From Tabrizicola soli (GTDB lineage: Bacteria; Pseudomonadota; Alphaproteobacteria; Rhodobacterales; Rhodobacteraceae), in the NCBI RefSeq assembly GCF_015999335.1, contig NZ_JAEACP010000019.1, positions 1-64,000 of the forward strand: a stretch of 64,000 nt of DNA. Direction: 5' to 3'. A model generated the notes under the pieces. The model saw only the letters and a program-made list of their open reading frames with translations. It was not told the DNA's origin and did not search any database. Made by a program: the position numbers and the translations under genes. This document shows, one piece after another, positions 1 to 64,000 of the stretch (position 1 is its first letter; every line of letters starts with the position of its first letter).

Positions 1-67
1 CAGCGCCACGCCGCACTGACGCAGGTTAGCCCCGGCGCCTGCGGAAGGTTGATTGCCTCTGCGCTTC

Positions 68-481
68 TCAAGTCACCGCAGTTTGCTGGTGGGAAATCCT
101 CAGCCAGCTGTCGTCATCGTTGAGGTACGTCGAGGCGCAGAGTGCCTTGTAGATCGGCACGTCGGCTTTCTCCGCCGAGACACGATAGGTGAGAACGGCG
201 ATGTCACGACACCGCATCACGCGCCGTTCGGCCATGACGACGGAGCGCCAGCCTGTGGTTTCGCGAAGGTGGGTCCAGATCTGGTCGCCCTGGAGGATGC
301 CGGGCGGATAGGGGAAGACCATGACGGCGTTGGTCGCTGTCGTCGCCCGCGCGTTATCGGCGCCACTGGTCCAGAAGTGCTCCTCCAAATCCCACAATAC
401 GCCCTGTTCACGCGGCGATAGCGTGCCGGACTTGTGTGCCGCATGGGGCGGTGTCCTTGCGTTCCCGGTTGATACGGTCAT
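68..481 (-). CDS. SnoaL/DUF4440-like small protein
   Basis: The 137-residue product has the look of a SnoaL/DUF4440 (NTF2-like) fold: an N-terminal helix with LWDLEEHFW, a central strand ending in VMVFPYPPG, then a C-terminal hairpin ending in WLRISHQQT, where this family usually has a W-x5-HQ motif. The start chosen is the ATG at 481 because it overlaps the stop of the upstream gene (ATGA), which suggests translational coupling. Members are often stress-associated and of unknown ligand. No catalytic residues can be assigned. The family call rests on the tail motif and size only. Confidence 0.6.
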   Translation of the reverse strand: MTVSTGNARTPPHAAHKSGTLSPREQGVLWDLEEHFWTSGADNARATTATNAVMVFPYPPGILQGDQIWTHLRETTGWRSVVMAERRVMRCRDIAVLTYRVSAEKADVPIYKALCASTYLNDDDSWLRISHQQTAVT

Positions 482-903
482 TCGCCTGACCCCGACCCGA
501 CAACAATGAACGTCTGAAATAGCACAAAGATGATCGCGAGCACCGCCCAGATCGCTCCGCTTGTTCCCGGGCGGCCATCGGCCACCGTCGATGCAGCGCG
601 CTGCAGGGCACCTGATGTCGGTCCTTCGGGTAGCAGCTGGCTCAGGTCTCGTGCGATCCTGCCGTAATCGCTGCCGAGCGCAGGAACGTCCCGAAATCGG
701 GCAAGAAGCGTTCCCAAGCGTGCCCGCGCGGCGTCGCGCCCGAGCGTGACCAGTTCGGCGGTTTCTCTCCATGGATCGAGGCCTATCCGCGCGAGAGTCG
801 AGAGGACCGTCACGGTGTATCCGTTTTGATCTGCGCCGACCGACGCTTGGAGAGACCGATCGAACTCGGGTGGGTGCGGGTTGAGTACACTGGGGTCGGC
901 CAT
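478..903 (-). CDS. Hypothetical protein with C-terminal membrane anchor
   Basis: A 141-residue protein whose only clear feature is one hydrophobic segment near the C-terminus (IWAVLAIIFVLFQTFIVV), so it is probably tail-anchored with the soluble part in the cytoplasm. The start at 903 is chosen over an upstream in-frame one because AAAGGA lies just before it. It overlaps the downstream SnoaL-like gene by four bases, so the two form an operon. It runs divergently from the gene starting at 1176. I do not recognise a family. Confidence 0.65.
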   Translation of the reverse strand: MADPSVLNPHPPEFDRSLQASVGADQNGYTVTVLSTLARIGLDPWRETAELVTLGRDAARARLGTLLARFRDVPALGSDYGRIARDLSQLLPEGPTSGALQRAASTVADGRPGTSGAIWAVLAIIFVLFQTFIVVGSGSGE

Positions 904-1175
904 AACCAATCCTTTCAAGGGTTGAAGGAACGCAGATCGCCCCCGTTTCCCAAAGGATAAGCGCAGGTCGGTCTCGTCGCCCTTACACAGGTCAGTACAG
1001 GCGACGGCCCTCAGGAAGGTCGCAGCCGGTTCGGTGACCGGGACTAACATGCGTCAGCGCCAGCCGAACGATCCCGAGGTACAAGACACTCAATCGTTCG
1101 ACTGGTCCGTCCCGCACTCAAAGGGGCTGTCAACAGTGGTGAGCGACGGACCTGCCAACATCGCGGAGACCAGAG

Positions 1176-1490
1176 ATGAACATGCGGTCGACCAGATCGA
1201 CGGTGACGTTTTCGAACCCGTTCGCGTTGCCGGGATACCCAGGCAATTTGCCCCCGGGCGACTACGAGGTTCTTGTCGAAGAAGAACTTCTACAAGGGCC
1301 CAGCTTCGAGGCGTATCGCCGGACCGCGACCTACCTGACGGTGCGCGGAAGGGGCGGTCATGCGGGACGGACAGAGTTGCGGCCGATTTCCAACAGCGAC
1401 CTGAAAGAGGCGCTGAGCCGGGATCGGGCCGCGACTGAGAAGAACAATCACGGCGAGGCGGCGCCTTCTCCGCAGGAGGACTTGAAATGA
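1176..1490 (+). CDS. Small conserved protein with PGDYEV motif
   Basis: A 104-residue protein of unknown function. Its core (TFSNPFALPGYPGNLPPGDY, then EVLVEEELL) closely resembles the core of the gene at 4516-5049 (IFSRPFIVPGLDEILPAGEY, then EIETE), so the two are paralogues flanking the transglutaminase/cysteine-repeat genes. No signal peptide or membrane segment. The C-terminal third is charged and low complexity. The stop overlaps the next start in an ATGA arrangement. Function unknown; the conserved context suggests a shared role with the neighbouring genes. Confidence 0.75.
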   Translation: MNMRSTRSTVTFSNPFALPGYPGNLPPGDYEVLVEEELLQGPSFEAYRRTATYLTVRGRGGHAGRTELRPISNSDLKEALSRDRAATEKNNHGEAAPSPQEDLK

Positions 1491-1873
1491 ATACTCCCGA
1501 ATGGCTCAAGCCCGGCATCTATGGTGCGGTGATCGGTGCGGTTTTCGTCGGCGTAGTCGGTTTTACCTGGGGCGGCTGGGTGACCGGCGGAACCGCGCAT
1601 GACAGGGCAATAGCGATGTCCCAGGACGATGTCGTCGCTTCCATGGTGCCGGTCTGCCTTGAGATGGCACAGTCTGACCCAGCACGGGCCGAAAAGCTTG
1701 AAACGATCCGGGCCGCCTCGACCTACCAGAGGCGCGATGCCCTGATGGAGGCGGGCTGGGCGACGGTGCCCGGAACAGATGCTCCGAACCGCGATATCGC
1801 GCAGGCCTGCCTCGCAGCCCTTGATGTGGACTCGTTGCCGGAGCGCCCGGAAAGCGCGGTCGATGAAGGATGA
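1487..1873 (+). CDS. Membrane-anchored hypothetical protein
   Basis: A 128-residue protein with one N-terminal transmembrane segment (about residues 9-33, IYGAVIGAVFVGVVGFTWGG) followed by an Ala-rich soluble domain with two Cys (VPVCLEMAQ and AQACLAAL). No cleavable signal site is obvious, so it is probably an inner-membrane protein with a periplasmic domain. It overlaps the preceding and following genes by four bases each, so it is the middle of a tightly coupled operon. Family not recognised. Confidence 0.75.
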   Translation: MNTPEWLKPGIYGAVIGAVFVGVVGFTWGGWVTGGTAHDRAIAMSQDDVVASMVPVCLEMAQSDPARAEKLETIRAASTYQRRDALMEAGWATVPGTDAPNRDIAQACLAALDVDSLPERPESAVDEG

Positions 1874-2343
1874 ACCGCGCCATGCCGATAGCATCCCCAG
1901 AGACCACCGAGCTCGAACGGCGTGTGCTGGCTCATGAACGGATCCTGCAAGCTCTGATCGCCTACATGGCCCGTACCGAACCGCGTTTCGTGGACCACCT
2001 GCGAGAACGGTTCGTGGAGCCGATGAATGTGACCCAGCGCGAACACGACCACCGCGAAACCGATGATTATGCGGCAGAATTCATTCGCGCTGTGATGCTC
2101 CTCGGAGAAGCGCGCGTGCCAAAGGCGAAGGAGCTGGAAATGACCGACACGAAACCCGTGCCGCCGAGAAGCAGAGGAGCGCAGGATTCTTCGATGGACC
2201 GGCCGGCACAGCGCGGTGGGGTTCAGGTTCGCGAAAGAAACGGCATCTGGGAGGTGCAGGTCGATGGCAGGTTTCGTGGCGACTACCACCGGAAGGAGCA
2301 TGCCCTTGCGGCTGCGGCCTTGCACAAATTGTCGCCCCGATGA
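1870..2343 (+). CDS. Hypothetical protein with DUF2188-like tail
   Basis: A 157-residue soluble protein in two parts. The N-terminal ~75 residues are helical (LERRVLAHERILQALIAYMA) with many charged residues. The C-terminal ~45 residues (VQVRERNGIWEVQVDGRFRG and the following A-rich helix) look like the short beta-hairpin/helix module of DUF2188-type proteins, where a W-x-V strand is followed by an Ala-rich helix. It overlaps its upstream neighbour in ATGA fashion. The DUF2188 resemblance is by eye and tentative. Confidence 0.7.
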   Translation: MNRAMPIASPETTELERRVLAHERILQALIAYMARTEPRFVDHLRERFVEPMNVTQREHDHRETDDYAAEFIRAVMLLGEARVPKAKELEMTDTKPVPPRSRGAQDSSMDRPAQRGGVQVRERNGIWEVQVDGRFRGDYHRKEHALAAAALHKLSPR

Positions 2344-2543
2344 CCAGCAGCACCCACCCCACAGTCCCGACAGACTTCTCGATCCAGGTGGCCGAGAACG
2401 AAGGCATGCCAATGAGACCGAATTCCAGAGCCTCCCCGCTACCGGCCCCGCCCACTCAACGGCTGACCGGAACGCTCACGCATGGGCTATCTAGGACTCG
2501 CGCGGCAACCGGCGGGCTCTGGTCCGCCAAGGAACAAGTTGCG
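2344..2543 (+). other. Region between coupled genes, no independent gene seen
   Basis: This 200-base stretch is open in the frame of the downstream cysteine-repeat gene, and a start at 2340 would overlap the upstream stop. The encoded extension is Pro/Ser/Thr-rich and would bury the signal peptide 68 residues from the N-terminus, so I treat it as untranslated leader. It holds no other convincing gene. Confidence 0.4.
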
Positions 2544-3326
2544 ATGAGACATCCCTTGGCGAGGCTGATCGCACGGACGGCAGCCATAGCCGGTGTGATC
2601 GCCTCTTTCACCTTTCCCGTGCTTGCGCAGGATGGAACCGGTCCAATGCCGGAGAACGCCCAGCCGCGCAGCCATGGCGGCGGATGGGTCTGCGATCTCG
2701 GTTACCGGGTAGAGGGCGCCGAATGCCTGCCTCTCGACATCCCCGAGCATGCCTATCCAACCGGGCGCTCCTACGGGACGGGGTGGGAGTGCAACCGAGG
2801 GTACGAGGAGGTGGACGGGACGGCGTGCAATCCCATCCCGGTGCCCGCCAATGCCTTCCTCCGGTCTTCCGGTTACGATTGGCAATGCGAACGCGGGTTC
2901 CGGCAGGAGGACGAGGCATGCGTGCCCATTGTTCTGCCCGAGCGTGCCTACCTGACGGACGATGCCTCGGGGAGGGGATGGACCTGTGATCGTGGCTATG
3001 AGGCCGCTGCAGAGACATGTTCGCCGATTGCCGTGCCAGAGAACGCGTATCTGACCAACGCAGACTACGGCGCCGCCTGGGCTTGTGAGAGAGGCTTCGT
3101 CAGAATCGACGACCGATGCGACGCCGTTGTCGTGCCATCGAATGCTTATCTGGACGAGGCATCCTATGGACCGGGCTGGAGCTGCGAGCGCGGATACGAG
3201 GTGCTGAATGGCGCCTGCGTCGCCATCGATCTGCCGGAGAACGCCTATCTCGACCGATCCGGCAACCGGTGGAGCTGCAATCGAGGTTTCCAGCTTTCGG
3301 ACGGGGCGTGCGTCCTTGGAAGATGA
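2544..3326 (+). CDS. Exported protein of seven cysteine-containing repeats
   Basis: The start at 2544 is preferred because AAGGAA lies upstream and because it places a classic signal peptide at the N-terminus (MRHPLARLIARTAAIAGVIA, cleavage near LAQ). The mature ~230 residues are seven tandem units of about 30 residues with the pattern W-x-C-x-R-G-[YF]-x8-C-x-[PA]-[IV]-x-[VL]-P-[EA]-N-A-[YF]-L. There are 14 Cys, two per unit, so an all-disulfide periplasmic or surface protein is likely. The mature part contains no Lys. It sits just upstream of a transglutaminase-like gene. The repeat family is not one I can name. Confidence 0.8.
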   Translation: MRHPLARLIARTAAIAGVIASFTFPVLAQDGTGPMPENAQPRSHGGGWVCDLGYRVEGAECLPLDIPEHAYPTGRSYGTGWECNRGYEEVDGTACNPIPVPANAFLRSSGYDWQCERGFRQEDEACVPIVLPERAYLTDDASGRGWTCDRGYEAAAETCSPIAVPENAYLTNADYGAAWACERGFVRIDDRCDAVVVPSNAYLDEASYGPGWSCERGYEVLNGACVAIDLPENAYLDRSGNRWSCNRGFQLSDGACVLGR

Positions 3327-3339
3327 GGGTGACAGAACG

Positions 3340-4167
3340 ATGCGCAGCCGCGTGTCCGGCATGCGCGTCAGCATAGGGTGTGGTCTCCGATACAGCTTCC
3401 CGCAGTCGACGCCGCTGATTGCGATGCTGAACGTCCACTACTCGCGCTTCGGCGATCTGGAGCGTGCCGACTATCTCGTCACGTTGCCGAGCGTGCCGCT
3501 TGAAAGCTACCGTGACGGTTTCGGCAACTGGTGCACGCGTCTCGTTGCTCCGGCGGGCGACTTTTGCCTGTCGACGGATGGCATCTTTCGCGACACGGGC
3601 CAGCCTGATCCCTCCATGCCCGGCGCGCAGCAGCACGCGGTTCAGGATCTGCCGTTCGAGACCCTCGTGTTTCTGCAGGGCAGCCGATACTGCGATACCG
3701 ACCTTCTGTCGGAGGAGGCGTGGCGCCTGTTCGAGACCGCTGACCCCGGATGGTCACGCGTCCAGGCGATCTGCGATTTCGTGCATCAACATGTCCGCTT
3801 CGACTACATGCAGGCAAAGGCGACGCGCACCGCATCGCAGACCCTCGCCGAGGGGCAGGGTGTCTGCCGCGACTTCGCCCATCTCGCCATCGCCCTGTGT
3901 CGTTGCATGAACATCCCGGCCCGCTACTGCACCGGATACCTAAGCGACATCGGTGAACCTCTGCCTCATCCGCCTGGGGATTTTGCTGCCTGGATCGAGG
4001 TATTCCTTGCCGGAAAATGGCACACGTTCGACCCGCGCAATAACAAGCCAAGGTTTGCGAGAATACTGATCGCTCGCGGTCGCGATGCTGCCGATGTCCC
4101 TCTGACCCAGACATTCGGCCAGAACACTTTGATGGAATTCAAGGTCTGGACGGATGAATTGGCCTGA
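3340..4167 (+). CDS. Transglutaminase-like family protein
   Basis: A 275-residue soluble protein of the bacterial transglutaminase-like superfamily (papain-like fold). The nucleophile region is GVCRDFAHLAIALCR with Cys at about residue 180, and the Asp region is KWHTFDPRNN. Between them, where the partner protein at 5305 has STHAW, this protein has DFAAW, so the usual triad His is Ala. The N-terminal half (LNVHYSRFGDLERADYL) is characteristic of the alphaproteobacterial subfamily. The start at 3340 follows GAGGGTGA; a second ATG at 3361 is possible. No signal peptide, so it is cytoplasmic unless carried otherwise. Peptidase or cross-linking activity is unproven. Confidence 0.85.
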   Translation: MRSRVSGMRVSIGCGLRYSFPQSTPLIAMLNVHYSRFGDLERADYLVTLPSVPLESYRDGFGNWCTRLVAPAGDFCLSTDGIFRDTGQPDPSMPGAQQHAVQDLPFETLVFLQGSRYCDTDLLSEEAWRLFETADPGWSRVQAICDFVHQHVRFDYMQAKATRTASQTLAEGQGVCRDFAHLAIALCRCMNIPARYCTGYLSDIGEPLPHPPGDFAAWIEVFLAGKWHTFDPRNNKPRFARILIARGRDAADVPLTQTFGQNTLMEFKVWTDELA

Positions 4168-4257
4168 CTGACCTCGGCTTCTTTTTCGATGCACCATCGC
4201 AATTCGGGTCGCCAGCCCCCATATGTTCAGTACCGATGCGAATTATCCCGGTCCGAA

Positions 4258-4437
4258 ATGGACGAGGAGTTGGCGTCGGAAAATCAAAGGATCGATGAAT
4301 TGTCCTTCAAGGACCTGACCGCCAGGGCTGCGGCTGCGTTAAAGCCCAAGCTTGCGAAAACAGCGACGACCCCTGCCAAGGAGACCGAGCCCAAGGCTTC
4401 TGGCAAGGATGCACCCGCGAAACCCAAGACATCTTGA
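4258..4437 (+). CDS. Small basic Ala/Pro/Lys-tailed hypothetical protein
   Basis: A short protein of about 59 residues with an acidic N-terminus (MDEELASENQRIDELSFKDL) and an Ala/Lys/Pro/Thr-rich tail reminiscent of low-complexity DNA-binding or linker tails. An alternative start at 4189 would add 23 residues. Neither start has a good ribosome site, so the exact N-terminus is uncertain. It lies in the same direction as, and between, the transglutaminase and the second PGDYEV-type gene. Confidence 0.45.
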   Translation: MDEELASENQRIDELSFKDLTARAAAALKPKLAKTATTPAKETEPKASGKDAPAKPKTS

Positions 4438-4515
4438 GGGTGTACATCGGTTACGCGCCTCATTCCCGTGAGGGGCGCGGACCGCCCACAGCACCCATGG
4501 GAAAGGAGCGCGCCA

Positions 4516-5049
4516 ATGGAAGATCTGAGAAGCAAGACCGTTGCGATTTTTTCCCGACCCTTCATCGTTCCGGGCCTTGACGAGATTCTCCCGGCGGGAG
4601 AGTACGAGATCGAAACGGAGGTGGCTTCGCCCCCTGATCAACGGGATCCCGCAGCCTGGAAAGCCTCCGTCCTTGTGAAGCTTCATTCCCGGATATCTCA
4701 TCCGGGACTTGCACGGACTCTTACTGTTTCCCTTGCCGACCTCGACCAAGCACGCGCCAGGGACAAGCTGACCGGCAGGGAGTTGTCCGACTTTTTCCTT
4801 GAAGAAATGCTGGCTGATCCGATGGTACAGCTCGTGATGAAGGCCGACGGGGTCTCCGAGGCGCACCTGCGACATCTTTATTCCGGGTCTGGGACATCCG
4901 ATCCGAATCTGGCTGCGCCGCCTTCGAAGACGACCGCCCGAGGAGCGCGGGACGAAGAGTCGATCCGGACCGCCGAAAACGAAGGCATGCCTTCACGACC
5001 GGACTCGCCGCCGTCCTTGCGCACCCGTCTGGCTGCGGGGAAAACGTGA
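4516..5049 (+). CDS. Paralogue of the PGDYEV-type small protein, extended
   Basis: A 177-residue soluble protein. Its first 35 residues (MEDLRSKTVAIFSRPFIVPG, then LPAGEYEIETE) match the core of the 104-residue protein at 1176, so these are paralogues. It has an extra middle domain with SLADLDQARARDKLTGRELS and SDFFLEEMLADPMVQLVMKA, and a disordered tail. The start at 4516 is supported by AAAGGAG nine bases upstream. It overlaps the next gene. Function unknown. Confidence 0.75.
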   Translation: MEDLRSKTVAIFSRPFIVPGLDEILPAGEYEIETEVASPPDQRDPAAWKASVLVKLHSRISHPGLARTLTVSLADLDQARARDKLTGRELSDFFLEEMLADPMVQLVMKADGVSEAHLRHLYSGSGTSDPNLAAPPSKTTARGARDEESIRTAENEGMPSRPDSPPSLRTRLAAGKT

Positions 5050-5291
5050 TGGCGGACGAGGCCATCGCCGAGGGTGACGTACCGGACATCGCGACCCCAA
5101 GGGCCGTGGGTGATGTTCCGCAAGAACGCCGATGCCTGCGATGCGAAACCTCGTTCTGGAGCGAAGGCTTCGGGGAACGGATTTGCCGACGCTGCAAGGG
5201 GTTGAATGCCTGGCGGAACGCCGCGCCCTCAGCGCGGGCGCATCTCGCCGCCGCTGATCCCGCAGCCGCGCGCCGTCTTCCTCAATCCTGA
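5049..5291 (+). CDS. Small zinc-ribbon protein
   Basis: An 80-residue protein with a clear four-Cys zinc ribbon: RRCLRC, 15 residues, then [11 protein letters not shown]. The ATG overlaps the stop of the previous gene (TGATG); a GTG one codon earlier is also possible. Such stand-alone C4 ribbons occur as regulators or as accessory subunits. It lies directly before the second transglutaminase gene with a 13-base gap, so it is probably in the same transcript. No DNA-binding helix can be assigned. Confidence 0.75.
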
Positions 5292-5304
5292 CTGGAACAT
5301 CATT

Positions 5305-6228
5305 TTGGCCTGCCTCGAGATCGTTCACACCACGACCTACAGATACCGTCAAAACGTCCCTCTTGGACCCCATCGGTTGATGCTACGTCCCCGAGAAACA
5401 AGGGAACTGCGACTACTGGAACATGCCCTCTCCATTTCTCCGACGGCGACGGTGACTTGGGCGCACGACGTGGCCGGCAACGCTGTCGCCACCGCCGTCT
5501 TTGACGACGTGACGGATCATCTGGTGATCGAGAGCCGTGCCACAGTGGATCTCACCGCGCCTGCATGGCCGGTCTTTGCCATCGCCGCCTCGGCCGCGCA
5601 GTACCCCTTTGTCTACGCCGACGACGAATGGACGGATCTGGGCGCGTTGACTGTTCCACAATATCCCGACCCGGACGGTCGGCTTTCCCTTTGGGTCGAG
5701 GGCTTTGTCATGGCGCGCCCGACCGACACGCTGTCCTTGCTGAAGGACATCAGCAATGGTGTGTTCACCCAGATTTCCTACCAGAGCCGCGACACTGAAG
5801 GCACCCAGGCACCGATCGAGACGCTCGACCGGCGATGGGGCTCGTGCCGTGATCTTGCGGTCCTGTTCGCCGAAGCCGCGCGCACGCTTGGGCTCGGTTC
5901 CCGCATCGTATCCGGCTATCTGTCAGACGCGGAAGAATGCCTCTTTGGGTCTGCGGGTTCCGGGTCCACCCATGCCTGGGTCGAGATATTTGTCCCCGGT
6001 GCCGGATGGATTGCCTTCGATCCCACGAACCGAAGCTTCGGGTCCCGGAAACTGATACCCCTCGCCGTGGCCCGAAACATCGCACAGGTGACCCCGGTGG
6101 CAGGTAACTTTGTCGGAACGAACGTCGATTTGCTCTCAATGGAGGTATTCGTAAGAGTGGAGAGTGCTTCGGCACAAGACAACCCGCTCCTGGCCCCAAG
6201 AGGCGAGGCGGACATCGCGCTCGTCTGA
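5305..6228 (+). CDS. Transglutaminase-like protein with N-terminal domain
   Basis: A protein of about 307 residues with the bacterial transglutaminase-like N-terminal beta domain ([20 protein letters not shown]) followed by the catalytic core. All three triad regions are present: Cys in [20 protein letters not shown], His in [10 protein letters not shown], Asp in [11 protein letters not shown] start it at the TTG at 5305, just after the zinc-ribbon stop and just before the conserved N-terminal strand; an ATG at 5206 would add 33 residues overlapping the previous gene. It is the apparently active partner of the His-lacking homologue at 3340. Confidence 0.85.
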
Positions 6229-6489
6229 TGGCCTTTGGGTGGGACTGGCTTGCGCCTGCTGGTTTAAACCTATCCATAACAATGCTTTAAAGACCGGAGT
6301 AGGTTGGAAGTCAGGCCCATCCCCTCCGCCATTCGCCCATCAAACCAGTTTTTGTAGGGCGCTCTCGGATTTCTTCTGGAGGATCAGACCGACTTCGTAG
6401 CAACTCGAAGCGGGTAGGAGGTACCGCTGTGCAATCCTTGTGCAACTTCCCAGATGTCAGCCCGACGCCGCCCATGGAGCGGCAATACT

Positions 6490-8472
6490 TCACCCATGTG
6501 CTTCGATGATTTCCCGCGTCGTCTGCACGGCCGCTGCCAACTCTGCCCTGTCTGCTTCTTTGAGCCCCAGACGCGTAAGTTCCAGTGAAAGCTGACCTGC
6601 TCCACCACCGCCCGCCGCAGCGCGGGCAGCTCGGCCTCGTACGCGGCCTGATAGTGGGGGTTTCGACAGCTGCGCCTCCGCTGCAGATGCCTCAACCGTC
6701 AGCGACGGGGACGCAGTCCCAGACCCCTGCGCCCCTGCAGCCACCCGCACCTCCTGCAGTTCCAGCTTCAGCTTCTCCACGGTCTCGCGGGTCTCAGTCA
6801 TCTGCCGATCGCGCCTCAGCCCGTCCTCGTCAGGGTACGGGAAACTCCCCACCTGACCTGCGTGAAGCACCCTCAGCGCCGGATCCTCGAAATACTTGAT
6901 CCGCCGCGCCCGGATCGGCATCTGCGCGTCGATCACGAGGATCACCTCGTCGAGGTCCATCCGCCGGGCCTGATCTTCGGTGAGGAGCGGCGTGTCCTCT
7001 GTCCGCTCGGACACGCTACGCCCCTCGAACGGGTTGCGCCCGACAGCGCGTGACCTGGTCACAACGCGCTTGGTGGTCTTGCCAACGGCCTGGCTCAGTT
7101 CCTCGATCGTCTTCTGCTCGGACGGGGTGAGATAGAGCTTCACACCTGCGCCGCCCTGCAGCGACCTGCGGGTGTTTTCGCCATAGATCTCGTCCAGCGC
7201 CGGGATGGTCTGGGTGACGATGGCAAGGTTCCCACCGAAGGAGCGCAGAGTCTTGATGCTTTCAGCCACGATCGGCATCTTTCCGAGCCGATCGAACTCG
7301 TCGAGCATGATCATCACAGGCCAAGGCTCGTCTTCGGCTGGCTCCTGCGCATGCAGTGAGGCGATCAGGTCAGAGAAGAACAGCCGGATCAGCGGGGCCA
7401 GGGGGCGGATCATCTCGGATTCGACCACGAGATAGATCGCGTGCGGCCGCCGCCGGATGTCCCGGAAGGAGAAGTCCGAGGTCGCAGTGGCCGCATCGAT
7501 CGCGCGGTTGTCCCAGGTGTCGAGACCGGAGGTCATCAGCAGTGAGAGGTAGGAGGTCAGGGTGTCGTTGTTGGTCGAAGCCATGCGCTCGAAGATCAAC
7601 TTGGCCGAGGTGTTCTTCACCTCATGCGCGCGCTTGAGGTATTCCTTTTGCTTGTCACCGCCTGAGGCGGTGATGCGGTAGATCTCGCCGATGGTCGGCA
7701 CGCCGCGCTCGAAAGCCAGAAGGCCCGCCGCCACAAAGATGTCGATGCCGCCAGCCAAGAGCCCGCTCAGTTTTTCGTTGTCGGTCTGCAGGAAGAGCTT
7801 GGCGGTGAGCTTCAGCTCCATCTGTTGCCGATCGGGATTGGTCATCGCCGCGATGCGCGCCAGCGGGTTGTAGCGATGGGTGGGCCGGTCCCAGTCGGTC
7901 GGCGCGAACCGAAAGACCTTGTCGCCCATGCTGGCGCGGAAGCGTGATGTCTCGCGAAAGTTCTCGCCCTTCACATCCAGCACCACGGCCGAGCCTTTGT
8001 AGGTGAGCAGGTTCGGGATCACGAAACCCACGCCCTTGCCCCGGCCCGTGGGCGCCACGATTAGCGCATGCGGGAAGGTTTTTGACACGAGGAAGGGGCG
8101 CTTCGATCTCGGGGGGCCGAGCTTACCGAGAAGGAAGCCGCCGCCCGGCTTGGCGAAGAAGCCGTTGCGCTTCATCTCGCCCCGGGTCTGCCAATGCGTC
8201 GTGCCGAAGCGGGTCAGGGCATCGCCGAGCAGCGTGACGCTCAGCAGCAGCGCGGCGATCCCAAAGCCTGCGAGGATGAGGTTTACCCAGAGAAAGTCGC
8301 GCGGGGCGGTTAGCCCAAGCGCCCGGTACTCCCGCGCAAGCAGGGTAATGTCGAAGTGCTGCGTCGACAGCCCGTAACGGATGGTCAGGTAGCCTGTGGC
8401 GACGACGTAGCCGATGGCGAGGCCGACCAGCGTCAGGCTCAGGATGCCGCCCGCGATCTTGCCCTTATCCAT
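6490..8472 (-). CDS. virD4: VirD4/TraG-type coupling protein
   Basis: A 660-residue type IV coupling protein that delivers the relaxase-DNA complex to a mating channel. Two transmembrane segments lie near residues 6-28 and 60-82, then a cytoplasmic ATPase with Walker A APTGRGKGVG (about residue 140) and Walker B VMIMLDEFDRLGK (about residue 390). Motif SLQGGAGVKLYLTPSEQ follows. The start at 8472 puts the membrane segment at the N-terminus and overlaps the upstream relaxase stop. The C-terminal 100 residues are Ala/Gly-rich and variable, as usual for this family. No virB genes are in the window. Confidence 0.95.
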   Translation of the reverse strand: MDKGKIAGGILSLTLVGLAIGYVVATGYLTIRYGLSTQHFDITLLAREYRALGLTAPRDFLWVNLILAGFGIAALLLSVTLLGDALTRFGTTHWQTRGEMKRNGFFAKPGGGFLLGKLGPPRSKRPFLVSKTFPHALIVAPTGRGKGVGFVIPNLLTYKGSAVVLDVKGENFRETSRFRASMGDKVFRFAPTDWDRPTHRYNPLARIAAMTNPDRQQMELKLTAKLFLQTDNEKLSGLLAGGIDIFVAAGLLAFERGVPTIGEIYRITASGGDKQKEYLKRAHEVKNTSAKLIFERMASTNNDTLTSYLSLLMTSGLDTWDNRAIDAATATSDFSFRDIRRRPHAIYLVVESEMIRPLAPLIRLFFSDLIASLHAQEPAEDEPWPVMIMLDEFDRLGKMPIVAESIKTLRSFGGNLAIVTQTIPALDEIYGENTRRSLQGGAGVKLYLTPSEQKTIEELSQAVGKTTKRVVTRSRAVGRNPFEGRSVSERTEDTPLLTEDQARRMDLDEVILVIDAQMPIRARRIKYFEDPALRVLHAGQVGSFPYPDEDGLRRDRQMTETRETVEKLKLELQEVRVAAGAQGSGTASPSLTVEASAAEAQLSKPPLSGRVRGRAARAAAGGGGAGQLSLELTRLGLKEADRAELAAAVQTTREIIEAHG

Positions 8473-10792
8473 GGGAGATCCCCTTTTCGCCGTGGGCCGC
8501 GGCATGGCGGGCGCGCTGCGCCTCGATTTGTTCCTCGGCCAGGGCATCCAGCACCCGCTCCATGGCCGGGCCATGGGCCGTTACTTCGCTGCTCTCCAGA
8601 TAGGCCTTGGCGAGTTCCAACTGCCGAAGTGGGTCCTCGGTGAACTTGTCCAGCACATCCGCGTGTCCTGCGCGGAGGGCAATCACAGCGTTCGGCGTGA
8701 GGTTGCGGTTGATCTGGGCGACCAGGCGCTGCCCGTCGGTCTCGGAGAACGGCTTCACATCCTCGGCCTCGGCCCGCTGCAGGAAGGTCATCACATCAGG
8801 GGCGGTCTCAGCCATGAAACGCCGTTCGGCATACGCCTGCCGCGCCTGATCCTCGATCTCAAAGCTTCGCTCGCTGATATACGCGCGGGACGCCCCCATG
8901 GCGCGCAGCTGGTTGATTTCCTCCTGTACCGCCGCCCCAAACTCCTCGTCCGGCATCTCGGCGCGGTAGCGCGCGAGGATGCGGTCGTCTTCCGTGATCG
9001 GGCCGAGATGCTGCATGGGATCGCGCAGCGCGATGTCTATGTCGCCGGCGTGGAGCGTTCGGTCCTTTTCGTCGACGGCGTACTCCTGCGGCTTGCGACT
9101 GTTCGTGATCTTGTCCCAAGCCATCGAGGCCAGTTCAGCATGATAAGGCGACCGCTGCGCGAAAGCGTTGAAGGCGGCGCGGGCATCTTCCACCTCTACA
9201 GCTCCAGCCCTGCGGACGGACGGATCGTCCGAGAAGGGATGGTCGAAATCCGTCCGACGGAACTGGACAACGAGGTCTTGGAAATCCCGGCGCTCGGACG
9301 GGGCAAAGATGTCGGGTTCGCCTGTCGCGCGCTCGGCCAAGGCAACGGGGTCATCCTTCGTGTCATCCACCTCATCGACGGCCCGCAGGATGCGCGCATC
9401 TGTCAGGGTGTCGCCCAAACGGACATGGACGGCTTCCAGCCGGTCCAGTGCTTCCTCGCGGTCATCGCCTTTCTCCAGATCGAGATCGCCCGATTTGGCA
9501 ATGGCGCGCAGGTCCTGTGCCAGCCATTGCCGTTCGAGCGCGGCATTGCCGGCCCCCTCACGCATACGGGCGGCGACTGCCTCGGGATCGATACCCGTGC
9601 CCTGCAGCGCCTCGGTGAGGCGTGCCTTCACTGCGTCGTCGTCGAGACGCCCCATCTGGCCCTCGCGCATGTTGGCTCGGGCATAGACCCCGTCCCGCGA
9701 TGGTGCGTCGAGCAGCGTTGCCGAGCGGTCCCCGAGCGGATTGAGATGCGCGACCGATGCCAGCACATCAGTGAGCTTGCGCTCGATCTCCGGTCGCGCG
9801 GCTGCGGGCGCCCGGTCGATCGCGGCTTCGATCTGACGGATGTTCTGAGAAAACTCGGTAATCAGCGTATCGAAGGCTGTTTCGTCTTGGGACATGGTGA
9901 TGGCTCCGTCAGATTGGATCTGACCGCCACTGGCAAGGATGGTGCTGGCCCGCTCGAGCGCCTCGGCCACATCGTCGAAGGTCGACCGAGACGCCTCGAC
10001 CGATAAGCCTCGGTAGGTCAGCGCGTTACGCGCCACCGTCTCCAGGGCTGCGGCCAGGTCGGTCCCCGTACGCCGGCGCTCGACCGGCGGTCGGCCTTCG
10101 TCACGTGCCTTGTAGACCTCGTCGATCTCGGCACGGTAGGTCGTGACCCCTCGGTCAAGACGCCGTGTGGCCTCGAGCCGGATCCCGTGGACCTGCGCCG
10201 CCTCGACCATCGCCACCCGGAAGGCGTCGTAGTTGAAGTGGTGATCCTTCCCGAGAAAGAACATTTCGCCATCCTTGCTGCGGCGGTTCAGAACGATATG
10301 CGCGTGTGGATGCGCGCGATCTTGGTGTATTGCAGCAATATAGTCGAATTGCGACCCCTCACCCTGAAAGAACCGCTCGCACACCGCCTCGGTTATCGCG
10401 CGCACCTCTTCGCCGCTGGTGCCCGCGGGAAACGCCATCAGAAGATGCGAGGTATGGCCGAGCTTCGGGCTGTGCCGCTCGCCCCACTGGTTCTCGAAGC
10501 GCCGCACGACCCGGTCGATCTCGGCCTCGGTCAGGGTCTTCTTGCCATCATGGGTGCCGCGGCTGTCGAGGATGTGGCTCGACTTGGTGGTAAGGTAGGT
10601 CAACTGAGCCTTCAGCTGCGCACCCGTGTGGCACCCGCCTTTCGAGATCGGCTTGAAGATGGCAGGCGAATAGCCCCGCGCAGCCCGGACCATCTGCGCG
10701 TTCTTCGCCAGCCCCTGCCAGCTGCCCGAGACCCGGCTCCAGTCGCGATCGAAGAGGGCAGGCCCGACACCGCGCGCCTCACTCCGCGCCAT
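8465..10792 (-). CDS. VirD2-like (MOBP) relaxase
   Basis: A 775-residue relaxase that would nick oriT and stay covalently bound to the transferred strand. The His triad of motif III is clear: HQDRAHPHAHIVLNRR at about residue 160. N-terminal motifs include GGCHTGAQLKAQLTYL. The region after about residue 250 is a long helical, acidic extension, probably for protein contacts and transport signals. It overlaps mobC at its start and virD4 at its end, forming a three-gene mobilisation operon transcribed away from the oriT candidate. Confidence 0.93.
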   Translation of the reverse strand: MARSEARGVGPALFDRDWSRVSGSWQGLAKNAQMVRAARGYSPAIFKPISKGGCHTGAQLKAQLTYLTTKSSHILDSRGTHDGKKTLTEAEIDRVVRRFENQWGERHSPKLGHTSHLLMAFPAGTSGEEVRAITEAVCERFFQGEGSQFDYIAAIHQDRAHPHAHIVLNRRSKDGEMFFLGKDHHFNYDAFRVAMVEAAQVHGIRLEATRRLDRGVTTYRAEIDEVYKARDEGRPPVERRRTGTDLAAALETVARNALTYRGLSVEASRSTFDDVAEALERASTILASGGQIQSDGAITMSQDETAFDTLITEFSQNIRQIEAAIDRAPAAARPEIERKLTDVLASVAHLNPLGDRSATLLDAPSRDGVYARANMREGQMGRLDDDAVKARLTEALQGTGIDPEAVAARMREGAGNAALERQWLAQDLRAIAKSGDLDLEKGDDREEALDRLEAVHVRLGDTLTDARILRAVDEVDDTKDDPVALAERATGEPDIFAPSERRDFQDLVVQFRRTDFDHPFSDDPSVRRAGAVEVEDARAAFNAFAQRSPYHAELASMAWDKITNSRKPQEYAVDEKDRTLHAGDIDIALRDPMQHLGPITEDDRILARYRAEMPDEEFGAAVQEEINQLRAMGASRAYISERSFEIEDQARQAYAERRFMAETAPDVMTFLQRAEAEDVKPFSETDGQRLVAQINRNLTPNAVIALRAGHADVLDKFTEDPLRQLELAKAYLESSEVTAHGPAMERVLDALAEEQIEAQRARHAAAHGEKGISHG

Positions 10793-11381
10793 GCTCGACC
10801 ACCTGCTCCGCCTGCAGCCGCGCCAGACCAGCGAGGGCCTTGGTGACCTCGAGGTTCAGTTGTCGGCGGCGCGCACGGAACATCTCCTGAATCTGGTCGG
10901 CCATGTCGAAGACGAGCACCGCGAGGTCACGGATCTCGGCATGGCTGGCGGGGGTGTAAGGCAGACGCTCGCCCTTGAGCTTCGCTTCATTCAGGCGGCG
11001 CGCGACCTGGTTCACGTTGTTGCCAACCCGATTCAGCGCCGCGCTTAAGTTTCGCAGCTCGTCTGTCATGCCCTCATCCGGGCGCAGGATGTCGTCGGCG
11101 GCCAGGATAAGACAGCGCAGAGCATCCGAGCGATGGAGGACGCCGTAGCGCGCAAGAGCCGCGTCGAAGCGCTGTAGCTCCTTCGGGCTGACGCGCACGC
11201 CAATCACCTTTGGCCGACTGCCGTTCGCCGTCTGCCGATCCGCCGCGTGGTTTGCCGCGTTGTAGACGGACTTGAGACTGACCCCGTAGCGGGTGGCGAG
11301 ATCGCCAGCGGCGACGCCCTGCGATCGCTCTTCGGCGATACTCAGGCGCTCGGTTTCGGTCAGTCTGCGGCCGCGTGACAT
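10779..11381 (-). CDS. mobC: MobC-type relaxosome accessory protein
   Basis: About 200 residues. The N-terminal part has a helix-turn-helix (LSIAEERSQGVAAGDLATRYG followed by VSLKSVYNAA), the middle a ribbon-helix-helix strand (VIGVRVSPKELQRFD), and the C-terminal part the MobC signature LSAALNRVGNNVNQVARRLN. Such proteins bind oriT and help the relaxase melt DNA. The start at 11381 (ATG, AGGA upstream) is chosen over a TTG at 11411. It is the first gene of the mobC-relaxase-virD4 operon and abuts the hairpin region that is the likely oriT. Confidence 0.85.
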   Translation of the reverse strand: MSRGRRLTETERLSIAEERSQGVAAGDLATRYGVSLKSVYNAANHAADRQTANGSRPKVIGVRVSPKELQRFDAALARYGVLHRSDALRCLILAADDILRPDEGMTDELRNLSAALNRVGNNVNQVARRLNEAKLKGERLPYTPASHAEIRDLAVLVFDMADQIQEMFRARRRQLNLEVTKALAGLARLQAEQVVEHGAE

Positions 11382-11506
11382 TTTGAAGTTAACGTTCCTA
11401 TTTCTTGCCAACTTCGTACAAGCCCGCCTTCTCCCAGCACAAGCGGAGAAGGCACCAAGGGCTTGTACTCAATGTAGAAAATCGGCCCGGCAGGCCGATT
11501 TGACGT
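11382..11506. other. Candidate origin of transfer (nested inverted repeats)
   Basis: Immediately upstream of mobC. A perfect 10-bp inverted repeat GTACAAGCCC (11416-11425) / GGGCTTGTAC (11459-11468) directly encloses a perfect 8-bp one, GCCTTCTC (11426-11433) / GAGAAGGC (11446-11453), giving an 18-bp stem with a 5-base bulge. A second hairpin AAATCGGCC/GGCCGATTT follows at about 11479-11501, and GAAGTT/AACTTC flank the start side. The position between mobC-relaxase and virC1/virC2-like genes fits an oriT of a MOBP system. The nick site itself is not recognisable by eye. Confidence 0.65.
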
Positions 11507-11880
11507 CCTTTGGTAAATGCAGCGCGCACGGCGCTCAATGCAACGCGTCCCGCGCTCCCGGCACCGCGCATCGCGTCCTTTGGACTGCGTTTTGCGCGCC
11601 CCGCATCACGTCCTCTGGCGAGTGTCAGATCGCCCGTGCTGCCCGCATCGCGCGTGGTGCCCGATGGTCCACTTCCCGTGCGGTATGCGTCGCGCCTCCT
11701 GCGTCGCGCACTATGGCCGATGTCGCATGTCGCGCGTCATCTGGGGACCGCATCGCGCGGACGGGAGAACGTCAGGCGTCGCGAGCGTGGTGCCTTCCGT
11801 CCCCTGCGCGACGCACCATGCGCCCCGCGTTCCGTCTGAGGCAGCCCGCATCCCGTCTTCTGCTTGACGCCGCCGCGCAC
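11499..11880. repeat. Gene-free region of degenerate GC-rich direct repeats
   Basis: No convincing gene lies here, although several frames are open because the sequence is repetitive. Short direct repeats recur: the core G[CT]GTCGCG or GCATCGCG at about 11568, 11645, 11687 and 11701, and GTCCT[CT]TGG at about 11505, 11575 and 11610. Between 11568 and 11701 the spacings are multiples of seven (77, 42, 14). It sits between the oriT candidate and the virC1-like gene, where a VirC-bound overdrive-like or partition site would be expected. Confidence 0.45.
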
Positions 11881-11943
11881 GGGGGTTAGCGACGCCGAAA
11901 CATCTTTGTTGCGTTTCACTATTCTTGTGAGAGGTCCGCCCCC

Positions 11944-12664
11944 ATGCCGAACGACAATCTCGTGGTGATCGCTGCGATGGCCCGGAAGGGGGGGAGTGGC
12001 AAAACCACACTCTCGCGCGCCCTAATCAGCGCTGCTGTTGCCGCTGGCCGTCGCGTCCTTCTGATCGATACTGACAGCACAGGCGTGCTCGGCACCTGGC
12101 ACAAGCGGGCGGAAGCTGCGGGATTGGGATCACCGCTCCTGCGCTCTGCGAGCGTCGAGAGCGTAGGCGCCGTGGATCGCCGGATCGAGCAGGTCTATGC
12201 AGCGGACTCGGCAGATTTCATCTTCATCGACACGGCAGGCGTCGGGGCCGAATGGTCCGACGGGATCGCCGTTCTGGCCGATCACATCGTGACCCCGGTG
12301 ATGCTCTCGACCTCCGACCCTCGATGTCGGCGCGCAGACCGCCGAGTGGTTCGAAAAGCTCCGCGCCCGCGTCGATGACCCAGAAAGCTTGCCGCGACAC
12401 CATGTCGTTCTGAACATGGTCGACCCAAAAACCACGCGCGCCGATGCCGCACTCATCGAGGCGGCGATTGCACGGTTCCCGGTGGTCGAAACCGTGATGA
12501 TGCGCCGGAATGTTTACAAGGAGATGGACGAGAAGGGCCTCCTGCACGCTGTAGCCCTGCAGAAGCAGGCCGATCCGAACCCCCTCATGCGCCTCCATGT
12601 GCGGCATGTGGTCGAGGCCCTCGAAGAGGCGACCGACATCCTCAACAACATCCTGGCCGCGTGA
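11944..12664 (+). pseudogene. VirC1/ParA-like ATPase, frameshifted
   Basis: A ParA-family ATPase of about 240 residues, resembling VirC1, split by a single-base shift. The first part has the deviant Walker A ARKGGSGKTTLS, the VLLIDTDSTG motif and DFIFIDTAG. At the CCC run 12318-12320 the frame breaks: removing one C restores TSDLDVGAQTAEWFEKL and the rest (ESLPRHHVVLNMVDPKT to the stop at 12664). As written the protein ends at 12378 after 144 residues. A sequencing error in a C homopolymer or a real recent mutation are both possible. GAGAGG precedes the ATG. It lies next to a VirC2-like gene. Confidence 0.8.
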
Positions 12665-12674
12665 GGACAGGGTT

Positions 12675-13307
12675 GTGAGGAAGAAGATCCCGACCATCAC
12701 ACGGCCCGACCCGGCTTATGCTGCATCCCTGCGTCCAGAGGTGGGAGAAGACCCGGGAAGGGAAGAGTTTCTGCGAGCTCAGACGATGCCAGAAGCTGCA
12801 AACGTCGAGCCTGTGGTCTTGGACAGTCACGCTGTTTCGCCGCCAAGTACGCAGCCTGCGCCCGCACCTCAGCCCAGACAGGAGACAGCCGGGCGTGCAG
12901 CATCCGCGGCCATGGTATCTCCCATCCGCCCACGCCGCAGTCCGGCGACGCGCAAGATCGACATCCGGGTGAACGCGCTGGAACGGCAGGAGGAAGCCCT
13001 GATCGACTGCGGCGTCGATCCAACCCATGTCATCCGCGCCGCCCTGCGCCGTGCGGTGAAGAACTGGGAGCTTGGTTCAGAGTTCGTCCCCCCGTCGGAA
13101 GAGCAGCGCACGCGGATCACCGAATGGCGCGCGCGCACATCGCTGGCAGTCGATGCCAGCGCAGTGGCCGCTCTCCAGCGCGCCAATGACCCGCTTGACG
13201 TGTTGAGCAAGTGGACCTTGATCCGCGGGCAGTTGGAGCCCCGTGTCTGGGCCGAAATCGACGCAATTCTGGACCAGATTGCGAAGCGAGCCACGTATTC
13301 GGCTTGA
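12675..13307 (+). CDS. VirC2-like conjugation protein
   Basis: About 210 residues. A Pro/Ala/Gln-rich N-terminal half leads to a C-terminal ribbon-helix-helix-like core (KIDIRVNALERQEEALIDCG, then VIRAALRRAVKNWELG). Size, domain order and position directly after a VirC1-like gene match VirC2, which in Agrobacterium binds the overdrive sequence and stimulates transfer. The GTG at 12675 is chosen as start because GAGGACAGG precedes it and it lies ten bases after the virC1-like stop. Assignment rests mainly on context and the RHH core. Confidence 0.65.
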   Translation: MRKKIPTITRPDPAYAASLRPEVGEDPGREEFLRAQTMPEAANVEPVVLDSHAVSPPSTQPAPAPQPRQETAGRAASAAMVSPIRPRRSPATRKIDIRVNALERQEEALIDCGVDPTHVIRAALRRAVKNWELGSEFVPPSEEQRTRITEWRARTSLAVDASAVAALQRANDPLDVLSKWTLIRGQLEPRVWAEIDAILDQIAKRATYSA

Positions 13308-13405
13308 ACTTTTTTGAACCCAACACACTGCAAATGCTCGGCCGTTTACACTCGAAATGGCATCAGGCGGCGTGGCAGGTGAGCGCTAACTGCCTTGGCG
13401 GCTAT

Positions 13406-14062
13406 TCAGAACGTCGGGTCAGGAAAAATCAGCCCGCGACGTGTGGCAATGGCAACGGCGTGTACTGCATTACGCGCCCCGAGCACCTCCCGCGCACGCT
13501 CCAAGCGTTTCTTGATCGTTGCGGGGCTCACACCACGCTGATCAGCGATTTCGTTATGCGTCATTCCTGCAGCCAGATCCCGCAAGGCTTCCAGTTCGAC
13601 TTCCGTTAGGCCAGCATGTTCACCAACCGCGTCGACGATCTCGTTGAGTATTTCTGCCAGGCTCTGCAGCTCAATCGCTCGCAACTCACGGTCTTCGCGT
13701 GCGCCAGACAGCACACAGAGGCAGTGACTCCCGGAAGGTCCTCTCGACGAGACCACGCCACCATAGTTCAGCCCGAACTGGCTGGCATGCTCCAAAATGT
13801 GTAGTCCTGGACCGCGAGAAAACCCAGCAGGGATCTCGCTCCATCGCGTCGAACCAACTGAGAAGCGGGCCCAAGCAACAATTGGATCGAACATGACATA
13901 ACGGCGTTCCGTGTAGATGTTGACCCAGTCTGGAGGATAGGTCGACTGAAAAAACTCCGGTGTCAGATGCCGAATGTTAAGGGCCAGCATGTGACCGACC
14001 GGCACGATCCGACCCAGACGCGCTTCGAGGTTTTCGATGTTTGGCAAGATATTGTGCAGCAT
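13406..14062 (-). CDS. LuxR-family autoinducer-binding regulator (solo)
   Basis: A 218-residue LuxR-type protein. The N-terminal ~145 residues are the autoinducer-binding domain, with conserved W and D positions in WVNIYTERRYVMFDPIVAWA. The C-terminal GerE-type HTH is GLTEVELEALRDLAAGMTHN followed by EIADQRGVSPATIKKRLERA. No LuxI synthase is in the window, so it is a solo here. It is divergent from the small gene at 14231; a 21-bp palindrome lies in between and is its likely operator. It may tie plasmid functions to cell density, which is inference. Confidence 0.92.
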   Translation of the reverse strand: MLHNILPNIENLEARLGRIVPVGHMLALNIRHLTPEFFQSTYPPDWVNIYTERRYVMFDPIVAWARFSVGSTRWSEIPAGFSRGPGLHILEHASQFGLNYGGVVSSRGPSGSHCLCVLSGAREDRELRAIELQSLAEILNEIVDAVGEHAGLTEVELEALRDLAAGMTHNEIADQRGVSPATIKKRLERAREVLGARNAVHAVAIATRRGLIFPDPTF

Positions 14063-14108
14063 GGCGCCTCCTGCGGGTCAATAGCGCGTGCAAGATGCGG
14101 TTGGGAGT

Positions 14109-14129
14109 GGATTACCAGATTTGGTAACC
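14109..14129. promoter_or_regulatory. lux-box-like palindrome
   Basis: GGATTACCA, GATT, TGGTAACC: an almost perfect inverted repeat of the size of a lux box, located between the LuxR gene and the divergent gene at 14231. A LuxR-type regulator and a palindrome of this length in its own promoter region are mutually supportive. Binding is inferred. Confidence 0.6.
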
Positions 14130-14230
14130 GTCTGGAACAACCTAAGCGTGCATGTCACACCCCCGGCCAAGCAAGGCCGACTGTCCGATGGCTGCAGCTA
14201 CTGGGCTAATCCAATCCGGAGGGAACAGAC

Positions 14231-14560
14231 GTGATCCATCACCGAAGCATGCCGCACATTGCGACCGACACTGCCAGTTCTACTGCGGCCGATCTGGTGG
14301 CGACATTCTTGGTAGCCTGGGAGAATGCCGCGATTTCCTACGAGCGCTTGCTCGCAACTGGACTTGCGCAAGACGATCATGAGCTCGCCAGAGACCAGAA
14401 CTATGCGCGCCTCCTGGATGCGGGACAGTACATCCTCTGGATAGGTGGTCACCGGGCGACCGCACACGCTGCTCGCCTGATCGCGAAGCAGGTTCCTGAC
14501 GGGTCTGCCGAGCACTTCGACAGGCTTTGGTGCGGTCTCATGCCGCAAGGCAATGTCTGA
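14231..14560 (+). CDS. Hypothetical protein, LuxR-adjacent
   Basis: A 109-residue soluble, mostly helical protein (LVATFLVAWENAAISYERLL, YARLLDAGQYILWIGGHRAT). GTG start with GGAGGGAAC just upstream. No known domain recognised. Its divergence from the LuxR gene across a palindromic site makes it the probable target of that regulator. Confidence 0.6.
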   Translation: MIHHRSMPHIATDTASSTAADLVATFLVAWENAAISYERLLATGLAQDDHELARDQNYARLLDAGQYILWIGGHRATAHAARLIAKQVPDGSAEHFDRLWCGLMPQGNV

Positions 14561-14639
14561 ACCGTCCGACCGTCGGTCATAAGCGCCAAAGGGCAGGGCC
14601 GGGGTACGCCCTGCGACCAATATCACAACGGGAAGTATC

Positions 14640-14867
14640 ATGAAAAAAGAGCCGCGCCTTTGTGCCCGACCGGTCGCACGTCTGGTCTGCGCAGAGACGA
14701 ACGAGCCTGTCGGCTACATGTACGAGTGGAACAATGGGGACCGACAGCCGGCTTGGTTTGGGCCACGCGTGAAGAACGTGCGCTCCGTACTGACTGCGGA
14801 AATGCGGAATGCGAATACAGACAATCTCCCAGTCGATCGGTCAATCCGTGACCGGGCATCAGGTTAA
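14640..14867 (+). CDS. Small hypothetical protein
   Basis: A 75-residue basic protein beginning MKKEPRLCARPVARLVCAET with VGYMYEWNNGDRQPAWFGP in the middle. The beta-rich middle segment looks like a real small domain rather than noise. GGGAAG precedes the ATG by a few bases. Family unknown. Confidence 0.5.
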   Translation: MKKEPRLCARPVARLVCAETNEPVGYMYEWNNGDRQPAWFGPRVKNVRSVLTAEMRNANTDNLPVDRSIRDRASG

Positions 14868-15022
14868 ACGATCGGCTTGCAAACCGGCTGTTCCTCTCAG
14901 AGAAGTGGTCCAGCAGTAAAGCCGAGGCGCTCATTAACGTTTGGAACGAGTCCCGCCAATAGATTCAGAAAGCTGTTTGGACTTGGTTCCGCCGGGAGGT
15001 CACGCTTCCTGCGGGAGGTACC

Positions 15023-15256
15023 ATGCAGCCAGTCCATTTTCACCGCGTCAATGCCGAGGCAAACATGGCCCGGTTCGATCACGTTAACATCGCACCAACG
15101 CTTTTCGGTGAAGTCTCCGTGTTGCGTAGCTGGGGCCGCATCGGTTCGCACGGACGTACAAGCGTCGAAACCTGGGCGACATCTGAGGAGGCGGAGACCG
15201 CCGCAGCCCTAGCCCTGCGCCAGAAGGCGCAACGGGGCTACTTCGCGGCGCTCTGA
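15023..15256 (+). CDS. WGR-domain protein
   Basis: A 77-residue protein that is almost entirely a WGR domain: NMARFDHVNIAPTLFGEVSV, then LRSWGRIGSHGRTSVETWAT and an Ala-rich helix ending in KAQRGYF. Stand-alone WGR domains are common on alphaproteobacterial plasmids; in larger proteins (PARP, MolR) the domain is thought to bind nucleic acid. The start follows GGGAGGTACC. No partner is evident in the neighbourhood. Confidence 0.85.
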   Translation: MQPVHFHRVNAEANMARFDHVNIAPTLFGEVSVLRSWGRIGSHGRTSVETWATSEEAETAAALALRQKAQRGYFAAL

Positions 15257-15286
15257 ATGCGCGCGTTTGACCTGCCAGGCTGTCCT

Positions 15287-15649
15287 TTAGGCTCTGCTCT
15301 GCAGCCGGCCTTCAAGCTCGGCACCTGCCTCGACTGCAATCCGTTCATGGCTGACGTCGGCATGCACAACTGCGCTAGACGCGAGTTGGACGTTGCGCGC
15401 CGAGATCATGCCGGAAACCACTCCCAGCACGGAGAGGTCGTTGGCGACGACGGAGCCTTCAACCCGACCGGAGCCGGCAATGACGATATCGGGCGCGCGC
15501 ATCGAGCCCATGATCTTGCCGTGCATGTCGATTGGACCGCTGGAAGTGACATCCCCCTCGACGACAAGGTCTTGGGCGAGAACACTCCGGCGCGCGTTTG
15601 CGCCGGCCGGGTCCGGCCAACGGTCGAGGTCGCCATGTGGTATCTTCAT
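15287..15649 (-). CDS. Bactofilin (polymer-forming cytoskeletal protein)
   Basis: A 120-residue DUF583/bactofilin protein. The core is the typical right-handed beta-helix repeat pattern with hydrophobic and Gly positions every ~6 residues: LVVEGDVTSSGPIDMHGKIM, then DIVIAGSGRVEGSVVANDLS and VVHADVSHERIAVEAGAELE. Short disordered ends flank it. Bactofilins assemble nucleotide-free filaments and position cell-envelope proteins. It is an isolated gene here, convergent with the WGR gene. Confidence 0.85.
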   Translation of the reverse strand: MKIPHGDLDRWPDPAGANARRSVLAQDLVVEGDVTSSGPIDMHGKIMGSMRAPDIVIAGSGRVEGSVVANDLSVLGVVSGMISARNVQLASSAVVHADVSHERIAVEAGAELEGRLQSRA

Positions 15650-15918
15650 CTGGGTGCCGCCTCAGCTCAACTTCGTGCCGGCAGACTGGATCAGAAGCGA
15701 AATGAAAGGGCAACGTGCGGCGCGGAGATCGGCGAAGAAGCGCGGCAGTCCTCGGCATTGCACAACTCGTCCGGCAAGGTTCTTCTGCCCGTGTCATGAG
15801 CTATAGATTCTACGTCTATCGCTCATCCAAGGCCTTAAGATCATCTCCCGCTTCCGATCGTTGAAAACATTCAGCGGGAAGGCTATGGTGCTCCAATGGA
15901 CTACCGACGGAGACGATG

Positions 15919-16209
15919 ATGGGCGTACACAAACAGAGTGTCAGCTTCACGGATGCAGCTTTCAACTTCGCCCGAGAGCTGGTCGAGAGCGGCGAGTATC
16001 CGAACATAAGTGCTGCGGTCTCTGGCGAGATGGCACGCGCGCGGGCAGCGCGGGAGCGGGAGCGACTTCTTTTCGAAGCCGAAGTGCAGCGGCGCCTCAC
16101 GCTGCCCCCTGATGCTTGGGAGCCCGTCCGAACGGGCGAGTCCATCACGTCAGGCGCTCGCGCACATCTCGCCCGACTTGCAAAGGCCACCGATGGCACC
16201 ACTGCCTGA
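15919..16209 (+). CDS. ParD-like antitoxin
   Basis: About 96 residues. The N-terminal ribbon-helix-helix strand (KQSVSFTDAAFNFARELVES) followed by GEYPNISAAVSGEMARARAA is typical of ParD antitoxins, with an extended toxin-binding tail. GGAGACG precedes tandem ATG codons at 15916 and 15919. The stop overlaps the ParE-like start (TGATG), the usual antitoxin-first coupling. RHH antitoxins autorepress the operon. Confidence 0.85.
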   Translation: MGVHKQSVSFTDAAFNFARELVESGEYPNISAAVSGEMARARAARERERLLFEAEVQRRLTLPPDAWEPVRTGESITSGARAHLARLAKATDGTTA

Positions 16210-16541
16210 TGCGCATCGTTCGACATCCCTTGGTCGACCAAGACCTTGCTGCATTGGTAGATCACATCGTCGAAGTGACCGGAGGGGACTTCGACGCCGC
16301 CGGCAGGCGCCTTGATGAGATCGATCATCTTATCGCCGACATCGCTGCCAACCCGACGTCAGGCGTTCGCTTGGCGCCACCGCTGGACGGATGGCTGGTC
16401 CGCCATGGCGGCCGCGGCCATCGTCTTACCGTCGTGTTCCGCGCAGATCTCAACAGGAACTGTGTCTTTGTCGCACTCGTTGCCTTCGGCGGGCAGGACT
16501 GGATGACCGGCGGCGAAACGAGGAAGTCCTTCAGCGGATGA
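16209..16541 (+). CDS. ParE/RelE-like toxin
   Basis: A 110-residue protein of the ParE/RelE superfamily: start MRIVRHPLVDQDLAALVDHI, central DHLIADIAANPTSGVRLAPP, and C-terminal strands HRLTVVFRADLNRNCVFVAL. The start at 16209 is set by overlap with the antitoxin stop. ParE-type members poison DNA gyrase; RelE-type cleave mRNA. The pairing with a ParD-like RHH antitoxin favours ParE. The pair probably stabilises the plasmid. Confidence 0.85.
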   Translation: MRIVRHPLVDQDLAALVDHIVEVTGGDFDAAGRRLDEIDHLIADIAANPTSGVRLAPPLDGWLVRHGGRGHRLTVVFRADLNRNCVFVALVAFGGQDWMTGGETRKSFSG

Positions 16542-16991
16542 CCGAGGTGCGTCGTGGCGAGAAGGGCGTGTGCGACAGTTCTACTTTGCGGCTACAGAAT
16601 CGAGACGCATAATTTTGATTATGTCATATGCAGTGACGCGATGGGCGGAAAACCGTCTGACGGCACCGCAGCAGGAAGAGCGCAGCGAAATCGAGAAAGC
16701 GGTCAGTCATGCAGCGCACGGCGAGGTGACCGCGCGCCGGACCTGCGCGGGTGGTGAGCGGTCATGCGACGGTGCCCGCGTATCATCCGCAGGTCCGGCG
16801 GAGAACTGCCGTTTTCTAGGCCAATACAGATAGCGATTCAGGTCGGAAGGGGGACGCCAAGTTTTCGAGGGCCATTCGCAAGAGCGGCCGTTATTTACAT
16901 CGTTTTCAGAAGCGCTACCGGCCTATTGCTGAACATTCGATGAGGCGATATCGCATATCGCAATGCCACGGCATCTGATCATCGGAAGCGA
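16542..16991. other. Gene-poor stretch of 450 bases
   Basis: Nothing convincing is coded here; the open frames present have no ribosome sites and read as low-quality sequence. A 10-bp palindrome GCGATATCGC lies at 16945-16954, followed by a second ATATCGC. Base composition drops in GC from about 16840 to 17250, unlike the flanks, which suggests a patch of different origin. Confidence 0.4.
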
Positions 16992-17222
16992 TCAATGTTT
17001 GGAGGCGTACCTGCGTACTACATATCGATTTATATATGAATTGAGGCCCTCGCCAGCATCCGCCAGTCGCTTCATTTTTTCAACATGCTCAGACCCGGCA
17101 CTCAAATACGTATATCGAAAAAACCGGTTAGCCCCCTTTTCGAACTCTACTTCAATCCAATCTGGGCCGTACTCATAACCGATTACACCTGAGTCGCCAT
17201 CTACATCTCGATATTTCGGCAT
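16992..17222 (-). CDS. KTSC-domain-like small protein
   Basis: A 76-residue protein resembling the KTSC domain: SGVIGYEYGPDWIEVEFEKG, then FRYTYL and, near the end, a G-x-x-x-N-x-Y-I motif (GLNSYINRYVVRRY). KTSC domains are small beta/alpha modules found alone or on RNA/DNA-linked proteins. It is the last gene of the sbcD-sbcC operon, three bases after the zinc-ribbon gene, and is lower in GC than its neighbours. A specific role is unknown. Confidence 0.65.
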   Translation of the reverse strand: MPKYRDVDGDSGVIGYEYGPDWIEVEFEKGANRFFRYTYLSAGSEHVEKMKRLADAGEGLNSYINRYVVRRYASKH

Positions 17223-17225
17223 TTC

Positions 17226-17534
17226 TTAGTCTCCACAGCTATTGAAAAGGTCGTCTGTTTTCTCATCTCGCTTACGCGAAAGTCGCTCGCCCAAGTGGAG
17301 GCAGGGATGCTTGATCCTTGAAAGTCCTTCTCGACCCTCGAAATGAGCGCTCCCTCCGTTGGGCATTCGCACCGTGATGACTTCGGTTCCGCAAATGGGG
17401 CATTGGTGACGAAGTCTACGGCGCTTCTTCTCGTCTGACGAATGCTGCAACACCCAACTTGCACGGACTTCAGTGGTCCTGCCGTCCGGCAGCCGCCGCG
17501 AATGTGAGCGTCTTGGGATCCACCGATGCCCCAT
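17226..17534 (-). CDS. Small zinc-binding protein coupled to sbcC
   Basis: A 102-residue basic protein. RHQCPICGTEVITVRMPNGG is one half of a probable zinc site, and a later HPCLHLG supplies a further Cys and His pair. The ATG overlaps the sbcC stop (TGATG), so translation is coupled to the SbcC homologue. It could be an accessory subunit of the SbcCD complex; that is inference from coupling alone. Family not recognised. Confidence 0.65.
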   Translation of the reverse strand: MGHRWIPRRSHSRRLPDGRTTEVRASWVLQHSSDEKKRRRLRHQCPICGTEVITVRMPNGGSAHFEGREGLSRIKHPCLHLGERLSRKRDEKTDDLFNSCGD

Positions 17535-20500
17535 CAGACAAGCCCTCTTTCTTCCACGTTACTCCCGGCGATTCCTTTCCTGACATAGAAGCCATTCGGG
17601 ATCGCCTCCTGGACGAGCGGCACATGCGAAATCAGACCCACGGCTCGGTTCTGTCGAACGATGGAGTTGAGAACCTGGAGGACCAGGTCGAGCGTGCCGG
17701 ACCCATTCTCGGTGTCGAGGCTTCCAAACCCCTCGTCGATGAAAATCGTGTCGAGCCGGACCTTACCGTTCGCGCTTTCGACCGCGTCGGCAAGACCCAG
17801 TGCGAGAGCAAGTGCGGCGATGAACGTCTCGCCGCCTGAGAGGGTGCTCGCGGCGCGCGACTTCCCGGTGTGAAAATCGAACACCTGGATGCCGAGCCCG
17901 CGGCTACCGCGTCCGGCCCCGTCGAGATCTCGTTCAAGCCTGTAGCGGCCGGAGGTCATCGGGGCGAGCCGCAGGTTAGCGGCTTCCAGCACCTGGTCAA
18001 ACATCGCGCCGATCGCGAATGTCTCCAACGTCAGTCTTTGCGAGTTCTGCCCGTTCACCAGCGCTGCCAGTCCGCGCAGCGGGCCGGATGCCGACTCAGC
18101 TTCGTCAAGCTTGCGCAGGGTCTCTTCCATCCCCGTTCTGAGCCTATCCAGTTGGTCAACACGGCTCCGGGCGGCAATGCGCTCTTCGGTCGCCCTGCCG
18201 AGCGTTTCGGCATGGGTCTGGTGCGTTTCCCGTAGCGCTTCGAGATCAGGCCGGGACATCCCTCCGATCGCAGAGGCGGCATCTGTGGCTGCATCAGACG
18301 CACTCTTGTGCTCGCGCAGGTAGGTCTCGACGGCTTCTCTATCCTCATCGAGAGTTTCGATGGCCGGCTTGAGGGATTGAAACGCCTCTGCTGTGAGGCC
18401 AGCGCCAGCCAGTCTGGTACGGAAGACCTCCACCGCCTTCTGATGGCGCGTCTTGCAGTCCGCGAGCGCCTTGTCCGCGCTTTCGAGATCCTTGACCGCG
18501 CCGAGTGCCTTTTCGCGCGCGGAGCTAAGCGCCTTTTCCGCCGCGGTCCGCGCCGTCTGAAGCGACTCCAACGATCCGGCCACCTTCTTCAGTGTGGCCG
18601 CGAGCGCCGGCGCATCGCGCAGGTCTTCCGGTACCTCGGAAAGCCTGCCATCGCGCGCCGCCTTGGCCTCAGTTGCCTTGTTCCGCCGCTCATCGAGGCA
18701 GTCCCGCAACTCATCGCGTTTCCGCTCAAGTTCCTCGATCTGCCGTCCCAGTTCCTCGATCCCAGCCTCTGCAGCAGCAATGTCGACCCGGGGCCCAAGC
18801 GCTGCGAGTGCGGCGTCCTCACGACCGATCTGCGCCGCGATGACTTCCGCACGCTCTTCTGGCGTCTCCAGGGCGAACAACCGTTTCCGTCGCTCCTCGA
18901 GCGTCGCTTGCGCCCCGACTAGTGCTTCGCCGGCTTGCCTAGCTTCGCGATCGGCGGACAGCCATGCCTCTCGTGACTCTCTGAATGCCTTGTCCAGGCC
19001 GGCACCACCGATTTCGCCAGTCGCCGGCGCAGGATGGTCGGTTGCGCCGCAGACCGGACACGGCGACCCTGCTTCCAATCTTGTCGCAAGGTGGAGCGCC
19101 TGTGCGGCCGCAAGGTTCTCTTCGGCCGTTTCATAATTTTGTCGCGCGCGCTCGGCCCTTCCTGACGCAGCTTCAGACTTCCGTCGCTGTTCTTCGACAG
19201 CGCCCTGAGCCGTTGCAACATCCTGCAAAGCGCCCTCGTGGGCCTTGGCTGCCAGATGCAGTTTGTCGAGATCCGCGCGCCGGCCCGCCATCTCGGCGCG
19301 CTTCGTCTCCGTCTCGCGCGCGGCTTTCAGCACGACGTCTTTAGAGGCGCGCGTCTCCTGCAGCTTGGTCAGTTGAGCCTTTGCCGCCTGAAAAGCGTCT
19401 TCAGCGTCCCGCTGCTCATTCAGTGCGGTTTCGACCGCCCAATTGCTATCGGCTGCGGCCTCCAGGATTCGGCCATACCTCTCCAGTTCGTCGCTTGTCC
19501 GGCGAAGGGTCTCGACCTCGTCAGCACGGTCTTCCTCACGCCGGAGCACCTCTGCCGCCTTCTCTGCTTCTCTGGCAGCAAGCTCAGCAGCCCCGTCTGC
19601 CTTTTCGCGCGCGCTCTCGGCTTCCCTAACCTCGCGTTCGACGTCCCTCACACGTTCCTCGACATCGATCAGACCGCGCGCGCGCTCGGCTTTTCGGGCC
19701 TGCTCGGCAAGCGCCTCGACGTCGTCCTTCCGCGCCTCAAGTGCACGAAGCCTTTCCCTCATCTTTTCGGCCGCCACGAACTTTTCCTCGATGGCCTCCG
19801 CCAGGCGCAGCGCCTCCTCGGCAACTTCCACCGTCGCCTTCCCGGTTTCTTCGATCGCGCGAAGTTCTGCACATTTCGCAGTTGCGGTTTCGATGCCCGC
19901 GATCAGTGCATCGGTGCTCTCGAATCCTTCAGCCACGAGCTGCCTAGCACAGAGCGCACGTTCATCCCGCACCTGCCGTTCAGCCTCATCAGCTGCGGAC
20001 TTGAGTTCAGCCATGAGCTTCTCGTACAGCGAGACATCGAAGAGTTCTCGCAGGATTTCGAGACGCTCTTTCGTCTTGGCCGAAAGGAATTTCTCGAAGC
20101 GCCCTTGCGGCAGCAGGACGATCTGGCGGAACTGCTCAGAGCCATATCCGAGCATCTCCATGACAACCGCGTCGACGTCGCGCACCTTCTTCTCGGCTAC
20201 GATCTTGCCCCGCGCCGCATCTGTAATTGCCTCCAGCGCCATTCCGGTCGCGTCGAACAGATAGGCTTCATGCGCGCTTCGAGTCTCGCCTTCACCACGC
20301 GCCTTGGGTCGCATCTGGTCGGGTCGGCGAAGGACGACATATCTCCGCTCTCCAATGTCGAACACGAACTCCGCTTCGGTCACTACATCCGGATCGGCGT
20401 GATCCGAGCGCAGCGATGGAGCCTCTTGCTCCGCCTTTGCCGCTTCTCCGAAGAGCGCGAAGGTCATCGCGCTGAAGATGGTTGATTTGCCCGACCCAGT

Positions 20501-20608
20501 CTGTCCGTAGATGCCAAAGAGGCCGGCCTCGACGGCATCCCGAAAGTCGATGACGACCCGACCCGGATAGGGACCGAACGCCTGAAGCGTGAGCCGAACC
20601 GGTCTCAT
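17534..20608 (-). CDS. sbcC: SbcC-like SMC-type exonuclease subunit
   Basis: A 1024-residue Rad50/SbcC protein. Walker A lies in GIYGQTGSGKSTIFSAMTFA near residue 35, the Q-loop region in QFRQIVLLPQGRF, then two long coiled coils around a zinc hook CPVCG near residue 515, and at the C-terminus the ABC signature STLSGGETFIAALALALGLA and Walker B TIFIDEGFGSLD. With SbcD it forms an ATP-dependent nuclease that opens hairpins and DNA ends. It overlaps sbcD by four bases (ATGA) and a small zinc protein at its 3' end. Being plasmid-borne and paired with a WYL regulator is unusual for a housekeeping sbcC. Confidence 0.95.
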   Translation of the reverse strand: MRPVRLTLQAFGPYPGRVVIDFRDAVEAGLFGIYGQTGSGKSTIFSAMTFALFGEAAKAEQEAPSLRSDHADPDVVTEAEFVFDIGERRYVVLRRPDQMRPKARGEGETRSAHEAYLFDATGMALEAITDAARGKIVAEKKVRDVDAVVMEMLGYGSEQFRQIVLLPQGRFEKFLSAKTKERLEILRELFDVSLYEKLMAELKSAADEAERQVRDERALCARQLVAEGFESTDALIAGIETATAKCAELRAIEETGKATVEVAEEALRLAEAIEEKFVAAEKMRERLRALEARKDDVEALAEQARKAERARGLIDVEERVRDVEREVREAESAREKADGAAELAAREAEKAAEVLRREEDRADEVETLRRTSDELERYGRILEAAADSNWAVETALNEQRDAEDAFQAAKAQLTKLQETRASKDVVLKAARETETKRAEMAGRRADLDKLHLAAKAHEGALQDVATAQGAVEEQRRKSEAASGRAERARQNYETAEENLAAAQALHLATRLEAGSPCPVCGATDHPAPATGEIGGAGLDKAFRESREAWLSADREARQAGEALVGAQATLEERRKRLFALETPEERAEVIAAQIGREDAALAALGPRVDIAAAEAGIEELGRQIEELERKRDELRDCLDERRNKATEAKAARDGRLSEVPEDLRDAPALAATLKKVAGSLESLQTARTAAEKALSSAREKALGAVKDLESADKALADCKTRHQKAVEVFRTRLAGAGLTAEAFQSLKPAIETLDEDREAVETYLREHKSASDAATDAASAIGGMSRPDLEALRETHQTHAETLGRATEERIAARSRVDQLDRLRTGMEETLRKLDEAESASGPLRGLAALVNGQNSQRLTLETFAIGAMFDQVLEAANLRLAPMTSGRYRLERDLDGAGRGSRGLGIQVFDFHTGKSRAASTLSGGETFIAALALALGLADAVESANGKVRLDTIFIDEGFGSLDTENGSGTLDLVLQVLNSIVRQNRAVGLISHVPLVQEAIPNGFYVRKGIAGSNVEERGLV

Positions 20609-21747
20609 TGCATATCCTCCGTCTCACGCAGACGACCGAGGGCTACCGCCACGACCGCCAGTTCGTTTTCCGAGAGCCGGTCTCCGCGCGCATGTTCGAG
20701 GAAGTCGCCAACGACCTCGACAGGGTTCGCAAGCGCCAGAGCGCGCCCGACCAGTAACTTGGCCGCTGGTGCGCGTTCATTCCGCTCGTAGGCAAGTTCA
20801 CAGGCGTTTGGGAACACCTCGCGAATGCGCTTCATTCCATCGATCACGGGTGCATCGTCGGTAAGCACTACCTTAATGAAATCGTCAGATCGCTCCGCGA
20901 GGAGAAGTTCAGCGTGTCGTCCCTTCAAGACGCGCACCCGGCGAATGGGTTCGAAGGGAATGGTCTCTATCGCCGCTCGCCCGACCGCATCGATCTCGAC
21001 GAGGCTCATCGACTTCTGGCAGTCAAATTCATCAAATCCGAAAGCCAACGGCGATCCCGAGTACCGGATATGAGAAGCGCCGACTGATTGCGGCCGGTGT
21101 AGATGCCCGAGCGCCACATAGTGAGCACCTTCGAACACGGCAGAACTAACGGTCTCGACGCCTCCGACCCGAGTGAGAGGTCGCTCACTTTCGCTGCTCA
21201 ATGCACCGGTTATAAAAGCATGCGAAACGACTACCCAACGCGCGCCATCCGGAATGTTCCGCCTGCCACAAGACACCTGAGCGGTGAGGACGTCCTCAGG
21301 GGTGTGCAGGGCTTCATCAGCGAAGCATTCGCGGGCGGCATACTCATAAGCGAAGGGCAACCCCGTGAACGCCACGGGTCCGTAGGCGTCAGTTAGGATT
21401 AGAGGCTGTTCGTCCGCTCTGATGGCTCCTCGTATCAACGCGCGCCGCGCGTCGGTCATGATTGACATAGAGGCGATTCGATCCCCCGAGTCATGATTGC
21501 CGGCGATCATGACCACAGCGGCAGCGGTCTCCGAAGCTACGCGCGCGAGGAACCCATTGAACTGGCGCACAGCAGACGTCGGTGGGGCCGCCCGATCAAA
21601 AATGTCCCCTGCAATAACAAGGACATCGACCCTGTTGGACGTGATCGCCGATACGATCTGGTCAAGAACTGCGCCGTGGTCGGCATCGAGAGGAATCCCG
21701 TTGAACTGACGCCCAAGATGTAGGTCGGCGGTGTGGAGAATCCTCAT
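20605..21747 (-). CDS. sbcD: SbcD-like metallophosphoesterase nuclease subunit
   Basis: A 380-residue Mre11/SbcD-family nuclease. All phosphoesterase motifs are visible: RILHTADLHLG, VIAGDIFDR, MIAGNHDSGDR, WVVVSHAFITG and VALGHLHRPQ. The C-terminal capping region is present but divergent from chromosomal SbcD. It is the first gene of the operon and is divergent from a WYL-type regulator, with an inverted repeat between them. Confidence 0.95.
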   Translation of the reverse strand: MRILHTADLHLGRQFNGIPLDADHGAVLDQIVSAITSNRVDVLVIAGDIFDRAAPPTSAVRQFNGFLARVASETAAAVVMIAGNHDSGDRIASMSIMTDARRALIRGAIRADEQPLILTDAYGPVAFTGLPFAYEYAARECFADEALHTPEDVLTAQVSCGRRNIPDGARWVVVSHAFITGALSSESERPLTRVGGVETVSSAVFEGAHYVALGHLHRPQSVGASHIRYSGSPLAFGFDEFDCQKSMSLVEIDAVGRAAIETIPFEPIRRVRVLKGRHAELLLAERSDDFIKVVLTDDAPVIDGMKRIREVFPNACELAYERNERAPAAKLLVGRALALANPVEVVGDFLEHARGDRLSENELAVVAVALGRLRETEDMQ

Positions 21748-21754
21748 GGCCTAA

Positions 21755-21790
21755 TCCATATAATTTTTGTTCGTATAATTTCTATATGGA
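21755..21790. promoter_or_regulatory. Inverted-repeat operator between sbcD and WYL regulator
   Basis: Perfect 8-bp arms TCCATATA (21755-21762) and TATATGGA (21783-21790) separated by an AT-rich 20-base spacer that contains two TATAATTT-like direct repeats. It sits in the 76-base gap between the two divergent start codons, so bound protein would cover both promoters. Arm size and spacing are like sites of BrxR/CapW-type WYL repressors. The whole gap is much more AT-rich than its surroundings. Confidence 0.65.
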
Positions 21791-21823
21791 CAAATCGTCG
21801 GGAGTCAAGGTAGTGATGCGCCC

Positions 21824-22630
21824 ATGACACTCGACGACCTTAAGCACGCTCAGAGAGAGCGCCTGATCTTTCTGGACCGCTGCCTGACTTGGCGGGGGAT
21901 CGCGAACCGCAGGGATCTGATCGAGCGCTTCGGTATCTCGACTGCGCAGGCGGCGCTGGACTTCCGAGTCTACCTCGATCTCGCGCGCAGCACACCGCCA
22001 ACCTACGATCCCGTGCGAAAGACTTATATCGCTGCGCGTGGGCACGAGCCGTTAGCACCATCCAGCCTGATCGAAGCCTTCGATATCTTAGCGAGCGACG
22101 ATGAAAACAAGCCATCGTCCGCATTGCCACGACCAGAACGGAAGGCAGATCAGAGGACCATCGCGCTTCTTCACCAGGCAATTAGGTCGGGAAAGGCCCT
22201 CAACGTCTGTTACACATCAATGTCGTCTGGAGCGGACGAAGGGCAATGGATAGCGCCGACTCGCTTCACATCTGACGGTGAAAGCGTTCACGTCCGTGCT
22301 TACAGCTTCAAGCATGGAGAATATCGAAACTACCTTCCCATCCGCATCGATCCTGACAGTTCGTTTGAGGCACGAAACCAGGCCGAGCCACTACCGGAGG
22401 ACGTTGACTGGGACACTCGGGCAATCATCTGGCTGCGCCCGAAGTCAGGGCTCTCAGAGCGGCAAGCCAACGTGGTCCGAAGGGAGTTCAGCTTCGAGGG
22501 CGATTTTCTGAGCGTGGAAACGCGGAAAGCTCTTGAGTTCTTCTTTGATCGGCGATGGGGGCTGAACGAGAAGGGCTCGCGTCTTGAGCGGGTAAGGGTC
22601 GAATATCAAAAAATAAAAAACTCTGGCTGA
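21824..22630 (+). CDS. HTH-WYL transcriptional regulator (BrxR/CapW-like)
   Basis: A 268-residue protein with an N-terminal winged helix (RRDLIERFGISTAQAALDFR), a linker, and a WYL domain whose core is WIAPTRFTSDGESVHVRAYS followed by YRNYLPIRI. The C-terminal ~70 residues would form the dimerisation part. Length and layout match the BrxR/CapW family, which represses BREX, CBASS and other defence operons until an infection signal relieves it. It is divergent from the sbcD-sbcC operon. The match to BrxR/CapW is by architecture, not by alignment. Confidence 0.75.
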   Translation: MTLDDLKHAQRERLIFLDRCLTWRGIANRRDLIERFGISTAQAALDFRVYLDLARSTPPTYDPVRKTYIAARGHEPLAPSSLIEAFDILASDDENKPSSALPRPERKADQRTIALLHQAIRSGKALNVCYTSMSSGADEGQWIAPTRFTSDGESVHVRAYSFKHGEYRNYLPIRIDPDSSFEARNQAEPLPEDVDWDTRAIIWLRPKSGLSERQANVVRREFSFEGDFLSVETRKALEFFFDRRWGLNEKGSRLERVRVEYQKIKNSG

Positions 22631-22785
22631 CCTACATTTCCCATGTCCGGGACGCTTTTCACCGTGCTCGTCATAAAGATCGAACCCACAACTAGAGCCG
22701 AAGCTTGCTGCCCTTGTTGATTCAGGCAAAGACTCGGATGAACTCCTTGGCTAGGTGGTAAGGTCAAAGAAGAAATTCTCGCTGG

Positions 22786-23805
22786 TCAGCTCTCCAACTT
22801 CGGGCCAGTAACTCTGATCGGCAAGCTTTTGTCCGCAACGATGCCCCGCTTATGTCCACGAACTCTGACGACTTTTCCGCTGGAGTAGTGCCGCTCATGC
22901 TCGCTTACCCAGTGTTCGATTGGTGTCGCTCGGCCGGAAGCCCGGGCCGCTTCGAATTGACGCCGTGCCTCGCGCTCAACCAGGTGCCGCTCGCCCGATG
23001 GACCGATGCGGATCGTAAGATGGGACCGGAGCGTTTCCGTCATCCAGGTCTTGCCGAACTTCCGGGCGGTCTTCGTCTGCTCGGGCGAAAGACTGGATGC
23101 TTCGTCCGACAAGAGATCGTCCTCGCGTGCTGCTAAGGCCGCGAACAGCATGAAGCCAATCACCATCTCATAGCTGACGTGCCCTTTGTGCTCTTCGAGT
23201 AAGGCTTGCACATCTTGGATGTGTTCTTCGGTGCGGCCTCGGGCATGTGCCATCAATACGTTCATCTGCGGCTGCCAAGCTGCGTCAATGAAGTCCGGGC
23301 GACCACCCGACTTTCTGAGAACGAGGGTTGCTAGAGGCTCCAGGAAGCTTCGATCCGTCATGCCGTTGAAGAGCCGCACGGTCATCGAATCTTCCGACCG
23401 GTTGTCGAACAAAAAGCCTCGTTGTGAGAGATGCCTCAGGTCAAGATCCCCCATGGTGGTCAGGCCCCTGGCGACGCGGTCCATCCAGAGCTGTCGGGCG
23501 TCGTATTCGACCCACACGAGTTCGCGCGGAAAATCAACGTCGCGGACGTAGCTCTGGATCTCTGACTCGTCTCGGGTCTCCCACGGCATGCCCTGCACAT
23601 CCATGCGCAGGCTGTCGAGATAGTTTGCAGCGCGGTGGTCTAGCAAGTAAATGCGGGCACCGGCTAACTCGGTCAGGATTGCCCGGCGATTGACCCGGGT
23701 TTCGTCCGTTGGAGACTTTCGACCAACGAAATCAAGTTCATTGCCCGGCCGACCAGTCTCGAGGAAACGCCCAAACTGCAAAGCGATCGTTTTGTAGAGG
23801 ATCAT
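22786..23805 (-). CDS. Hypothetical protein of 339 residues
   Basis: Soluble protein without a recognised domain. Visible landmarks are a Trp-rich central region (VDFPRELVWVEYDARQLWMD), a helical stretch with SYEMVIGFMLFAALAAREDD, and a basic C-terminus (HWVSEHERHYSSGKVVRVRG) that could bind nucleic acid. AGGACC lies before the ATG at 23805. It is convergent with the WYL regulator; no operon partner is obvious. It may be part of the same accessory module but there is no direct evidence. Confidence 0.65.
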   Translation of the reverse strand: MILYKTIALQFGRFLETGRPGNELDFVGRKSPTDETRVNRRAILTELAGARIYLLDHRAANYLDSLRMDVQGMPWETRDESEIQSYVRDVDFPRELVWVEYDARQLWMDRVARGLTTMGDLDLRHLSQRGFLFDNRSEDSMTVRLFNGMTDRSFLEPLATLVLRKSGGRPDFIDAAWQPQMNVLMAHARGRTEEHIQDVQALLEEHKGHVSYEMVIGFMLFAALAAREDDLLSDEASSLSPEQTKTARKFGKTWMTETLRSHLTIRIGPSGERHLVEREARRQFEAARASGRATPIEHWVSEHERHYSSGKVVRVRGHKRGIVADKSLPIRVTGPKLES

Positions 23806-24004
23806 CGATGGTCCTAAGACAGGTACGGGTAAGGGAACTAGCGTTCGTGCGTCAGAGAAAACTCATCTGCCAACGATAGTAGTGCAGTTCGATGGCAGCA
23901 AGCTTGCGCCAGTTCAGCTTCGGCAAGTCCTGCAATATTTGCTGCAATGATTGCCTCTGGATTCAGTCCCAACCAATGCTCGATGCCCCGAGGAGTCAGG
24001 GGGC

Positions 24005-24937
24005 TCACGCCCCCTTCTCGAACTTCATGACCGGGATCCCGAGTTTCTTGGCCTTGTCGGCAAGGTTCTCCTGTATGCCATTGCCCGGGAAGACGAGGAC
24101 ACCCACGGGAAGCACATCCAACATGGCGTCGTTGCGCTTGAAGGGTGCGGCCTTGGCGTGCTTGGTCCAGTCAGGCTTGAAGGCAACCTGCGTAACGCCC
24201 CGGGCTTCGGCCCATTTGGCGGCGATGAGCTCTGCGCCCTTGGGGCTTCCCCCGTGCAGAAGGACCATATCGGGATACTTGGTCCGGACCTGATCGAGCT
24301 TGCCCCAGATCAGCCGGTGATCGTTGAAGTCGGTCCCGCCAGTGAGGGCGACCTTGGGGCCTGCGGGCAGCATCACCTCGGTCTCCGCGCGGCGCTTGGC
24401 GGCCAGGAAGTCTCGGCTGTCGATCAGCGCTGCGGTCATGTGCTGGCGGTTCACCATCGAGCCCGTGCGGGGGCGCCAGGTCGATCCCGTGTGATGGACG
24501 AACTCGGTGGCGGCGTGATCGCGCATCATATCCATGCAGTTGCGTCGTTCGATCAGCGTCAGGCCTTCGGCCGTCAGGCGCTCGAGCTCGGTGGATTTCA
24601 CCTCGGAGCCGTCCTGTTCCCGCTGGAGGCGGCGCTGCGCCTGCTCGTTTTCATCGAGCGACCGCTCGATCCGGGCCGTCGCGCGGTGGAAGAGGTTGAC
24701 CTGGCCCCAGAGCACCTCTTCGAGGTCGGGTTCCATGCGGGTGTCTTCCAGGGTTGCGACGAGGGCGTCGAAGATGTCGGCGACGGCGACCGCGAGGCGC
24801 TGCCCATCAGGCATCGGGCGCGGATCGGGTTCGTCGAAGGGGCGGTAGCCATAGAGCTGCAGCTCGTCGAGCGCATGGGCGGTCTGGGATGCGGTGTGGG
24901 CGGGTTCATACGCGTCGTCGTGGGTGTGGATCGTCAT
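24005..24937 (-). CDS. DUF2493 (SLOG/YspA-like) protein
   Basis: A 310-residue protein. The C-terminal ~110 residues are the DUF2493/YspA SLOG domain: VALTGGTDFNDHRLIWGKLD, then MVLLHGGSPKGAELIAAKWA and DVLPVGVLVFPGNG, a Rossmann-like nucleotide-binding fold with the GGSPKGAE phosphate loop. The N-terminal half is an alpha-helical charged domain. SLOG proteins are thought to bind or process nucleotide ligands, often in phage or plasmid conflict settings. GGAGG precedes the start at 24937. Confidence 0.85.
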   Translation of the reverse strand: MTIHTHDDAYEPAHTASQTAHALDELQLYGYRPFDEPDPRPMPDGQRLAVAVADIFDALVATLEDTRMEPDLEEVLWGQVNLFHRATARIERSLDENEQAQRRLQREQDGSEVKSTELERLTAEGLTLIERRNCMDMMRDHAATEFVHHTGSTWRPRTGSMVNRQHMTAALIDSRDFLAAKRRAETEVMLPAGPKVALTGGTDFNDHRLIWGKLDQVRTKYPDMVLLHGGSPKGAELIAAKWAEARGVTQVAFKPDWTKHAKAAPFKRNDAMLDVLPVGVLVFPGNGIQENLADKAKKLGIPVMKFEKGA

Positions 24938-25305
24938 CGGTTCTTGCCTCCGGGCCTATCTCGTCCGCGCGTCATCCCGCGCGGCCTTCATGGGCTGCGA
25001 AAGCCGTCACGGGGGACGCCCCTTCACCCCCTTTCGGGGCCGGAACGCATGTGGAGGAGGACGGGGGGCGGCTGATTTGTCTTTCGCGATGCAAAGGCGG
25101 GGCTCGTCCCCGCCGGCGGAAATCAGTTGCCCCCCGTCCTTGAAGGGGCGGCCCCTTTGACGGCCGCCTGCCCATCTCTTGAAGGCCGTGTGGGTGACGG
25201 GTGGATGAGATTGCCCGGGAAGAGGCAAAGCAACGATCCAGAGCCATGACAGGGATCCGTGACCCCTGCCCCGCTGTCCCCTGACCGGCCCCTGCGCGAT
25301 GCAGC
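24938..25305. other. Intergenic region of 370 bases, highly structured
   Basis: No gene is apparent. The stretch is dominated by GC-rich inverted repeats, the largest at 25059-25139 (listed separately), with smaller ones near 25028-25040 (CCCC/GGGG) and 25143-25158 (AAGGGG/CCCCTT). It separates the DUF2493 gene from the Toprim gene, both transcribed leftward. Confidence 0.5.
25059..25139. repeat. Large nested hairpin
   Basis: Outer arms: GGACGGGGGGC (25059-25069) pairs with GCCCCCCGTCC (25129-25139), and CTGATTT (25072-25078) pairs with AAATCAG (25120-25126); the two intervening bases form G-T pairs on one strand, giving a continuous 20-bp stem. The 41-base loop holds another perfect hairpin, GGCGGGG (25096-25102) / CCCCGCC (25108-25114). 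No poly-T follows on either strand, so it is not a standard terminator. A folded RNA leader, a single-strand origin or a recombination site are possible. Confidence 0.7.
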
Positions 25306-26337
25306 TCAGCCTGACAGGCGATGCCGATCCTCTGGCCCGAACTGACCTGCCAGATGCTGGCGCAGCGCCTCCTTGCCGTTCGCCCGAAGATCATCGTTGA
25401 AATCCCCGAGCCGCGGCTCCACCACCCGAACGGCAATCCCGACCTCGGTTGCTCTGGCGCTCAACCTATCTGCCGCGCGTTGCCCGGCGGGATCGCGGTC
25501 GATGGCGATGTAGAGGCGCTGCAGCCCATCCGGCAGCAGCACCGCTCCGAGGTGACCCGACGAAAGCGCCGCCCAGACGGGAAGGCCGGGCAGGGCCTCG
25601 ACCAAGGATAGCATGGTCTCGATGCCTTCACCGACCACGAGGATGTCGTCATGCGGGGTCAGCCTGACGGCATTGCCGAGGAGGTGACCCATGGCACGCC
25701 GCTGCGTCTCGACTCGCGCCTTCCCCTGTCCGTCAGGTGCCAGCCAGGTGCGATGCACGCCCTGCAAGGCCCCTGCCCCATCGGTGACCGCCGCGATCAA
25801 CGCGGGTCTGGGCAGGCTCCGGGTCTGGCCCTCATCCCGATGCCAGCACTTCGGGTGGAAGCGCAGGGCGCTCATCATGCCGCCTTGGGTCAGGCCCCGG
25901 GAGCGGAGGTAGGTGTCGGCAAGCGTGCCAGCGACCGGCACAGAGGCTGCGAACAAACTCGCCACCGCCGCTGGCGTGCCACCTGAGGCTTTGGCCTTCT
26001 TCGGCGCAGGAGCATCCGGGAGGACCGGCTGCGGACGGCCCAGATGCGCCCGGGCTTCAGCCAGAAGATCGGGAAAGCGCGAGATCCCGGTCCTCTCGCG
26101 GATGATGTCGAGGAGATCGCCATGCTCGCCCGTGGCGCCGTCGGTGAACTTGCCAGCCGCGCCCGGCCCCGACACAGGCCCGGTTAGCCGCACAAAGAGC
26201 GAGCGGCCAGGGTTGTTCTGCAGATCGCCCACGATCCAGTAGGACCCCTCCCGCCGCCCGGCGGGAAGGTACGCGCGACACACGCCTTCGGCATTTTCCG
26301 CCAAAGCTCGGATCACATCTTCGGTCTCGGAATACAT
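25306..26337 (-). CDS. Toprim-domain primase-like protein
   Basis: A 343-residue protein with an N-terminal domain typical of plasmid primase-like proteins (SYWIVGDLQNNPGRSLFVRL, then GDLLDIIRERTG) and a C-terminal Toprim domain: ILVVGEGIETMLSLVEALPG carries the catalytic Glu, and RLYIAIDRDPAGQRAADRLS the DxD. No zinc-binding or helicase part is present. It starts four bases downstream of the long methylase/helicase gene and is cotranscribed with it, suggesting a joint role in plasmid DNA replication or transfer. Confidence 0.85.
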   Translation of the reverse strand: MYSETEDVIRALAENAEGVCRAYLPAGRREGSYWIVGDLQNNPGRSLFVRLTGPVSGPGAAGKFTDGATGEHGDLLDIIRERTGISRFPDLLAEARAHLGRPQPVLPDAPAPKKAKASGGTPAAVASLFAASVPVAGTLADTYLRSRGLTQGGMMSALRFHPKCWHRDEGQTRSLPRPALIAAVTDGAGALQGVHRTWLAPDGQGKARVETQRRAMGHLLGNAVRLTPHDDILVVGEGIETMLSLVEALPGLPVWAALSSGHLGAVLLPDGLQRLYIAIDRDPAGQRAADRLSARATEVGIAVRVVEPRLGDFNDDLRANGKEALRQHLAGQFGPEDRHRLSG

Positions 26338-26340
26338 GGG

Positions 26341-29300
26341 TCAACAACCTCCGCGTGCATGTAGTCCCGTCACAGGACAACGTACAAGCAGACGCTCCAG
26401 TACCGCGATGCCGGTAGGGTCGGTCGGGCAGAACAGACGCAGCTTCCAACTGATGATCTCCGAGAAGAAGCCATCGGCCTTGAGCCGGTCCTTGGCGGCT
26501 TCCGTGAAGCCCGACAGCTCGATCCGGTTCACGCCCATGACGCGGGACCGGTGCAACTCCATCCCTTCGGCCAACCGCACCACCGTCTTGCCCTCCAGAA
26601 CGAGAGCATGGACCTGTGCTGCCGATAGCTTCGGCGCGTCACATGCCAGCTTGGTTGTGACCCAGGCGGGCGAGACGCGGCGGCCGATGATGCGCTGACC
26701 GTCGTCGGTCTGCAGGCGGTAGACTCGGGTTTCATCCTGTGGGAGCTGCTTCCAGATCGGCAGCAGCAGCCCCGCCACGATATGCAGAGTGGCTTCCGAA
26801 AACTCCGGCACCTCGGCCAGTTCCACGGTCCAGGCTGCGGAGAAGGCCGAGCGGTCAGCTTCGAGCCAATGGGTGTCCTCCATCATCCGGGCAGGGACAG
26901 TGCTGGCCTCCGTTGGCCGGATCAGCCGCAAGCGGGGCTCGATGGTGCCGTCATCCAACATCAGGCTGGTGGCAGGCACCTGCACCGCCGCCCGGCCCGA
27001 ACGGCTGTTGACCAGCAGGCGTGCCTTCGGGTCATCGAGCCAGTCGAGCGCATCCGCGAGCGAGGTCGGCGTGTTCCGCCGTTTCTCCGCGATGGTCAGG
27101 AGCTGGGTTTCCGCGCCGGAGCCGGGATGTGTGTAGATCACCCGCGCACCCGTGACGCGGAAGCTCTCGGCGCGCAGCGTCTCGAGCCCGACGTCGTAGA
27201 CCCCGGCGGCGATGGCGCCCTCGATCCGCTGGTCGAGCAATTGCTCGAAGGCCGAAAAGAGCACGGCCTGCATGTCGATCGTCAGCGCGAGCAGGCGATT
27301 GAGGAAGGTCGTGATCGGCGGCAGGTCGTCCTTCAGACCATTGTCATCGGTCAGGCTGAGACCGGTGGCATCCTCGAAGGCCCCGAGTGAGCAGCCCGCC
27401 ACATCGCCGCGATAGATGCGGCGGTAAAGCTGGCGCAGGGCGTCGCGGGCATAGGGGCTCTCGAGGTTGTCCTCGGGGCGGAACAGCCCTTGCCCGCCGG
27501 TCTGGCGCTGGCCGCGCGTGATGGCTCCCAACGTGTCGAGGCGGCGGGCGATGGTGGAGAGGAACCGCTTCTCTGCCTTCACATCCGTCGCCACCGGCCG
27601 AAAAAGCGGCGGCTGCGCCTGATTGGTGCGGTTGGTTCGGCCGAGGCCCTGTATGGCCGCGTCCGCCTTCCAGCCGGGTTCCAGAAGGTAGTGGACGCGC
27701 AGGCGCTGGTTTTTCGCGCCTAGATCGGCGTGATAGCTGCGCCCCGTGCCTCCGGCATCCGAGAAGATCAGGATCCGCTTCTGATCATCCATGAAGGCGG
27801 CAGTCTCAGACAGGTTGGCCGAGCCAGCCCGGCTTTCGACGACGAGGCGCGCGGCAGGGCCCTCGCCTTTCCTCACGATGCGGCGCGAGCGGCCCGTTAC
27901 CTCGGCCACAAGATCGGTGCCGAAGCGCTGGACGATCTGGTCGAGCGCGCCCGGCACGGGTGGCAGCGAGGCGAGCCTCTCGATCAGCGCATCGCGCCTG
28001 CGGGCGGCCTCGCGGCATTCGACGGGCTGGCCGTCGCGCACCACGGGGCGCGACGATAGATTGCCCTCGCTGTCGGTGAAGGGCTCATAGAGCTGCACCG
28101 GAAAAGAATGGGCGAGGTAATCGAGGACATATTCCCGCGGAGTGATGTCGACGCGGATGTCGTTCCACTCCTCGGTCGGGATCTCTGACAGGCGGCGTTC
28201 CATCAGCGCCTCGCCAGTCGAGACGATCTGGATGACGGCCGCATGGCCTGCCGCCAGATCGGCCTTGATGCTGGAAATGAGGGTGGGGGTTTTCATCGAG
28301 GTGAGCAGATGGCCGAAGAAACGCTGCTTGGCAGACTCGAAAGCCGAGCGGGCAGCGGATTTGGCCTGGCGGTTCAGAGTACCAGACTCTCCGGTGATGT
28401 TCGCAGCCTCCATGGCGGCCGCGAGGTTGTTGTGGATGATGGCGAAGGCCCCGGCATAGGCATCGTAGATGCTGCGCTGCTCGGGGGTCAGGGCATGCTC
28501 GAGCATTTCGTATTCGACGCCGTCATAGGACAGCGACCGGGCGGTGTAGAGCCCGAGCGACCGCAGGTCGCGCGCGAGAACCTCCATCGCGGCGACCCCG
28601 CCGGCCTCGATGGCCTGAACGAACTCGGCGCGAGTAGCGAAGGGGAAGTCCTCGCCACCCCAAAGTCCGAGCCTTTGCGCATAGGCGAGGTTGTGCACGG
28701 TCGTGGCTCCGGTGGCCGAGACATAGACCACGCGGGCATTGGGCAGTTTGTGCTGGAGCCGCAGGCCCGCCCTGCCCTGCTGCGAGGCTTCCGTGTCGCC
28801 GCGCTCGCCCTTCGATCCGGCGGCATTTGCCATGGCGTGGCTTTCGTCGAAGAGGATCACCCCGTCAAAATCTGCCCCCAGCCAGTCAACGATCTGGTCG
28901 ACGCGGGACTTCTTGGCCCCGCGTTCTTCCGAGCGCAGCGTCGCATAGGTGGTGAAGAGGATGCCCTCGATCAGCGGGATGTCGCGGCCCTGCGCGAAGC
29001 GCGAGAGCGGCGTGACCAGCAGGCGCTCCTGCCCAAGTGCGGACCAGTCGCGCTGCGCATCTTCGAGAAGCTTGTCGCTCTTCGAGATCCAGAGCGCCTT
29101 GCGCCGGCCTTGGCACCAGTTGTCGAGCAGGATTCCGGCCGACTGGCGGCCCTTGCCCGCCCCGGTGCCGTCGCCGAGGAAGAAGCCACGGCGGAAGCGG
29201 ATAGCGTCCGCGGCATCGTCGGGTACGGCCGAGACCATGTCGCCGGTCTCATCGACGCTCCAAGACCCCGCGAGATACGCACCATGGGCTTCGCCCGCGT

Positions 29301-30693
29301 AGATCACGGTCTCGAGCTGTGCATCGGACAGAAGGCCGTCGTGCAGGACGGCGGCGGGGAGTTTCGGGCGGTAGGTGGGTTTCGGGGGCGCGACCGAGGC
29401 CATGGCGGCTGACTGCACCAGCTTGGTCGGGTGCGGGGCCGCGCCGGGGATGTCGATCGCCTGCAGGCGGAAGGTCTCGTAAATGGAATCCGACAGGCGC
29501 GCGCTGGCCCCGTCCTCGGTCGCATCCCGCAGGCTGTAGGCGAGATTCTCGGCATCGATCTGCGCGGGGGTGTTGGTGGGGGGCGTGGCGCGCGATGTAC
29601 TGATGCCCGTGCGCGTAGTGCGGGCAGGATTTCCCGCAAAGGGGGAAGAGCGGCCCTGCCCTGTTGGATCAGCCGGCTCCAACTCGAGGCGCGGGGGGAC
29701 GTGGGTGGTGATCAGCGACAGCAGGCTGGCAACTTCCGACGAAATCGGGCGCACCAGATCAGCGGTGATGCGACCCCGTTCGCCACCCCGGCATTTGTCG
29801 AAGACCGAAATCCGCGTCTCGAAGCTGGTGCCGTGCTTGGCGAAAGCAGAGCCCGACACAGCACCGGTGAAGACCAGGTGAGCAGCCTCAGTCAAACGGC
29901 TGAAGGTTTCCGCCCAGGCCGGCGCATCCGGCGCGAAACCGGCGCCGGTGATTGCGACCAGACGCCCGCCGGGCGCGAGGCGGGCAAGGGCAGAGCGCAG
30001 ATGCCGGGCCGTCGCCTCTGTCGTGCGGGTATCGACATGGGCCACCGCCGAGAAGGGCGGGTTCATCAGGATGACGCTCGGGCGTAGCCCCGCGTCGAGA
30101 TGATCGTCGATCTGGGCGGCGTCAAAGCCTGTGACGGGTCGGCCCGGGAACAGGCGGCGCAGAAGGTCGGCGCGGGTGTCTGCCAACTCGTTCAGCGCGA
30201 GGCTGCCGCCGGCGATTTCCGCGAGGATCGCCAGAAGGCCGGTCCCAGCCGAAGGCTCGAGGACGAGGTCAAGGGGCGTGATCTGCGCTGCCGCCATTGC
30301 GGCCAGTCCCATGGGCAGCGGCGTCGAGAATTGCTGGAAGCGCTCCATTTCTTCCGAGCGCCGGGTATGCGTGGGCAAAAGGCCCGCCACCTTGGCGAGG
30401 ATCGGCAGCAACGCGGCAGGTGAGCCCGCCCGGGCCAGAAGCGCGCGGCCGAACTTCCGTAGGAAGAGGACCAGCGCCACCTCACCCGCCTCATAGGCGA
30501 GTTTCCAGTCCCAGGCGCCGTCGGCATCGGAGCCGCCAAAGGCGCGCTCCATCTCGAGGCGCAGACGCAGCGCGTCGATCTGGAACCCCTGCGCCAGATC
30601 GGGCTGAAATGCTTCGGCGACAGCGAGGATCGCGGGCGCGGGATCACGAGACGGGACAGGAACGGGAGGCGCAACGGGCGCGAGATAGGTCAT
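26341..30693 (-). CDS. Methyltransferase-strawberry notch helicase fusion
   Basis: A 1450-residue protein. The N-terminal region has an adenine-methylase-like fold with motif I LVLEPSAGTGLLAI (about residue 147) and NPPF (about residue 211). From about residue 430 on is a strawberry-notch-type superfamily 2 helicase: FLGDGTGAGKGRQSAGILLD (Walker A, about residue 510), ILFDESHAMANA (Walker B, about residue 615) and VVYVSATGATTVHNLAYAQR. The C-terminal helicase half follows (ILIFSDAGGTGRSYHADLG). Proteins of this size and order recur on alphaproteobacterial plasmids and phages; their role is not established. It is followed by the Toprim gene. Confidence 0.9.
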   Translation of the reverse strand: MTYLAPVAPPVPVPSRDPAPAILAVAEAFQPDLAQGFQIDALRLRLEMERAFGGSDADGAWDWKLAYEAGEVALVLFLRKFGRALLARAGSPAALLPILAKVAGLLPTHTRRSEEMERFQQFSTPLPMGLAAMAAAQITPLDLVLEPSAGTGLLAILAEIAGGSLALNELADTRADLLRRLFPGRPVTGFDAAQIDDHLDAGLRPSVILMNPPFSAVAHVDTRTTEATARHLRSALARLAPGGRLVAITGAGFAPDAPAWAETFSRLTEAAHLVFTGAVSGSAFAKHGTSFETRISVFDKCRGGERGRITADLVRPISSEVASLLSLITTHVPPRLELEPADPTGQGRSSPFAGNPARTTRTGISTSRATPPTNTPAQIDAENLAYSLRDATEDGASARLSDSIYETFRLQAIDIPGAAPHPTKLVQSAAMASVAPPKPTYRPKLPAAVLHDGLLSDAQLETVIYAGEAHGAYLAGSWSVDETGDMVSAVPDDAADAIRFRRGFFLGDGTGAGKGRQSAGILLDNWCQGRRKALWISKSDKLLEDAQRDWSALGQERLLVTPLSRFAQGRDIPLIEGILFTTYATLRSEERGAKKSRVDQIVDWLGADFDGVILFDESHAMANAAGSKGERGDTEASQQGRAGLRLQHKLPNARVVYVSATGATTVHNLAYAQRLGLWGGEDFPFATRAEFVQAIEAGGVAAMEVLARDLRSLGLYTARSLSYDGVEYEMLEHALTPEQRSIYDAYAGAFAIIHNNLAAAMEAANITGESGTLNRQAKSAARSAFESAKQRFFGHLLTSMKTPTLISSIKADLAAGHAAVIQIVSTGEALMERRLSEIPTEEWNDIRVDITPREYVLDYLAHSFPVQLYEPFTDSEGNLSSRPVVRDGQPVECREAARRRDALIERLASLPPVPGALDQIVQRFGTDLVAEVTGRSRRIVRKGEGPAARLVVESRAGSANLSETAAFMDDQKRILIFSDAGGTGRSYHADLGAKNQRLRVHYLLEPGWKADAAIQGLGRTNRTNQAQPPLFRPVATDVKAEKRFLSTIARRLDTLGAITRGQRQTGGQGLFRPEDNLESPYARDALRQLYRRIYRGDVAGCSLGAFEDATGLSLTDDNGLKDDLPPITTFLNRLLALTIDMQAVLFSAFEQLLDQRIEGAIAAGVYDVGLETLRAESFRVTGARVIYTHPGSGAETQLLTIAEKRRNTPTSLADALDWLDDPKARLLVNSRSGRAAVQVPATSLMLDDGTIEPRLRLIRPTEASTVPARMMEDTHWLEADRSAFSAAWTVELAEVPEFSEATLHIVAGLLLPIWKQLPQDETRVYRLQTDDGQRIIGRRVSPAWVTTKLACDAPKLSAAQVHALVLEGKTVVRLAEGMELHRSRVMGVNRIELSGFTEAAKDRLKADGFFSEIISWKLRLFCPTDPTGIAVLERLLVRCPVTGLHARGGC

Positions 30694-30812
30694 CGGGAAA
30701 CTCCGGAATGGGGGACAGGGACAGGCCCGGACGCCCTCTCTCGGGCACCCTCAGGCCTGATCTTTCCCGGCCCCTCTCTCCCTCTCGAACCGGTGCGTTC
30801 CGTTCGCTCGGG

Positions 30813-30841
30813 TTGATTTTGTTCCCGTTATGTTCTTTATT
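30813..30841 (+). promoter_or_regulatory. Possible promoter of the gene at 30871
   Basis: TTGATT (30813-30818) and TTTATT (30836-30841) are spaced by 17 bases, the only AT-rich promoter-like pair in the 177-base gap between the divergent genes at 30693 and 30871. Both genes carry the same ribosome-site string GGAGTTTCCCG directly before ATG. Confidence 0.4.
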
Positions 30842-30870
30842 GAGGATCAAGCCAGCAAGGGAGTTTCCCG

Positions 30871-31167
30871 ATGGACAGCACCACGCATGCCCTGCCCGCG
30901 ACGGCCAAGCAGATCGCCTATGCGCGGTCTCTCGCCCTGCGCAACCAGACCCTCCTGCCCTGGGAGGTTCAGCAGGACCGTCGGTCGCTCAGCGCCTGGA
31001 TCGAGGCGCAGGCCCAGCTGAAGCCGGTATCTGACATGGACCGGCTGCCGACCTCAAAGCAGGTAGCCTTCGCGGAGAAGCTTGCACGGATCAAGCGCCG
31101 TGCCGTTCCGGACGAATGCTTCCGCGACAAGGGGCTCATGTCGAAGTGGATCGACGGCAACAAGTAA
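30871..31167 (+). CDS. Small protein of two KQxxYAxxLA repeats
   Basis: A 98-residue protein built of two similar ~45-residue halves: ATAKQIAYARSLALRNQTLL...SLSAWI and PTSKQVAFAEKLARIKRRAV...LMSKWI. The pattern P-T-x-K-Q-x-x-[YF]-A-x-x-L-A is like that of DUF3072-type segments and of modules attached to plasmid topoisomerases. AAGGGAG precedes the ATG. It is divergent from the helicase fusion. Function unknown. Confidence 0.75.
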   Translation: MDSTTHALPATAKQIAYARSLALRNQTLLPWEVQQDRRSLSAWIEAQAQLKPVSDMDRLPTSKQVAFAEKLARIKRRAVPDECFRDKGLMSKWIDGNK

Positions 31168-31189
31168 CGGGAATTTTCCGAAAATTTGG

Positions 31190-32212
31190 TCAGTCAGGCT
31201 TGAACGATGCATTAGCCCTGCGCGCGATGTCCGCGCAGCGGTCCATCAAGTCGCCAAAGGGCTCTGGTGTTGATGCAAGCAGGCCGTCCTCGACCATCCG
31301 GCGATAATCGTCGGCGAGAGCCTTGAGAGCATCGCCGCCTGGGACCAGTTGTAGATGCCCAGAGGTTGCGGCGCCGTAATCGATCCATGTGGCATCCGCG
31401 GCTTTCTCTGCAAAGAACATTGTCTTGTGCTTTGCGACAGCGGTCCCAAGTGCGCGATCTTCGATGGCCGCAGCAGCGATGCCCGCATCATCCAACCGGG
31501 CGACATCATGCCAGTGTCTGGAAAAGCGATCCCCTCGCATACGGCTCTGCAAACAGAACACGTGGATCGCCGTCGCCTTTTCCCAGAAGGTCCGTTCTGC
31601 ATGCATCACGCGCGGGCGAGCAGACGGAAACTCAAGGCCGTCGACGGCCACCGCTGCGTCACAGACAATGTCTCGCGCTGATGCCGGCTCTCCGGTAGAA
31701 CGCGCGCCAAATTCAAGCATCACACTCGGAGAAACGTATCCCGTGCCTTGGGCGAGGTGCGGGTAGTCGATGAACAGCTTGTCGCCGTCAATCCGAAGCC
31801 TGGCATCGATCCCTTCCCGATCAATCGCCTGCTGCAGGATCGGCTGAATGGTCCCGGCCACCCATTCAGGCAAAGCCTGTCGGACACGTTTCGACCAGCG
31901 CCGCTCTTCGCTGGATGTGGCGGGCATGGCATCTTCACGACCCTCGAGCAAATCAGGGATAAGCGCCCGAATATCGAAGGTCAGATCCACATCCTCGGAA
32001 AACCGGTCAACGACCTGGTAGGCCTTCGACAGAGAGGTGCCCCCCTTGAAGACGAGGTTTGTGCCGACGGGCGATCCAAACAGCTGCTGGATAGCCCAGA
32101 CCACCCAGACGTCCTTTTCGAGGAGATGGGCTGGCCGGCCAAGCAGATCGGCTGCGACGCCAAGAGCATCCAACCGGTCTTTGGCGGTGAGGCGCAGGAA
32201 TGCCTCAGCCAT
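31190..32212 (-). CDS. AbiEii-type nucleotidyltransferase toxin
   Basis: A 340-residue toxin of the AbiEii family. The nucleotidyltransferase motif is LVFKGGTSLSKAYQVVDRFS followed by EDVDLTFD, giving the G-S and D-x-D elements. It overlaps the AbiEi antitoxin gene by eight bases. The AbiE system gives phage abortive infection and plasmid stabilisation (type IV toxin-antitoxin). Confidence 0.9.
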   Translation of the reverse strand: MAEAFLRLTAKDRLDALGVAADLLGRPAHLLEKDVWVVWAIQQLFGSPVGTNLVFKGGTSLSKAYQVVDRFSEDVDLTFDIRALIPDLLEGREDAMPATSSEERRWSKRVRQALPEWVAGTIQPILQQAIDREGIDARLRIDGDKLFIDYPHLAQGTGYVSPSVMLEFGARSTGEPASARDIVCDAAVAVDGLEFPSARPRVMHAERTFWEKATAIHVFCLQSRMRGDRFSRHWHDVARLDDAGIAAAAIEDRALGTAVAKHKTMFFAEKAADATWIDYGAATSGHLQLVPGGDALKALADDYRRMVEDGLLASTPEPFGDLMDRCADIARRANASFKPD

Positions 32213-32798
32213 GGACCATCTTTCCGATCAGTCGTGCCAGCCAAGTCGGGAACTGCGGCGCGGCGGACACGAGTTCGGTCTTTGCCGTCTCCGTGAGCTT
32301 GGATCGCAGGATTTGCAGGCCCTTGGGAGCCTCATCCGGACCGAGCCATGCCAGAGCCCGGACAACCTGGCCCGAGGTCTTGCTCCCAAGGGCCAACTGC
32401 CAGCGCGGCGCATGACGCAGTTCGACTGCCTGCCGGCCAAGGTTCAGCACACGGCTTCGTCCCGAGGTGAGGTAAACCGTCTTGACCGGCACCTGCGTGG
32501 TCAGGCCCAAAGCGTTTGCCGCGGCAGCACCGCTCGGCACGATCGTCTCGCCCCGCTGCACAGCCAAAGCTTCGATCGTTTGTTCAGCCGACGGACTGCG
32601 CGGACCAAAGCGTGTCTGGACCGGGCGCATGTAGATGCCGCGTCCCGCACGGATCAACTCGCCGCGCGCGGCCAGACGCGACAGCGTCTGATCGACCGCA
32701 GCGCGCGAGCCAAGGTGCAAGAGCCCCTTCGCTGCCAAGGGCACCCCCTCCGGCAACGTCGTCGCGACATTCATAATGCTCTCGGCCATGCGCTCCAT
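32205..32798 (-). CDS. AbiEi-type antitoxin and repressor
   Basis: About 197 residues. The N-terminal winged-helix region (GVPLAAKGLLHLGSRAAVDQ, then TLSRLAARGELIRAGRGIYM) and the C-terminal antitoxin domain are typical of AbiEi. The start at 32798 is fixed by AAGGAG upstream. AbiEi proteins repress their own promoter by binding inverted repeats; such a repeat lies at 32810-32837, just upstream. Confidence 0.9.
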   Translation of the reverse strand: MERMAESIMNVATTLPEGVPLAAKGLLHLGSRAAVDQTLSRLAARGELIRAGRGIYMRPVQTRFGPRSPSAEQTIEALAVQRGETIVPSGAAAANALGLTTQVPVKTVYLTSGRSRVLNLGRQAVELRHAPRWQLALGSKTSGQVVRALAWLGPDEAPKGLQILRSKLTETAKTELVSAAPQFPTWLARLIGKMVHG

Positions 32799-32809
32799 GA
32801 TCGCTCCTT

Positions 32810-32837
32810 TGTCAGAAACATACACGGTTTTCTGACA
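32810..32837. promoter_or_regulatory. Inverted-repeat operator of the AbiE system
   Basis: Perfect 9-bp arms TGTCAGAAA (32810-32818) and TTTCTGACA (32829-32837) with a 10-base spacer, starting 12 bases before the AbiEi start codon. AbiEi-type regulators are known to autoregulate through paired inverted repeats, so this is the probable site. Confidence 0.7.
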
Positions 32838-32855
32838 GTATTCAACCGTGCCGTC

Positions 32856-33500
32856 TCACCCGAAGCGGCGCCCTCCTTCGGTGAAGGTGTACTCGTTGAC
32901 GATGATCCCCTCCTCGATGGCCTCGTCCGATGTCAGGTGGTCGTATTCAGCCTGAAGCTGGCGGTAGAGCCAGCGGGCCAGATCACGCAGCGCCTCGGTC
33001 ACGATCTCCTCCGCGTCTTCAGTCGGCGGCTGCCAGGTCGGACTGTCCCGCGTGACGTCAACGGCCATGGTGTATTCGTGGTAGTAGCGGCCGCGGTGGC
33101 TGACCTCCGCAGCGAGCTGGTAGAAGTTACGTCGCTGGATGGCCTGCAGGCGGTCGGCGACGCCATGCAGTGTCGCGTCCGTGGGCGCGTAGTCCCGGAT
33201 GCGCGCTGCCGCGCCCTTGGCGTGGCTGAAATACCCTTCAAACGACGCTCCGTCGCCCTGGCTGCAGAAGCCGGAGAACCAGATGCAGGGCTTGGCCCGC
33301 GTCCCACCGCCCATCAGGCGCACGGGCGTGGTCTTCAGGCGAATGCCAAGGATGTCGCAGATCCTCTCGAAATCCTCATAGACCGTGTCCCACCAATCGT
33401 CGTGGGGACCGAGCTCGCGATACCAGCTGAGCGCCTTTTCCTTGGCGGCATCGGATAGTTCGGGGAACTGGTAGACGGTGGTGCAGATCACTTCAGGCAT
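32856..33500 (-). CDS. Conserved plasmid protein, unknown function
   Basis: A 214-residue acidic protein: MPEVICTTVYQFPELSDAAK, IWFSGFCSQGDGASFEGYFS, VSHRGRYYHEYTMAVDVTRD. It is rich in aromatic and acidic residues, a feature also seen in antirestriction-type proteins, but no known signature is present. The start at 33500 overlaps the upstream gene's stop. It belongs to a run of same-direction conserved genes from 37.6 to 32.9 kb. Confidence 0.75.
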   Translation of the reverse strand: MPEVICTTVYQFPELSDAAKEKALSWYRELGPHDDWWDTVYEDFERICDILGIRLKTTPVRLMGGGTRAKPCIWFSGFCSQGDGASFEGYFSHAKGAAARIRDYAPTDATLHGVADRLQAIQRRNFYQLAAEVSHRGRYYHEYTMAVDVTRDSPTWQPPTEDAEEIVTEALRDLARWLYRQLQAEYDHLTSDEAIEEGIIVNEYTFTEGGRRFG

Positions 33501-33912
33501 CGACGTACTCCCCATTCAGCGCGGCGGCCAGCCATTCCTGGCTGCTCGTCCAGCCAAAGGATTTCCGCGCACCGAGATCGATGACATGCGCGCCGCCGCC
33601 GAAGGCGTCGAGGCGCTGTCGGGAGCAGGTCAGGGCGTACTGGAACCCCCAGAGGCCGGTGAGATCGAGCTCTTCCGCAAGGCGCAGCACGAAGCGGATG
33701 ACCGCCTCGACGTCGCCGTGGTCGTCGTCATGGATCCAGAGGGCGCTGCCGTCGGGCGCGTCCTGGCGCACGAGATCAAAGCCCGTGACCTCCGGGTCGT
33801 CGGCGTCCTGCTCGGCTTCGCGCAAGCTCTGGAATAGGGCGAGCGCGCGGGCAGCCTTGTCGGGCGTGCCGACATTGAGCAGGCATGAAAAGTGGGTGAA
33901 GTAATCCGCCAT
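33493..33912 (-). CDS. Conserved plasmid protein, unknown function
   Basis: A 139-residue acidic protein (MADYFTHFSCLLNVGTPDKA, then SALWIHDDDHGDVEAVIRFV and LDLTGLWGFQYALTCSRQRL). Similar proteins occur in blocks of plasmid maintenance genes. AGGAGG lies before the ATG, preceded by a GC hairpin (CCCGGCC / GGCCGGG at about 33937-33953). It overlaps the downstream gene by eight bases. No domain assigned. Confidence 0.75.
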   Translation of the reverse strand: MADYFTHFSCLLNVGTPDKAARALALFQSLREAEQDADDPEVTGFDLVRQDAPDGSALWIHDDDHGDVEAVIRFVLRLAEELDLTGLWGFQYALTCSRQRLDAFGGGAHVIDLGARKSFGWTSSQEWLAAALNGEYVDA

Positions 33913-33987
33913 GGGGACCTCCTGAATGGGGAAGACCCGGCCGAGAGGCCGGGCACTCGATTGGGATGAAGGGGTGGTTGGGGGCGA

Positions 33988-34185
33988 TCAGCCTGTGGAA
34001 CTGTCGCCCGCCGCCTGTCGCGCGACATGCGCGCAGAGCATCTGCCGGTAGAAACGTTTGCGCGCGGCCCGGAAGCCGCGAACCGCGCGCGTGTCGGGGT
34101 GCAGCGCCCGGACAGCTGCCCGCAGGACCGTATAGGGCGACGCCGTCGCCGGCAGGCCGAGGCGCTGATAGGCCGGGTCGGTCAT
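33988..34185 (-). CDS. Small basic conserved protein
   Basis: A 65-residue protein: MTDPAYQRLGLPATASPYTV, then LRAAVRALHPDTRAVRGFRA. The LGLPATAS...ALHPDTR pattern resembles the start of a J-domain (with HPD), but the rest of a DnaJ domain is missing. It starts two bases after the stop of the gene upstream, so it is in the same transcript. Confidence 0.65.
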   Translation of the reverse strand: MTDPAYQRLGLPATASPYTVLRAAVRALHPDTRAVRGFRAARKRFYRQMLCAHVARQAAGDSSTG

Positions 34186-34186
34186 C

Positions 34187-34564
34187 TTAGCTGACCTCGA
34201 CCACGGGAGACGCAAGATGCGGATCGACCAGCGCCTCGATCCGCTCGGCCCGACCCATCCAGGGCTCGGGCCGGATGGCCTTCACCCAGTCGGCAAAGCT
34301 CGGGATGAAGCCGAGGTCTTCCTTCACATGCTGCTCGCCAACCCAGCGGGTCGGAATGATGCGCCCGGTCGAGAGCGTGAGGGTCGGGCCGAAAATCGTC
34401 TCGGCCATGAATATGCCCTCGGCATGGTGGCGCAGCGCCCGGTGCCGAAAGTCGGCCGTGATCTCCTTGCTCTGGTCGAACCAGGCATGCACCGCGATGA
34501 AGTCATCGACCGTGCCGCCCCATTTCTTCACCGAGGACAGGGCGTGGTGATAGGGATGTGCCAT
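34187..34564 (-). CDS. DUF6915-like conserved protein
   Basis: A 125-residue protein with conserved aromatic/His residues: MAHPYHHALSSVKKWGGTVD, FIAVHAWFDQSKEITADFRH, RALRHHAEGIFMAETIFGPT. The combination of an N-terminal HPYHHA, a HAWFDQSK and a RHHAEG motif fits the DUF6915 family; function unknown. GAGGGG precedes the start at 34564. Part of the co-directional maintenance block. Confidence 0.75.
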   Translation of the reverse strand: MAHPYHHALSSVKKWGGTVDDFIAVHAWFDQSKEITADFRHRALRHHAEGIFMAETIFGPTLTLSTGRIIPTRWVGEQHVKEDLGFIPSFADWVKAIRPEPWMGRAERIEALVDPHLASPVVEVS

Positions 34565-34574
34565 CGCCGCCCCC

Positions 34575-35066
34575 TCAAAAATCATGAGTGTAGAGTTCGG
34601 ACGAGGTGAAGCGCTCGTTGAACTCGAGGTGGATGCAGCGGGCCGCCGCGTCGAAGCAGAACTCGCCCCAGGCGCCGTCGTTGTTTTCCCAGCCGCCATG
34701 GGTGTCGGAGAGGAAGTCATAGGCCAGCTGCTCGACGACATCTTCCAGCGAGAGCTGCCGTATCTCGACCTCGGGATCGTCCCAAGTCAGCGCCGCGTAT
34801 TCAATCTCTGTCGCGGGAAACTCGACTGCGGTCTCGCCGGACCATGCGCCGATGCTTTCAATCTGGCCACTGTCCCCGGCCCCGTCGAAGGTCACGGTGA
34901 CATGGGTGATGCCGGCGGCCATGAGGCCGTCGAAGAGGCGGTCCTTGTTGCCCGGGCGCAAGGCTTCGATGCGGGACGCGCGCTCGGCATGAGCGGCGAA
35001 GATCTGCGCCATGTCGACGGTCGTGGGGGCCATCGGCGGCGCGAGGGTGGGTTCAGTCAGGGTCAT
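34575..35066 (-). CDS. DUF6878-like conserved protein
   Basis: A 163-residue acidic protein: THVTVTFDGAGDSGQIESIG, then LEDVVEQLAYDFLSDTHGGW and ENNDGAWGEFCFDAAARCIH. The GAGDSGQIE and THGGWENNDGAWG motifs are those of DUF6878, seen repeatedly in plasmid and phage regions. The start at 35066 follows CCGGAGA. Function unknown. Confidence 0.8.
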   Translation of the reverse strand: MTLTEPTLAPPMAPTTVDMAQIFAAHAERASRIEALRPGNKDRLFDGLMAAGITHVTVTFDGAGDSGQIESIGAWSGETAVEFPATEIEYAALTWDDPEVEIRQLSLEDVVEQLAYDFLSDTHGGWENNDGAWGEFCFDAAARCIHLEFNERFTSSELYTHDF

Positions 35067-35167
35067 CGTGTGTCTCCGGTAAGGGGAAGAGATCGGAGCA
35101 GGCCGAGGCGATCTCTCTCCCCCGGACGAACTCCAAATCCCCCCTGCCATTCTCTGCCTCTCGGGCC

Positions 35168-35686
35168 TCACGCAGCGACCTGCAGCGCCCAGGCGGCGAA
35201 GGCGCGCCAGAGCGGGTCGACGAGACGCCCGTCCAGAAGATCGGCGCGGTGGCGCAGCCGCTGCGCGAGATCGGGCTCACCCCAGGCCGATGCGCGGCCC
35301 GCTTGCGCGCGCAGCTGGCTCGCCTCGGTCACGACGCCACGCGCCTGCGCCGCGCTCGTCACCGGGTGGCACCAGGCGACAGCGTGGTCGTTGGCGGCCC
35401 CGGCCAGCACAAGGCGGTCGTCGCGATCGAGGATCGCCAGAAGCTCGGGCGCGGCATCCGGGGCGATGCCCTCGGCAAGGTCGATCGCGCCCAGCATGGC
35501 ATCGGCCAGCGTCGCAAAGCGCGCGAGGACCAACGGCGCGGCCCGGCCCGACATCAGATCAGCCGGTGCGCGGCGCGACAGGGTCAGCGCGAAGGCGAGA
35601 CTGGGATCGGAATCGCCCGAGGGAATAGGCGGTACGAACCACCGAGGGCCAGAGGTCGGGAGGATGGGCAAGGGCAAGTTGAGCAT
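35168..35686 (-). CDS. Ala-rich conserved protein, unknown function
   Basis: A 172-residue protein beginning MLNLPLPILPTSGPRWFVPP and continuing into Ala/Arg-rich helices (LMSGRAAPLVLARFATLADA). The start at 35686 is supported by CGGAGG and by a leader element (35699-35723) shared with two other genes of this plasmid. No domain recognised. Confidence 0.65.
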   Translation of the reverse strand: MLNLPLPILPTSGPRWFVPPIPSGDSDPSLAFALTLSRRAPADLMSGRAAPLVLARFATLADAMLGAIDLAEGIAPDAAPELLAILDRDDRLVLAGAANDHAVAWCHPVTSAAQARGVVTEASQLRAQAGRASAWGEPDLAQRLRHRADLLDGRLVDPLWRAFAAWALQVAA

Positions 35687-35698
35687 GGGAGAAACCTC

Positions 35699-35723
35699 CG
35701 ACGGCGCAGGAAGCCTCTCTCCC
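35699..35723 (-). repeat. Shared leader element, copy 1
   Basis: On the + strand CGACGG-CGCAGGAAGCCTCTCTCCC; it differs from copies 2 and 3 by one missing base and two substitutions in 26. It ends 12 bases before the start codon of the gene at 35168-35686, the same position as in the other copies. Confidence 0.65.
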
Positions 35724-35783
35724 CGCCTCATCCGTCAAAGATCAAACCGCCGCCCTCTTCCTCAGAGGGGCGACAGAAACTGC

Positions 35784-36284
35784 TCAACTTGCTGACGGCA
35801 AATCACTCCATCGGACCCGCAGGTAACGCCCCTGCCGCTTAGGCAAATCTTTTCGGTCAATCATTCGACCTGATACTTGGAAATCCTCGTTGATCTTGAC
35901 CACAAGCAGCTTGTTGAAGTTTCCAGCGGTATCGACCACCACGACATCCTTCGTTTTGAAGGGGGTAATCGTTTTCACCTCGACGTGGTCATTGCCAAGT
36001 CTCCCGTCAGCACCTTGAGCGTAGGTTTTGTTCAGCTTGATGCCATACGTAATGGCCCCGAAAAGTTCACCGATGTCGCCGTAAACAGCGAGATGAAGAC
36101 CCGTCTCCCGGTGATAGCTTTCCGCAAGCGAAATCAGGTCTTCAAAGTAGGGGATCATTGATCGGATGGCGTTGGGGTATTTTGCTCCCCACTCTTTGTA
36201 CCGGAGCTGCTCGTCAATTTCTGACCAAGTAACCCATTCACCATCATCGTAGAACGCGCGATCCGACCAATCGATATCATCCAT
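35784..36284 (-). CDS. Putative nuclease-like (DUF6998-like) protein
   Basis: A 166-residue protein. A central region (YGDIGELFGAITYGIKLNKT, then GADGRLGNDHVEVKTITPFK) carries E at GEL, then D-G and E-V-K, a spacing typical of PD-(D/E)XK-type nuclease folds and of DUF6998-like proteins. It is lower in GC than its neighbours, suggesting independent acquisition. The start at 36284 has no strong ribosome site; 36308 is the alternative. Nuclease activity is not shown. Confidence 0.6.
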   Translation of the reverse strand: MDDIDWSDRAFYDDGEWVTWSEIDEQLRYKEWGAKYPNAIRSMIPYFEDLISLAESYHRETGLHLAVYGDIGELFGAITYGIKLNKTYAQGADGRLGNDHVEVKTITPFKTKDVVVVDTAGNFNKLLVVKINEDFQVSGRMIDRKDLPKRQGRYLRVRWSDLPSAS

Positions 36285-36374
36285 ACTTTTTCGTCCAATT
36301 TGAACCACTGTAGGAACGTACCAATCCAGTTTGGCAATAAAGTGGCCGGAGGCGACAGGGCCTCCGGCGCCGCG

Positions 36375-37574
36375 TCAGCCGACCCGGTCGAGGAGCTTCT
36401 TGGCGCGCCCCTCCATGTCGAGACGGGCATCCTGCTGGGTCTTGTCGCGCGCAAGCCGCGTGATGCCCTGCACGAAGTCGAAGATGCTCTCCGGCGGGCG
36501 GCCCTCTTCCATCAGCACTTTCTCGATGATCTTGCCCGACTCCGCCTTCGAGAAGCCGCGCTTGCGCAGGAAGTCATCCCGGTCCTCGTCCGTCCGTGCC
36601 ACGATCTGCTGCCGCGCCGCCTTGACGCCGTTCACGAAGCCCTGCGGCGAGGAATTGGCGAACCGTGTCAGCGCCGGTGCCGCTTCGTGGGCAAAGCGCG
36701 AGGCCGCGTATTTCGAGTGGCGGATGGTGATCTCCTGAAAATCCTCGACGCCCCAGAGGTTGCGGTTCTGGCATACGGCACGGAGGTAGAAGCTTGCCAT
36801 GCCGAGGGTCTTCGCACCCACCTCGGAGTTCCAGCAGTAGAAGCCCCGGAAGTAGAGATCGGGGGAGCCGTCGGGCAGGCGGCCCGCCTCGATCGGGTTG
36901 TGATCATCGACCAGGAACAGGAAGACGTCGCGGTCCGAGGCATAGAGTGTGGTCGTGTCGCGGCTGATCTCGACATCGGGGTTATAGACCCCGGTCGACC
37001 AGTCGAGCACGCCCGGCACCTTCCAGCGCGTGTCACCCGTGCCATTGCCCGCGATGCGCTGCACGGCCTCGACTAGCTCATGGTCATGGATGCGGCCATA
37101 GTCGGGGCCGGTCACCGCACGCAGTTCGGTGCGGCCGTCTTCCGTCTCGAAGGTCTTCACCTGCTCGGCACGGTGGTTGGTCAGACCGTATTGCAGGTTG
37201 ATCCCCGCCAGCGGCGCAGGCAGTTGCCGCAGATAGGACGCCGGAGCGCCGACGATGTTGGCAAGCTGGCCGAAGGCCCAGTGCGTGGGTGCCACCGGTT
37301 CCTGCGCTTTCGGCAGCATCAGGTGCAAGCGCTCGGGGTTGTCGCGCGCCGCTTCGACGCGGATATCCGCCGTCTGCACCACGCGACTACGGCTGCGCTC
37401 GGAGCGGCCCTTCACCGATGCCCATAGATCGTCGAGCGACAGATACCGCTCATCGTCGGGCCGGTTAAACCACTCGGACGACACCCGCCCCTTCCGCTCA
37501 CCCCGGCTCACGTCCACTTTCCAGCCACCCGCCCGCGCCGGTGCGACCGGATCCAGAACTTCCACAACGCCCAT
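36375..37574 (-). CDS. DUF932-family plasmid protein
   Basis: A 399-residue DUF932 (phage/plasmid-like TIGR03299-type) protein. Characteristic parts: RAVTGPDYGRIHDHELVEAV, LYASDRDVFLFLVDDHNPIE, and GFYCWNSEVGAKTLGMASFY followed by VCQNRNLWG. The family is common on phages and conjugative plasmids; its role is unknown. The start at 37574 follows GGGAGATAGCCG and the shared leader element (37588-37613). Its promoter region lies next to the IS insertion. Confidence 0.88.
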   Translation of the reverse strand: MGVVEVLDPVAPARAGGWKVDVSRGERKGRVSSEWFNRPDDERYLSLDDLWASVKGRSERSRSRVVQTADIRVEAARDNPERLHLMLPKAQEPVAPTHWAFGQLANIVGAPASYLRQLPAPLAGINLQYGLTNHRAEQVKTFETEDGRTELRAVTGPDYGRIHDHELVEAVQRIAGNGTGDTRWKVPGVLDWSTGVYNPDVEISRDTTTLYASDRDVFLFLVDDHNPIEAGRLPDGSPDLYFRGFYCWNSEVGAKTLGMASFYLRAVCQNRNLWGVEDFQEITIRHSKYAASRFAHEAAPALTRFANSSPQGFVNGVKAARQQIVARTDEDRDDFLRKRGFSKAESGKIIEKVLMEEGRPPESIFDFVQGITRLARDKTQQDARLDMEGRAKKLLDRVG

Positions 37575-37587
37575 CGGCTATCTCCCG

Positions 37588-37613
37588 CGACGGGCGCCGG
37601 GAGCCACTCTCCC
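37588..37613 (-). repeat. Shared leader element, copy 2
   Basis: On the + strand CGACGGGCGCCGG then GAGCCACTCTCCC; 25 of 26 bases match copy 3 at 60765-60790. It ends 13 bases before the DUF932 start codon, as in copy 3 before the ParB-like gene. Confidence 0.75.
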
Positions 37614-37782
37614 AGCCCTCAACCCGTCACCGGAAAACCGGCACTCCTCTTACTCTCGAAACAGGCGTGAAGAGCAGACATGCGAAACCAAGCATTAAAT
37701 GGGGATCTATTCGCCCCCAAGACCGGGAGATGTGGAAAGCCTGTGCCAAGCATCCCTGAATTGTACCTGATCGTAGGCCTTA

Positions 37783-38632
37783 GGGTCAGGACTCGTTCTT
37801 GCTTCATAGCCAGAACATGACGGTTGCGGCGAGGGCGGCGGCCGAAAGGAAGACCTTTGGGCACCTGTCGTAGCGGGTGGCTACCCTGCGCCAGTCCTTC
37901 AGTCGCCCGAACATGATCTCGATCCGGTTGCGGCGTTTGTAGCGTCGCTTGTCGTGCTTGATTTGCTTGCCACGCGACTTCCTGCCGGGAATACAGGGCT
38001 TTATCCCCTTGTCTTGCAACGCTTCCCTGAACCAGTCGGCATCATAGCCCCGGTCTGCAAGCAACCACTCCGCCGCAGGCAGACTGCCCAGCAGGGCTGC
38101 CGCGCCGGTGTAGTCGCTGACCTGGCCTGCGGTCATGAAGAACCGGATCGGGCGGCCATTGGCATCGGTGACAGCATGCAGCTTGGTGTTCATGCCACCC
38201 TTCGTGCGGCCGATCAGACGGCCCCTCTGGTCGCCTGGCCCCCCTTTTTCGACCGCAGGCTGGTCGCCGTGCGGTGCGCCTTGAGATAGGTCGCGTCGAT
38301 CATCACCGTCTTCGGAACGGCAGCTTCGGCAGCCAAACCATCCATCCGGGCGAAGACACCCTTGTCGCTCCACCGCTTCCATCGATTGTAGAGGGTCTTC
38401 GGAGGGCCGTATTCTTTCGGCGCATCGCACCACCTCAACCCATTGCGATTGATGAAGATTATGCTGCTCAGCACACGCCTGTCATCGACGCGCGGCTTAC
38501 CGTGGCTCTTGGGAAAGAAGGGCTGCAAACGGGTCATCTGCGCCTCGGTCAGCCAGAAAAGGTTGCTCATGATCCAGTCTCCTTGCGGAGCTTGAATCAG
38601 GCCGCGGCCACAAGATCAATGGGTCCTGACCC
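37783..38632 (-). mobile_element. Complete IS5-family (IS427-group) insertion sequence
   Basis: An 850-bp element bounded by inverted ends that read GGGTCAGGAC at both termini (37783-37792, and the complement at 38623-38632), then diverge partly. A direct TA lies on each side (37781-37782 and 38633-38634), the target duplication expected of IS427-type elements. It encodes a two-frame transposase. It is inserted between the DUF932 gene and ssb, disrupting no recognisable gene. Confidence 0.88.
37804..38570 (-). CDS. IS5/IS427 transposase (two frames, programmed frameshift)
   Basis: The first frame (38214-38570) encodes the N-terminal domain MSNLFWLTEAQMTRLQPFFP with CDAPKEYGPPKTLYNRWKRW and VMIDATYLKAHRTA, supplying the first Asp of the DDE set. 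The second frame (ending at 37804) supplies GGMNTKLHAVTDANGRPIRF, LLADRGYDADWFREALQDKG and RNRIEIMFGRLKDWRRVATR (second Asp and Glu). The frames meet at a GAAAAAGGGGGG string near 38240-38250, a suitable slippery site for frameshifting. The full product would be about 255 residues and looks intact. Confidence 0.88.
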
Positions 38633-38736
38633 TAGTCTTGCCGTTTCCTATCTGTCGACAAGTCGGACACGGCTCGCGCTTTTATCGAGCCCATATCTTT
38701 GATGCGATCCAAGCTGCCTTGCGGCAATGCCGCGAA

Positions 38737-38758
38737 CCCGGCGGGTTGTCCCGCCGGG
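38737..38758 (-). terminator. Hairpin downstream of ssb
   Basis: CCCGGCGGG, TTGT, CCCGCCGGG: a perfect 9-bp stem starting about 20 bases after the ssb stop. No T-run follows in the ssb direction, so it would be a weak or non-canonical terminator, or an mRNA 3'-end stabiliser. Confidence 0.5.
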
Positions 38759-38778
38759 CCCGAGGGGAGACCCCGTTC

Positions 38779-39183
38779 TCAGAACGGGATCTCGTCGTCG
38801 CGGTCGACCAACTCGGGGTTTTCGTTCTCGGCCGACTTCGGGCGGCTCAGGAAGTCGACCTTCTCGGCGATGATCTCGCAGCCGTAGCGGTCGTTCCCCA
38901 TGCTGTCGATCCACTTGGTGTAGTGGATACGGCCATGGACGAGGACCTTCATGCCTTTTTCGCAATGCTCCGCGACTGTCTTGCCAAGACCGTTGAAGCA
39001 GGTGATGCGGTGCCATTCGGTGTCCATGACCCGGTAGCCGTTCTCGTCGCGCAGGACGCGACCTTCCGAGATGCGGGGGCGCGAGGTGGCGAGGCTGAAG
39101 TTGGTGATCTTGGTGCCGCCCTGGGTGGTGCGGACTTCGGGGGTCTGACCGATGTTGCCGGCGAGGATGACGATGTTCTGCAT
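38779..39183 (-). CDS. ssb: Single-stranded DNA-binding protein
   Basis: A 134-residue SSB. The OB fold is clear: MQNIVILAGNIGQTPEVRTT, TKITNFSLATSR, TEWHRITCFNGLGKTVAEHC and KGMKVLVHGRIHYTKWID. The acidic C-terminal tip DRDDEIPF is the usual protein-interaction tail. It is a plasmid copy that would protect single-stranded DNA in replication or after conjugative entry. GGAGC precedes the start. Confidence 0.95.
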   Translation of the reverse strand: MQNIVILAGNIGQTPEVRTTQGGTKITNFSLATSRPRISEGRVLRDENGYRVMDTEWHRITCFNGLGKTVAEHCEKGMKVLVHGRIHYTKWIDSMGNDRYGCEIIAEKVDFLSRPKSAENENPELVDRDDEIPF

Positions 39184-39609
39184 GATAAGCTCCTATGTGT
39201 CCTGTCTTCGGGACCGTCCCTTCGACAAGACCCGGAAAAAGCCCGTCGGGTGACGCGTGCACGGTGGACGGAACGGACGCCGGAAACCCCCAGAGGACCG
39301 GGGTGGAGCGGGCAGCCCCAAAGGGGCAACACGGCCTGGACTGACGCGGGGTTGCGCGCGAGAACCCGAACGGGATTAGGGGATTGTCAGTCGAAGGGAT
39401 GGCCCAGAAGCCAGAGATGCGCGGGGAGCCCATGCCGGACCCTGTCACCCTGCAAATCGGGACTGCCCTGACCCCTAGTTCAGCACCTCACTGGCGACGA
39501 CACCGGCGATCAACAGCCTCCGCCACCCCTGCCCCAGCCTGCCGGGAGTTGCGGCGCCCTGCTGCGACAGGCTATCGATACCGGGGCATTCAGGACACGG
39601 ACCGCACCA
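39184..39609. other. Non-coding stretch of 425 bases
   Basis: No gene is supported between the divergent ssb and H-NS-like genes. It contains a GCCCC/GGGGC hairpin at about 39315-39328 and the promoters of the two genes, which I cannot place with confidence. It forms the left border of the arsenic island together with the H-NS gene. Confidence 0.45.
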
Positions 39610-39930
39610 ATGGCTGATCACGATCTCGAGGCACTGTCGCTTGGCGAGCTGAAGAAAATGCAGAAGGACGTCGCCAAGGCGATCTCCACATTCGAAGATC
39701 GGCAGAAGGCGGAAGCCCGCGCCAAGGTGGAGGCTCTCGCCCGGGATCTGGGCTACTCCCTGGCCGAAATTGTCGGCATCGAAAAGAAATCATCCCGAGC
39801 GCCTGCTGTGGCGAAATACCGGCACCCAGAGAACCCCGCGCTCACCTGGTCCGGCCGGGGGCGCAAACCGCAGTGGTTCATGGCGGCACTGTCTGCAGGC
39901 AAGACGGCCAGCGAGTTGGCGATCGATTGA
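39610..39930 (+). CDS. H-NS/HvrA-family nucleoid protein
   Basis: A 106-residue H-NS-like protein. An N-terminal coiled coil (LGELKKMQKDVAKAISTFED and the following KAEARAKVEALA) drives oligomers, and the C-terminal DNA-binding part has the core KYRHPENPALTWSGRGRKPQ with the conserved W-x-G-R-G-R-x-P motif. Proteins of this type silence transferred DNA; its position at the edge of the arsenic island suggests it may control plasmid genes. Confidence 0.9.
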   Translation: MADHDLEALSLGELKKMQKDVAKAISTFEDRQKAEARAKVEALARDLGYSLAEIVGIEKKSSRAPAVAKYRHPENPALTWSGRGRKPQWFMAALSAGKTASELAID

Positions 39931-40038
39931 GGGGCGCGTCGCCGCACCCGGCCATGGGCCAGCCTTGAAGCCCAAGCCCAGCAATCCCTATTGTGAATGA
40001 AGGAGCAAGGGGTCGGGAGTGCGGGCGCTGAGCGGCAA

Positions 40039-40551
40039 TCAGGCCGCCTCAGTGCCGATCATTGATTTGCACCATTTGGCGACTGACGGCGCATTGGTCG
40101 GCAGGGCGCACACATCCTCGCCTGCAAAGGTCAGGAAGGCCGCAAGATTTAACCCGTTTACGCCGATCAGCACCGGCAACCCGCGATGCAAAGCTTCTGC
40201 GATGACGGGTACGAGGCCCTTGCCTTCAGCTTCCCGCTTGCCAAACTTGTTTACGATCAGCAATTCCGCGCATTCAAGGCGGCGCTGGACCGCCACGACG
40301 GTCTGCTCGAGCGCGCCGGAGTCGAGGATGCAGCCGCGTGCCAGACTTCCCCGATCCTCGCTGATCCGAACAATTGGGCCATCGGGAAGCACCGCAAGGT
40401 CCATATCGCATTTCCGCCTGTCCGGTCGCTCGTGATTTGACTGCACGGTCCCGGCCAACCGAATTCCATCGCGCATCAACAAGGCCGCAACCTCGGCGAT
40501 AAGCGCATCGGTCCGGCCACGGCCCTGAAGTGTCACGTAAGCAAGTCTCAC
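40039..40551 (-). CDS. DUF2478 protein, molybdoenzyme-associated
   Basis: A 170-residue DUF2478-family protein (MRLAYVTLQGRGRTDALIAE, DLAVLPDGPIVRISEDRGSL, LLIVNKFGKREAEGKGLVPV). The family is a P-loop-NTPase-like fold often encoded beside molybdenum or molybdate genes. The typical Walker A Lys is not evident (QGRGRTDAL instead). It lies 74 bases after aioA in the same direction, in a place where other aio operons carry cytochrome c or moeA. A role in molybdenum cofactor supply to AioA is plausible but inferred. Confidence 0.8.
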   Translation of the reverse strand: MRLAYVTLQGRGRTDALIAEVAALLMRDGIRLAGTVQSNHERPDRRKCDMDLAVLPDGPIVRISEDRGSLARGCILDSGALEQTVVAVQRRLECAELLIVNKFGKREAEGKGLVPVIAEALHRGLPVLIGVNGLNLAAFLTFAGEDVCALPTNAPSVAKWCKSMIGTEAA

Positions 40552-40625
40552 AGCTGCCTCCCCTGCGCCACGGAACGTAGTGCGCCGCCGATCCTTGGAT
40601 CGGCGGCGGGCTCTTGTCAGTTTCC

Positions 40626-43091
40626 TTACAGCACCACCTCGTGCGACTTGAACGAGATGCCAGCCGTCTGCGCCGTTGCGTTCGAGATCTTGCGGATATC
40701 GCCCCAGCAGTGCTTGTAATCCGGCAGCACCAGTTCGTTCACGCCGGGGTTCACCACGTTGCCTTGGCTGCCCGCTGGCGAGCCGAATACCATCGCTACG
40801 GTGTTCCGCTTCAGCGTCGGCATCGGATAGGCCATGCCTTGCGTTACGCCGTTGTCGTTGATGATCTCCAGCAAATCGCCCGGGTTCAGGCCCAGTTCCA
40901 CCATGTCGTCGGGGTGCATCTCGACGAAGGGGTGGGGATAGCGGTCTTGCACGAAGTCGTTCTTCTGGTCGAGGAACTGGTTCTGCCAGAAGATGTTCGC
41001 CCGGACGTTGTTGATCCAGAACCGATGCGCCGCCTGTTCGCGGGCCTTGCCCGGTGCTTGCCAGCCACGCCAGCCTGCGGCACAGAATAGGGCCTTTCCA
41101 TCCTCGCGCCCGTGCCGGGTGAAGCGACCGTCGGTATACAGACGCTCTGTCCCGACAAGTTGGCCGTTCTCGAAGCCCACGACCGGCTCCTGAACCCCGT
41201 TGTTGCCCATAGCGCGCAGGCGCTCATAGGTCACTTCGGGATTGCCCTTGTTGTAGCCGTCCATGAAGGCGTCTTCCTCGGTCGCCCAGTCATAGCCTTT
41301 GAACTGGTCGGCATAGGCGTACATCCCCATCTCGCGCAGGACACGCTCCATGCTCTGAGCGACTCCCGCTGCGATCAGCGCGTCGGGCTTGGAGTTGCCC
41401 CATGGGTCCATGTACTTTTCCGACAGCCGCAGACGCCGTTCGCCGTTCATCGACGTCAGGTTCATCTCGTTGGCTTCGCAGGCCGGCAAGATGACATGGG
41501 CGTTCTGGCCGATCTGGCTGTGGATGATGTCCACGTCCACCACGAACAACCCGCCCGCATTGATCGCCGAGACGATGGCATCGACCACCTGCTCGCGCGT
41601 GCCTCCCGCCGCGGCGTCGATCGCGTCCTTCACCATGTCGGACCGGCGCTTGTGCACCCGCTTGAATTCACTGGCGTTGAGCGTGGTCTTGTAGTGGTCG
41701 CAGGCCCAGATGTGGTGCACACCGCCCAGGCCCCGGATCAGGAACTGGTCGACGTATTCCGCCGGCCGGCCGACATGTGCGTCGCCGGGACGGTAATAGC
41801 CTTCCTGGTGCCCGCCCAGACGGCAGACGCCGCCGCCCTCGCGGCCGATGTTGCCGGTGGCCAGCGCGATGTTCACGATGGCACCGATCGTGCGGTAGTT
41901 GTCGTTGCCCCAGATGATACCCTTTTCATAGCAGGTCACACATTTGCGGCGGCTGCCATCGTCTTTCGGTTTGGCGATCCATTCGGCGGCCTTGGCGATG
42001 TCCGCTGCAGGCACGCCGCAGATCTCGGCCGCCTCGTCCAGCGACAGACGGCAGGCCGTCATCGCGTGCTCTAGACTGCCGAGGCTTGCTGGATGGGCTT
42101 CATCCTCGGCAACCGCGACGCCCTCGGGGAAGGTCGACGCAGCGATGAACTCGGCATCGATCCACCCCTTGTCCACGATCTCGGTCAGGATCGCGTTGCA
42201 CAGCGCAAGGTCAGTGCCTTCCTTGATAGCAAGGTGCAGAACGTTCTCCGGTCCCGCATACTGCTCGGACGAGGCGATTGTGAGCGTGCGGCGCGGATCG
42301 ACCACCACCATCTTTGCGCCACCCTGCAGACCCGGAACCATGTGGTTCAGATAAAGGTTGGTCTGCGTTTCCATAGAGTTCGCGCCGAGCATGAAGATCG
42401 TGTCGGTCAGCGTGTAGTCCTTGTAGGCGTAGTTCAGCTCGTCCACGCCCATGTCGCGCGACGAATGGACCTCAGAGTTATAGGCGGGTCGGTTATGGAT
42501 CCGGCAGTTCTTGATCTTCATGCTTTCGAAATAGAGCTTGCCGGTGCCCCAGGTATTCTCGTAGCCGCCGGCGCTGCCACCGTGGTCGAACATCGAGACC
42601 ACGAGGTCATCCTCGGACCCTTCGGTCACCACACGCGCGGTCACGCGGGCCACGAGGTCGAGCGCGTCTTCCCAAGAAGTCGGTTGCCAGACACCATTGC
42701 GCCAGACCAGCGGATCGGAAAGACGCTGCGCTTGGGTGCCGGTCACGCGGCTGGGACGATTCTCGGCCATACGGGCACCGCGGATCGAGCCGAGGCCCGA
42801 GTTCACGGAACAGTTCACATCCGGCTTTACCACCAGTTGCACGTCGCGCCCGTTCTGGCGGACGACGTTGTACATCGAAGGCGCATACCACGCTTCGGTG
42901 TCCATGACCTGCTGTTCGCTCAGATCGACGCCGAACTTGTTCTGTTCGGGTGCGGTTCCGCCCTGACGGTTCATCGGCCAAGTGTAGGCCTTGTAGCCGC
43001 AGCCGACGATGCAGTAGTGGCAGGTGACGTTGAATTCCTGCGCATCGGCAGGGATGATCGGCAGGCGGCCGACTTGACGCTTGAAAGCCAT
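40626..43091 (-). CDS. aioA: Arsenite oxidase large (molybdopterin) subunit
   Basis: An 821-residue DMSO-reductase-family catalytic subunit that oxidises arsenite to arsenate in the periplasm. The N-terminal CHYCIVGC gives the C-x2-C-x3-C ligands of the [3Fe-4S] cluster, followed by GCGYKAYTWPMN typical of AioA. Further family parts: RIHNRPAYNSEVHSSRDMGV, FMLGANSMETQTNLYLNHMV and the C-terminal MVFGSPAGSQGNVVNPGVNE. It has no Tat signal of its own and would be exported with AioB, 15 bases upstream. Length is normal for the family. Confidence 0.97.
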   Translation of the reverse strand: MAFKRQVGRLPIIPADAQEFNVTCHYCIVGCGYKAYTWPMNRQGGTAPEQNKFGVDLSEQQVMDTEAWYAPSMYNVVRQNGRDVQLVVKPDVNCSVNSGLGSIRGARMAENRPSRVTGTQAQRLSDPLVWRNGVWQPTSWEDALDLVARVTARVVTEGSEDDLVVSMFDHGGSAGGYENTWGTGKLYFESMKIKNCRIHNRPAYNSEVHSSRDMGVDELNYAYKDYTLTDTIFMLGANSMETQTNLYLNHMVPGLQGGAKMVVVDPRRTLTIASSEQYAGPENVLHLAIKEGTDLALCNAILTEIVDKGWIDAEFIAASTFPEGVAVAEDEAHPASLGSLEHAMTACRLSLDEAAEICGVPAADIAKAAEWIAKPKDDGSRRKCVTCYEKGIIWGNDNYRTIGAIVNIALATGNIGREGGGVCRLGGHQEGYYRPGDAHVGRPAEYVDQFLIRGLGGVHHIWACDHYKTTLNASEFKRVHKRRSDMVKDAIDAAAGGTREQVVDAIVSAINAGGLFVVDVDIIHSQIGQNAHVILPACEANEMNLTSMNGERRLRLSEKYMDPWGNSKPDALIAAGVAQSMERVLREMGMYAYADQFKGYDWATEEDAFMDGYNKGNPEVTYERLRAMGNNGVQEPVVGFENGQLVGTERLYTDGRFTRHGREDGKALFCAAGWRGWQAPGKAREQAAHRFWINNVRANIFWQNQFLDQKNDFVQDRYPHPFVEMHPDDMVELGLNPGDLLEIINDNGVTQGMAYPMPTLKRNTVAMVFGSPAGSQGNVVNPGVNELVLPDYKHCWGDIRKISNATAQTAGISFKSHEVVL

Positions 43092-43106
43092 GGTTCGCCC
43101 CCCCCT

Positions 43107-43631
43107 TTATGCCAGCACGTTGGAGAGACGGCCGAAAATCAGCTCGTCCACCCCATCAGCGTAGATGTCGCCGTTGTCCTCGACCCGCAGCTTGAATTGC
43201 GGAAGGTTCTGAGTGGCATGGCCCCAGATCTGCTGACCGCCGGATTCGCAGTCGAACCGCGAATGGTGACCGGGACAGTTCAGCGTCTTGTCACCAGCAT
43301 TGTAGCTCAGCAGCCAGCCCTTATGCGGGCACAGGACCGAATAGGCGACTATGTCACCATCGGGTCCGACGCCGCCCTCGACTGCTTGGCCAAGCTTGAT
43401 CAGTATGCCAGGGCTGTCGGCATCGGGATAGCCGATGTCCATCGGCTCATTGACAGCAAGATCGGCGATATTCGCCAGACGGTTTGCGGGATAGTCGACA
43501 AGCGCCAGCGCGGTCTGCGCCTGCGCCTGTCCAGTTCCCACAACGGTGGCCGCAGCAGCGCCCGCGGTGGCGACAAGGCCTCCACGCAGGAACTGGCGGC
43601 GGCCGACATCGACCAACCGATTGCATTTCAT
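43107..43631 (-). CDS. aioB: Arsenite oxidase small (Rieske) subunit
   Basis: A 174-residue Rieske protein. The N-terminal Tat signal is RRQFLRGGLVATAGAAAATV with a cleavage site near AQAQT. The [2Fe-2S] ligands lie in LCPHKGW and CPGHHSRFD (C-x-H and C-x2-H). Positions that carry a disulfide in many Rieske proteins are W and G here, as in alphaproteobacterial AioB. It carries AioA across the membrane and passes electrons to a cytochrome. GGGAGG lies upstream of its ATG. Confidence 0.96.
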   Translation of the reverse strand: MKCNRLVDVGRRQFLRGGLVATAGAAAATVVGTGQAQAQTALALVDYPANRLANIADLAVNEPMDIGYPDADSPGILIKLGQAVEGGVGPDGDIVAYSVLCPHKGWLLSYNAGDKTLNCPGHHSRFDCESGGQQIWGHATQNLPQFKLRVEDNGDIYADGVDELIFGRLSNVLA

Positions 43632-43752
43632 GGTAGCTAATCCTCCCGTGGCTCCCTTTGGTCAAGGTTAGCAGGGGAAAGCTCCGGTCGGGCCGGCAGA
43701 ACGCCGTCCCCATCGTTTCGCAACTTGCTCAAAAATTTACCAAATTTCTGGG

Positions 43753-43770
43753 TGTTCGGTTTTCCGAACA
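43753..43770. promoter_or_regulatory. Palindrome upstream of aioBA
   Basis: TGTTCGG, TTTT, CCGAACA: perfect 7-bp arms between the aioR stop and the aioB start, 122 bases before aioB. No T-run follows in the aioR direction, so it is more likely an operator (for AioR or another regulator) than a terminator. I could not find a proper -24/-12 (GG-N10-GC) sigma-54 promoter in this gap; the nearest is a GG-N11-GC at about 43723-43738. Confidence 0.5.
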
Positions 43771-43802
43771 TGCTGCTGATTTCTAGTCGGGCGTTTGCCC
43801 GG

Positions 43803-45011
43803 TCAAAGACCAAGCTTCTGCATCTTCTCCCAGAGTGTCGTCCGGGAAACGCGGAGAAGCTTTGCAGCCTCTCGGACCTGGCCACCCGTTCGCTCCAGTG
43901 CAGCCGCAATCTGTGACCGCTCGGCCGCATCCCGCACTTCGGCAAGAGATCGCGATCCGGCATCGCCAGCCCGTTCAGGAAACAGGTCCGATGTCAGCAC
44001 GAGATCGCCAACCGCCGCCTCGACGGCGCGCAGCAGTCGGGCACGCAATTCGCGCCCATTCCCAGGCCAGTCATGCGCCCGGATGGCCTCTTCGGCAGAT
44101 GCGGCGATCCCGGTCAGCGGACTGGCCCTGCGGGCATTCATCGATGGAAAGAGACGTCTGGCAAGCCAGACGGCATCTTCCGGTCGCTCAGACAGTGCGG
44201 GAACGACAATCTCATGCGAGGTGAGAAGCGACAGGAGATCGGACCGAAAATGATCGACCACCTTCTCGTCAAGTCTCAGCCCGGCCGTCGCGATGAGCCG
44301 AAAGTCCGCCTTTCTGAGCGCGGCAAGCAGCAAGTCCTGGCAATCTGAGGTAAGGCGACCAATGCCGACGATGATCAGGCACCCCTCACCAGCACTGGAG
44401 ATGGCTCCGGCGAGTGCCGCTGTGTCGACGGTTCCGCCGAGTGCGTCGATGACCACGGCTGGGGCTGCCCGCCGGTCGGAGTGTTCGTGAATGCGCCGGG
44501 CAAGCCTGACCTTGCCAAGCCCCGGACCACCACGCAGCAGAACGGGTGTGTCGCGACCTGCTGCATCGGCCACCTGCCGGTCGATTGCGCGGGCTGCCTC
44601 GGAGATTCCGGATTCAGGGGGCATCTCCTGGTCGGCGCGTGGCTGCATGACGTGGGTCAGACGGATCAGGAGCTGAGCGATGTCAAAAGGCTTTGCAATG
44701 TAGTCCATGGCACCAGACCGGATCAGGCGCACGGCCTGATCGATCGATCCCTGCCCTGTAATGAAGAGAAATGCCGGCGGGTGACCGGTCCGCGTGAGGG
44801 TTTCGTAAAGTTCTTCGCCAGTTCCATCTGGCAGCCGAATATCGCAGATGACCGCATCGACCGGTTTTCTGGGTGTCCGGATCGCGGGCAGCGCGCGTAG
44901 CATCTGACGGTGCCATTGCACTTCGGCCCCTTCGAGCTCCAGACGTTGGACAAGCGAGGCCCCCATGATCTCGTCGTCCTCGACCAGAACGATGCGCCTG
45001 CCTTCAAGCAT
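43803..45011 (-). CDS. aioR: AioR response regulator with degenerate AAA+ domain
   Basis: A 402-residue NtrC-type regulator. Receiver domain: RIVLVEDDEIMGASLVQRLE with phospho-acceptor Asp in VICDIRLPDG, then Lys in IAKPFD. A Walker A remnant LLRGGPGLGKVRLARRI is present, but Walker B is lost (CLIIVGIGRL replaces LFLDEIG) and no GAFTGA loop exists. The C-terminal WPGNGRELRARLL and Fis-type HTH (AAALERTGGQVREAAKLLRV) remain. It is therefore doubtful that it activates sigma-54 polymerase. It overlaps aioS and precedes aioB in the usual aioXSRBA order. Confidence 0.9.
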   Translation of the reverse strand: MLEGRRIVLVEDDEIMGASLVQRLELEGAEVQWHRQMLRALPAIRTPRKPVDAVICDIRLPDGTGEELYETLTRTGHPPAFLFITGQGSIDQAVRLIRSGAMDYIAKPFDIAQLLIRLTHVMQPRADQEMPPESGISEAARAIDRQVADAAGRDTPVLLRGGPGLGKVRLARRIHEHSDRRAAPAVVIDALGGTVDTAALAGAISSAGEGCLIIVGIGRLTSDCQDLLLAALRKADFRLIATAGLRLDEKVVDHFRSDLLSLLTSHEIVVPALSERPEDAVWLARRLFPSMNARRASPLTGIAASAEEAIRAHDWPGNGRELRARLLRAVEAAVGDLVLTSDLFPERAGDAGSRSLAEVRDAAERSQIAAALERTGGQVREAAKLLRVSRTTLWEKMQKLGL

Positions 45012-46431
45012 GGCTGGCGTCCTTCAGCGGCAGAGTGACGCGGATATATGTCTTGTCGCCCACCCGATCATGATGGACCTCGCCTTCAAGCTTGGACACC
45101 AGATCGTGCACGAGGCGCAGGCCTACCCCACCACCTGGTGGAAGCGGACCCGATGCCAGCAGCCGGCCAAGATCGGCCTGACCCAAGCCGGGGCCGGTGT
45201 CAGTGATTTCAATGAGGAGCTGTCCCTCGCCTGCCGTAACATTCAGACCGACCTGGCCGTGCTGACCGGCCGCAGCGCCCGCATTGAGGAGGAGGTTCAA
45301 GACGATTTGCCGGACAGGCGCAGCAGGAAGGCCTATCATGCCTGCCAATCCCGCTTCGACATTCCAATGTAGCCTTTGCGCACGGCTGGCGACCTCAGGC
45401 TCGAACAGCAGCTTGAGGTCTTCATAGTCTTCAGGGCGCAGCTCTTGGCCAGCGCGGTCAAGGCGGTTTTCATCGAGAATGGCCCGGGTCACATCGCGCA
45501 GATGCGAGAGGCCTCGCTGCATCAGTTCGGCCGATTGCCGCACGACCTCGGGCCGATCTGAATAGGAGAGGATGGTGTCGGCCGCGTTGAGCAGACCGCC
45601 CAGAGGATTGTTCACCTCATGAGCAAGCGACGAGGACAGCCGTCCAAGGCTGACAAACCGCTCACGCTCGGCAAGCCGACGCTCGGCCTCGGCGCGGCTT
45701 TCGACAGCCGTGGTCATGCGGTTGTAGGTGGAGATCAACCGTGACAGCCCCGGATCGCCACGCGGAATATCCGTTTCGGCAATTGGCCTTGGCGCGCCCT
45801 TGGAATCATCCATGGCCGATACCAAAGCGCCGACGGGTCGCAGGATTCTCGCGACTGCCAGCCAGCCTCCGAAGGCAAGGAGCGCTGTGGCCGCCGCATT
45901 TCCGAACAAGAGCCATATCGAGACATTCCGGCGCTCAGCCAGAAGATCGGTCACATCCAGTTCGGTCACGATCTGACCGATCTGACGGCCCTGAAAAAGA
46001 AGCGGTGCCGCGACTCGAAGCACAGGGTCACCGGTCATGCGAACGGCATCAGGTGGAACCGCGCCCGCTTCGAACCCTGCGACTTCTTCGCCCACGGGCG
46101 CGCGACGCGGATCCGTAGCGGCGAGGATGCGCCCGCGCTCGTCGGCCACGATCGACAGGAGCAATCTCTGTCCGTCATAAGCTGAGCGGGCTCGGTCCAG
46201 AATGTCATAAACCTCCCAGACGTCCTGCCGAAGCACGGATGGGCCGAGGGCCACGGACAAGCCCTCGACATGCAATCTTGCGGTCTCGGAAAGGCGGGCG
46301 TCCTGCACCCGGCCAAGCGCAGAGAGGACGCTTTGGCTCGCCAGAAATCCGAGCAGGATCATAAGGCCAGCCATCACCAGCGGCACACGCAAGGTCACGG
46401 GCAGGTTGCGAAAGCGCGGCAAGGGTCTCAT
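45004..46431 (-). CDS. aioS: AioS sensor histidine kinase
   Basis: A 475-residue membrane sensor kinase. N-terminal segment VTLRVPLVMAGLMILLGFLA and a second segment near SIWLLFGNAAATALLAFGGW flank a periplasmic domain of about 145 residues. HAMP region follows, then the H-box RLSSSLAHEVNNPLGGLLNA, N-box VRQIVLNLLLNAGAA and G-box ITDTGPGLG. In the Agrobacterium system AioX with bound arsenite signals to AioS, which phosphorylates AioR. Overlaps aioX and aioR. Confidence 0.94.
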   Translation of the reverse strand: MRPLPRFRNLPVTLRVPLVMAGLMILLGFLASQSVLSALGRVQDARLSETARLHVEGLSVALGPSVLRQDVWEVYDILDRARSAYDGQRLLLSIVADERGRILAATDPRRAPVGEEVAGFEAGAVPPDAVRMTGDPVLRVAAPLLFQGRQIGQIVTELDVTDLLAERRNVSIWLLFGNAAATALLAFGGWLAVARILRPVGALVSAMDDSKGAPRPIAETDIPRGDPGLSRLISTYNRMTTAVESRAEAERRLAERERFVSLGRLSSSLAHEVNNPLGGLLNAADTILSYSDRPEVVRQSAELMQRGLSHLRDVTRAILDENRLDRAGQELRPEDYEDLKLLFEPEVASRAQRLHWNVEAGLAGMIGLPAAPVRQIVLNLLLNAGAAAGQHGQVGLNVTAGEGQLLIEITDTGPGLGQADLGRLLASGPLPPGGGVGLRLVHDLVSKLEGEVHHDRVGDKTYIRVTLPLKDASHA

Positions 46432-47288
46432 CCGCCCGACAAGACCGCCATGCGGGCGGCGATCCCGTCGAAGAGGGCGTCCTCCGCCGGCTCGATTGCA
46501 TCCAGGCTCAAGAGTTTGAGTGCCTCCCTCCCCTGCGCTGTGGCTGAAAGACCAAGTAGCGCTGCCTTGCAGGCCATAACAGATGGCTCATCCATGCGAT
46601 CTGCCCGGGCAACCATCGGGGGGAAGCCCAACCATTCCGAGCGCACAATGACCTTTGTCCGTGCTGTCAGATCCGGTTCAGCGGAACTGAGTGCCTCCCA
46701 GACGTAGCCATCGACGCTGCCGGATCGGGTCAGGCCGCCTGCCACCGAACGGACGACGTTGCGGTGTCCATAAGTGAAGATGACGCGTGAGAAGAACTGG
46801 TCTGGGGTCTTGCCGCCCCGTGCAAGGTCCGAGGCTGTAACAAGGAAACCGGAATTACTGTCGGGGTCCGAAAAAGCGTGGGTTCCGCCGCGCAGGTCTG
46901 GCAGCGCGGTTGCGGGATCATCCTCGGCGACGATCAGATAAGACTGGTAAAGCGGTTGCCCTCGCCAGACCGGCACGCCGAGGAGCGAAAGTTCGGCCTT
47001 GTGCTGCAGATAGGGATAGCCGCATGTCCAGGCGGCGTCCACGGAACCGTCGAGAAGCGCGCCCGAGATTTCCTGATAGGTTCGGCGCTGGACGAGTTCG
47101 ATGTCCTGGCCCATGCCTTCCGCCAAAGCGGCGCGCAAGGCGGAAATGACCGCCGCGTCGTTGTCGAGGAAGACTGGCGTCAGCGCAAATCTGAAAGGTG
47201 CCGGGCCCTGCGCCCAGCTTCGAGCTGCAACGAAGGGCGCGGCCACGGCCGCCAGCCCCATCAGCACAGCACGCCGCGTGCTTTTCAT
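46428..47288 (-). CDS. aioX: AioX periplasmic arsenite-binding protein
   Basis: A 286-residue PhnD-like solute-binding protein. The start at 47288 follows GGGAGGA and gives a Tat-like signal (STRRAVLMGLAAVAAPFVAA, cleavage near SWAQG). The region GSVDAAWTCGYPYLQHKAEL contains a single Cys at the position known as essential for arsenite sensing in AioX. It is the first gene of the aio operon and overlaps aioS by four bases. Confidence 0.93.
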   Translation of the reverse strand: MKSTRRAVLMGLAAVAAPFVAARSWAQGPAPFRFALTPVFLDNDAAVISALRAALAEGMGQDIELVQRRTYQEISGALLDGSVDAAWTCGYPYLQHKAELSLLGVPVWRGQPLYQSYLIVAEDDPATALPDLRGGTHAFSDPDSNSGFLVTASDLARGGKTPDQFFSRVIFTYGHRNVVRSVAGGLTRSGSVDGYVWEALSSAEPDLTARTKVIVRSEWLGFPPMVARADRMDEPSVMACKAALLGLSATAQGREALKLLSLDAIEPAEDALFDGIAARMAVLSGG

Positions 47289-47370
47289 CCTTGTCCTCCC
47301 GGAGCGCGTCTCCCCCGCGCCACCTACGATCTCAAGGCGCCACAAACTTGCTTGTCCGATGGCGGATGAA

Positions 47371-47386
47371 ATCGTAAATCGACGAT
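47371..47386. promoter_or_regulatory. Possible ArsR operator in the aioX-arsR gap
   Basis: ATCGT, AAATCG, ACGAT forms a short inverted repeat 34 bases before the arsR start, in an AT-rich patch. It lies in the 131-base gap between the divergent aioX and arsR-acr3-arsH units. Being only 5-bp armed it is a weak call. Confidence 0.35.
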
Positions 47387-47419
47387 ATACGGAATCTTAC
47401 CGGCTTGGGAAGCGCGCAG

Positions 47420-47743
47420 ATGGCAACGGACGAGACGACGACGGCCGCCTTGGCAAAGGCCCTCTCACATCCGGCCCGGATCCGGATCCTTCGATTGCTT
47501 CAGGCCACTCCAGGCTGCATCGGAGGGGACATCGTCGGCGCCGTTGGTCTGGCGCAGTCAACGGTGTCTGAACACCTCCGTATCCTCAAGTCCGCTGGCG
47601 TGATCACGGGCGAGATCGACGGACCCCGGGTTTGCTATGCGCTGAACCCGGCGTCATTGGCCCCGCTCGCCGACTTGATCATGGGTCTCACCCCTCCGCC
47701 CGAAGGGGCATGCTGCATTCCCGTAAGGAAAGAACCTGCATGA
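47420..47743 (+). CDS. arsR: ArsR/SmtB-family repressor with C-terminal Cys pair
   Basis: A 107-residue winged-helix repressor: [40 protein letters not shown] as the recognition helix region, [20 protein letters not shown] as the wing. Cys residues occur in GCIGG, in VCYAL, and as a pair in EGACCIPV near the C-terminus, a distribution like the C-terminal-site ArsR of Acidithiobacillus rather than the E. coli ELCVCDL type. ATG at 47420 is chosen; its stop overlaps acr3 (ATGA). Confidence 0.92.
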
Positions 47744-48759
47744 GCCTGTTCGAACGCTGGCTGACTATCTGGGTCGCCCTTTGCATCCTTGCGGGGCTCG
47801 TGCTTGGGAACCTATTGCCCGCCCTGTTCGCCGCACTGGCAGGGCTGGAATATGCCTCGGTCAACCTGGTCGTGGCAGTGCTGATCTGGGCGATGGTCTA
47901 TCCGATGATGATCGCCATCGACTTCGGCTCGCTCAAGGATGTCGGGCGGCGGCCAAAGGGGCTGATCATCACGCTGGTCATCAACTGGCTGATCAAGCCG
48001 TTCACCATGGCGGCGCTTGGGGTTCTGTTCTTCAACCACGTCTTTGCCGGGCTGATCGATCCGGCCAAGGCGCCGGAATACATTGCGGGACTGATCCTGC
48101 TGGGCGCCGCGCCCTGCACGGCGATGGTCTTCGTCTGGTCGCAGCTGACGAAGGGCGATCCGAACTACACGCTGGTGCAGGTATCCGTGAACGACCTGAT
48201 CATGGTCGTGGCCTTTGCGCCGATCGTGGCGTTCCTGCTGGGCGTGACCGACATCACCGTGCCGTGGGAAACGCTGATCCTGTCGGTCATCCTCTACATC
48301 GTGATCCCGCTGATCGCCGGTGCGCTGACGCGGCGGGCCCTGATGGCGCGAGGGAGCGAAGCGGCGGTCTCGGAGTTCACCGCGCGTATCAAACCCGGGT
48401 CCGTCCTCGGCCTGCTCATGACAGTGGTGCTGCTCTTCGGCTTCCAGGGGCAGGTGATCATCGCCCAGCCGCTGCTGATCGCGCTGATTGCCGTGCCGAT
48501 CATCATCCAGTCCTACGGCATCTTCGCGCTCGGCTATGCCTGGGCCTTTGCGTGGAAACTACCCCACAAGGTCGCTGCCCCCTGCGCCCTGATCGGTACA
48601 TCGAACTTCTTCGAACTGGCTGTGGCTGTGGCCATCGGCCTCTTTGGCCTCAACTCCGGTGCCGCGCTCGCCACGGTCGTGGGCGTGCTGGTCGAGGTGC
48701 CGGTGATGCTGACGCTGGTCGCCTTTGCCAACCGTACGCGCGACAGGTTTCCGGCATGA
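47740..48759 (+). CDS. acr3: Acr3-type arsenite efflux permease
   Basis: A 339-residue, ten-segment inner-membrane protein of the ACR3 family: start [40 protein letters not shown], and [20 protein letters not shown] containing the Cys required for arsenite transport. It exports As(III) using the proton gradient. AAGGAAAG precedes the ATG. It overlaps arsR and arsH by four bases, so the three form a tight operon. Confidence 0.95.
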
Positions 48760-49472
48760 GTGATACGCCCAACATAGACGAAGCCCTGTTTCCAGGTATC
48801 GACGGCGACCGTCTGTTTGCGCCTCCGCAGTCCACCCATCCACCGCGTATCCTGATCCTTTATGGCTCACTCCGGGCCCGCAGCTTTTCTCGGCTGGCAG
48901 CCGAAGAGGCCGCCCGTATCTTGACCCGGCTCGGGGCCGAGGTCCGGCTTTTCAACCCCTCTGGTCTGCCGCAGGTCGATGACGGCGTGGATGCGACACA
49001 TCCCAAGGTGCGCGAGTTGCGAGACCTCACCGCCTGGTGCGAGGGGATGGTCTGGTCCAGCCCCGAACGCCACGGGGCGATGACCGGCTTGATGAAAACG
49101 CAGATCGACTGGATCCCGCTTTCCGAAGGGGCGGTTCGGCCAACCCAAGGGAAGACGCTGGCTGTCATGCAGGTGTCGGGCGGATCGCAAAGCTTTAATG
49201 CAGTCAACCAGATGCGTGTCCTCGGCCGCTGGATGCGGATGCTGACGATCCCCAACCAGTCCTCGATCCCGAAAGCGTTTCAGGAGTTCGACGAGGCCGG
49301 GCGCATGCGGCCCTCGCCGCTCTACGACCGGATCGTGGATGTGATGGAGGAGCTGATGAAGTTCACCCTGCTGACGCGCGACCGGGCCGATTATCTCGTG
49401 GACCGCTATTCCGAACGCAAAGAAAGCGCCGAGGCCCTGATGAAGCGCGTGAACCTGTCAGCCGCGACCTGA
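48756..49472 (+). CDS. arsH: ArsH organoarsenical oxidase (NADPH-FMN reductase)
   Basis: A 238-residue flavodoxin-like ArsH. The FMN-binding loop is [20 protein letters not shown], and [20 protein letters not shown] and [20 protein letters not shown] are typical. ArsH oxidises trivalent methyl and aromatic arsenicals with NADPH. Its 3' end overlaps the convergent OsmC gene by 15 bases. Confidence 0.95.
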
Positions 49473-49868
49473 GGCACGGCGCAGCGTGCCTTCCAGCGGC
49501 ACGGCCCCCGACAGCGTGTTCGAGATCGTGCCGTATTTCAGGACGTTGCGGTGCAGGAGATCAAGGCGCTGCTCGGTCTCGGCACTGTCCACGACGATCT
49601 CGTAGCGGATCAGGGTCAGCTTCGGTGGCGCATCCTGGCGCACGGCTTCCAGCCGCACCTCAGCCCCGTCGATCTGGAAGTGCAGCATCGGCGTCACCCG
49701 CTCGATCCCTTTCAGCATGCAGGCCGCCAGGGCCGACAGGAGCAGTTCCACGGGGTTCATCGCATCGCGCCGCCCCGCCAGATCGGTGTCGAGCGTGACT
49801 TGCGCCTCCTTCGCCACGGCGAGGCTGCCATGCGCATCGATGCGCCGGGCGTGGACGCGATACTCCAT
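49458..49868 (-). CDS. OsmC-family protein
   Basis: A 136-residue OsmC/Ohr-type protein: [40 protein letters not shown] and the later [15 protein letters not shown]. The first active-site Cys (AACMLKG) is present, whereas the second conserved Cys of peroxidase members is not clear. It is the last gene of the leftward arsR-permease-thioredoxin group. A role in thiol or peroxide stress during arsenic exposure is inferred from context. Confidence 0.85.
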
Positions 49869-50095
49869 CAGAGGAGCCGCCCGATTTCTTCGGCGCTCAG
49901 CACCTTGCCGGTCGAGACGACTTTCTCGTCCACCACCAGTCCCGGCGTCGACATCACCCCATAGGCAGCGATTTCGGCGAAGTCGGTGACCTTGACGATC
50001 TCGGCCTCCTTACCGGCAGCCGCAGCCGCCACTTTGGCGTTTTCGCCCAAGGCGATGCATTTCTTGCAGCCCGAGCCGAGGATCTTGATGATCAT
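49868..50095 (-). CDS. Small thioredoxin-like redox protein
   Basis: A 75-residue thioredoxin fold of the redox-active disulfide protein 2 type: MIIKILGSGCKKCIALGENA with the CKKC active site, then the cis-Pro region VMSTPGLVVDEKVVSTGKVL. Such proteins are regularly encoded beside DUF318/ArsP permeases and a CVC-type ArsR, as here. It lies 14 bases after the permease gene. Confidence 0.9.
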   Translation of the reverse strand: MIIKILGSGCKKCIALGENAKVAAAAAGKEAEIVKVTDFAEIAAYGVMSTPGLVVDEKVVSTGKVLSAEEIGRLL

Positions 50096-50109
50096 AATGC
50101 GGTCCTTTC

Positions 50110-51108
50110 TCAGATGAACCAGTTGGAAATCGCGTTGAAGATCAGCCCGATGGACAGGATGCCAAGGGACACGACACCGGTGAAGGTGACCAGGAGCGGC
50201 ATCTTCACCACACGCTTGAGCATGATGAGTGAGGGCAGAGACAGCGCCGTCACCGCCATCATGAAAGCCAGCACCGTGCCAAGTCCTACGCCCTTGCCGA
50301 CCAGCGCCTCGGCGATCGGCAAGGTGCCGAAGATGTCGGCATACATGGGAATGCCCACCAGCACCGCCACAGGGACCGACCACCATTTATCCTGTCCGAG
50401 CAACGCCGAAATGACGTCGGCAGGCACCCAGTTGTGGATCGCGGCCCCGATGCCGACGCCGATCAGCACGTAGGGCCAGACGCGATGGACGATCTCCACC
50501 ACCTGATCGCGCGCATATACCAGCCGATCCCCTCGGGTCATGGTCGCGGCTTCGCCCGAGACGGGGACAGTGCGGACGAACTCTGCGACCTGACCCTCCA
50601 TCCTCAAACGGCCGATGATGGTCCCGCCCACGATGGCCACCACCAGCCCGACCGCCACATAGGCAAGAGCAATCGGCCAGCTGAAGATTGAGGCCAGCAG
50701 GATCACCGAGGCCAGATCCACCAGCGGTGAAGAGATCAGGAACGAGAATGTCACCGCCAGCGGCAGGCCAGCGGCGGTGAAGCCGATGAAGAGCGGGATC
50801 GACGAGCAGGAACAGAATGGCGTCAGCGTGCCCAGAAGGGCCGCGAGCGTATTGGCGCCCAGACCGGATCGTCCGCCCAGCATGGCGCGGGTGCGTTCCG
50901 GTGGGAAATGGCTTTGGACATAGGAGATGGCGAAGATCAGCACCGAGAGCAGGATGAAGATCTTGATCACGTCATAGACGAAGAACTGCACTGACCCGCC
51001 AATCCGCGACGCAGGGTCCAGCCCGATGGCCGCCACGCCCGCGCCCACCAGATCGTTGAGCCAGGTCATCCGCAGCAGTTGGTCGTTCAGCCAGCCGAAC
51101 ACGCTCAT
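50110..51108 (-). CDS. ArsP/DUF318-type permease
   Basis: A 332-residue permease with about eight transmembrane segments. The family hallmark TLTPFCSCSSIPLFIGFTAA holds the Cys pair, and a second half repeat is VGIPMYADIFGTLPIAEALV. Related ArsP proteins export trivalent organoarsenicals; others in DUF318 have unknown substrates. The gene order arsR-permease-thioredoxin-OsmC is recurrent. It overlaps the ArsR gene by four bases. Confidence 0.85.
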   Translation of the reverse strand: MSVFGWLNDQLLRMTWLNDLVGAGVAAIGLDPASRIGGSVQFFVYDVIKIFILLSVLIFAISYVQSHFPPERTRAMLGGRSGLGANTLAALLGTLTPFCSCSSIPLFIGFTAAGLPLAVTFSFLISSPLVDLASVILLASIFSWPIALAYVAVGLVVAIVGGTIIGRLRMEGQVAEFVRTVPVSGEAATMTRGDRLVYARDQVVEIVHRVWPYVLIGVGIGAAIHNWVPADVISALLGQDKWWSVPVAVLVGIPMYADIFGTLPIAEALVGKGVGLGTVLAFMMAVTALSLPSLIMLKRVVKMPLLVTFTGVVSLGILSIGLIFNAISNWFI

Positions 51109-51395
51109 GCCGCCCGCTCCGTAACCATGATCGGCCGCTCGAGGGCAGCGTCAACAAGGCGGGCGAGTGACAGCGGCAGGTCCGGGTTGATCCGGTAGCG
51201 CACCCATTGCGCGTCGCGCCGGTCCAGCACCAACCCCGCCTGCTTCAGCACCAGCATGTGCCGCGACATCCGACTTTGGGTTGCACCCAGCTTCCGCATC
51301 AGCTCGCAGACGCAATGCTCCGACCCGTCCGCCAGAAGGCGCATGGCTTCAAGACGGGTCGGTTCGGCAAGGGCGGACAGAACGGCTAGCATCAT
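51105..51395 (-). CDS. ArsR-family repressor of CVC type
   Basis: A 96-residue ArsR. Its metal site GSEHCVCELMRKLGATQSRM matches the E. coli-type ELCVCDL site on the recognition helix, so it senses As(III) or Sb(III) by a different geometry from the arsR at 47420. HTH helix: ATQSRMSRHMLVLKQAGLVL. It starts a leftward operon with the permease. A palindrome lies at 51413-51428 just upstream. Confidence 0.92.
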   Translation of the reverse strand: MMLAVLSALAEPTRLEAMRLLADGSEHCVCELMRKLGATQSRMSRHMLVLKQAGLVLDRRDAQWVRYRINPDLPLSLARLVDAALERPIMVTERAA

Positions 51396-51412
51396 TTGCT
51401 GTGCTCCACTTC

Positions 51413-51428
51413 ATGCGCATCTGCGCAT
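51413..51428. promoter_or_regulatory. ArsR operator palindrome
   Basis: ATGCGCA, TC, TGCGCAT: a perfect 7-bp inverted repeat 18 bases upstream of the CVC-type arsR start. Its position and length suit autorepression of the arsR-permease operon. Confidence 0.65.
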
Positions 51429-51446
51429 AGGCGGGCGTGATATGCC

Positions 51447-51460
51447 GTGATCTGGATCAA
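51447..51460. promoter_or_regulatory. FNR/FnrL-like box
   Basis: GTGAT, CTGG, ATCAA matches the FNR consensus TTGAT-N4-ATCAA at nine of ten positions. It lies in the 142-base gap between the divergent CVC-type arsR and the arsR-arsC fusion gene, so low oxygen might affect one or both units. Confidence 0.45.
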
Positions 51461-51537
51461 GCAAATCAGGTGCATGCACGTCCGCTGTCATGAAACCTTC
51501 ATTGGACGGCTCCATTTATTTCCTCTAATCGGGAATT

Positions 51538-52392
51538 ATGGAACAGAATCGCGCCATTCATGCCTTCGCCACGCTCGGCCATCCCGGCCGGATGGCGGTT
51601 TTCCGCCTGCTGATGCGTTTTGCACCGCAGGGCGTTCGCCCGACCGAGATCGCCGAGGCCTTGGGTCTGAAACAGAACACACTGTCGCATCACCTCGCGG
51701 ACCTTGCGGCGTCTGGTCTTGTTCAGGTCACACGGGTCGGCCGGTCTCTTTACTACGCCGTCGATCTCGACACGACCGAGGGGTTGATCGGCTATCTCGC
51801 CCTCGATGTGGGCCGGGCCCGACCCGACCTCCTTGCCCCCTTGCTCTCCGCCCCAAAGGACACCGCTCATATGGACCGGACTATCCCCGACACCGACTTC
51901 GACGTGCTCTTCATCTGCTCGGGCAATTCGGCCCGCTCGATCTTTGCCGAGGCGCTCCTTCGCGATCTGGGCAAGGGCAAGTTCCAGGCGTTCTCCGCAG
52001 GCACGCGTCCCAACACCGAGCTGAACCCCTTCGCGCTGGAAATCCTGAAGCGCAACGGCCACGACATCACTGGCTTGCGGTCCAAGCACCTTTCGGAGTT
52101 CCAGCAGCCCGGGTCCATCGTCATGGATTTCGTCTTCACTGTCTGCGATACGGCGGCCGCCGAGGAATGCCCGCCCTGGCCGGGCCAGCCGATCACTGGT
52201 CATTGGGGTCTGCCTGATCCGGTCAAGGCGACCGGGACCGATGCCGAGAAGGCGTTGGTCTTTGCCCAGACCTATGCCGCGCTGCGCCGCCGGATCATGA
52301 CGTTCGTTGAGCTGCCATTCGAATCCCTTAGCCGGATGTCGCTCCAGTCGCGCGTCGATGCCATCGGCTCTGACGCCCAAGCAAAGGCCTAA
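51538..52392 (+). CDS. ArsR-ArsC fusion (repressor + arsenate reductase)
   Basis: A 284-residue fusion. Residues 1-100 are an ArsR-type winged helix ([40 protein letters not shown]) without the CVC site. Residues from about 118 on are a low-molecular-weight phosphatase-type arsenate reductase with P-loop CSGNSARS (C-x5-R-S), [20 protein letters not shown] and the general acid Asp in GLPDP. It would couple regulation and reduction of As(V) to As(III). It heads an operon with GAPDH and ArsJ. Confidence 0.92.
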
Positions 52393-52397
52393 TCCCC

Positions 52398-53405
52398 ATG
52401 ACCCGCATCGCCTTGAACGGCCTTGGCCGTATCGGAAAACTTGTCCTCCGCGATCTGATCGACACCGGTGCCGTGGGCGAGATCGTCCTCTTGAACGATC
52501 CCGTCGGCGATGCCGAACAGCACGCGCTGTTGATGGAGTTCGACTCCGTTCACGGACGTTGGCGCACGCCGGTCGCTGCGGGCGATGGCGCACTGGTCCT
52601 GAATGGCCAGACCATCCGACTGACGCATGAAAGGACGATCGAAGCGCTGCCTCTGGCTGAGCTGGGCGTCGATCTGGTGATCGACTGCACGGGTGTCTTC
52701 AAGACCGCCGCAAAGGTTGCGCCCTACTACGCCGCGGGGGTGAAGAAGGTTGTGGTTTCGGCCCCGGTCAAGGATGGCGGTGCGCTGAACCTGGTCTATG
52801 GCGTCAACCATCACCTCTACGATGGCTCACAGGCGCTGGTGACGGCGGCCTCCTGCACCACCAATTGCCTCGCCCCGGTGGTGAAGGTGATCCACGAGGC
52901 GCTCGGCATCCGGCACGGGTCGATCACCACGATCCATGATGTGACCAACACCCAGACCATCGTGGACCGTCCGGCGAAGGACATGCGCCGCGCTCGGTCT
53001 GCCTTGATGAACCTGATCCCGACAACGACCGGATCCGCCACGGCGATCACGCTGATCTATCCCGAACTCAAGGGCCGCCTGAACGGCCACGCGGTGCGTG
53101 TGCCGCTCTTGAACGCCTCGCTGACCGACTGCGTGTTCGAGGTCGAGCGGGCGACCACGGTCGATGAGGTGAACGCGCTCTTTGCCGCCGCTGCAGAGGG
53201 ACCGCTTAAAGGAATCCTCGGCTTCGAGACCCGGCCCCTCGTCTCCTGCGACTTCACCAACGATCCGCGCTCGTCCATCGTTGATGGGCCGTCGACCATG
53301 GTCATCAACGGCACACAAGTGAAGATCTACGCCTGGTATGACAATGAATGGGGCTATGCCTGCCGGCTGGCAGATATTGCGCGGATGGTTGCGGGTTCGC
53401 TGTGA
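52398..53405 (+). CDS. ArsJ-linked glyceraldehyde-3-phosphate dehydrogenase
   Basis: A 335-residue type-I GAPDH with NAD loop [20 protein letters not shown] and the catalytic [10 protein letters not shown]. It is five bases after the ArsR-ArsC gene and overlaps arsJ. In ars operons this GAPDH makes the unstable 1-arseno-3-phosphoglycerate from arsenate and GAP, which ArsJ then exports, rather than acting in glycolysis. Confidence 0.95.
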
Positions 53406-54673
53406 CTGATACCGCAAGTCCTGCCGCCCCGCCGCCAAACCCGCTCCGAGCCTATGCCGCCGTGACGGCGGCTTACTGGGCCTTCATGCTGTCGGACGGC
53501 GCGCTCAGGATGCTGGTGCTGTTGCACTTCAACAGCCTCGGTTTCACGCCGATCCAGCTTGCGTGGCTATTCCTGCTGTATGAGGTCGCAGGCATCGTCA
53601 CCAACTTGGCCGCCGGATGGCTGGCCGCCCGTTTCGGGTTGGCTGCGACGCTCTATGGCGGTCTCGCGCTCCAGATCGGCGCGCTGGTGGCGCTGGCGCA
53701 GCTTGATCCGTCCTGGGGTGTCGCCGCCTCGGTCGCCTTCGTCATGGCTGTGCAGGGGGTCTCGGGCGTGGCCAAGGACCTGGCCAAAATGTCCTCAAAG
53801 TCCGCCGTCAAGCTGCTGGCCCCCAAGGAGGATGGCGGCCTCTTCCGCTGGGTCGCCCTGCTCACTGGATCGAAGAACGCGGTGAAGGGCTTGGGCTTCT
53901 TCCTTGGCGCGGCCCTTCTGGCCCTGGCGGGGTTTCAGGCGGCAGTCTGGGGCATGGCGGCGGTGCTGGCGGTGATCCTGATTGCCGTTGTGCTATTCCT
54001 GCCCGCAGGCCTGCCCGGGCGGATGAAATCGGAAGAGGCCTGGGGCGGCTGGCGGTCGAAGGATCCGCGTGTGAACAAGCTGAGCCTTGCCCGCATGTTC
54101 CTGTTCGGCGCGCGGGACGTATGGTTTGTCGTGGGCATCCCGGTCTATTTCCAGGCGGTCCTGTCCGACGGCACACCCGAAGGCCGGCGCGAGGCTTTCT
54201 TCCTGATCGGCAGTTTCCTCGCGCTCTGGATCATCGCCTATGGCGCGGTGCAGGCCTTTGCCCCCCGGCTTCTGGGTGCCAAGGGCAAGCCCGAGGCAGA
54301 GACCACCCGCAAGGCGATCCTCTGGGCCGGGCTTCTGGTGCCGATCCCGTTCCTGCTGGCCGGAGCGGCCTGGGCAGCGGGCGACCCTGCGGAATGGTTG
54401 ACGGCGACGCTCGTCGCCGGCCTGCTGGTCTTCGGCTTTGTCTTTGCCGTCAATTCTTCGGTCCATTCCTACCTGATCCTCGCCTTCGGATCGGCCGAAC
54501 GGATCACACGGGATGTGGGCTTCTACTACATGGCGAATGCGGCGGGTCGGCTGATCGGCACGCTTTTGTCCGGCCTGAGCTATCAGTTCGGCGGGTTGCC
54601 ACTGTGCCTTGCCACGGCGGGCCTGATGGCCTTGGCCAGCTGGCTGGCCGCTAGGCGGCTCAGCTCCGTCTGA
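53402..54673 (+). CDS. arsJ: ArsJ 1-arseno-3-phosphoglycerate exporter
   Basis: A 423-residue major-facilitator protein with about 11-12 transmembrane segments. The region [20 protein letters not shown] and [20 protein letters not shown] is characteristic of ArsJ. A GTG start at 53402 overlaps the GAPDH stop. It exports the arseno-sugar phosphate made by its GAPDH partner, giving As(V) resistance. Its 3' end overlaps the convergent MFS gene by 14 bases. Confidence 0.93.
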
Positions 54674-55820
54674 GGATGAGCAGCGCAATCGTTGCCAGCA
54701 CACCAATACCTGCAGTCAACCAGATGGCGTGAAGGCCCCATACTGTCAGGGCAGCGCCAAAGATCAGCGGGGCGGCCGCCTGCAAGATGCGGGCAGGCGC
54801 GTTGAGCCAGCCGATCCGACGCCCGTATCCCGCTGGTCCAAACAGGGCCAGCGGCAGGGTCCCCTTGGCGATGGTCAGGATGCCGTTCCCCGCCCCGTGC
54901 AGTAGCGTGAAGGCATAGGCCGCAGGGGCGCCAAAGCCCACAAGAGCCACCGCCGCCACCGGATGCGCCGCCGCGGCCAGCCGGGCGGATGCAAGGGGAT
55001 GGAACCGGCGCAACAGCCCGAATTCCAGCACCCGGGCCGCGACCTGTGCCGGGCCGATCAGCGCACCTGCCGCGATGGCCACGGCCGTGCTGGCCCCTGC
55101 AGCTTGCAGCAGCCCCGGAAGATGCGCGGCCATGGCGGTCGAGTTGAACCAGGTCGCGGCGAAGACGAAGGCTAGCAGCCAGAGCGCAAGTCGGGATGGC
55201 GGCGGCCCCTCTTCGACGGGCGCCGCTTCTGCGGTGACCGTTCTGGTGCCCTTGGGCAGCCACGCGTTCAGCGGCAAGGCCACGGCCAAGTGGATTAGCG
55301 CCCAGCCGATGCAGGCTTCCCTCCAACCCCACGTTGCCAGCATCAGCCCCGAAAGCGGCCAGCCCACCGTGCTCGCGAACCCGGCGATCAGGGTGATGCC
55401 GGTGATCGGGCCGCGCGCATCCTTGCCATAGATCCCGGCCAGCGTGGCAAACCCCGCCTCGTAAAGCCCGATCCCCATGCCCAGCCCGATGACAGCCCAG
55501 CCCGCGAAAAGGATGAGGGGCGACGGCGCCACGGCGAGCAAGCCGAGGCCTGCCGCAAAGACGATGTTCGACAGCATCAGCACACCGCGCCCGCCAAAGC
55601 CGTCGATCCGCGCCCCGGCCCACGGCCCGACCAAGGCCGAAACCACCATCGCCATGGAGAACGCGCCAAACACCCAGACTGGCGACAGGCCGAGGTCCTC
55701 GGCCATAGGTACGGCAAGAACGGCGGGGATGTAGTAGCTGGAGGCCCAGCTGACGGTGAGGGAAGAGCCGAGGGCAGCGACAATCAGTCCTCGCCGCGCC
55801 GGAGACAATCTTGGGATCAT
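54660..55820 (-). CDS. MFS transporter (possibly ArsK-like)
   Basis: A 386-residue major-facilitator protein with 12 predicted segments (VAALGSSLTVSWASSYYIPA, AVIGLGMGIGLYEAGFATLA, LLHGAGNGILTIAKGTLPLA). Its place in an ars island and its size are compatible with ArsK, an MFS exporter of As(III)/Sb(III), but the motif evidence is generic. The ATG at 55820 lacks a strong ribosome site; a TTG at 55856 is the alternative. It is transcribed after the permease gene at 55876. Confidence 0.75.
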   Translation of the reverse strand: MIPRLSPARRGLIVAALGSSLTVSWASSYYIPAVLAVPMAEDLGLSPVWVFGAFSMAMVVSALVGPWAGARIDGFGGRGVLMLSNIVFAAGLGLLAVAPSPLILFAGWAVIGLGMGIGLYEAGFATLAGIYGKDARGPITGITLIAGFASTVGWPLSGLMLATWGWREACIGWALIHLAVALPLNAWLPKGTRTVTAEAAPVEEGPPPSRLALWLLAFVFAATWFNSTAMAAHLPGLLQAAGASTAVAIAAGALIGPAQVAARVLEFGLLRRFHPLASARLAAAAHPVAAVALVGFGAPAAYAFTLLHGAGNGILTIAKGTLPLALFGPAGYGRRIGWLNAPARILQAAAPLIFGAALTVWGLHAIWLTAGIGVLATIALLILRRS

Positions 55821-55875
55821 GATGGGGCTTCGATCTGGAAGGGAGCGGCGAGACAACGCGCCCCGCCGCTGGTGT

Positions 55876-56928
55876 TCATGCCACCTGCGTCCAGAGCTGG
55901 AACAGCAGCCCCGAAGCGAAAGCGCCGATCAGGGACAGGCCGATATAGACCGCAAAGACCTGTGGCCGCGCCAGCGCCCAGACCGCCATGGCCGCGGGGA
56001 TCGAGGTGACGCCACCCGCGACGAGGAACGCCATGCCTGCCCCGGGCGCCATACCCTGCTCGATCAGCCCACCGACCAGCGGCAGCGCGGCATAGCCGTT
56101 GAGATAGGCGGGCACGCCTACCAGCGTTGCGGTCACAATGGGCATGAGCCCCTCGCCCCCGAGCACGGCGGTTACGGTTTCCGCCGGGATCCACGCCAGC
56201 ATCAGACTTTCAAGGATGAAGGCCAACGTCAGCCACTTGGCGAGGAACAGCGTCGTGGTCAGCGCCGTCTTGCCGAATTTCGCCCGGCGGTCCAAATCGG
56301 CCCAGAACCGCCAGACCACTGGCTTCGGCGCGCGGATCTTCGCGCCGCCGCAGCCGCCGTTGCCGATGCCATCGCGCAGCGGATCGGCAAAGGCGCCGCT
56401 CTTCATCATCAGGTGCACCACGGTGCCGCCGAACACGCCCAGCCCGAGGGCGGCGAGGGTCTTGGCCACCGCGAATTCGAGGTCCAGCACGCCCGCCGTC
56501 AGCACGAACATCGACGGGTCCATGATTGGCGAGGCCAGCCAAAAGGCCATAACTGCTGACAGCGGTACGCCCATAGCCAGCAGCGCCGCGATCAACGGGA
56601 TCACTCCGCAGGAGCAAAAGGGCGAGATGCCTCCCGCCAGCGCGCCAAGCCCGATCATCAGGATCGGCGCGCCGGTGAAGGCCTTGGCGATCAGGTTGTC
56701 GGCCCCCGTCGCATTGGCCCAGGCTGCAATAGCGATCGACAGGATCAGAAACGGCGCCGTGTTCAGGAGTGCCGTCCCCGCGAACAGAGCGCTGTCCGTG
56801 GCTAGGGGCGTGTCGAAGACCGCCAGCGCGCCAAGGATCAAAGCCGAGGCGAGCCAGACCCGCTGGTCCTGCCATAGATGGCGCAGCGTGGACCGGAGGC
56901 CAGGTCTCGGGAAGATTGTGTCAGTCAT
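55876..56928 (-). CDS. ArsP-like (DUF318) permease, second copy
   Basis: A 350-residue permease of the same superfamily as the one at 50110 but diverged. Hallmark: GGISPFCSCGVIPLIAALLA with the Cys pair, and the second half VGVPAYLNGYAALPLVGGLI. It has a large cytoplasmic loop with GNGGCGGAKIRAPKP, giving an extra Cys in a Gly-rich turn. The start at 56928 follows CGGAGA. It is preceded by an ArsR gene and followed by an MFS gene. Confidence 0.85.
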   Translation of the reverse strand: MTDTIFPRPGLRSTLRHLWQDQRVWLASALILGALAVFDTPLATDSALFAGTALLNTAPFLILSIAIAAWANATGADNLIAKAFTGAPILMIGLGALAGGISPFCSCGVIPLIAALLAMGVPLSAVMAFWLASPIMDPSMFVLTAGVLDLEFAVAKTLAALGLGVFGGTVVHLMMKSGAFADPLRDGIGNGGCGGAKIRAPKPVVWRFWADLDRRAKFGKTALTTTLFLAKWLTLAFILESLMLAWIPAETVTAVLGGEGLMPIVTATLVGVPAYLNGYAALPLVGGLIEQGMAPGAGMAFLVAGGVTSIPAAMAVWALARPQVFAVYIGLSLIGAFASGLLFQLWTQVA

Positions 56929-56982
56929 CACCAAATCTCCGGATTTACAGTTGTTTTGGGCAAGAAAAAAGATGCGCAAGGC

Positions 56983-57300
56983 TCACGCCGCATCCTCCGA
57001 TGAGCGGACCGCAACGCCAGCGCAGCATTCGGACGTCAGGAAGCCGACAAGGCGATGCATCACGGGGAAATCAACTCGGTTAAACACCTCGCGGCCCTGC
57101 TTGTCCTGTAGCACCAACCCCGCATCGACCAGCGTCGAGAGGTGATGCGCCAGGGTCGACGGGGCAAGCCCCAGGTGCTCACCAATATCGCTCACGCGCA
57201 GCCCGTCATCCCCAGCCTTCACCAGCAGGCGAAAGATCGCGAGGCGGGCATCATGGCCAAGAGCGGCAAGGGCGCGTGCGTTGGGGCTGATAGTGGTCAT
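56983..57300 (-). CDS. ArsR-family repressor with C-terminal ECC
   Basis: A 105-residue ArsR: LAALGHDARLAIFRLLVKAG, GEHLGLAPSTLAHHLSTLVD, and a C-terminal LTSECCAGVAV with adjacent Cys. It lacks the CVC site, so arsenite would be sensed by C-terminal Cys. It is the first gene of the leftward arsR-permease-MFS group and marks the right edge of the arsenic island. A clear promoter precedes it. Confidence 0.9.
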   Translation of the reverse strand: MTTISPNARALAALGHDARLAIFRLLVKAGDDGLRVSDIGEHLGLAPSTLAHHLSTLVDAGLVLQDKQGREVFNRVDFPVMHRLVGFLTSECCAGVAVRSSEDAA

Positions 57301-57306
57301 TGCGCC

Positions 57307-57334
57307 ATAATAACTACTATTCTAGTTTTGTCAA
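57307..57334 (-). promoter_or_regulatory. Promoter of the rightmost arsR operon
   Basis: Read on the - strand, TTGACA (57334-57329) and TATTAT (57312-57307) are spaced by 16 bases, a near-consensus sigma-70 promoter just before the arsR ATG. The spacer contains ACTA-GAA-TAGT, a short inverted repeat that could be the ArsR operator. Confidence 0.7.
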
Positions 57335-57451
57335 TGTTTCGGCATGAAGGTTGGCTGCCGTTCGCGACGGGCAATAAGACCGTTCCACATTTGCCGCAAT
57401 CAGAGGCGCACCTGCGCCCTGCCCGGGCCCTTGAAAAGTGAGGCCGAAGCC

Positions 57452-57616
57452 TCACCCGAAGGGATCGTATTCCGAGACGATAACGACCTCGTCTCCGTCG
57501 ATTTCATCGGCGGGGACGGCGCCGAAGGTTCCATCCCCAGCCTGGAAGACGACGATCGAAACCATGAGCGTGGCGGCGAGGGAGGCGGCGAAGGCGTGTG
57601 CATCTTTGCGGGACAT
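57452..57616 (-). CDS. Small membrane-anchored hypothetical protein
   Basis: A 54-residue protein with an N-terminal hydrophobic segment (AFAASLAATLMVSIVVFQAG) and an acidic C-terminus (ADEIDGDEVVIVSEYDPFG). The start at 57616 follows AGGAG. The hydrophobic part could be a signal anchor. The gene is short but well formed. Family unknown. Confidence 0.6.
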   Translation of the reverse strand: MSRKDAHAFAASLAATLMVSIVVFQAGDGTFGAVPADEIDGDEVVIVSEYDPFG

Positions 57617-58005
57617 CTGTTTGGCTCCTGTCTTGGAGGCGGGGGACCATCCCCCGCGCGACAGGACCCCGCAGGCCCGAAGACTGGCTGACATCACCGG
57701 GTGCGTTCGGCTCGCCCGAATCCACCCGGCGGCACGGGCTTGCCCGTAGTCCGACCCCTTGCGGGTTGATCTCGAAGACGGGATTCGGGGCAAGAAAAGG
57801 AATGGCGAGCGGGGGATGGTGCCCCAACGTCAGGAGCCGATTGTCCCGCTGATGCTTGGAACGCCGCCAGCCTCTCGGGCAGGTTCTTGGTTGATGGTCA
57901 CCACTATGGGGGATGGAACCTTCGACGCCCCGCGACATCGCGGGACGATAGTGTGATCGGTGAGAGGCCCGGCCCTTCGGCAGGCCCCTCACGCATTCTC
58001 CGGGC
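57617..58005. other. Non-coding stretch of about 390 bases
   Basis: No gene is supported. It holds a strong hairpin GCGGGGGACCATCCCCCGC at 57639-57657 just before the small gene's ribosome site, and CCCGCG/CGCGGG with an outer CACTAT/ATAGTG pair at about 57901-57955. Confidence 0.45.
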
Positions 58006-58479
58006 TCAGGCGGCTAGATCCGCGCCCCCTGCCCTATCGCCGTCTTCGGCGCCGACGATCTCAAACCGCGCGTTGCGATAGCCCTCCCGCGCGATCCAGA
58101 GCTCGGCTGCGGTGACGGACTCCGCCAGATGCAGCAGTTCCGTATTGCCCCCGAAGTCCAGTAGCACGCGGACCTGCCCCGGCTTCGGCTCCTCGGCGAC
58201 CTCGAATACCAGACGACTGTCCACCGAATGACTGCGCATGATGGTGACAAGGATGACCCCGTCCGAGGAGAAGTTCCCTTCATGCAGCGTGAAGGAAGCC
58301 GGTGCCGTCCAGGTCGGATAGACTCGGGGCGGCTCTTTCTTCACAAGGCGGCCAACGCCGTTCGAGCGCTCCCAGGTCGCGAGCTTCTTGGTGAAGCGTG
58401 CTGACGGCCTGGGACTGCCGTCGGTGTAGCGGATCAGCGCCCCGAGAGGGGCTGAGTCGATGATGTTCCTTGCAGACAT
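58006..58479 (-). CDS. Conserved plasmid protein, unknown function
   Basis: A 157-residue soluble protein: MSARNIIDSAPLGALIRYTD, then PPRVYPTWTAPASFTLHEGN and a beta-rich C-terminal half (VRVLLDFGGNTELLHLAESV, LWIAREGYRNARFEIVG). GAGGAATC precedes the ATG. It lies just downstream of the ParB-like gene in the same direction. No domain recognised. Confidence 0.7.
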   Translation of the reverse strand: MSARNIIDSAPLGALIRYTDGSPRPSARFTKKLATWERSNGVGRLVKKEPPRVYPTWTAPASFTLHEGNFSSDGVILVTIMRSHSVDSRLVFEVAEEPKPGQVRVLLDFGGNTELLHLAESVTAAELWIAREGYRNARFEIVGAEDGDRAGGADLAA

Positions 58480-58579
58480 GATTCCTCATCCCGAATGCGA
58501 GAGTTCGCATTCATCATATTGATATTGCTGTATTTTGTGAGAAATAGGGGCGAGTTTCCTCGCCCCCGGATGGCTCAGA

Positions 58580-60751
58580 TCATTCCGCCGCCATCATCGA
58601 TGCATCGCCGTCGGGCAGATCAGCCGTCAGGAAAGCCGGGAGATCGATGTCGTCGGGCTCGCCCGCATGTTCCCCCTGCCCTTCTCCGACCGCCTCGCCG
58701 TCGAACGTGACCAGATCAGCCCGGCGCAGGACCTCGGGTAACCAGCCGCTGCCCTTGAGAAGCCGCTCGGCCTCGGTGGCCATCTCGCCCTTCTTCAGGT
58801 GATCGAGCAGCTGCGCAGTCCCCTCCCCCTTCGCCTCGCGCACGGCCTCGAGGATACGGGCCTTGGGCACACGGTTGAGGTAGCCATCGACCGTCGGCTC
58901 CCAGCCCGCCTCGACCATGTCGAGATCGACCGCGCGGGCCACCAGATTGGCATGGGCCATGCGGCGGGTCAGTCCGCTGGCGGAGATGCCCACACCATAG
59001 GGGTTCACCTTCTCATGGAGCGCGTTGATCCCGAAGCTGAGGCAATGGGCCAGAAGGGCCAGACGGCTACCTTGGTCGAGGACGGTCAGATAGTCCCAGA
59101 GCGCAGCATCATCGCCGAGGGGCAGATCAGCCTCCCAGGCGGCGTGACGCTCGTCCACCAGCTTGGCCACCACGCTGTCCTTGAGATCGGGTGCCTGCGC
59201 CGACATGTAGATGTGGCGCACCGAGGCTTCGAGGCAGCTGCCCGAGGCAGAGGAGGTGCGGAAGGTATCCGTCACCAGCTTCAGGAGGAGAAGCGTCAGC
59301 GCCACGTCCGGCGAACGCCCGATTGCCTCGCGCAGCGCCAGGGTCCGGTGGGCCGTCAGTTCCATGACCAGCCGCTCGGGCAGCGGCTTCAGCGCGCCGT
59401 CATCGTCCTCCTCGGTCGGATCAGCACCGATCGGCTGACCACCCGAAGTGATGACGGTGCCCCCGACGGAGGTCGCCGACGGTTTCCAGCTGGAAACACC
59501 GACATCACCCCCCTGCCCCATGACATCCGCGCCATCGCCATCGTGGACCGCGGTCTCCTCGCGCGGCTCGTCCTCGGGCCGGACATAGCCACGATAGACC
59601 GCAAGGCTGCCGTCGCGATCCAGCGTTACGAATACGCCCGCGCGGGCGATTTCGGCCAGATCGTAGATCAGCGGCCGCTGATCGAGCGCTTCCATTGCCA
59701 TCTCGAGCTGACCGAGCCGGGCATCGATCTCCTCGGGGTATTCGTCTTGGCCAGAGTATTCCTCCTCGAGCGCGCGATACTCGGCGAGGAGCACAGCGTG
59801 GTTCGCGCTTTCCTCGTCGGTCATCGACGCAGGATCACCAGCCAAACGCCGCAGACCGTGGCTGTAGCCATAGGGCAGGTCGGTCGCCACCTCGATCCAC
59901 TTCCATCCCTCGGAAGCCAGAGCCTCGGCTTCCGCCTGAAGCTTCTCGGTGACCAGCTGGTCGAGCAGGGCAGGGTCCTCGAGCCAGCCGCCGTCATCAC
60001 CCTGGAAGAGGTCGCGAAGGACGACACCGCCGGCCGTCTCATATGCATCGACACCTACAAAGACCGCGCGACGATCCGATGCCCGGACCGAGGTCTCCGT
60101 CAGCATACGGCGGATGGCGTAGGGCTCCTTGTTCCATGAGTTCTTCACCGCGTCCCAGACCTGCTCCTGACGCGCATGATCGGGGTTCACGGTGAAGGCC
60201 ATCAGCTGTTCCAGCGTCATGCCATCCTCGGCATAGACCTCGAGCAGGGCAGGGGTCACGGAAGCGAGTTTCAGGCGCTGCTTCACGATCTGCGGCGTGA
60301 CAAAGAAGGCCGCCGCGATCGCTTCCTCGCCCTGACCCTTCTCGCGCAGAGCCACGAAGGCGCGGAACTGATCCAGCGGATGCAGGGCAACGCGCTGCAT
60401 GTTTTCCGCGAGCGAGTCGTCCTCGGCGAGGATCTCCGACGCGGCATCCCGTACGATGCAGGGGATCGGCGCGGTCTTGGCCAACCGCTTTTGCTTCACC
60501 AGCAGCGACAGCGCCTGGAAGCGGCGACCACCGGCCGGGATCTCGAACATGCCGGTCTCGACACCTTCGGCATCGAGCATGGGCCGGACGTTCAAGCCCT
60601 GCAGCAGGCCGCGGCGGGCAATGTCTTCGGCCAGTTCCTCGACGGAGACGCCCGCCTTGATGCGCCGCACGTTGGACTGGCTCAGCACGAGCTTGTCGAA
60701 GGGAATGTCCCGTGAGGGGGACAGGGTGACTTTCTGGGCTGCTTTCGCCAT
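58580..60751 (-). CDS. Large ParB/RepB/Spo0J-family protein
   Basis: A 723-residue protein. The N-terminal ~200 residues are a ParB-type domain: DIPFDKLVLSQSNVRRIKAG, the ParB box GMFEIPAGGRRFQALSLLVK, DSLAENMQRVALHPLDQFRA and the HTH EEAIAAAFFVTPQIVKQRLK. The remaining ~500 residues are a long acidic, helical extension absent from partition ParB proteins. No parA accompanies it. The start at 60751 follows GGAGAAG and the shared leader element. It is distinct from RepB and probably a regulator or a CTPase with another role. Confidence 0.88.
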   Translation of the reverse strand: MAKAAQKVTLSPSRDIPFDKLVLSQSNVRRIKAGVSVEELAEDIARRGLLQGLNVRPMLDAEGVETGMFEIPAGGRRFQALSLLVKQKRLAKTAPIPCIVRDAASEILAEDDSLAENMQRVALHPLDQFRAFVALREKGQGEEAIAAAFFVTPQIVKQRLKLASVTPALLEVYAEDGMTLEQLMAFTVNPDHARQEQVWDAVKNSWNKEPYAIRRMLTETSVRASDRRAVFVGVDAYETAGGVVLRDLFQGDDGGWLEDPALLDQLVTEKLQAEAEALASEGWKWIEVATDLPYGYSHGLRRLAGDPASMTDEESANHAVLLAEYRALEEEYSGQDEYPEEIDARLGQLEMAMEALDQRPLIYDLAEIARAGVFVTLDRDGSLAVYRGYVRPEDEPREETAVHDGDGADVMGQGGDVGVSSWKPSATSVGGTVITSGGQPIGADPTEEDDDGALKPLPERLVMELTAHRTLALREAIGRSPDVALTLLLLKLVTDTFRTSSASGSCLEASVRHIYMSAQAPDLKDSVVAKLVDERHAAWEADLPLGDDAALWDYLTVLDQGSRLALLAHCLSFGINALHEKVNPYGVGISASGLTRRMAHANLVARAVDLDMVEAGWEPTVDGYLNRVPKARILEAVREAKGEGTAQLLDHLKKGEMATEAERLLKGSGWLPEVLRRADLVTFDGEAVGEGQGEHAGEPDDIDLPAFLTADLPDGDASMMAAE

Positions 60752-60764
60752 CAGATCTTCTCCG

Positions 60765-60790
60765 CGACGGGCGCCGGAAGCCACTCTCCC
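60765..60790 (-). repeat. Shared leader element, copy 3
   Basis: On the + strand CGACGGGCGCCGG then AAGCCACTCTCCC, ending 13 bases before the start codon of the ParB-like gene. Differs by a single base from copy 2 before the DUF932 gene. Confidence 0.75.
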
Positions 60791-60860
60791 GATCTCACTT
60801 CCCGTCACCCCTCAAACCCCCAACCTTTCCCTCTCTTCAGCTACCGACGCATCGCCGCGT

Positions 60861-60880
60861 GACTTAACAGCTGTAAAGTC
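60861..60880. promoter_or_regulatory. parS-like partition site 1
   Basis: GACTTAACAGCTGTAAAGTC is a near-perfect 20-bp palindrome centred on CAGCTG, the centre also seen in repABC par sites (GTT-N2-C-N-GC-N-G-N2-AAC). It lies 40 bases downstream of repC. Confidence 0.65.
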
Positions 60881-60907
60881 GCGCCGAACTTGATGATCAC
60901 CCCAAGA

Positions 60908-60925
60908 GACTTAACAGCTGTTATG
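60908..60925. promoter_or_regulatory. parS-like partition site 2
   Basis: GACTTAACAGCTGTTATG repeats the first 14 bases of site 1 exactly and overlaps the repC stop codon. A further CTTAACAGCTG occurs inside repB at 62778-62788. Several copies in a repABC module fit a RepB-bound centromere. Confidence 0.6.
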
Positions 60926-62144
60926 CAGCATTTTGCCGGGACATCAGCGCCATGATCATCGGCCCGCAAGAGAACTCGCCCGCTGCCGCCTTCGATGTCA
61001 GCGCACGGAGGTAGCCACCGGGCGATCGGATATCGGCAAAGCGTTCCAACATGGCGACGACAACGATCGATGCCTGCTCGGGGCCCATGAACCGTTGCGC
61101 TTCTTCCCAAGCGGACGCGCTGATCCCCATGGCCGGCCGTACATGGCAAGCCGCGTCGAAAAGCTGATGCCAGTGGCGGATGTCGCCTTGGTAGAAGGTT
61201 TTGAGCGACGGGCAGCCCGCGATCACCAGATGAAGCGGGATCTTTGGAACGCGTCTTGTGTCCGCTTCTTCCACGTCAGCAACAAGCGCATCCGTTTCAG
61301 CCTCTGGCGCGCCGGCCGCCGCCCCGCCTTTTTCTAAGGCAGGTTCAAGATCTATAGATTCTTTATTTGAATTATGATGGTGGCGCTCAAAACTGGCATC
61401 ATTGGTGTTCATTTCTTCTGTTTCAGGTCCATCAATGACGTTGCGTGCATGATCAAGCAGGGCTTCGAGGTCGGTCCGACATGCGGAGAGCTCCTCAAGC
61501 GTGAGCTTGCGGCGCAGGGCACGCGCAGTAAGGACAGCCTTGTCACGAAGCTGATCCCAGAGGCCAAGGCCTGGCTGGATCTCCTCTCCAAACTCCGCGA
61601 GGGCAGCGAGATCGCGCCGCATCAGGCTCACGACCTCCCGCAGTCGCCGCACACGGTCCTCGGCCTCACGCACGGCCTCTGCGGCCCGTGCAATCTCCTC
61701 GGTCCGACAGTAGAGCGGCGACAGGTCGAGCCCAAAAGCCACGCTCTCTTCGCCGTGCTTGCGGACATATCGCTTCCCGTTCGGGCTATCGCGCCGCATG
61801 AGCAAGCCTGCCTCGACAAGGCGCGCCAAGTGTCGGCGCATGGTGGAGCAGGGCATGCCATTCAGCCGCTCGCAGATCGCCTTGTTGGACGGGAAGACGA
61901 CCATTTCAGCGTTCCCGCCAAGCGCATCGTCCGGGAAGAAGCTGAGGAGACCCTGCATGACCGTCAGATCACGTTCTGTGACCCCAAAGGCAGCTTGCGC
62001 CTTGGACAGTTCGCGCAGGAGTTCCCACTTGTTGATGGGCTTACCCGGAACAGATATCTCAGGCCGCTCGACCACGCGCAGATGGGCGTGCGAGATCGGC
62101 CGCATAAACGGCGAAATCGGTGTGTAGTCCATGATGTCATTCAC
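60921..62144 (-). CDS. repC: RepC replication initiator
   Basis: A 407-residue RepC. N-terminal part: ISVPGKPINKWELLRELSKA, LTVMQGLLSFFPDDALGGNA, then the winged-helix GMPCSTMRRHLARLVEAGLL and the C-terminal PSLKTFYQGDIRHWHQLFDA typical of RepC. RepC binds and opens the origin, which in repABC plasmids lies within repC itself; an AT-rich patch is at 61341-61376. Start at 62144; 62132 is an alternative. Translation is limited by the counter-transcribed RNA upstream. Confidence 0.95.
   Translation of the reverse strand: MNDIMDYTPISPFMRPISHAHLRVVERPEISVPGKPINKWELLRELSKAQAAFGVTERDLTVMQGLLSFFPDDALGGNAEMVVFPSNKAICERLNGMPCSTMRRHLARLVEAGLLMRRDSPNGKRYVRKHGEESVAFGLDLSPLYCRTEEIARAAEAVREAEDRVRRLREVVSLMRRDLAALAEFGEEIQPGLGLWDQLRDKAVLTARALRRKLTLEELSACRTDLEALLDHARNVIDGPETEEMNTNDASFERHHHNSNKESIDLEPALEKGGAAAGAPEAETDALVADVEEADTRRVPKIPLHLVIAGCPSLKTFYQGDIRHWHQLFDAACHVRPAMGISASAWEEAQRFMGPEQASIVVVAMLERFADIRSPGGYLRALTSKAAAGEFSCGPMIMALMSRQNAA
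61341..61376. other. AT-rich patch in repC, candidate origin of replication
   Basis: A markedly AT-rich stretch inside an otherwise GC-rich gene (including TCTATAGATT and TTTATTTGAATTATG). In studied repABC plasmids oriV sits in an AT-rich part of the repC coding sequence, so this is the best candidate here. Confidence 0.5.
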
Positions 62145-62182
62145 GAAGGCAAAATTTCTCTGGCCCGCGAATCGCTTTGCGC

Positions 62183-62211
62183 TTGCGGGAAAGGGGCCAG
62201 ATCGCTACATT
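62183..62211 (+). promoter_or_regulatory. Promoter of the counter-transcribed RNA
   Basis: TTGCGG (62183-62188) and TACATT (62206-62211) are spaced by 17 bases on the + strand, opposite to repABC. Transcription would start near 62218. Confidence 0.6.
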
Positions 62212-62217
62212 CAGAGG

Positions 62218-62306
62218 TGCGAAAACTGAGTTTTGTAGCGGGCTGGTCCCGTGCGAAACCTAAGAAAGGTCTCGTGAAGCTTGCTTCTCGGGGCCTTTTT
62301 CTTTTC
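62218..62306 (+). ncRNA. Counter-transcribed RNA between repB and repC
   Basis: In the 200-base repB-repC gap, opposite to the repABC mRNA. It contains a small hairpin AAAACT-G-AGTTTT at about 62222-62234 and ends in a terminator stem at 62268-62295 followed by TTTTTCTTTTC. The size of about 90 bases and location are those of the incA/ctRNA that represses repC and sets copy number and incompatibility. Confidence 0.8.
62268..62306 (+). terminator. Terminator of the counter-transcribed RNA
   Basis: GGTCTCGTGAAGC pairs with GCTTCTCGGGGCC (G-U pairs and one mismatch allowed), followed by a T-rich run from 62296. The same hairpin in the repC leader mRNA would be the regulatory stem. Confidence 0.8.
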
Positions 62307-62344
62307 TGCCTGTCTCGTGCCTCCTTTTTGGTTGTTGCTCTTCC

Positions 62345-63277
62345 TCAGTCTTCCTTGCGCTTCCAGCGCTCGTGAAGCTCGGCGATCAGCTGCGGGGCCT
62401 TGCCCTCAAGCCAGCTGACAAAATCTCTGTCCTCGGCCTTCAGCTCGAGCTTGAACTGTCGGCCGCGGCGCCCGGTCGCGATGGTTGCTGCACCAACGCC
62501 CGGAATGGCCACACTGGGTGCCCCTCGGGGACTTGATGGGCGGGTCGGCCGCTCTGCCTGCACCACTGCGGCGAGGACGGCCAGGAACGCGGCGTCCGAC
62601 TTTTCGTCAGGTCCACCGGAGTGAGAGGACCTGGTCTCTGCCGCTACTGCAGCGAGGTTCTCGCGGTCCACAGATGCATCGCCTAGTGACTTCTTGAGTT
62701 CCTCCCAACGAGGCCTGCCGATACCAGGTGCCGCACCGATCGCCAGGACGAGGCTCTCGCCAACCGCGCGGACGACGCTTAACAGCTGCGACACACCAGC
62801 TTCAGTGAGGCCCAGAACCTCCGCCACACCCTTGTTGGTACGTTCCGCCTCTCCCAGATGATCGCCATTGAGCAAGGCTGCCGCCACCAAGGCACGTTCG
62901 ATGAAGCTCAGGTCGCGGCGTTCTTGGTTCTCGAGCAGCTGATCCCGAAGCGCCTGATCCCCGTCCATTTCAGTTACGATCGCACGGACCTTGATCCCGA
63001 GTTCCCGGCAGGCTTCGAGTCGACGCCGTCCGTAGATCAGGCTGTAGCGATCCCCGTCGAGAGGTCGCACGAGGATCGGCACCCGTTGGCCGCTTCTGGA
63101 GATCGATGCCTTCAGCCCAGCAATCTCGATTTGGAGACGGTCATCCAGCCTGCCCACGGTTTCGATATGGTCAGGGTCGATCTCGAACACGCCGCCCCGC
63201 AGCCTGCGCCCCTCAAGAGCGTCGGGGGCATTACGCAAGGTCTGCAAGGGCAGTCCCAGTTTAGGCTTTCTTGCCAT
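62345..63277 (-). CDS. repB: RepB partition protein
   Basis: A 310-residue ParB-like RepB. N-terminal MARKPKLGLPLQTLRNAPDA, the ParB box RYSLIYGRRRLEACRELGIK, ALRDQLLENQERRDLSFIER and the HTH NKGVAEVLGLTEAGVSQLLS. C-terminal GRRGRQFKLELKAEDRDFVS is typical of RepB. It binds parS and works with RepA. The start at 63277 overlaps the repA stop by 17 bases. Confidence 0.95.
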   Translation of the reverse strand: MARKPKLGLPLQTLRNAPDALEGRRLRGGVFEIDPDHIETVGRLDDRLQIEIAGLKASISRSGQRVPILVRPLDGDRYSLIYGRRRLEACRELGIKVRAIVTEMDGDQALRDQLLENQERRDLSFIERALVAAALLNGDHLGEAERTNKGVAEVLGLTEAGVSQLLSVVRAVGESLVLAIGAAPGIGRPRWEELKKSLGDASVDRENLAAVAAETRSSHSGGPDEKSDAAFLAVLAAVVQAERPTRPSSPRGAPSVAIPGVGAATIATGRRGRQFKLELKAEDRDFVSWLEGKAPQLIAELHERWKRKED

Positions 63278-64000
63278 TGCGTCCCCACGTGCTCTGGATG
63301 ATCCCGGCGATCTCGTCGTTGACGGCATTCATGGACTCGATGGCGCGGTCGAAGGTCTGGCGCGTGAAGTCCTTCTTGTCCGCCTCATACAAGGTCTGCT
63401 TGGTCAGCCCGGCATCCGATATCGCCGTCGACTCGACCATGTGGTTGGTCAGCACCGAACGCCCGAAGAGCCCGCGGATGAAGGCGATCACCTCGGTCTG
63501 TGGGGCGTCGCCCACCTTGTAGCGGGTCGGCAGGAACCTGAGCCAATCGAACCGCAGGTTGGCGCCTGCATCGCGGATCACGCCCAACAGGTCGGCCGTC
63601 ATCCGCAGGAACTGCGACATGGACATGAGGTCAAGCATCTGCGGGTGGACCGTAACCAGAACCCCTGAAGACGCAGAGAGGGCAGACATGGTCAGGAAGC
63701 CCAGTTGCGGAGGGCAGTCGATCACGACGACATCGTAGTCGCTTTCGACGCTGTCGAGTGCATCACGGACTCTCGCGAAGAAGGCGCGGGCGCCGCCGCG
63801 CTGGATCGCCGCCGGGGTCTCATGCTCGAACTCCATGAGCTCGAGATTGCCAGGAATGAGGTCCAGGCCACGGATGTAGGTCTTCCTGATGACCTCGGAA
63901 ACCGGGACAGGGTCGTCATAACGGACAGCGTCGTACAGCGTCCCGCCTTCCATGAGGTCCAGTTCAGGCTGGATCCCATGCAAGGCGGACAATGACGCCT
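63261..64000 (-). CDS. repA: RepA partition ATPase (5'-truncated by window edge)
   Basis: The visible 245 residues are the C-terminal part of a ParA-type RepA: ASLSALHGIQPELDLMEGGT, the Walker-type VVVIDCPPQLGFLTMSALSA, and FDWLRFLPTRYKVGDAPQTE. The frame continues off the window at 64000, so the Walker A and N-terminal HTH are outside. RepA with RepB segregates the plasmid and represses the repABC operon. Confidence 0.95.
   Translation of the reverse strand, partial: ASLSALHGIQPELDLMEGGTLYDAVRYDDPVPVSEVIRKTYIRGLDLIPGNLELMEFEHETPAAIQRGGARAFFARVRDALDSVESDYDVVVIDCPPQLGFLTMSALSASSGVLVTVHPQMLDLMSMSQFLRMTADLLGVIRDAGANLRFDWLRFLPTRYKVGDAPQTEVIAFIRGLFGRSVLTNHMVESTAISDAGLTKQTLYEADKKDFTRQTFDRAIESMNAVNDEIAGIIQSTWGRNGKKA

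Follow-up and report, generated by a model that had tools for sequence, protein, structure and literature searches.

Why would a plasmid carry its own SbcCD nuclease, and why would that nuclease face a regulator of the type that controls anti-phage operons? SbcCD and its Mre11-Rad50 counterparts have mainly been studied as repair enzymes. The pair considered here lies in a contig of Tabrizicola soli (NZ_JAEACP010000019.1), of which a stretch of 64,000 nucleotides, hereafter the window, was analyzed. A preliminary description read it as part of an inducible nuclease system directed at invading or damaged DNA. Judging from sequence comparisons, we consider that the operon probably represents a defence module that is inducible and has not been described before.

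Layout of the operon and its intergenic dyad

All five open reading frames (ORFs) of the preliminary description were recovered in the window at the coordinates given below, together with the dyad and, for context only, an AbiE-type locus.

16992..17222, reverse strand: 76-aa protein, previously called KTSC-like; an occasional neighbour, not core
17226..17534, reverse strand: small CxxC...HxCxH protein of 102 aa (ZN), recognized by its conserved motif and recurrence 3' of sbcC
17534..20608, reverse strand: SbcC, Rad50-type ATPase of 1024 aa (AAA_23, SbcC_Walker_B, motifs)
20605..21747, reverse strand: SbcD, Mre11-type nuclease of 380 aa (TIGR00619, phosphoesterase motifs)
21755..21790, no strand: 36-bp dyad, operator candidate, with arms TCCATATA (21755-21762) and TATATGGA (21783-21790)
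21824..22630, forward strand: BrxR/CapW-family WYL regulator of 268 aa, with an HTH-WYL-C-terminal layout when aligned with CapW/BrxR
31190..32825, reverse strand: AbiEi/AbiEii pair, around 9 kb from the operon (PADLOC AbiEii 9.2e-99, AbiEi 5.2e-67)

The sbcD and sbcC ORFs overlap by 4 bases and sbcC shares 1 base, at its stop, with the ZN gene, which is consistent with the suggested translational coupling of the three. Relaxase, coupling-protein and RepB/ParB-type genes in the window, as well as close relatives on plasmids typed conjugative, support a plasmid location; in two close relatives, both on conjugative plasmids, the operon adjoins the relaxase and coupling-protein genes.

The locus had also been credited with a perfect inverted repeat over the shared promoter. 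The repeat is real, its two arms ending the 36-bp dyad, and the dyad symmetry recurs in relatives of the operon, where the start codons of the homologous divergent genes are 70–77 bp apart (37 loci, window included). At 22 loci, 117 of 176 outer arm pairs were complementary versus 52 after shuffling, and 0/2000 shuffles reached 117, a figure that is not a probability since the loci are related, and for which the right arm was positioned from its own pattern. In the distant members L040–L044 the dyad is weak. A scan of positions 16500–22900 for sigma-70 consensus promoters found 0 (mean of shuffles, 1.3), and thus we only infer that the dyad covers the promoter.

Linkage and distribution

By comparison of related loci, the conserved unit is three of the five genes, the WYL regulator divergent from sbcD-sbcC. 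Among the plasmid matches listed, the WYL gene occurs in 37/37 records with a clade SbcC (at least 345 bits). These come from the best 60 of 155 records with SbcC matches, the remaining 23 being placed outside the clade by their absence from the close WYL matches listed. On genome contigs, sbcD, truncated in some cases, adjoins the WYL gene at 29/29 loci. In whole-genome samples, we found WYL near SbcD in 14 of 17 clade genomes (it is missing in three) versus 1 of 36 other SbcD loci examined, counting loci returned by the search with ~1.5 kb of flanking sequence to either side. Cut-offs for the clade were chosen once the lists had been seen, at a gap in the scores (345 vs 303 bits for SbcC, 342 vs 260 bits for SbcD). 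These comparisons support the proposed divergent WYL-SbcDC link; as for the wider gene set, SbcCD elsewhere keeps the regulator and the CxxC protein beside it but mostly lacks the fifth gene.

The clade is sporadic, being present in 6/386 genomes of the class and 12/292 genomes of the order. The host genome contains no second full SbcC or SbcD, and 4/4 same-genus genomes searched gave no SbcD match. In the SbcD tree the clade forms its own group, and the three canonical SbcD that the host family yielded fall outside it. For some members, the contig is 1.3 to 4.3 Mb long. A phage origin was considered as well: of 50,697 phage records, 2 encode a distant WYL relative (25% identity) and 19 an SbcD relative (at most 43% identity), while IMG/VR contributed one contig with WYL and two with ZN.

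The regulator, the nuclease and the small proteins

The regulator scores 24.2 bits with the Pfam WYL model (cut-off 21.8). A profile of 21 regulator sequences matches CapW (7tb5) with E 5.8e-51, residues 8–252 of 268 aligning with 22–276, and BrxR (7t8k) with E 8.2e-41; the match spans nearly the whole chain, including the HTH, WYL and C-terminal parts, in agreement with the proposed BrxR/CapW membership. Its dN/dS to two relatives is 0.13 and 0.12. A second WYL protein of the same genome, 31% identical, is encoded ahead of a DruH3-like gene. CapW is reported to repress CBASS and to bind palindromes over the -10 (PMC9122588). Our regulator resembles those of BREX and CBASS in its near full-length profile match, its place beside the genes it would control, its palindromic operator candidate and its defence neighbourhood, yet it faces sbcD of an SbcCD operon where theirs face BREX or CBASS. 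The main texts of the founding BrxR/CapW papers contain no words starting with Sbc, Rad50 or SMC, and no description of a WYL-SbcCD association was found in the literature searched. With PafBC, SiwR and DriD, described as WYL activators of the DNA-damage response (PMC12288472), it shares the WYL domain; however, PafBC, the one of them compared with our profile, is a far weaker match than CapW (best E 1.9e-7).

SbcD of the window matches TIGR00619 with 149 bits (cut-off 77.65) and carries the phosphoesterase motifs, which are also present, by relaxed patterns, in 35/35 full-length clade SbcD. SbcC matches the Pfam models AAA_23 and SbcC_Walker_B and possesses Walker A, a CPVC zinc hook, an LSGGE signature and Walker B (DEGFGSLD). 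It falls below the curated cut-offs of the NCBIfam SbcC models (TIGR00618, 263.6 of 478.5 bits; NF041751, 342.4 of 920) and is therefore a divergent member. Walker A, zinc hook and signature are found at 35/35 loci and Walker B, by a relaxed pattern, at 33/35, the exceptions being L022, whose SbcC gene has 281 masked bases, and L044, which reads DEGFGHLD. Some copies look broken, with a short SbcD at L018 and L031 and an IS-broken operon at L075. The two subunits, their catalytic motifs and the zinc hook are those of housekeeping SbcCD and Mre11-Rad50, from which the clade differs by its separate grouping, its sporadic and largely plasmid or accessory occurrence, a WYL regulator of its own and, in many cases, an additional small gene.

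PADLOC 2.0 does not list the operon as a system: SbcC, SbcD and the regulator gave partial or domain-level matches, ZN and the 76-aa protein none. The best match of SbcC is LmuB of Lamassu (LmuA/LmuB/LmuC; DdmABC), likewise a Rad50-like coiled-coil ATPase with a zinc hook. LmuB is described as generally having glutamine at the position of the Walker B glutamate (PMC10586767). In contrast, the full-length SbcC keeps this glutamate and is accompanied by an Mre11-type nuclease. The LmuB match is partial (70.5 bits on 1024 aa), and neither LmuA, LmuC nor any further Lamassu protein was found among the nine proteins scanned (five of the operon and four neighbours); Lamassu membership was rejected.

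An intact ZN gene follows sbcC at 23/35 loci, corresponding to 11 clusters at 90% identity, and is missing at 12/35. Residues C45, C48, H76, C78 and H80 are invariant in 15 sequences, and dN/dS to two close relatives amounts to 0.20–0.22. The recurrent CxxC partner of sbcC is thus real, while its designation as a zinc protein derives from the motif alone. At two loci relatives of ZN are encoded ahead of a CBASS cyclase and effector. The AlphaFold model of ZN is poor (mean pLDDT 56.4, pTM 0.44), so its role is a guess, and a profile search of the PDB returned eS27 as best match (E 0.011). The plasmid gene table used, which describes itself as incomplete, often does not list ZN as a separate gene.

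The KTSC label of the 76-aa protein was not upheld. The Pfam KTSC model (PF13619) has no match in the host genome at E up to 10, nor, at E up to 0.1, in the window protein or its relatives at L027, L075 and L081, and membership of this family was rejected. A role as core partner was discarded as well: of 29 genome-contig loci, only L027 has a relative beside the operon. Eight plasmid records hold a relative, two of which, from Rhizobium leguminosarum, have it near WYL and ZN (CP018231, i.e., L075, and CP016287, where placement was judged from coordinates). At L075 it stands beside a rearranged, IS-broken operon copy, and the annotation of L081 shows neither WYL nor ZN.

Surroundings of the operon and alternative explanations

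We found that the flanks of the operon are rich in defence genes. On eight plasmids, PADLOC reported 73 families in the flanks (120 ORFs) versus 1 in controls (134 ORFs; one region per plasmid), a count of families and not of proteins, in which many models match one protein and the matching member is not named; L036 and L045, as well as controls L082 and L091, stand outside this comparison. The 25 of the 73 families that were listed comprise Shango A, B and C (three each), BilC and BilD (two each), AbiEi and AbiEii (two each), helicase (two) and HerA (one). They correspond to ~20/120 flank ORFs, if no protein is counted twice, versus 1/134 control ORFs. An unblinded count from annotation by eye, in which Shango and Bil homologues were scored as defence, gave 9/10 flanks (L042 negative) and 2/10 controls, namely L091, with Fic, RES and antitoxin genes, and L086, with an ABC-three-component gene cut at the edge. 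Genome-contig flanks, scanned with PADLOC at 11/14 loci without control regions, also point to a defence context. Shango and CBASS are among the systems at clade loci, and the WYL gene itself has same-strand downstream cargo at two of them, CBASS at L043 and SIR2 with HerA-type genes at L041. Plasmid accessory regions gather defence genes in general.

The regulator family, the WYL-SbcDC link, the CxxC partner and these surroundings speak for the defence reading of the preliminary description; the mostly non-conserved fifth gene does not. On the same comparative grounds, we are modestly inclined to see an accessory, horizontally moving SbcCD module under its own BrxR/CapW-type switch, that is, a repressor-controlled DNA-end nuclease for defence. 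In a resting cell, a WYL dimer on the dyad would hold down its own gene as well as sbcDC-zn. Infection, foreign-DNA entry or DNA damage might give rise to a nucleic-acid ligand that binds the WYL domain and releases the repressor; the type of ligand is suggested by ssDNA, the ligand of other WYL regulators, which is reported to activate PafBC at its WYL domains (PMC11804915). The ensuing burst of SbcCD would cut phage or plasmid DNA at exposed ends, at hairpins or at ends blocked by protein, ZN, or an HNH protein instead, perhaps serving as a DNA-binding adaptor or second activity, and repression would limit harm to the host's own DNA. TelN of phage N15 is described as shielding the phage ends from SbcCD (PMC12624138). 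Jumbo phages, in turn, are reported to encode SbcC/SbcD almost universally (PMC7824862), so the mere presence of SbcCD does not point to defence. More tentatively, and with somewhat less than even confidence, we propose that the classical Mre11-Rad50 nuclease has become an inducible immune effector in a new type of defence system. On sensing a nucleic-acid product of infection, a CapW-type WYL repressor would release SbcCD with its dedicated CxxC or HNH partner, and this complex would destroy invading DNA by acting on its ends. In addition, exchangeable defence cargo located downstream on the same strand may use the WYL gene as a shared switch.

The main rival is plasmid-borne, damage-inducible repair, in which the WYL protein would sense ssDNA and raised SbcCD would process broken or blocked ends, aiding survival of host or plasmid under genotoxic stress or the replication of palindromes. 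End processing is the established activity of SbcCD (PMC10586767), and the WYL activators mentioned above respond to DNA damage. Moreover, SbcD went unmatched (E <= 0.001) in 346/386 genomes sampled from the class, so a plasmid-borne copy could supply what the host lacks. Repair-type neighbours exist too: L159 has genes for an error-prone polymerase and for damage-inducible mutagenesis, and L158 has one for DNA alkylation repair. Yet, the regulator is far nearer to CapW/BrxR (E 1e-40 to 1e-51) than to PafBC, the flanks hold many defence families and ZN relatives stand before a CBASS cyclase, which makes this explanation rather unlikely.

Plasmid competition or entry control, in which SbcCD would benefit its carrier plasmid by acting on transfer intermediates or on the DNA of incoming or co-resident plasmids, would suit the relaxase and coupling-protein genes of the window and of the two conjugative relatives. 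However, distant members have other neighbours and some lie on the megabase-sized contigs noted above, so the operon is not always accompanied by transfer genes, and we regard this role as improbable. An ordinary housekeeping SbcCD that chanced onto a plasmid would fit the intact catalytic motifs and the commonness of SbcD-type genes in the phylum, but it is largely refuted by the sporadic distribution, the tie to a defence-type regulator and the separate tree group, and is given very little credence.

A mobile SbcCD steadily paired with a defence-type regulator would offer a simple genetic system in which to ask whether Mre11-Rad50 can serve bacterial immunity. With such a WYL-paired SbcCD, the range of operons under BrxR/CapW-type control would come to include a nuclease, and the locus brings to notice a small conserved protein, ZN, whose relatives stand ahead of a CBASS cyclase.

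Gene composition and the regulator family

The operon, its divergent regulator and other features of the window are as follows:

20605–21747, minus strand: sbcD; exceeds the NCBIfam subfamily cut-off, expected motifs present
17534–20608, minus strand: sbcC; matches NCBIfam SbcC models below their curated cut-offs, expected motifs present
17226–17534, minus strand: ZN, encoding a small CxxC protein of 102 aa
16992–17222, minus strand: gene for a 76-aa protein
21824–22630, plus strand, opposite to the four genes listed so far: regulator (WYL gene), 268 aa
21755–21762 and 21783–21790: TCCATATA and TATATGGA, arms of a 36-bp dyad, operator candidate
40626–43091: molybdopterin oxidoreductase with a Rieske_3 domain
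43803–45011: response regulator with a sigma-54 interaction domain, on the same contig as the oxidoreductase

The sbcD and sbcC genes overlap by 4 bases, sbcC and ZN by 1 base, and the 76-aa gene begins 3 bases past ZN. Since it stays below the curated cut-offs of the matching models, SbcC is a divergent member of its family. The window also encodes a relaxase, a type IV coupling protein and RepB/ParB-type genes, which, together with the oxidoreductase (presumably arsenite-oxidase-like), are consistent with its being part of a plasmid.

The preliminary description had assigned the regulator to the BrxR/CapW family, which we confirmed. A profile built from 21 regulator sequences and used for structure matches aligned over nearly full length with CapW (7tb5, 5.8e-51; 7tb6, 1.9e-48; 9c5g, 3.9e-47), with 7qfz (2.7e-43) and with BrxR (7t8k, 8.2e-41); PafBC was a weak match (best 1.9e-7). 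According to parts of PMC9122588, CapW is a CBASS repressor, and the palindromes it binds overlap the -10 element.

Linkage of WYL to SbcCD and its accessory distribution

We found that in a genome-contig scan with the regulator, SbcD, whole or truncated, adjoins the WYL gene divergently at 29 of 29 loci; one of them (L033) has just the start of the regulator, SbcC is cut off on some contigs, and three loci (L018, L019, L031) have a short SbcD frame. In the plasmid collection, 155 records match SbcC, and our counts rest on the best 60 of these. The clade of close relatives (SbcC at least 345 bits, SbcD above 340 bits) comprises 37 of the matches listed (H1–H36 and H40), the next match scoring 303 bits. 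All 37 among the matches listed fall within the 39 plasmid records having a WYL match at least 37% identical, all further matches being at most 33% identical. The remaining two are Rhizobium leguminosarum copies, one of which (L075) is rearranged and broken by an IS, its sbcD measuring 840 bp and an SbcC-like C-terminal piece lying further away.

Whole genomes were sampled, with overlap, from the class (386), the order (292) and the phylum (397); 17 of them contain a clade SbcD. The WYL gene adjoins it in 14 of these; within the stretches fetched from the other three (G308, G807, G690), none was found near it. Among 36 other SbcD loci examined, a WYL match lies at the edge of one (L119). Elsewhere (L061:1123–3185), a distant SbcD-like phosphoesterase gene and another WYL-like gene, of 27% identity, point away from each other, an arrangement possibly parallel to WYL-SbcD.

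The clade is present in 12 of the 292 genomes of the order, and an SbcD match is absent from all four other genomes of the same genus searched. No second full SbcC or SbcD was found in the host genome, where the only other matches are a distant SbcD-like phosphoesterase and a short stretch resembling the C-terminus of SbcC. In a midpoint-rooted maximum likelihood tree of 68 SbcD proteins, all 29 WYL-linked proteins and three exceptions form a group of 32 whose support, 92/92, just misses the tool's star; the three canonical SbcD from the host family (L129–L131) and the other SbcD included fall outside it. The pair, set apart from housekeeping sbcDC in the preliminary description, indeed does not group with the canonical proteins. 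As a label on this tree, WYL linkage takes four changes; with the midpoint root, one gain and three losses would fit.

Intergenic dyad, ZN and the variable neighbours

Homologous start codons lie 70–77 bp apart in 37 loci including the window. The outer arm pairs of the dyad are complementary in 117 of 176 cases versus 52 ± 6 after shuffling (22 less redundant loci). In the sphingomonad copies (L029–L032) the arms read TCCATCTA and TAGATGGA, altered on both sides, and elsewhere, e.g., at L005, they are altered on one side or unevenly; at L040–L044, two of eight pairs are complementary at the 36-bp dyad spacing. No sigma-70 consensus promoter was found around the operon. At 21794–21820 of the window, on the WYL side of the dyad and ahead of the WYL start codon, is a GAGTCAAG-like element, which, by eye, recurs in many of the other intergenic regions.

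As for the two small partners proposed earlier, 23 of 35 loci, which fall into 11 clusters at 90% identity, have an intact ZN in this position behind sbcC, but the 76-aa gene is seldom beside the operon (L027, L075), and its product, once called KTSC-like, has no Pfam KTSC match. ZN is split at L039, and 11 of the 35 loci are without it, among them L022, which is partly masked, and L043, where an HNH protein takes the slot. L151 has the same HNH-type protein in that position, and L157 has an HNH gene close to it. Residues C45, C48, H76, C78 and H80 of ZN are invariant in 15 sequences, and dN/dS is about 0.2 versus two close relatives. Of 33 plasmid records matching ZN, 10 are not among the SbcC matches listed; in three of those read (L076, L077, L080) the sequence ahead of ZN, judged by reading, looks like an SbcC tail. 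In Agrobacterium (L078, 5986–6333) and Rhizobium (L079, 5980–6291), an open frame for a ZN relative, listed as a gene in the plasmid table at neither locus, sits immediately ahead of a CBASS operon (CD-NTase and 2TM effector), with an XRE regulator in divergent orientation.

Some distant members (L040, L041, L044, L157) carry a WGR-domain gene that shares bases with the end of the WYL gene. Same-strand genes downstream of WYL vary at L041, L043, L044 and L157 (WGR, SIR2 with an ATP-binding gene, CBASS, AbiH and others), as if filling a cargo slot under a shared WYL switch. Two Sphingomonadaceae plasmids (L042, L159) have a DUF6035 gene, with no PADLOC match at E ≤ 1e-5, directly after WYL.

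Defence-rich context and a proposed mechanism

The flanks on eight plasmids yielded 73 PADLOC families from 120 ORFs (E ≤ 1e-30), including Shango (three members per gene), Bil, AbiE and HerA, against one family from 134 ORFs in one distant control region of each same plasmid. At eleven genome-contig loci, scanned without control regions, 120 ORFs matched 76 families, Gabija among them. L043 is neighboured by a CBASS operon and L041 by SIR2 and an ATP-binding gene, and in the window AbiE lies about 9 kb from the operon; the contexts of L158 and L159 lean towards repair. A second WYL gene of the host shares 31% identity with the window's and precedes a DruH3-like gene. At this locus (L034:10615–14640 and on, host contig C21), the DruH3-like gene encodes 1036 aa and is accompanied by another open frame, 1807 aa or longer; together with the second WYL gene they suggest a Druantia-III-like system. 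Just upstream is a short stretch similar to the C-terminus of SbcC.

The comparison establishes composition, linkage, dyad symmetry, accessory distribution and a defence-rich context. Mechanistically, a WYL dimer would repress the operon, a nucleic-acid ligand may release this repression, and SbcCD, with ZN as putative partner, would attack DNA ends. In support, parts of the respective sources state that ssDNA activates PafBC via its WYL domains (PMC11804915), describe PafBC, SiwR and DriD as ssDNA-activated (PMC12288472), report that TelN of phage N15 shields hairpin ends from SbcCD (PMC12624138) and present Lamassu as a Rad50-like system (PMC10586767). A simple defence reading is weakened because jumbo phages, according to sections of PMC7824862, almost universally encode SbcC/SbcD of their own.

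The literature searched, mostly open-access, held no description of a WYL-SbcCD module, and an earlier one is possible. Portions of PMC11127173, PMC12288472 and PMC7824862 mention both WYL and SbcCD, in unrelated places, and no word starting with Sbc, Rad50 or SMC occurs in the main text of any of the three founding papers on BrxR/CapW. We rate WYL-SbcCD as a known enzyme joined to a known regulator family, of which the conserved pairing, not found described, is the new part.
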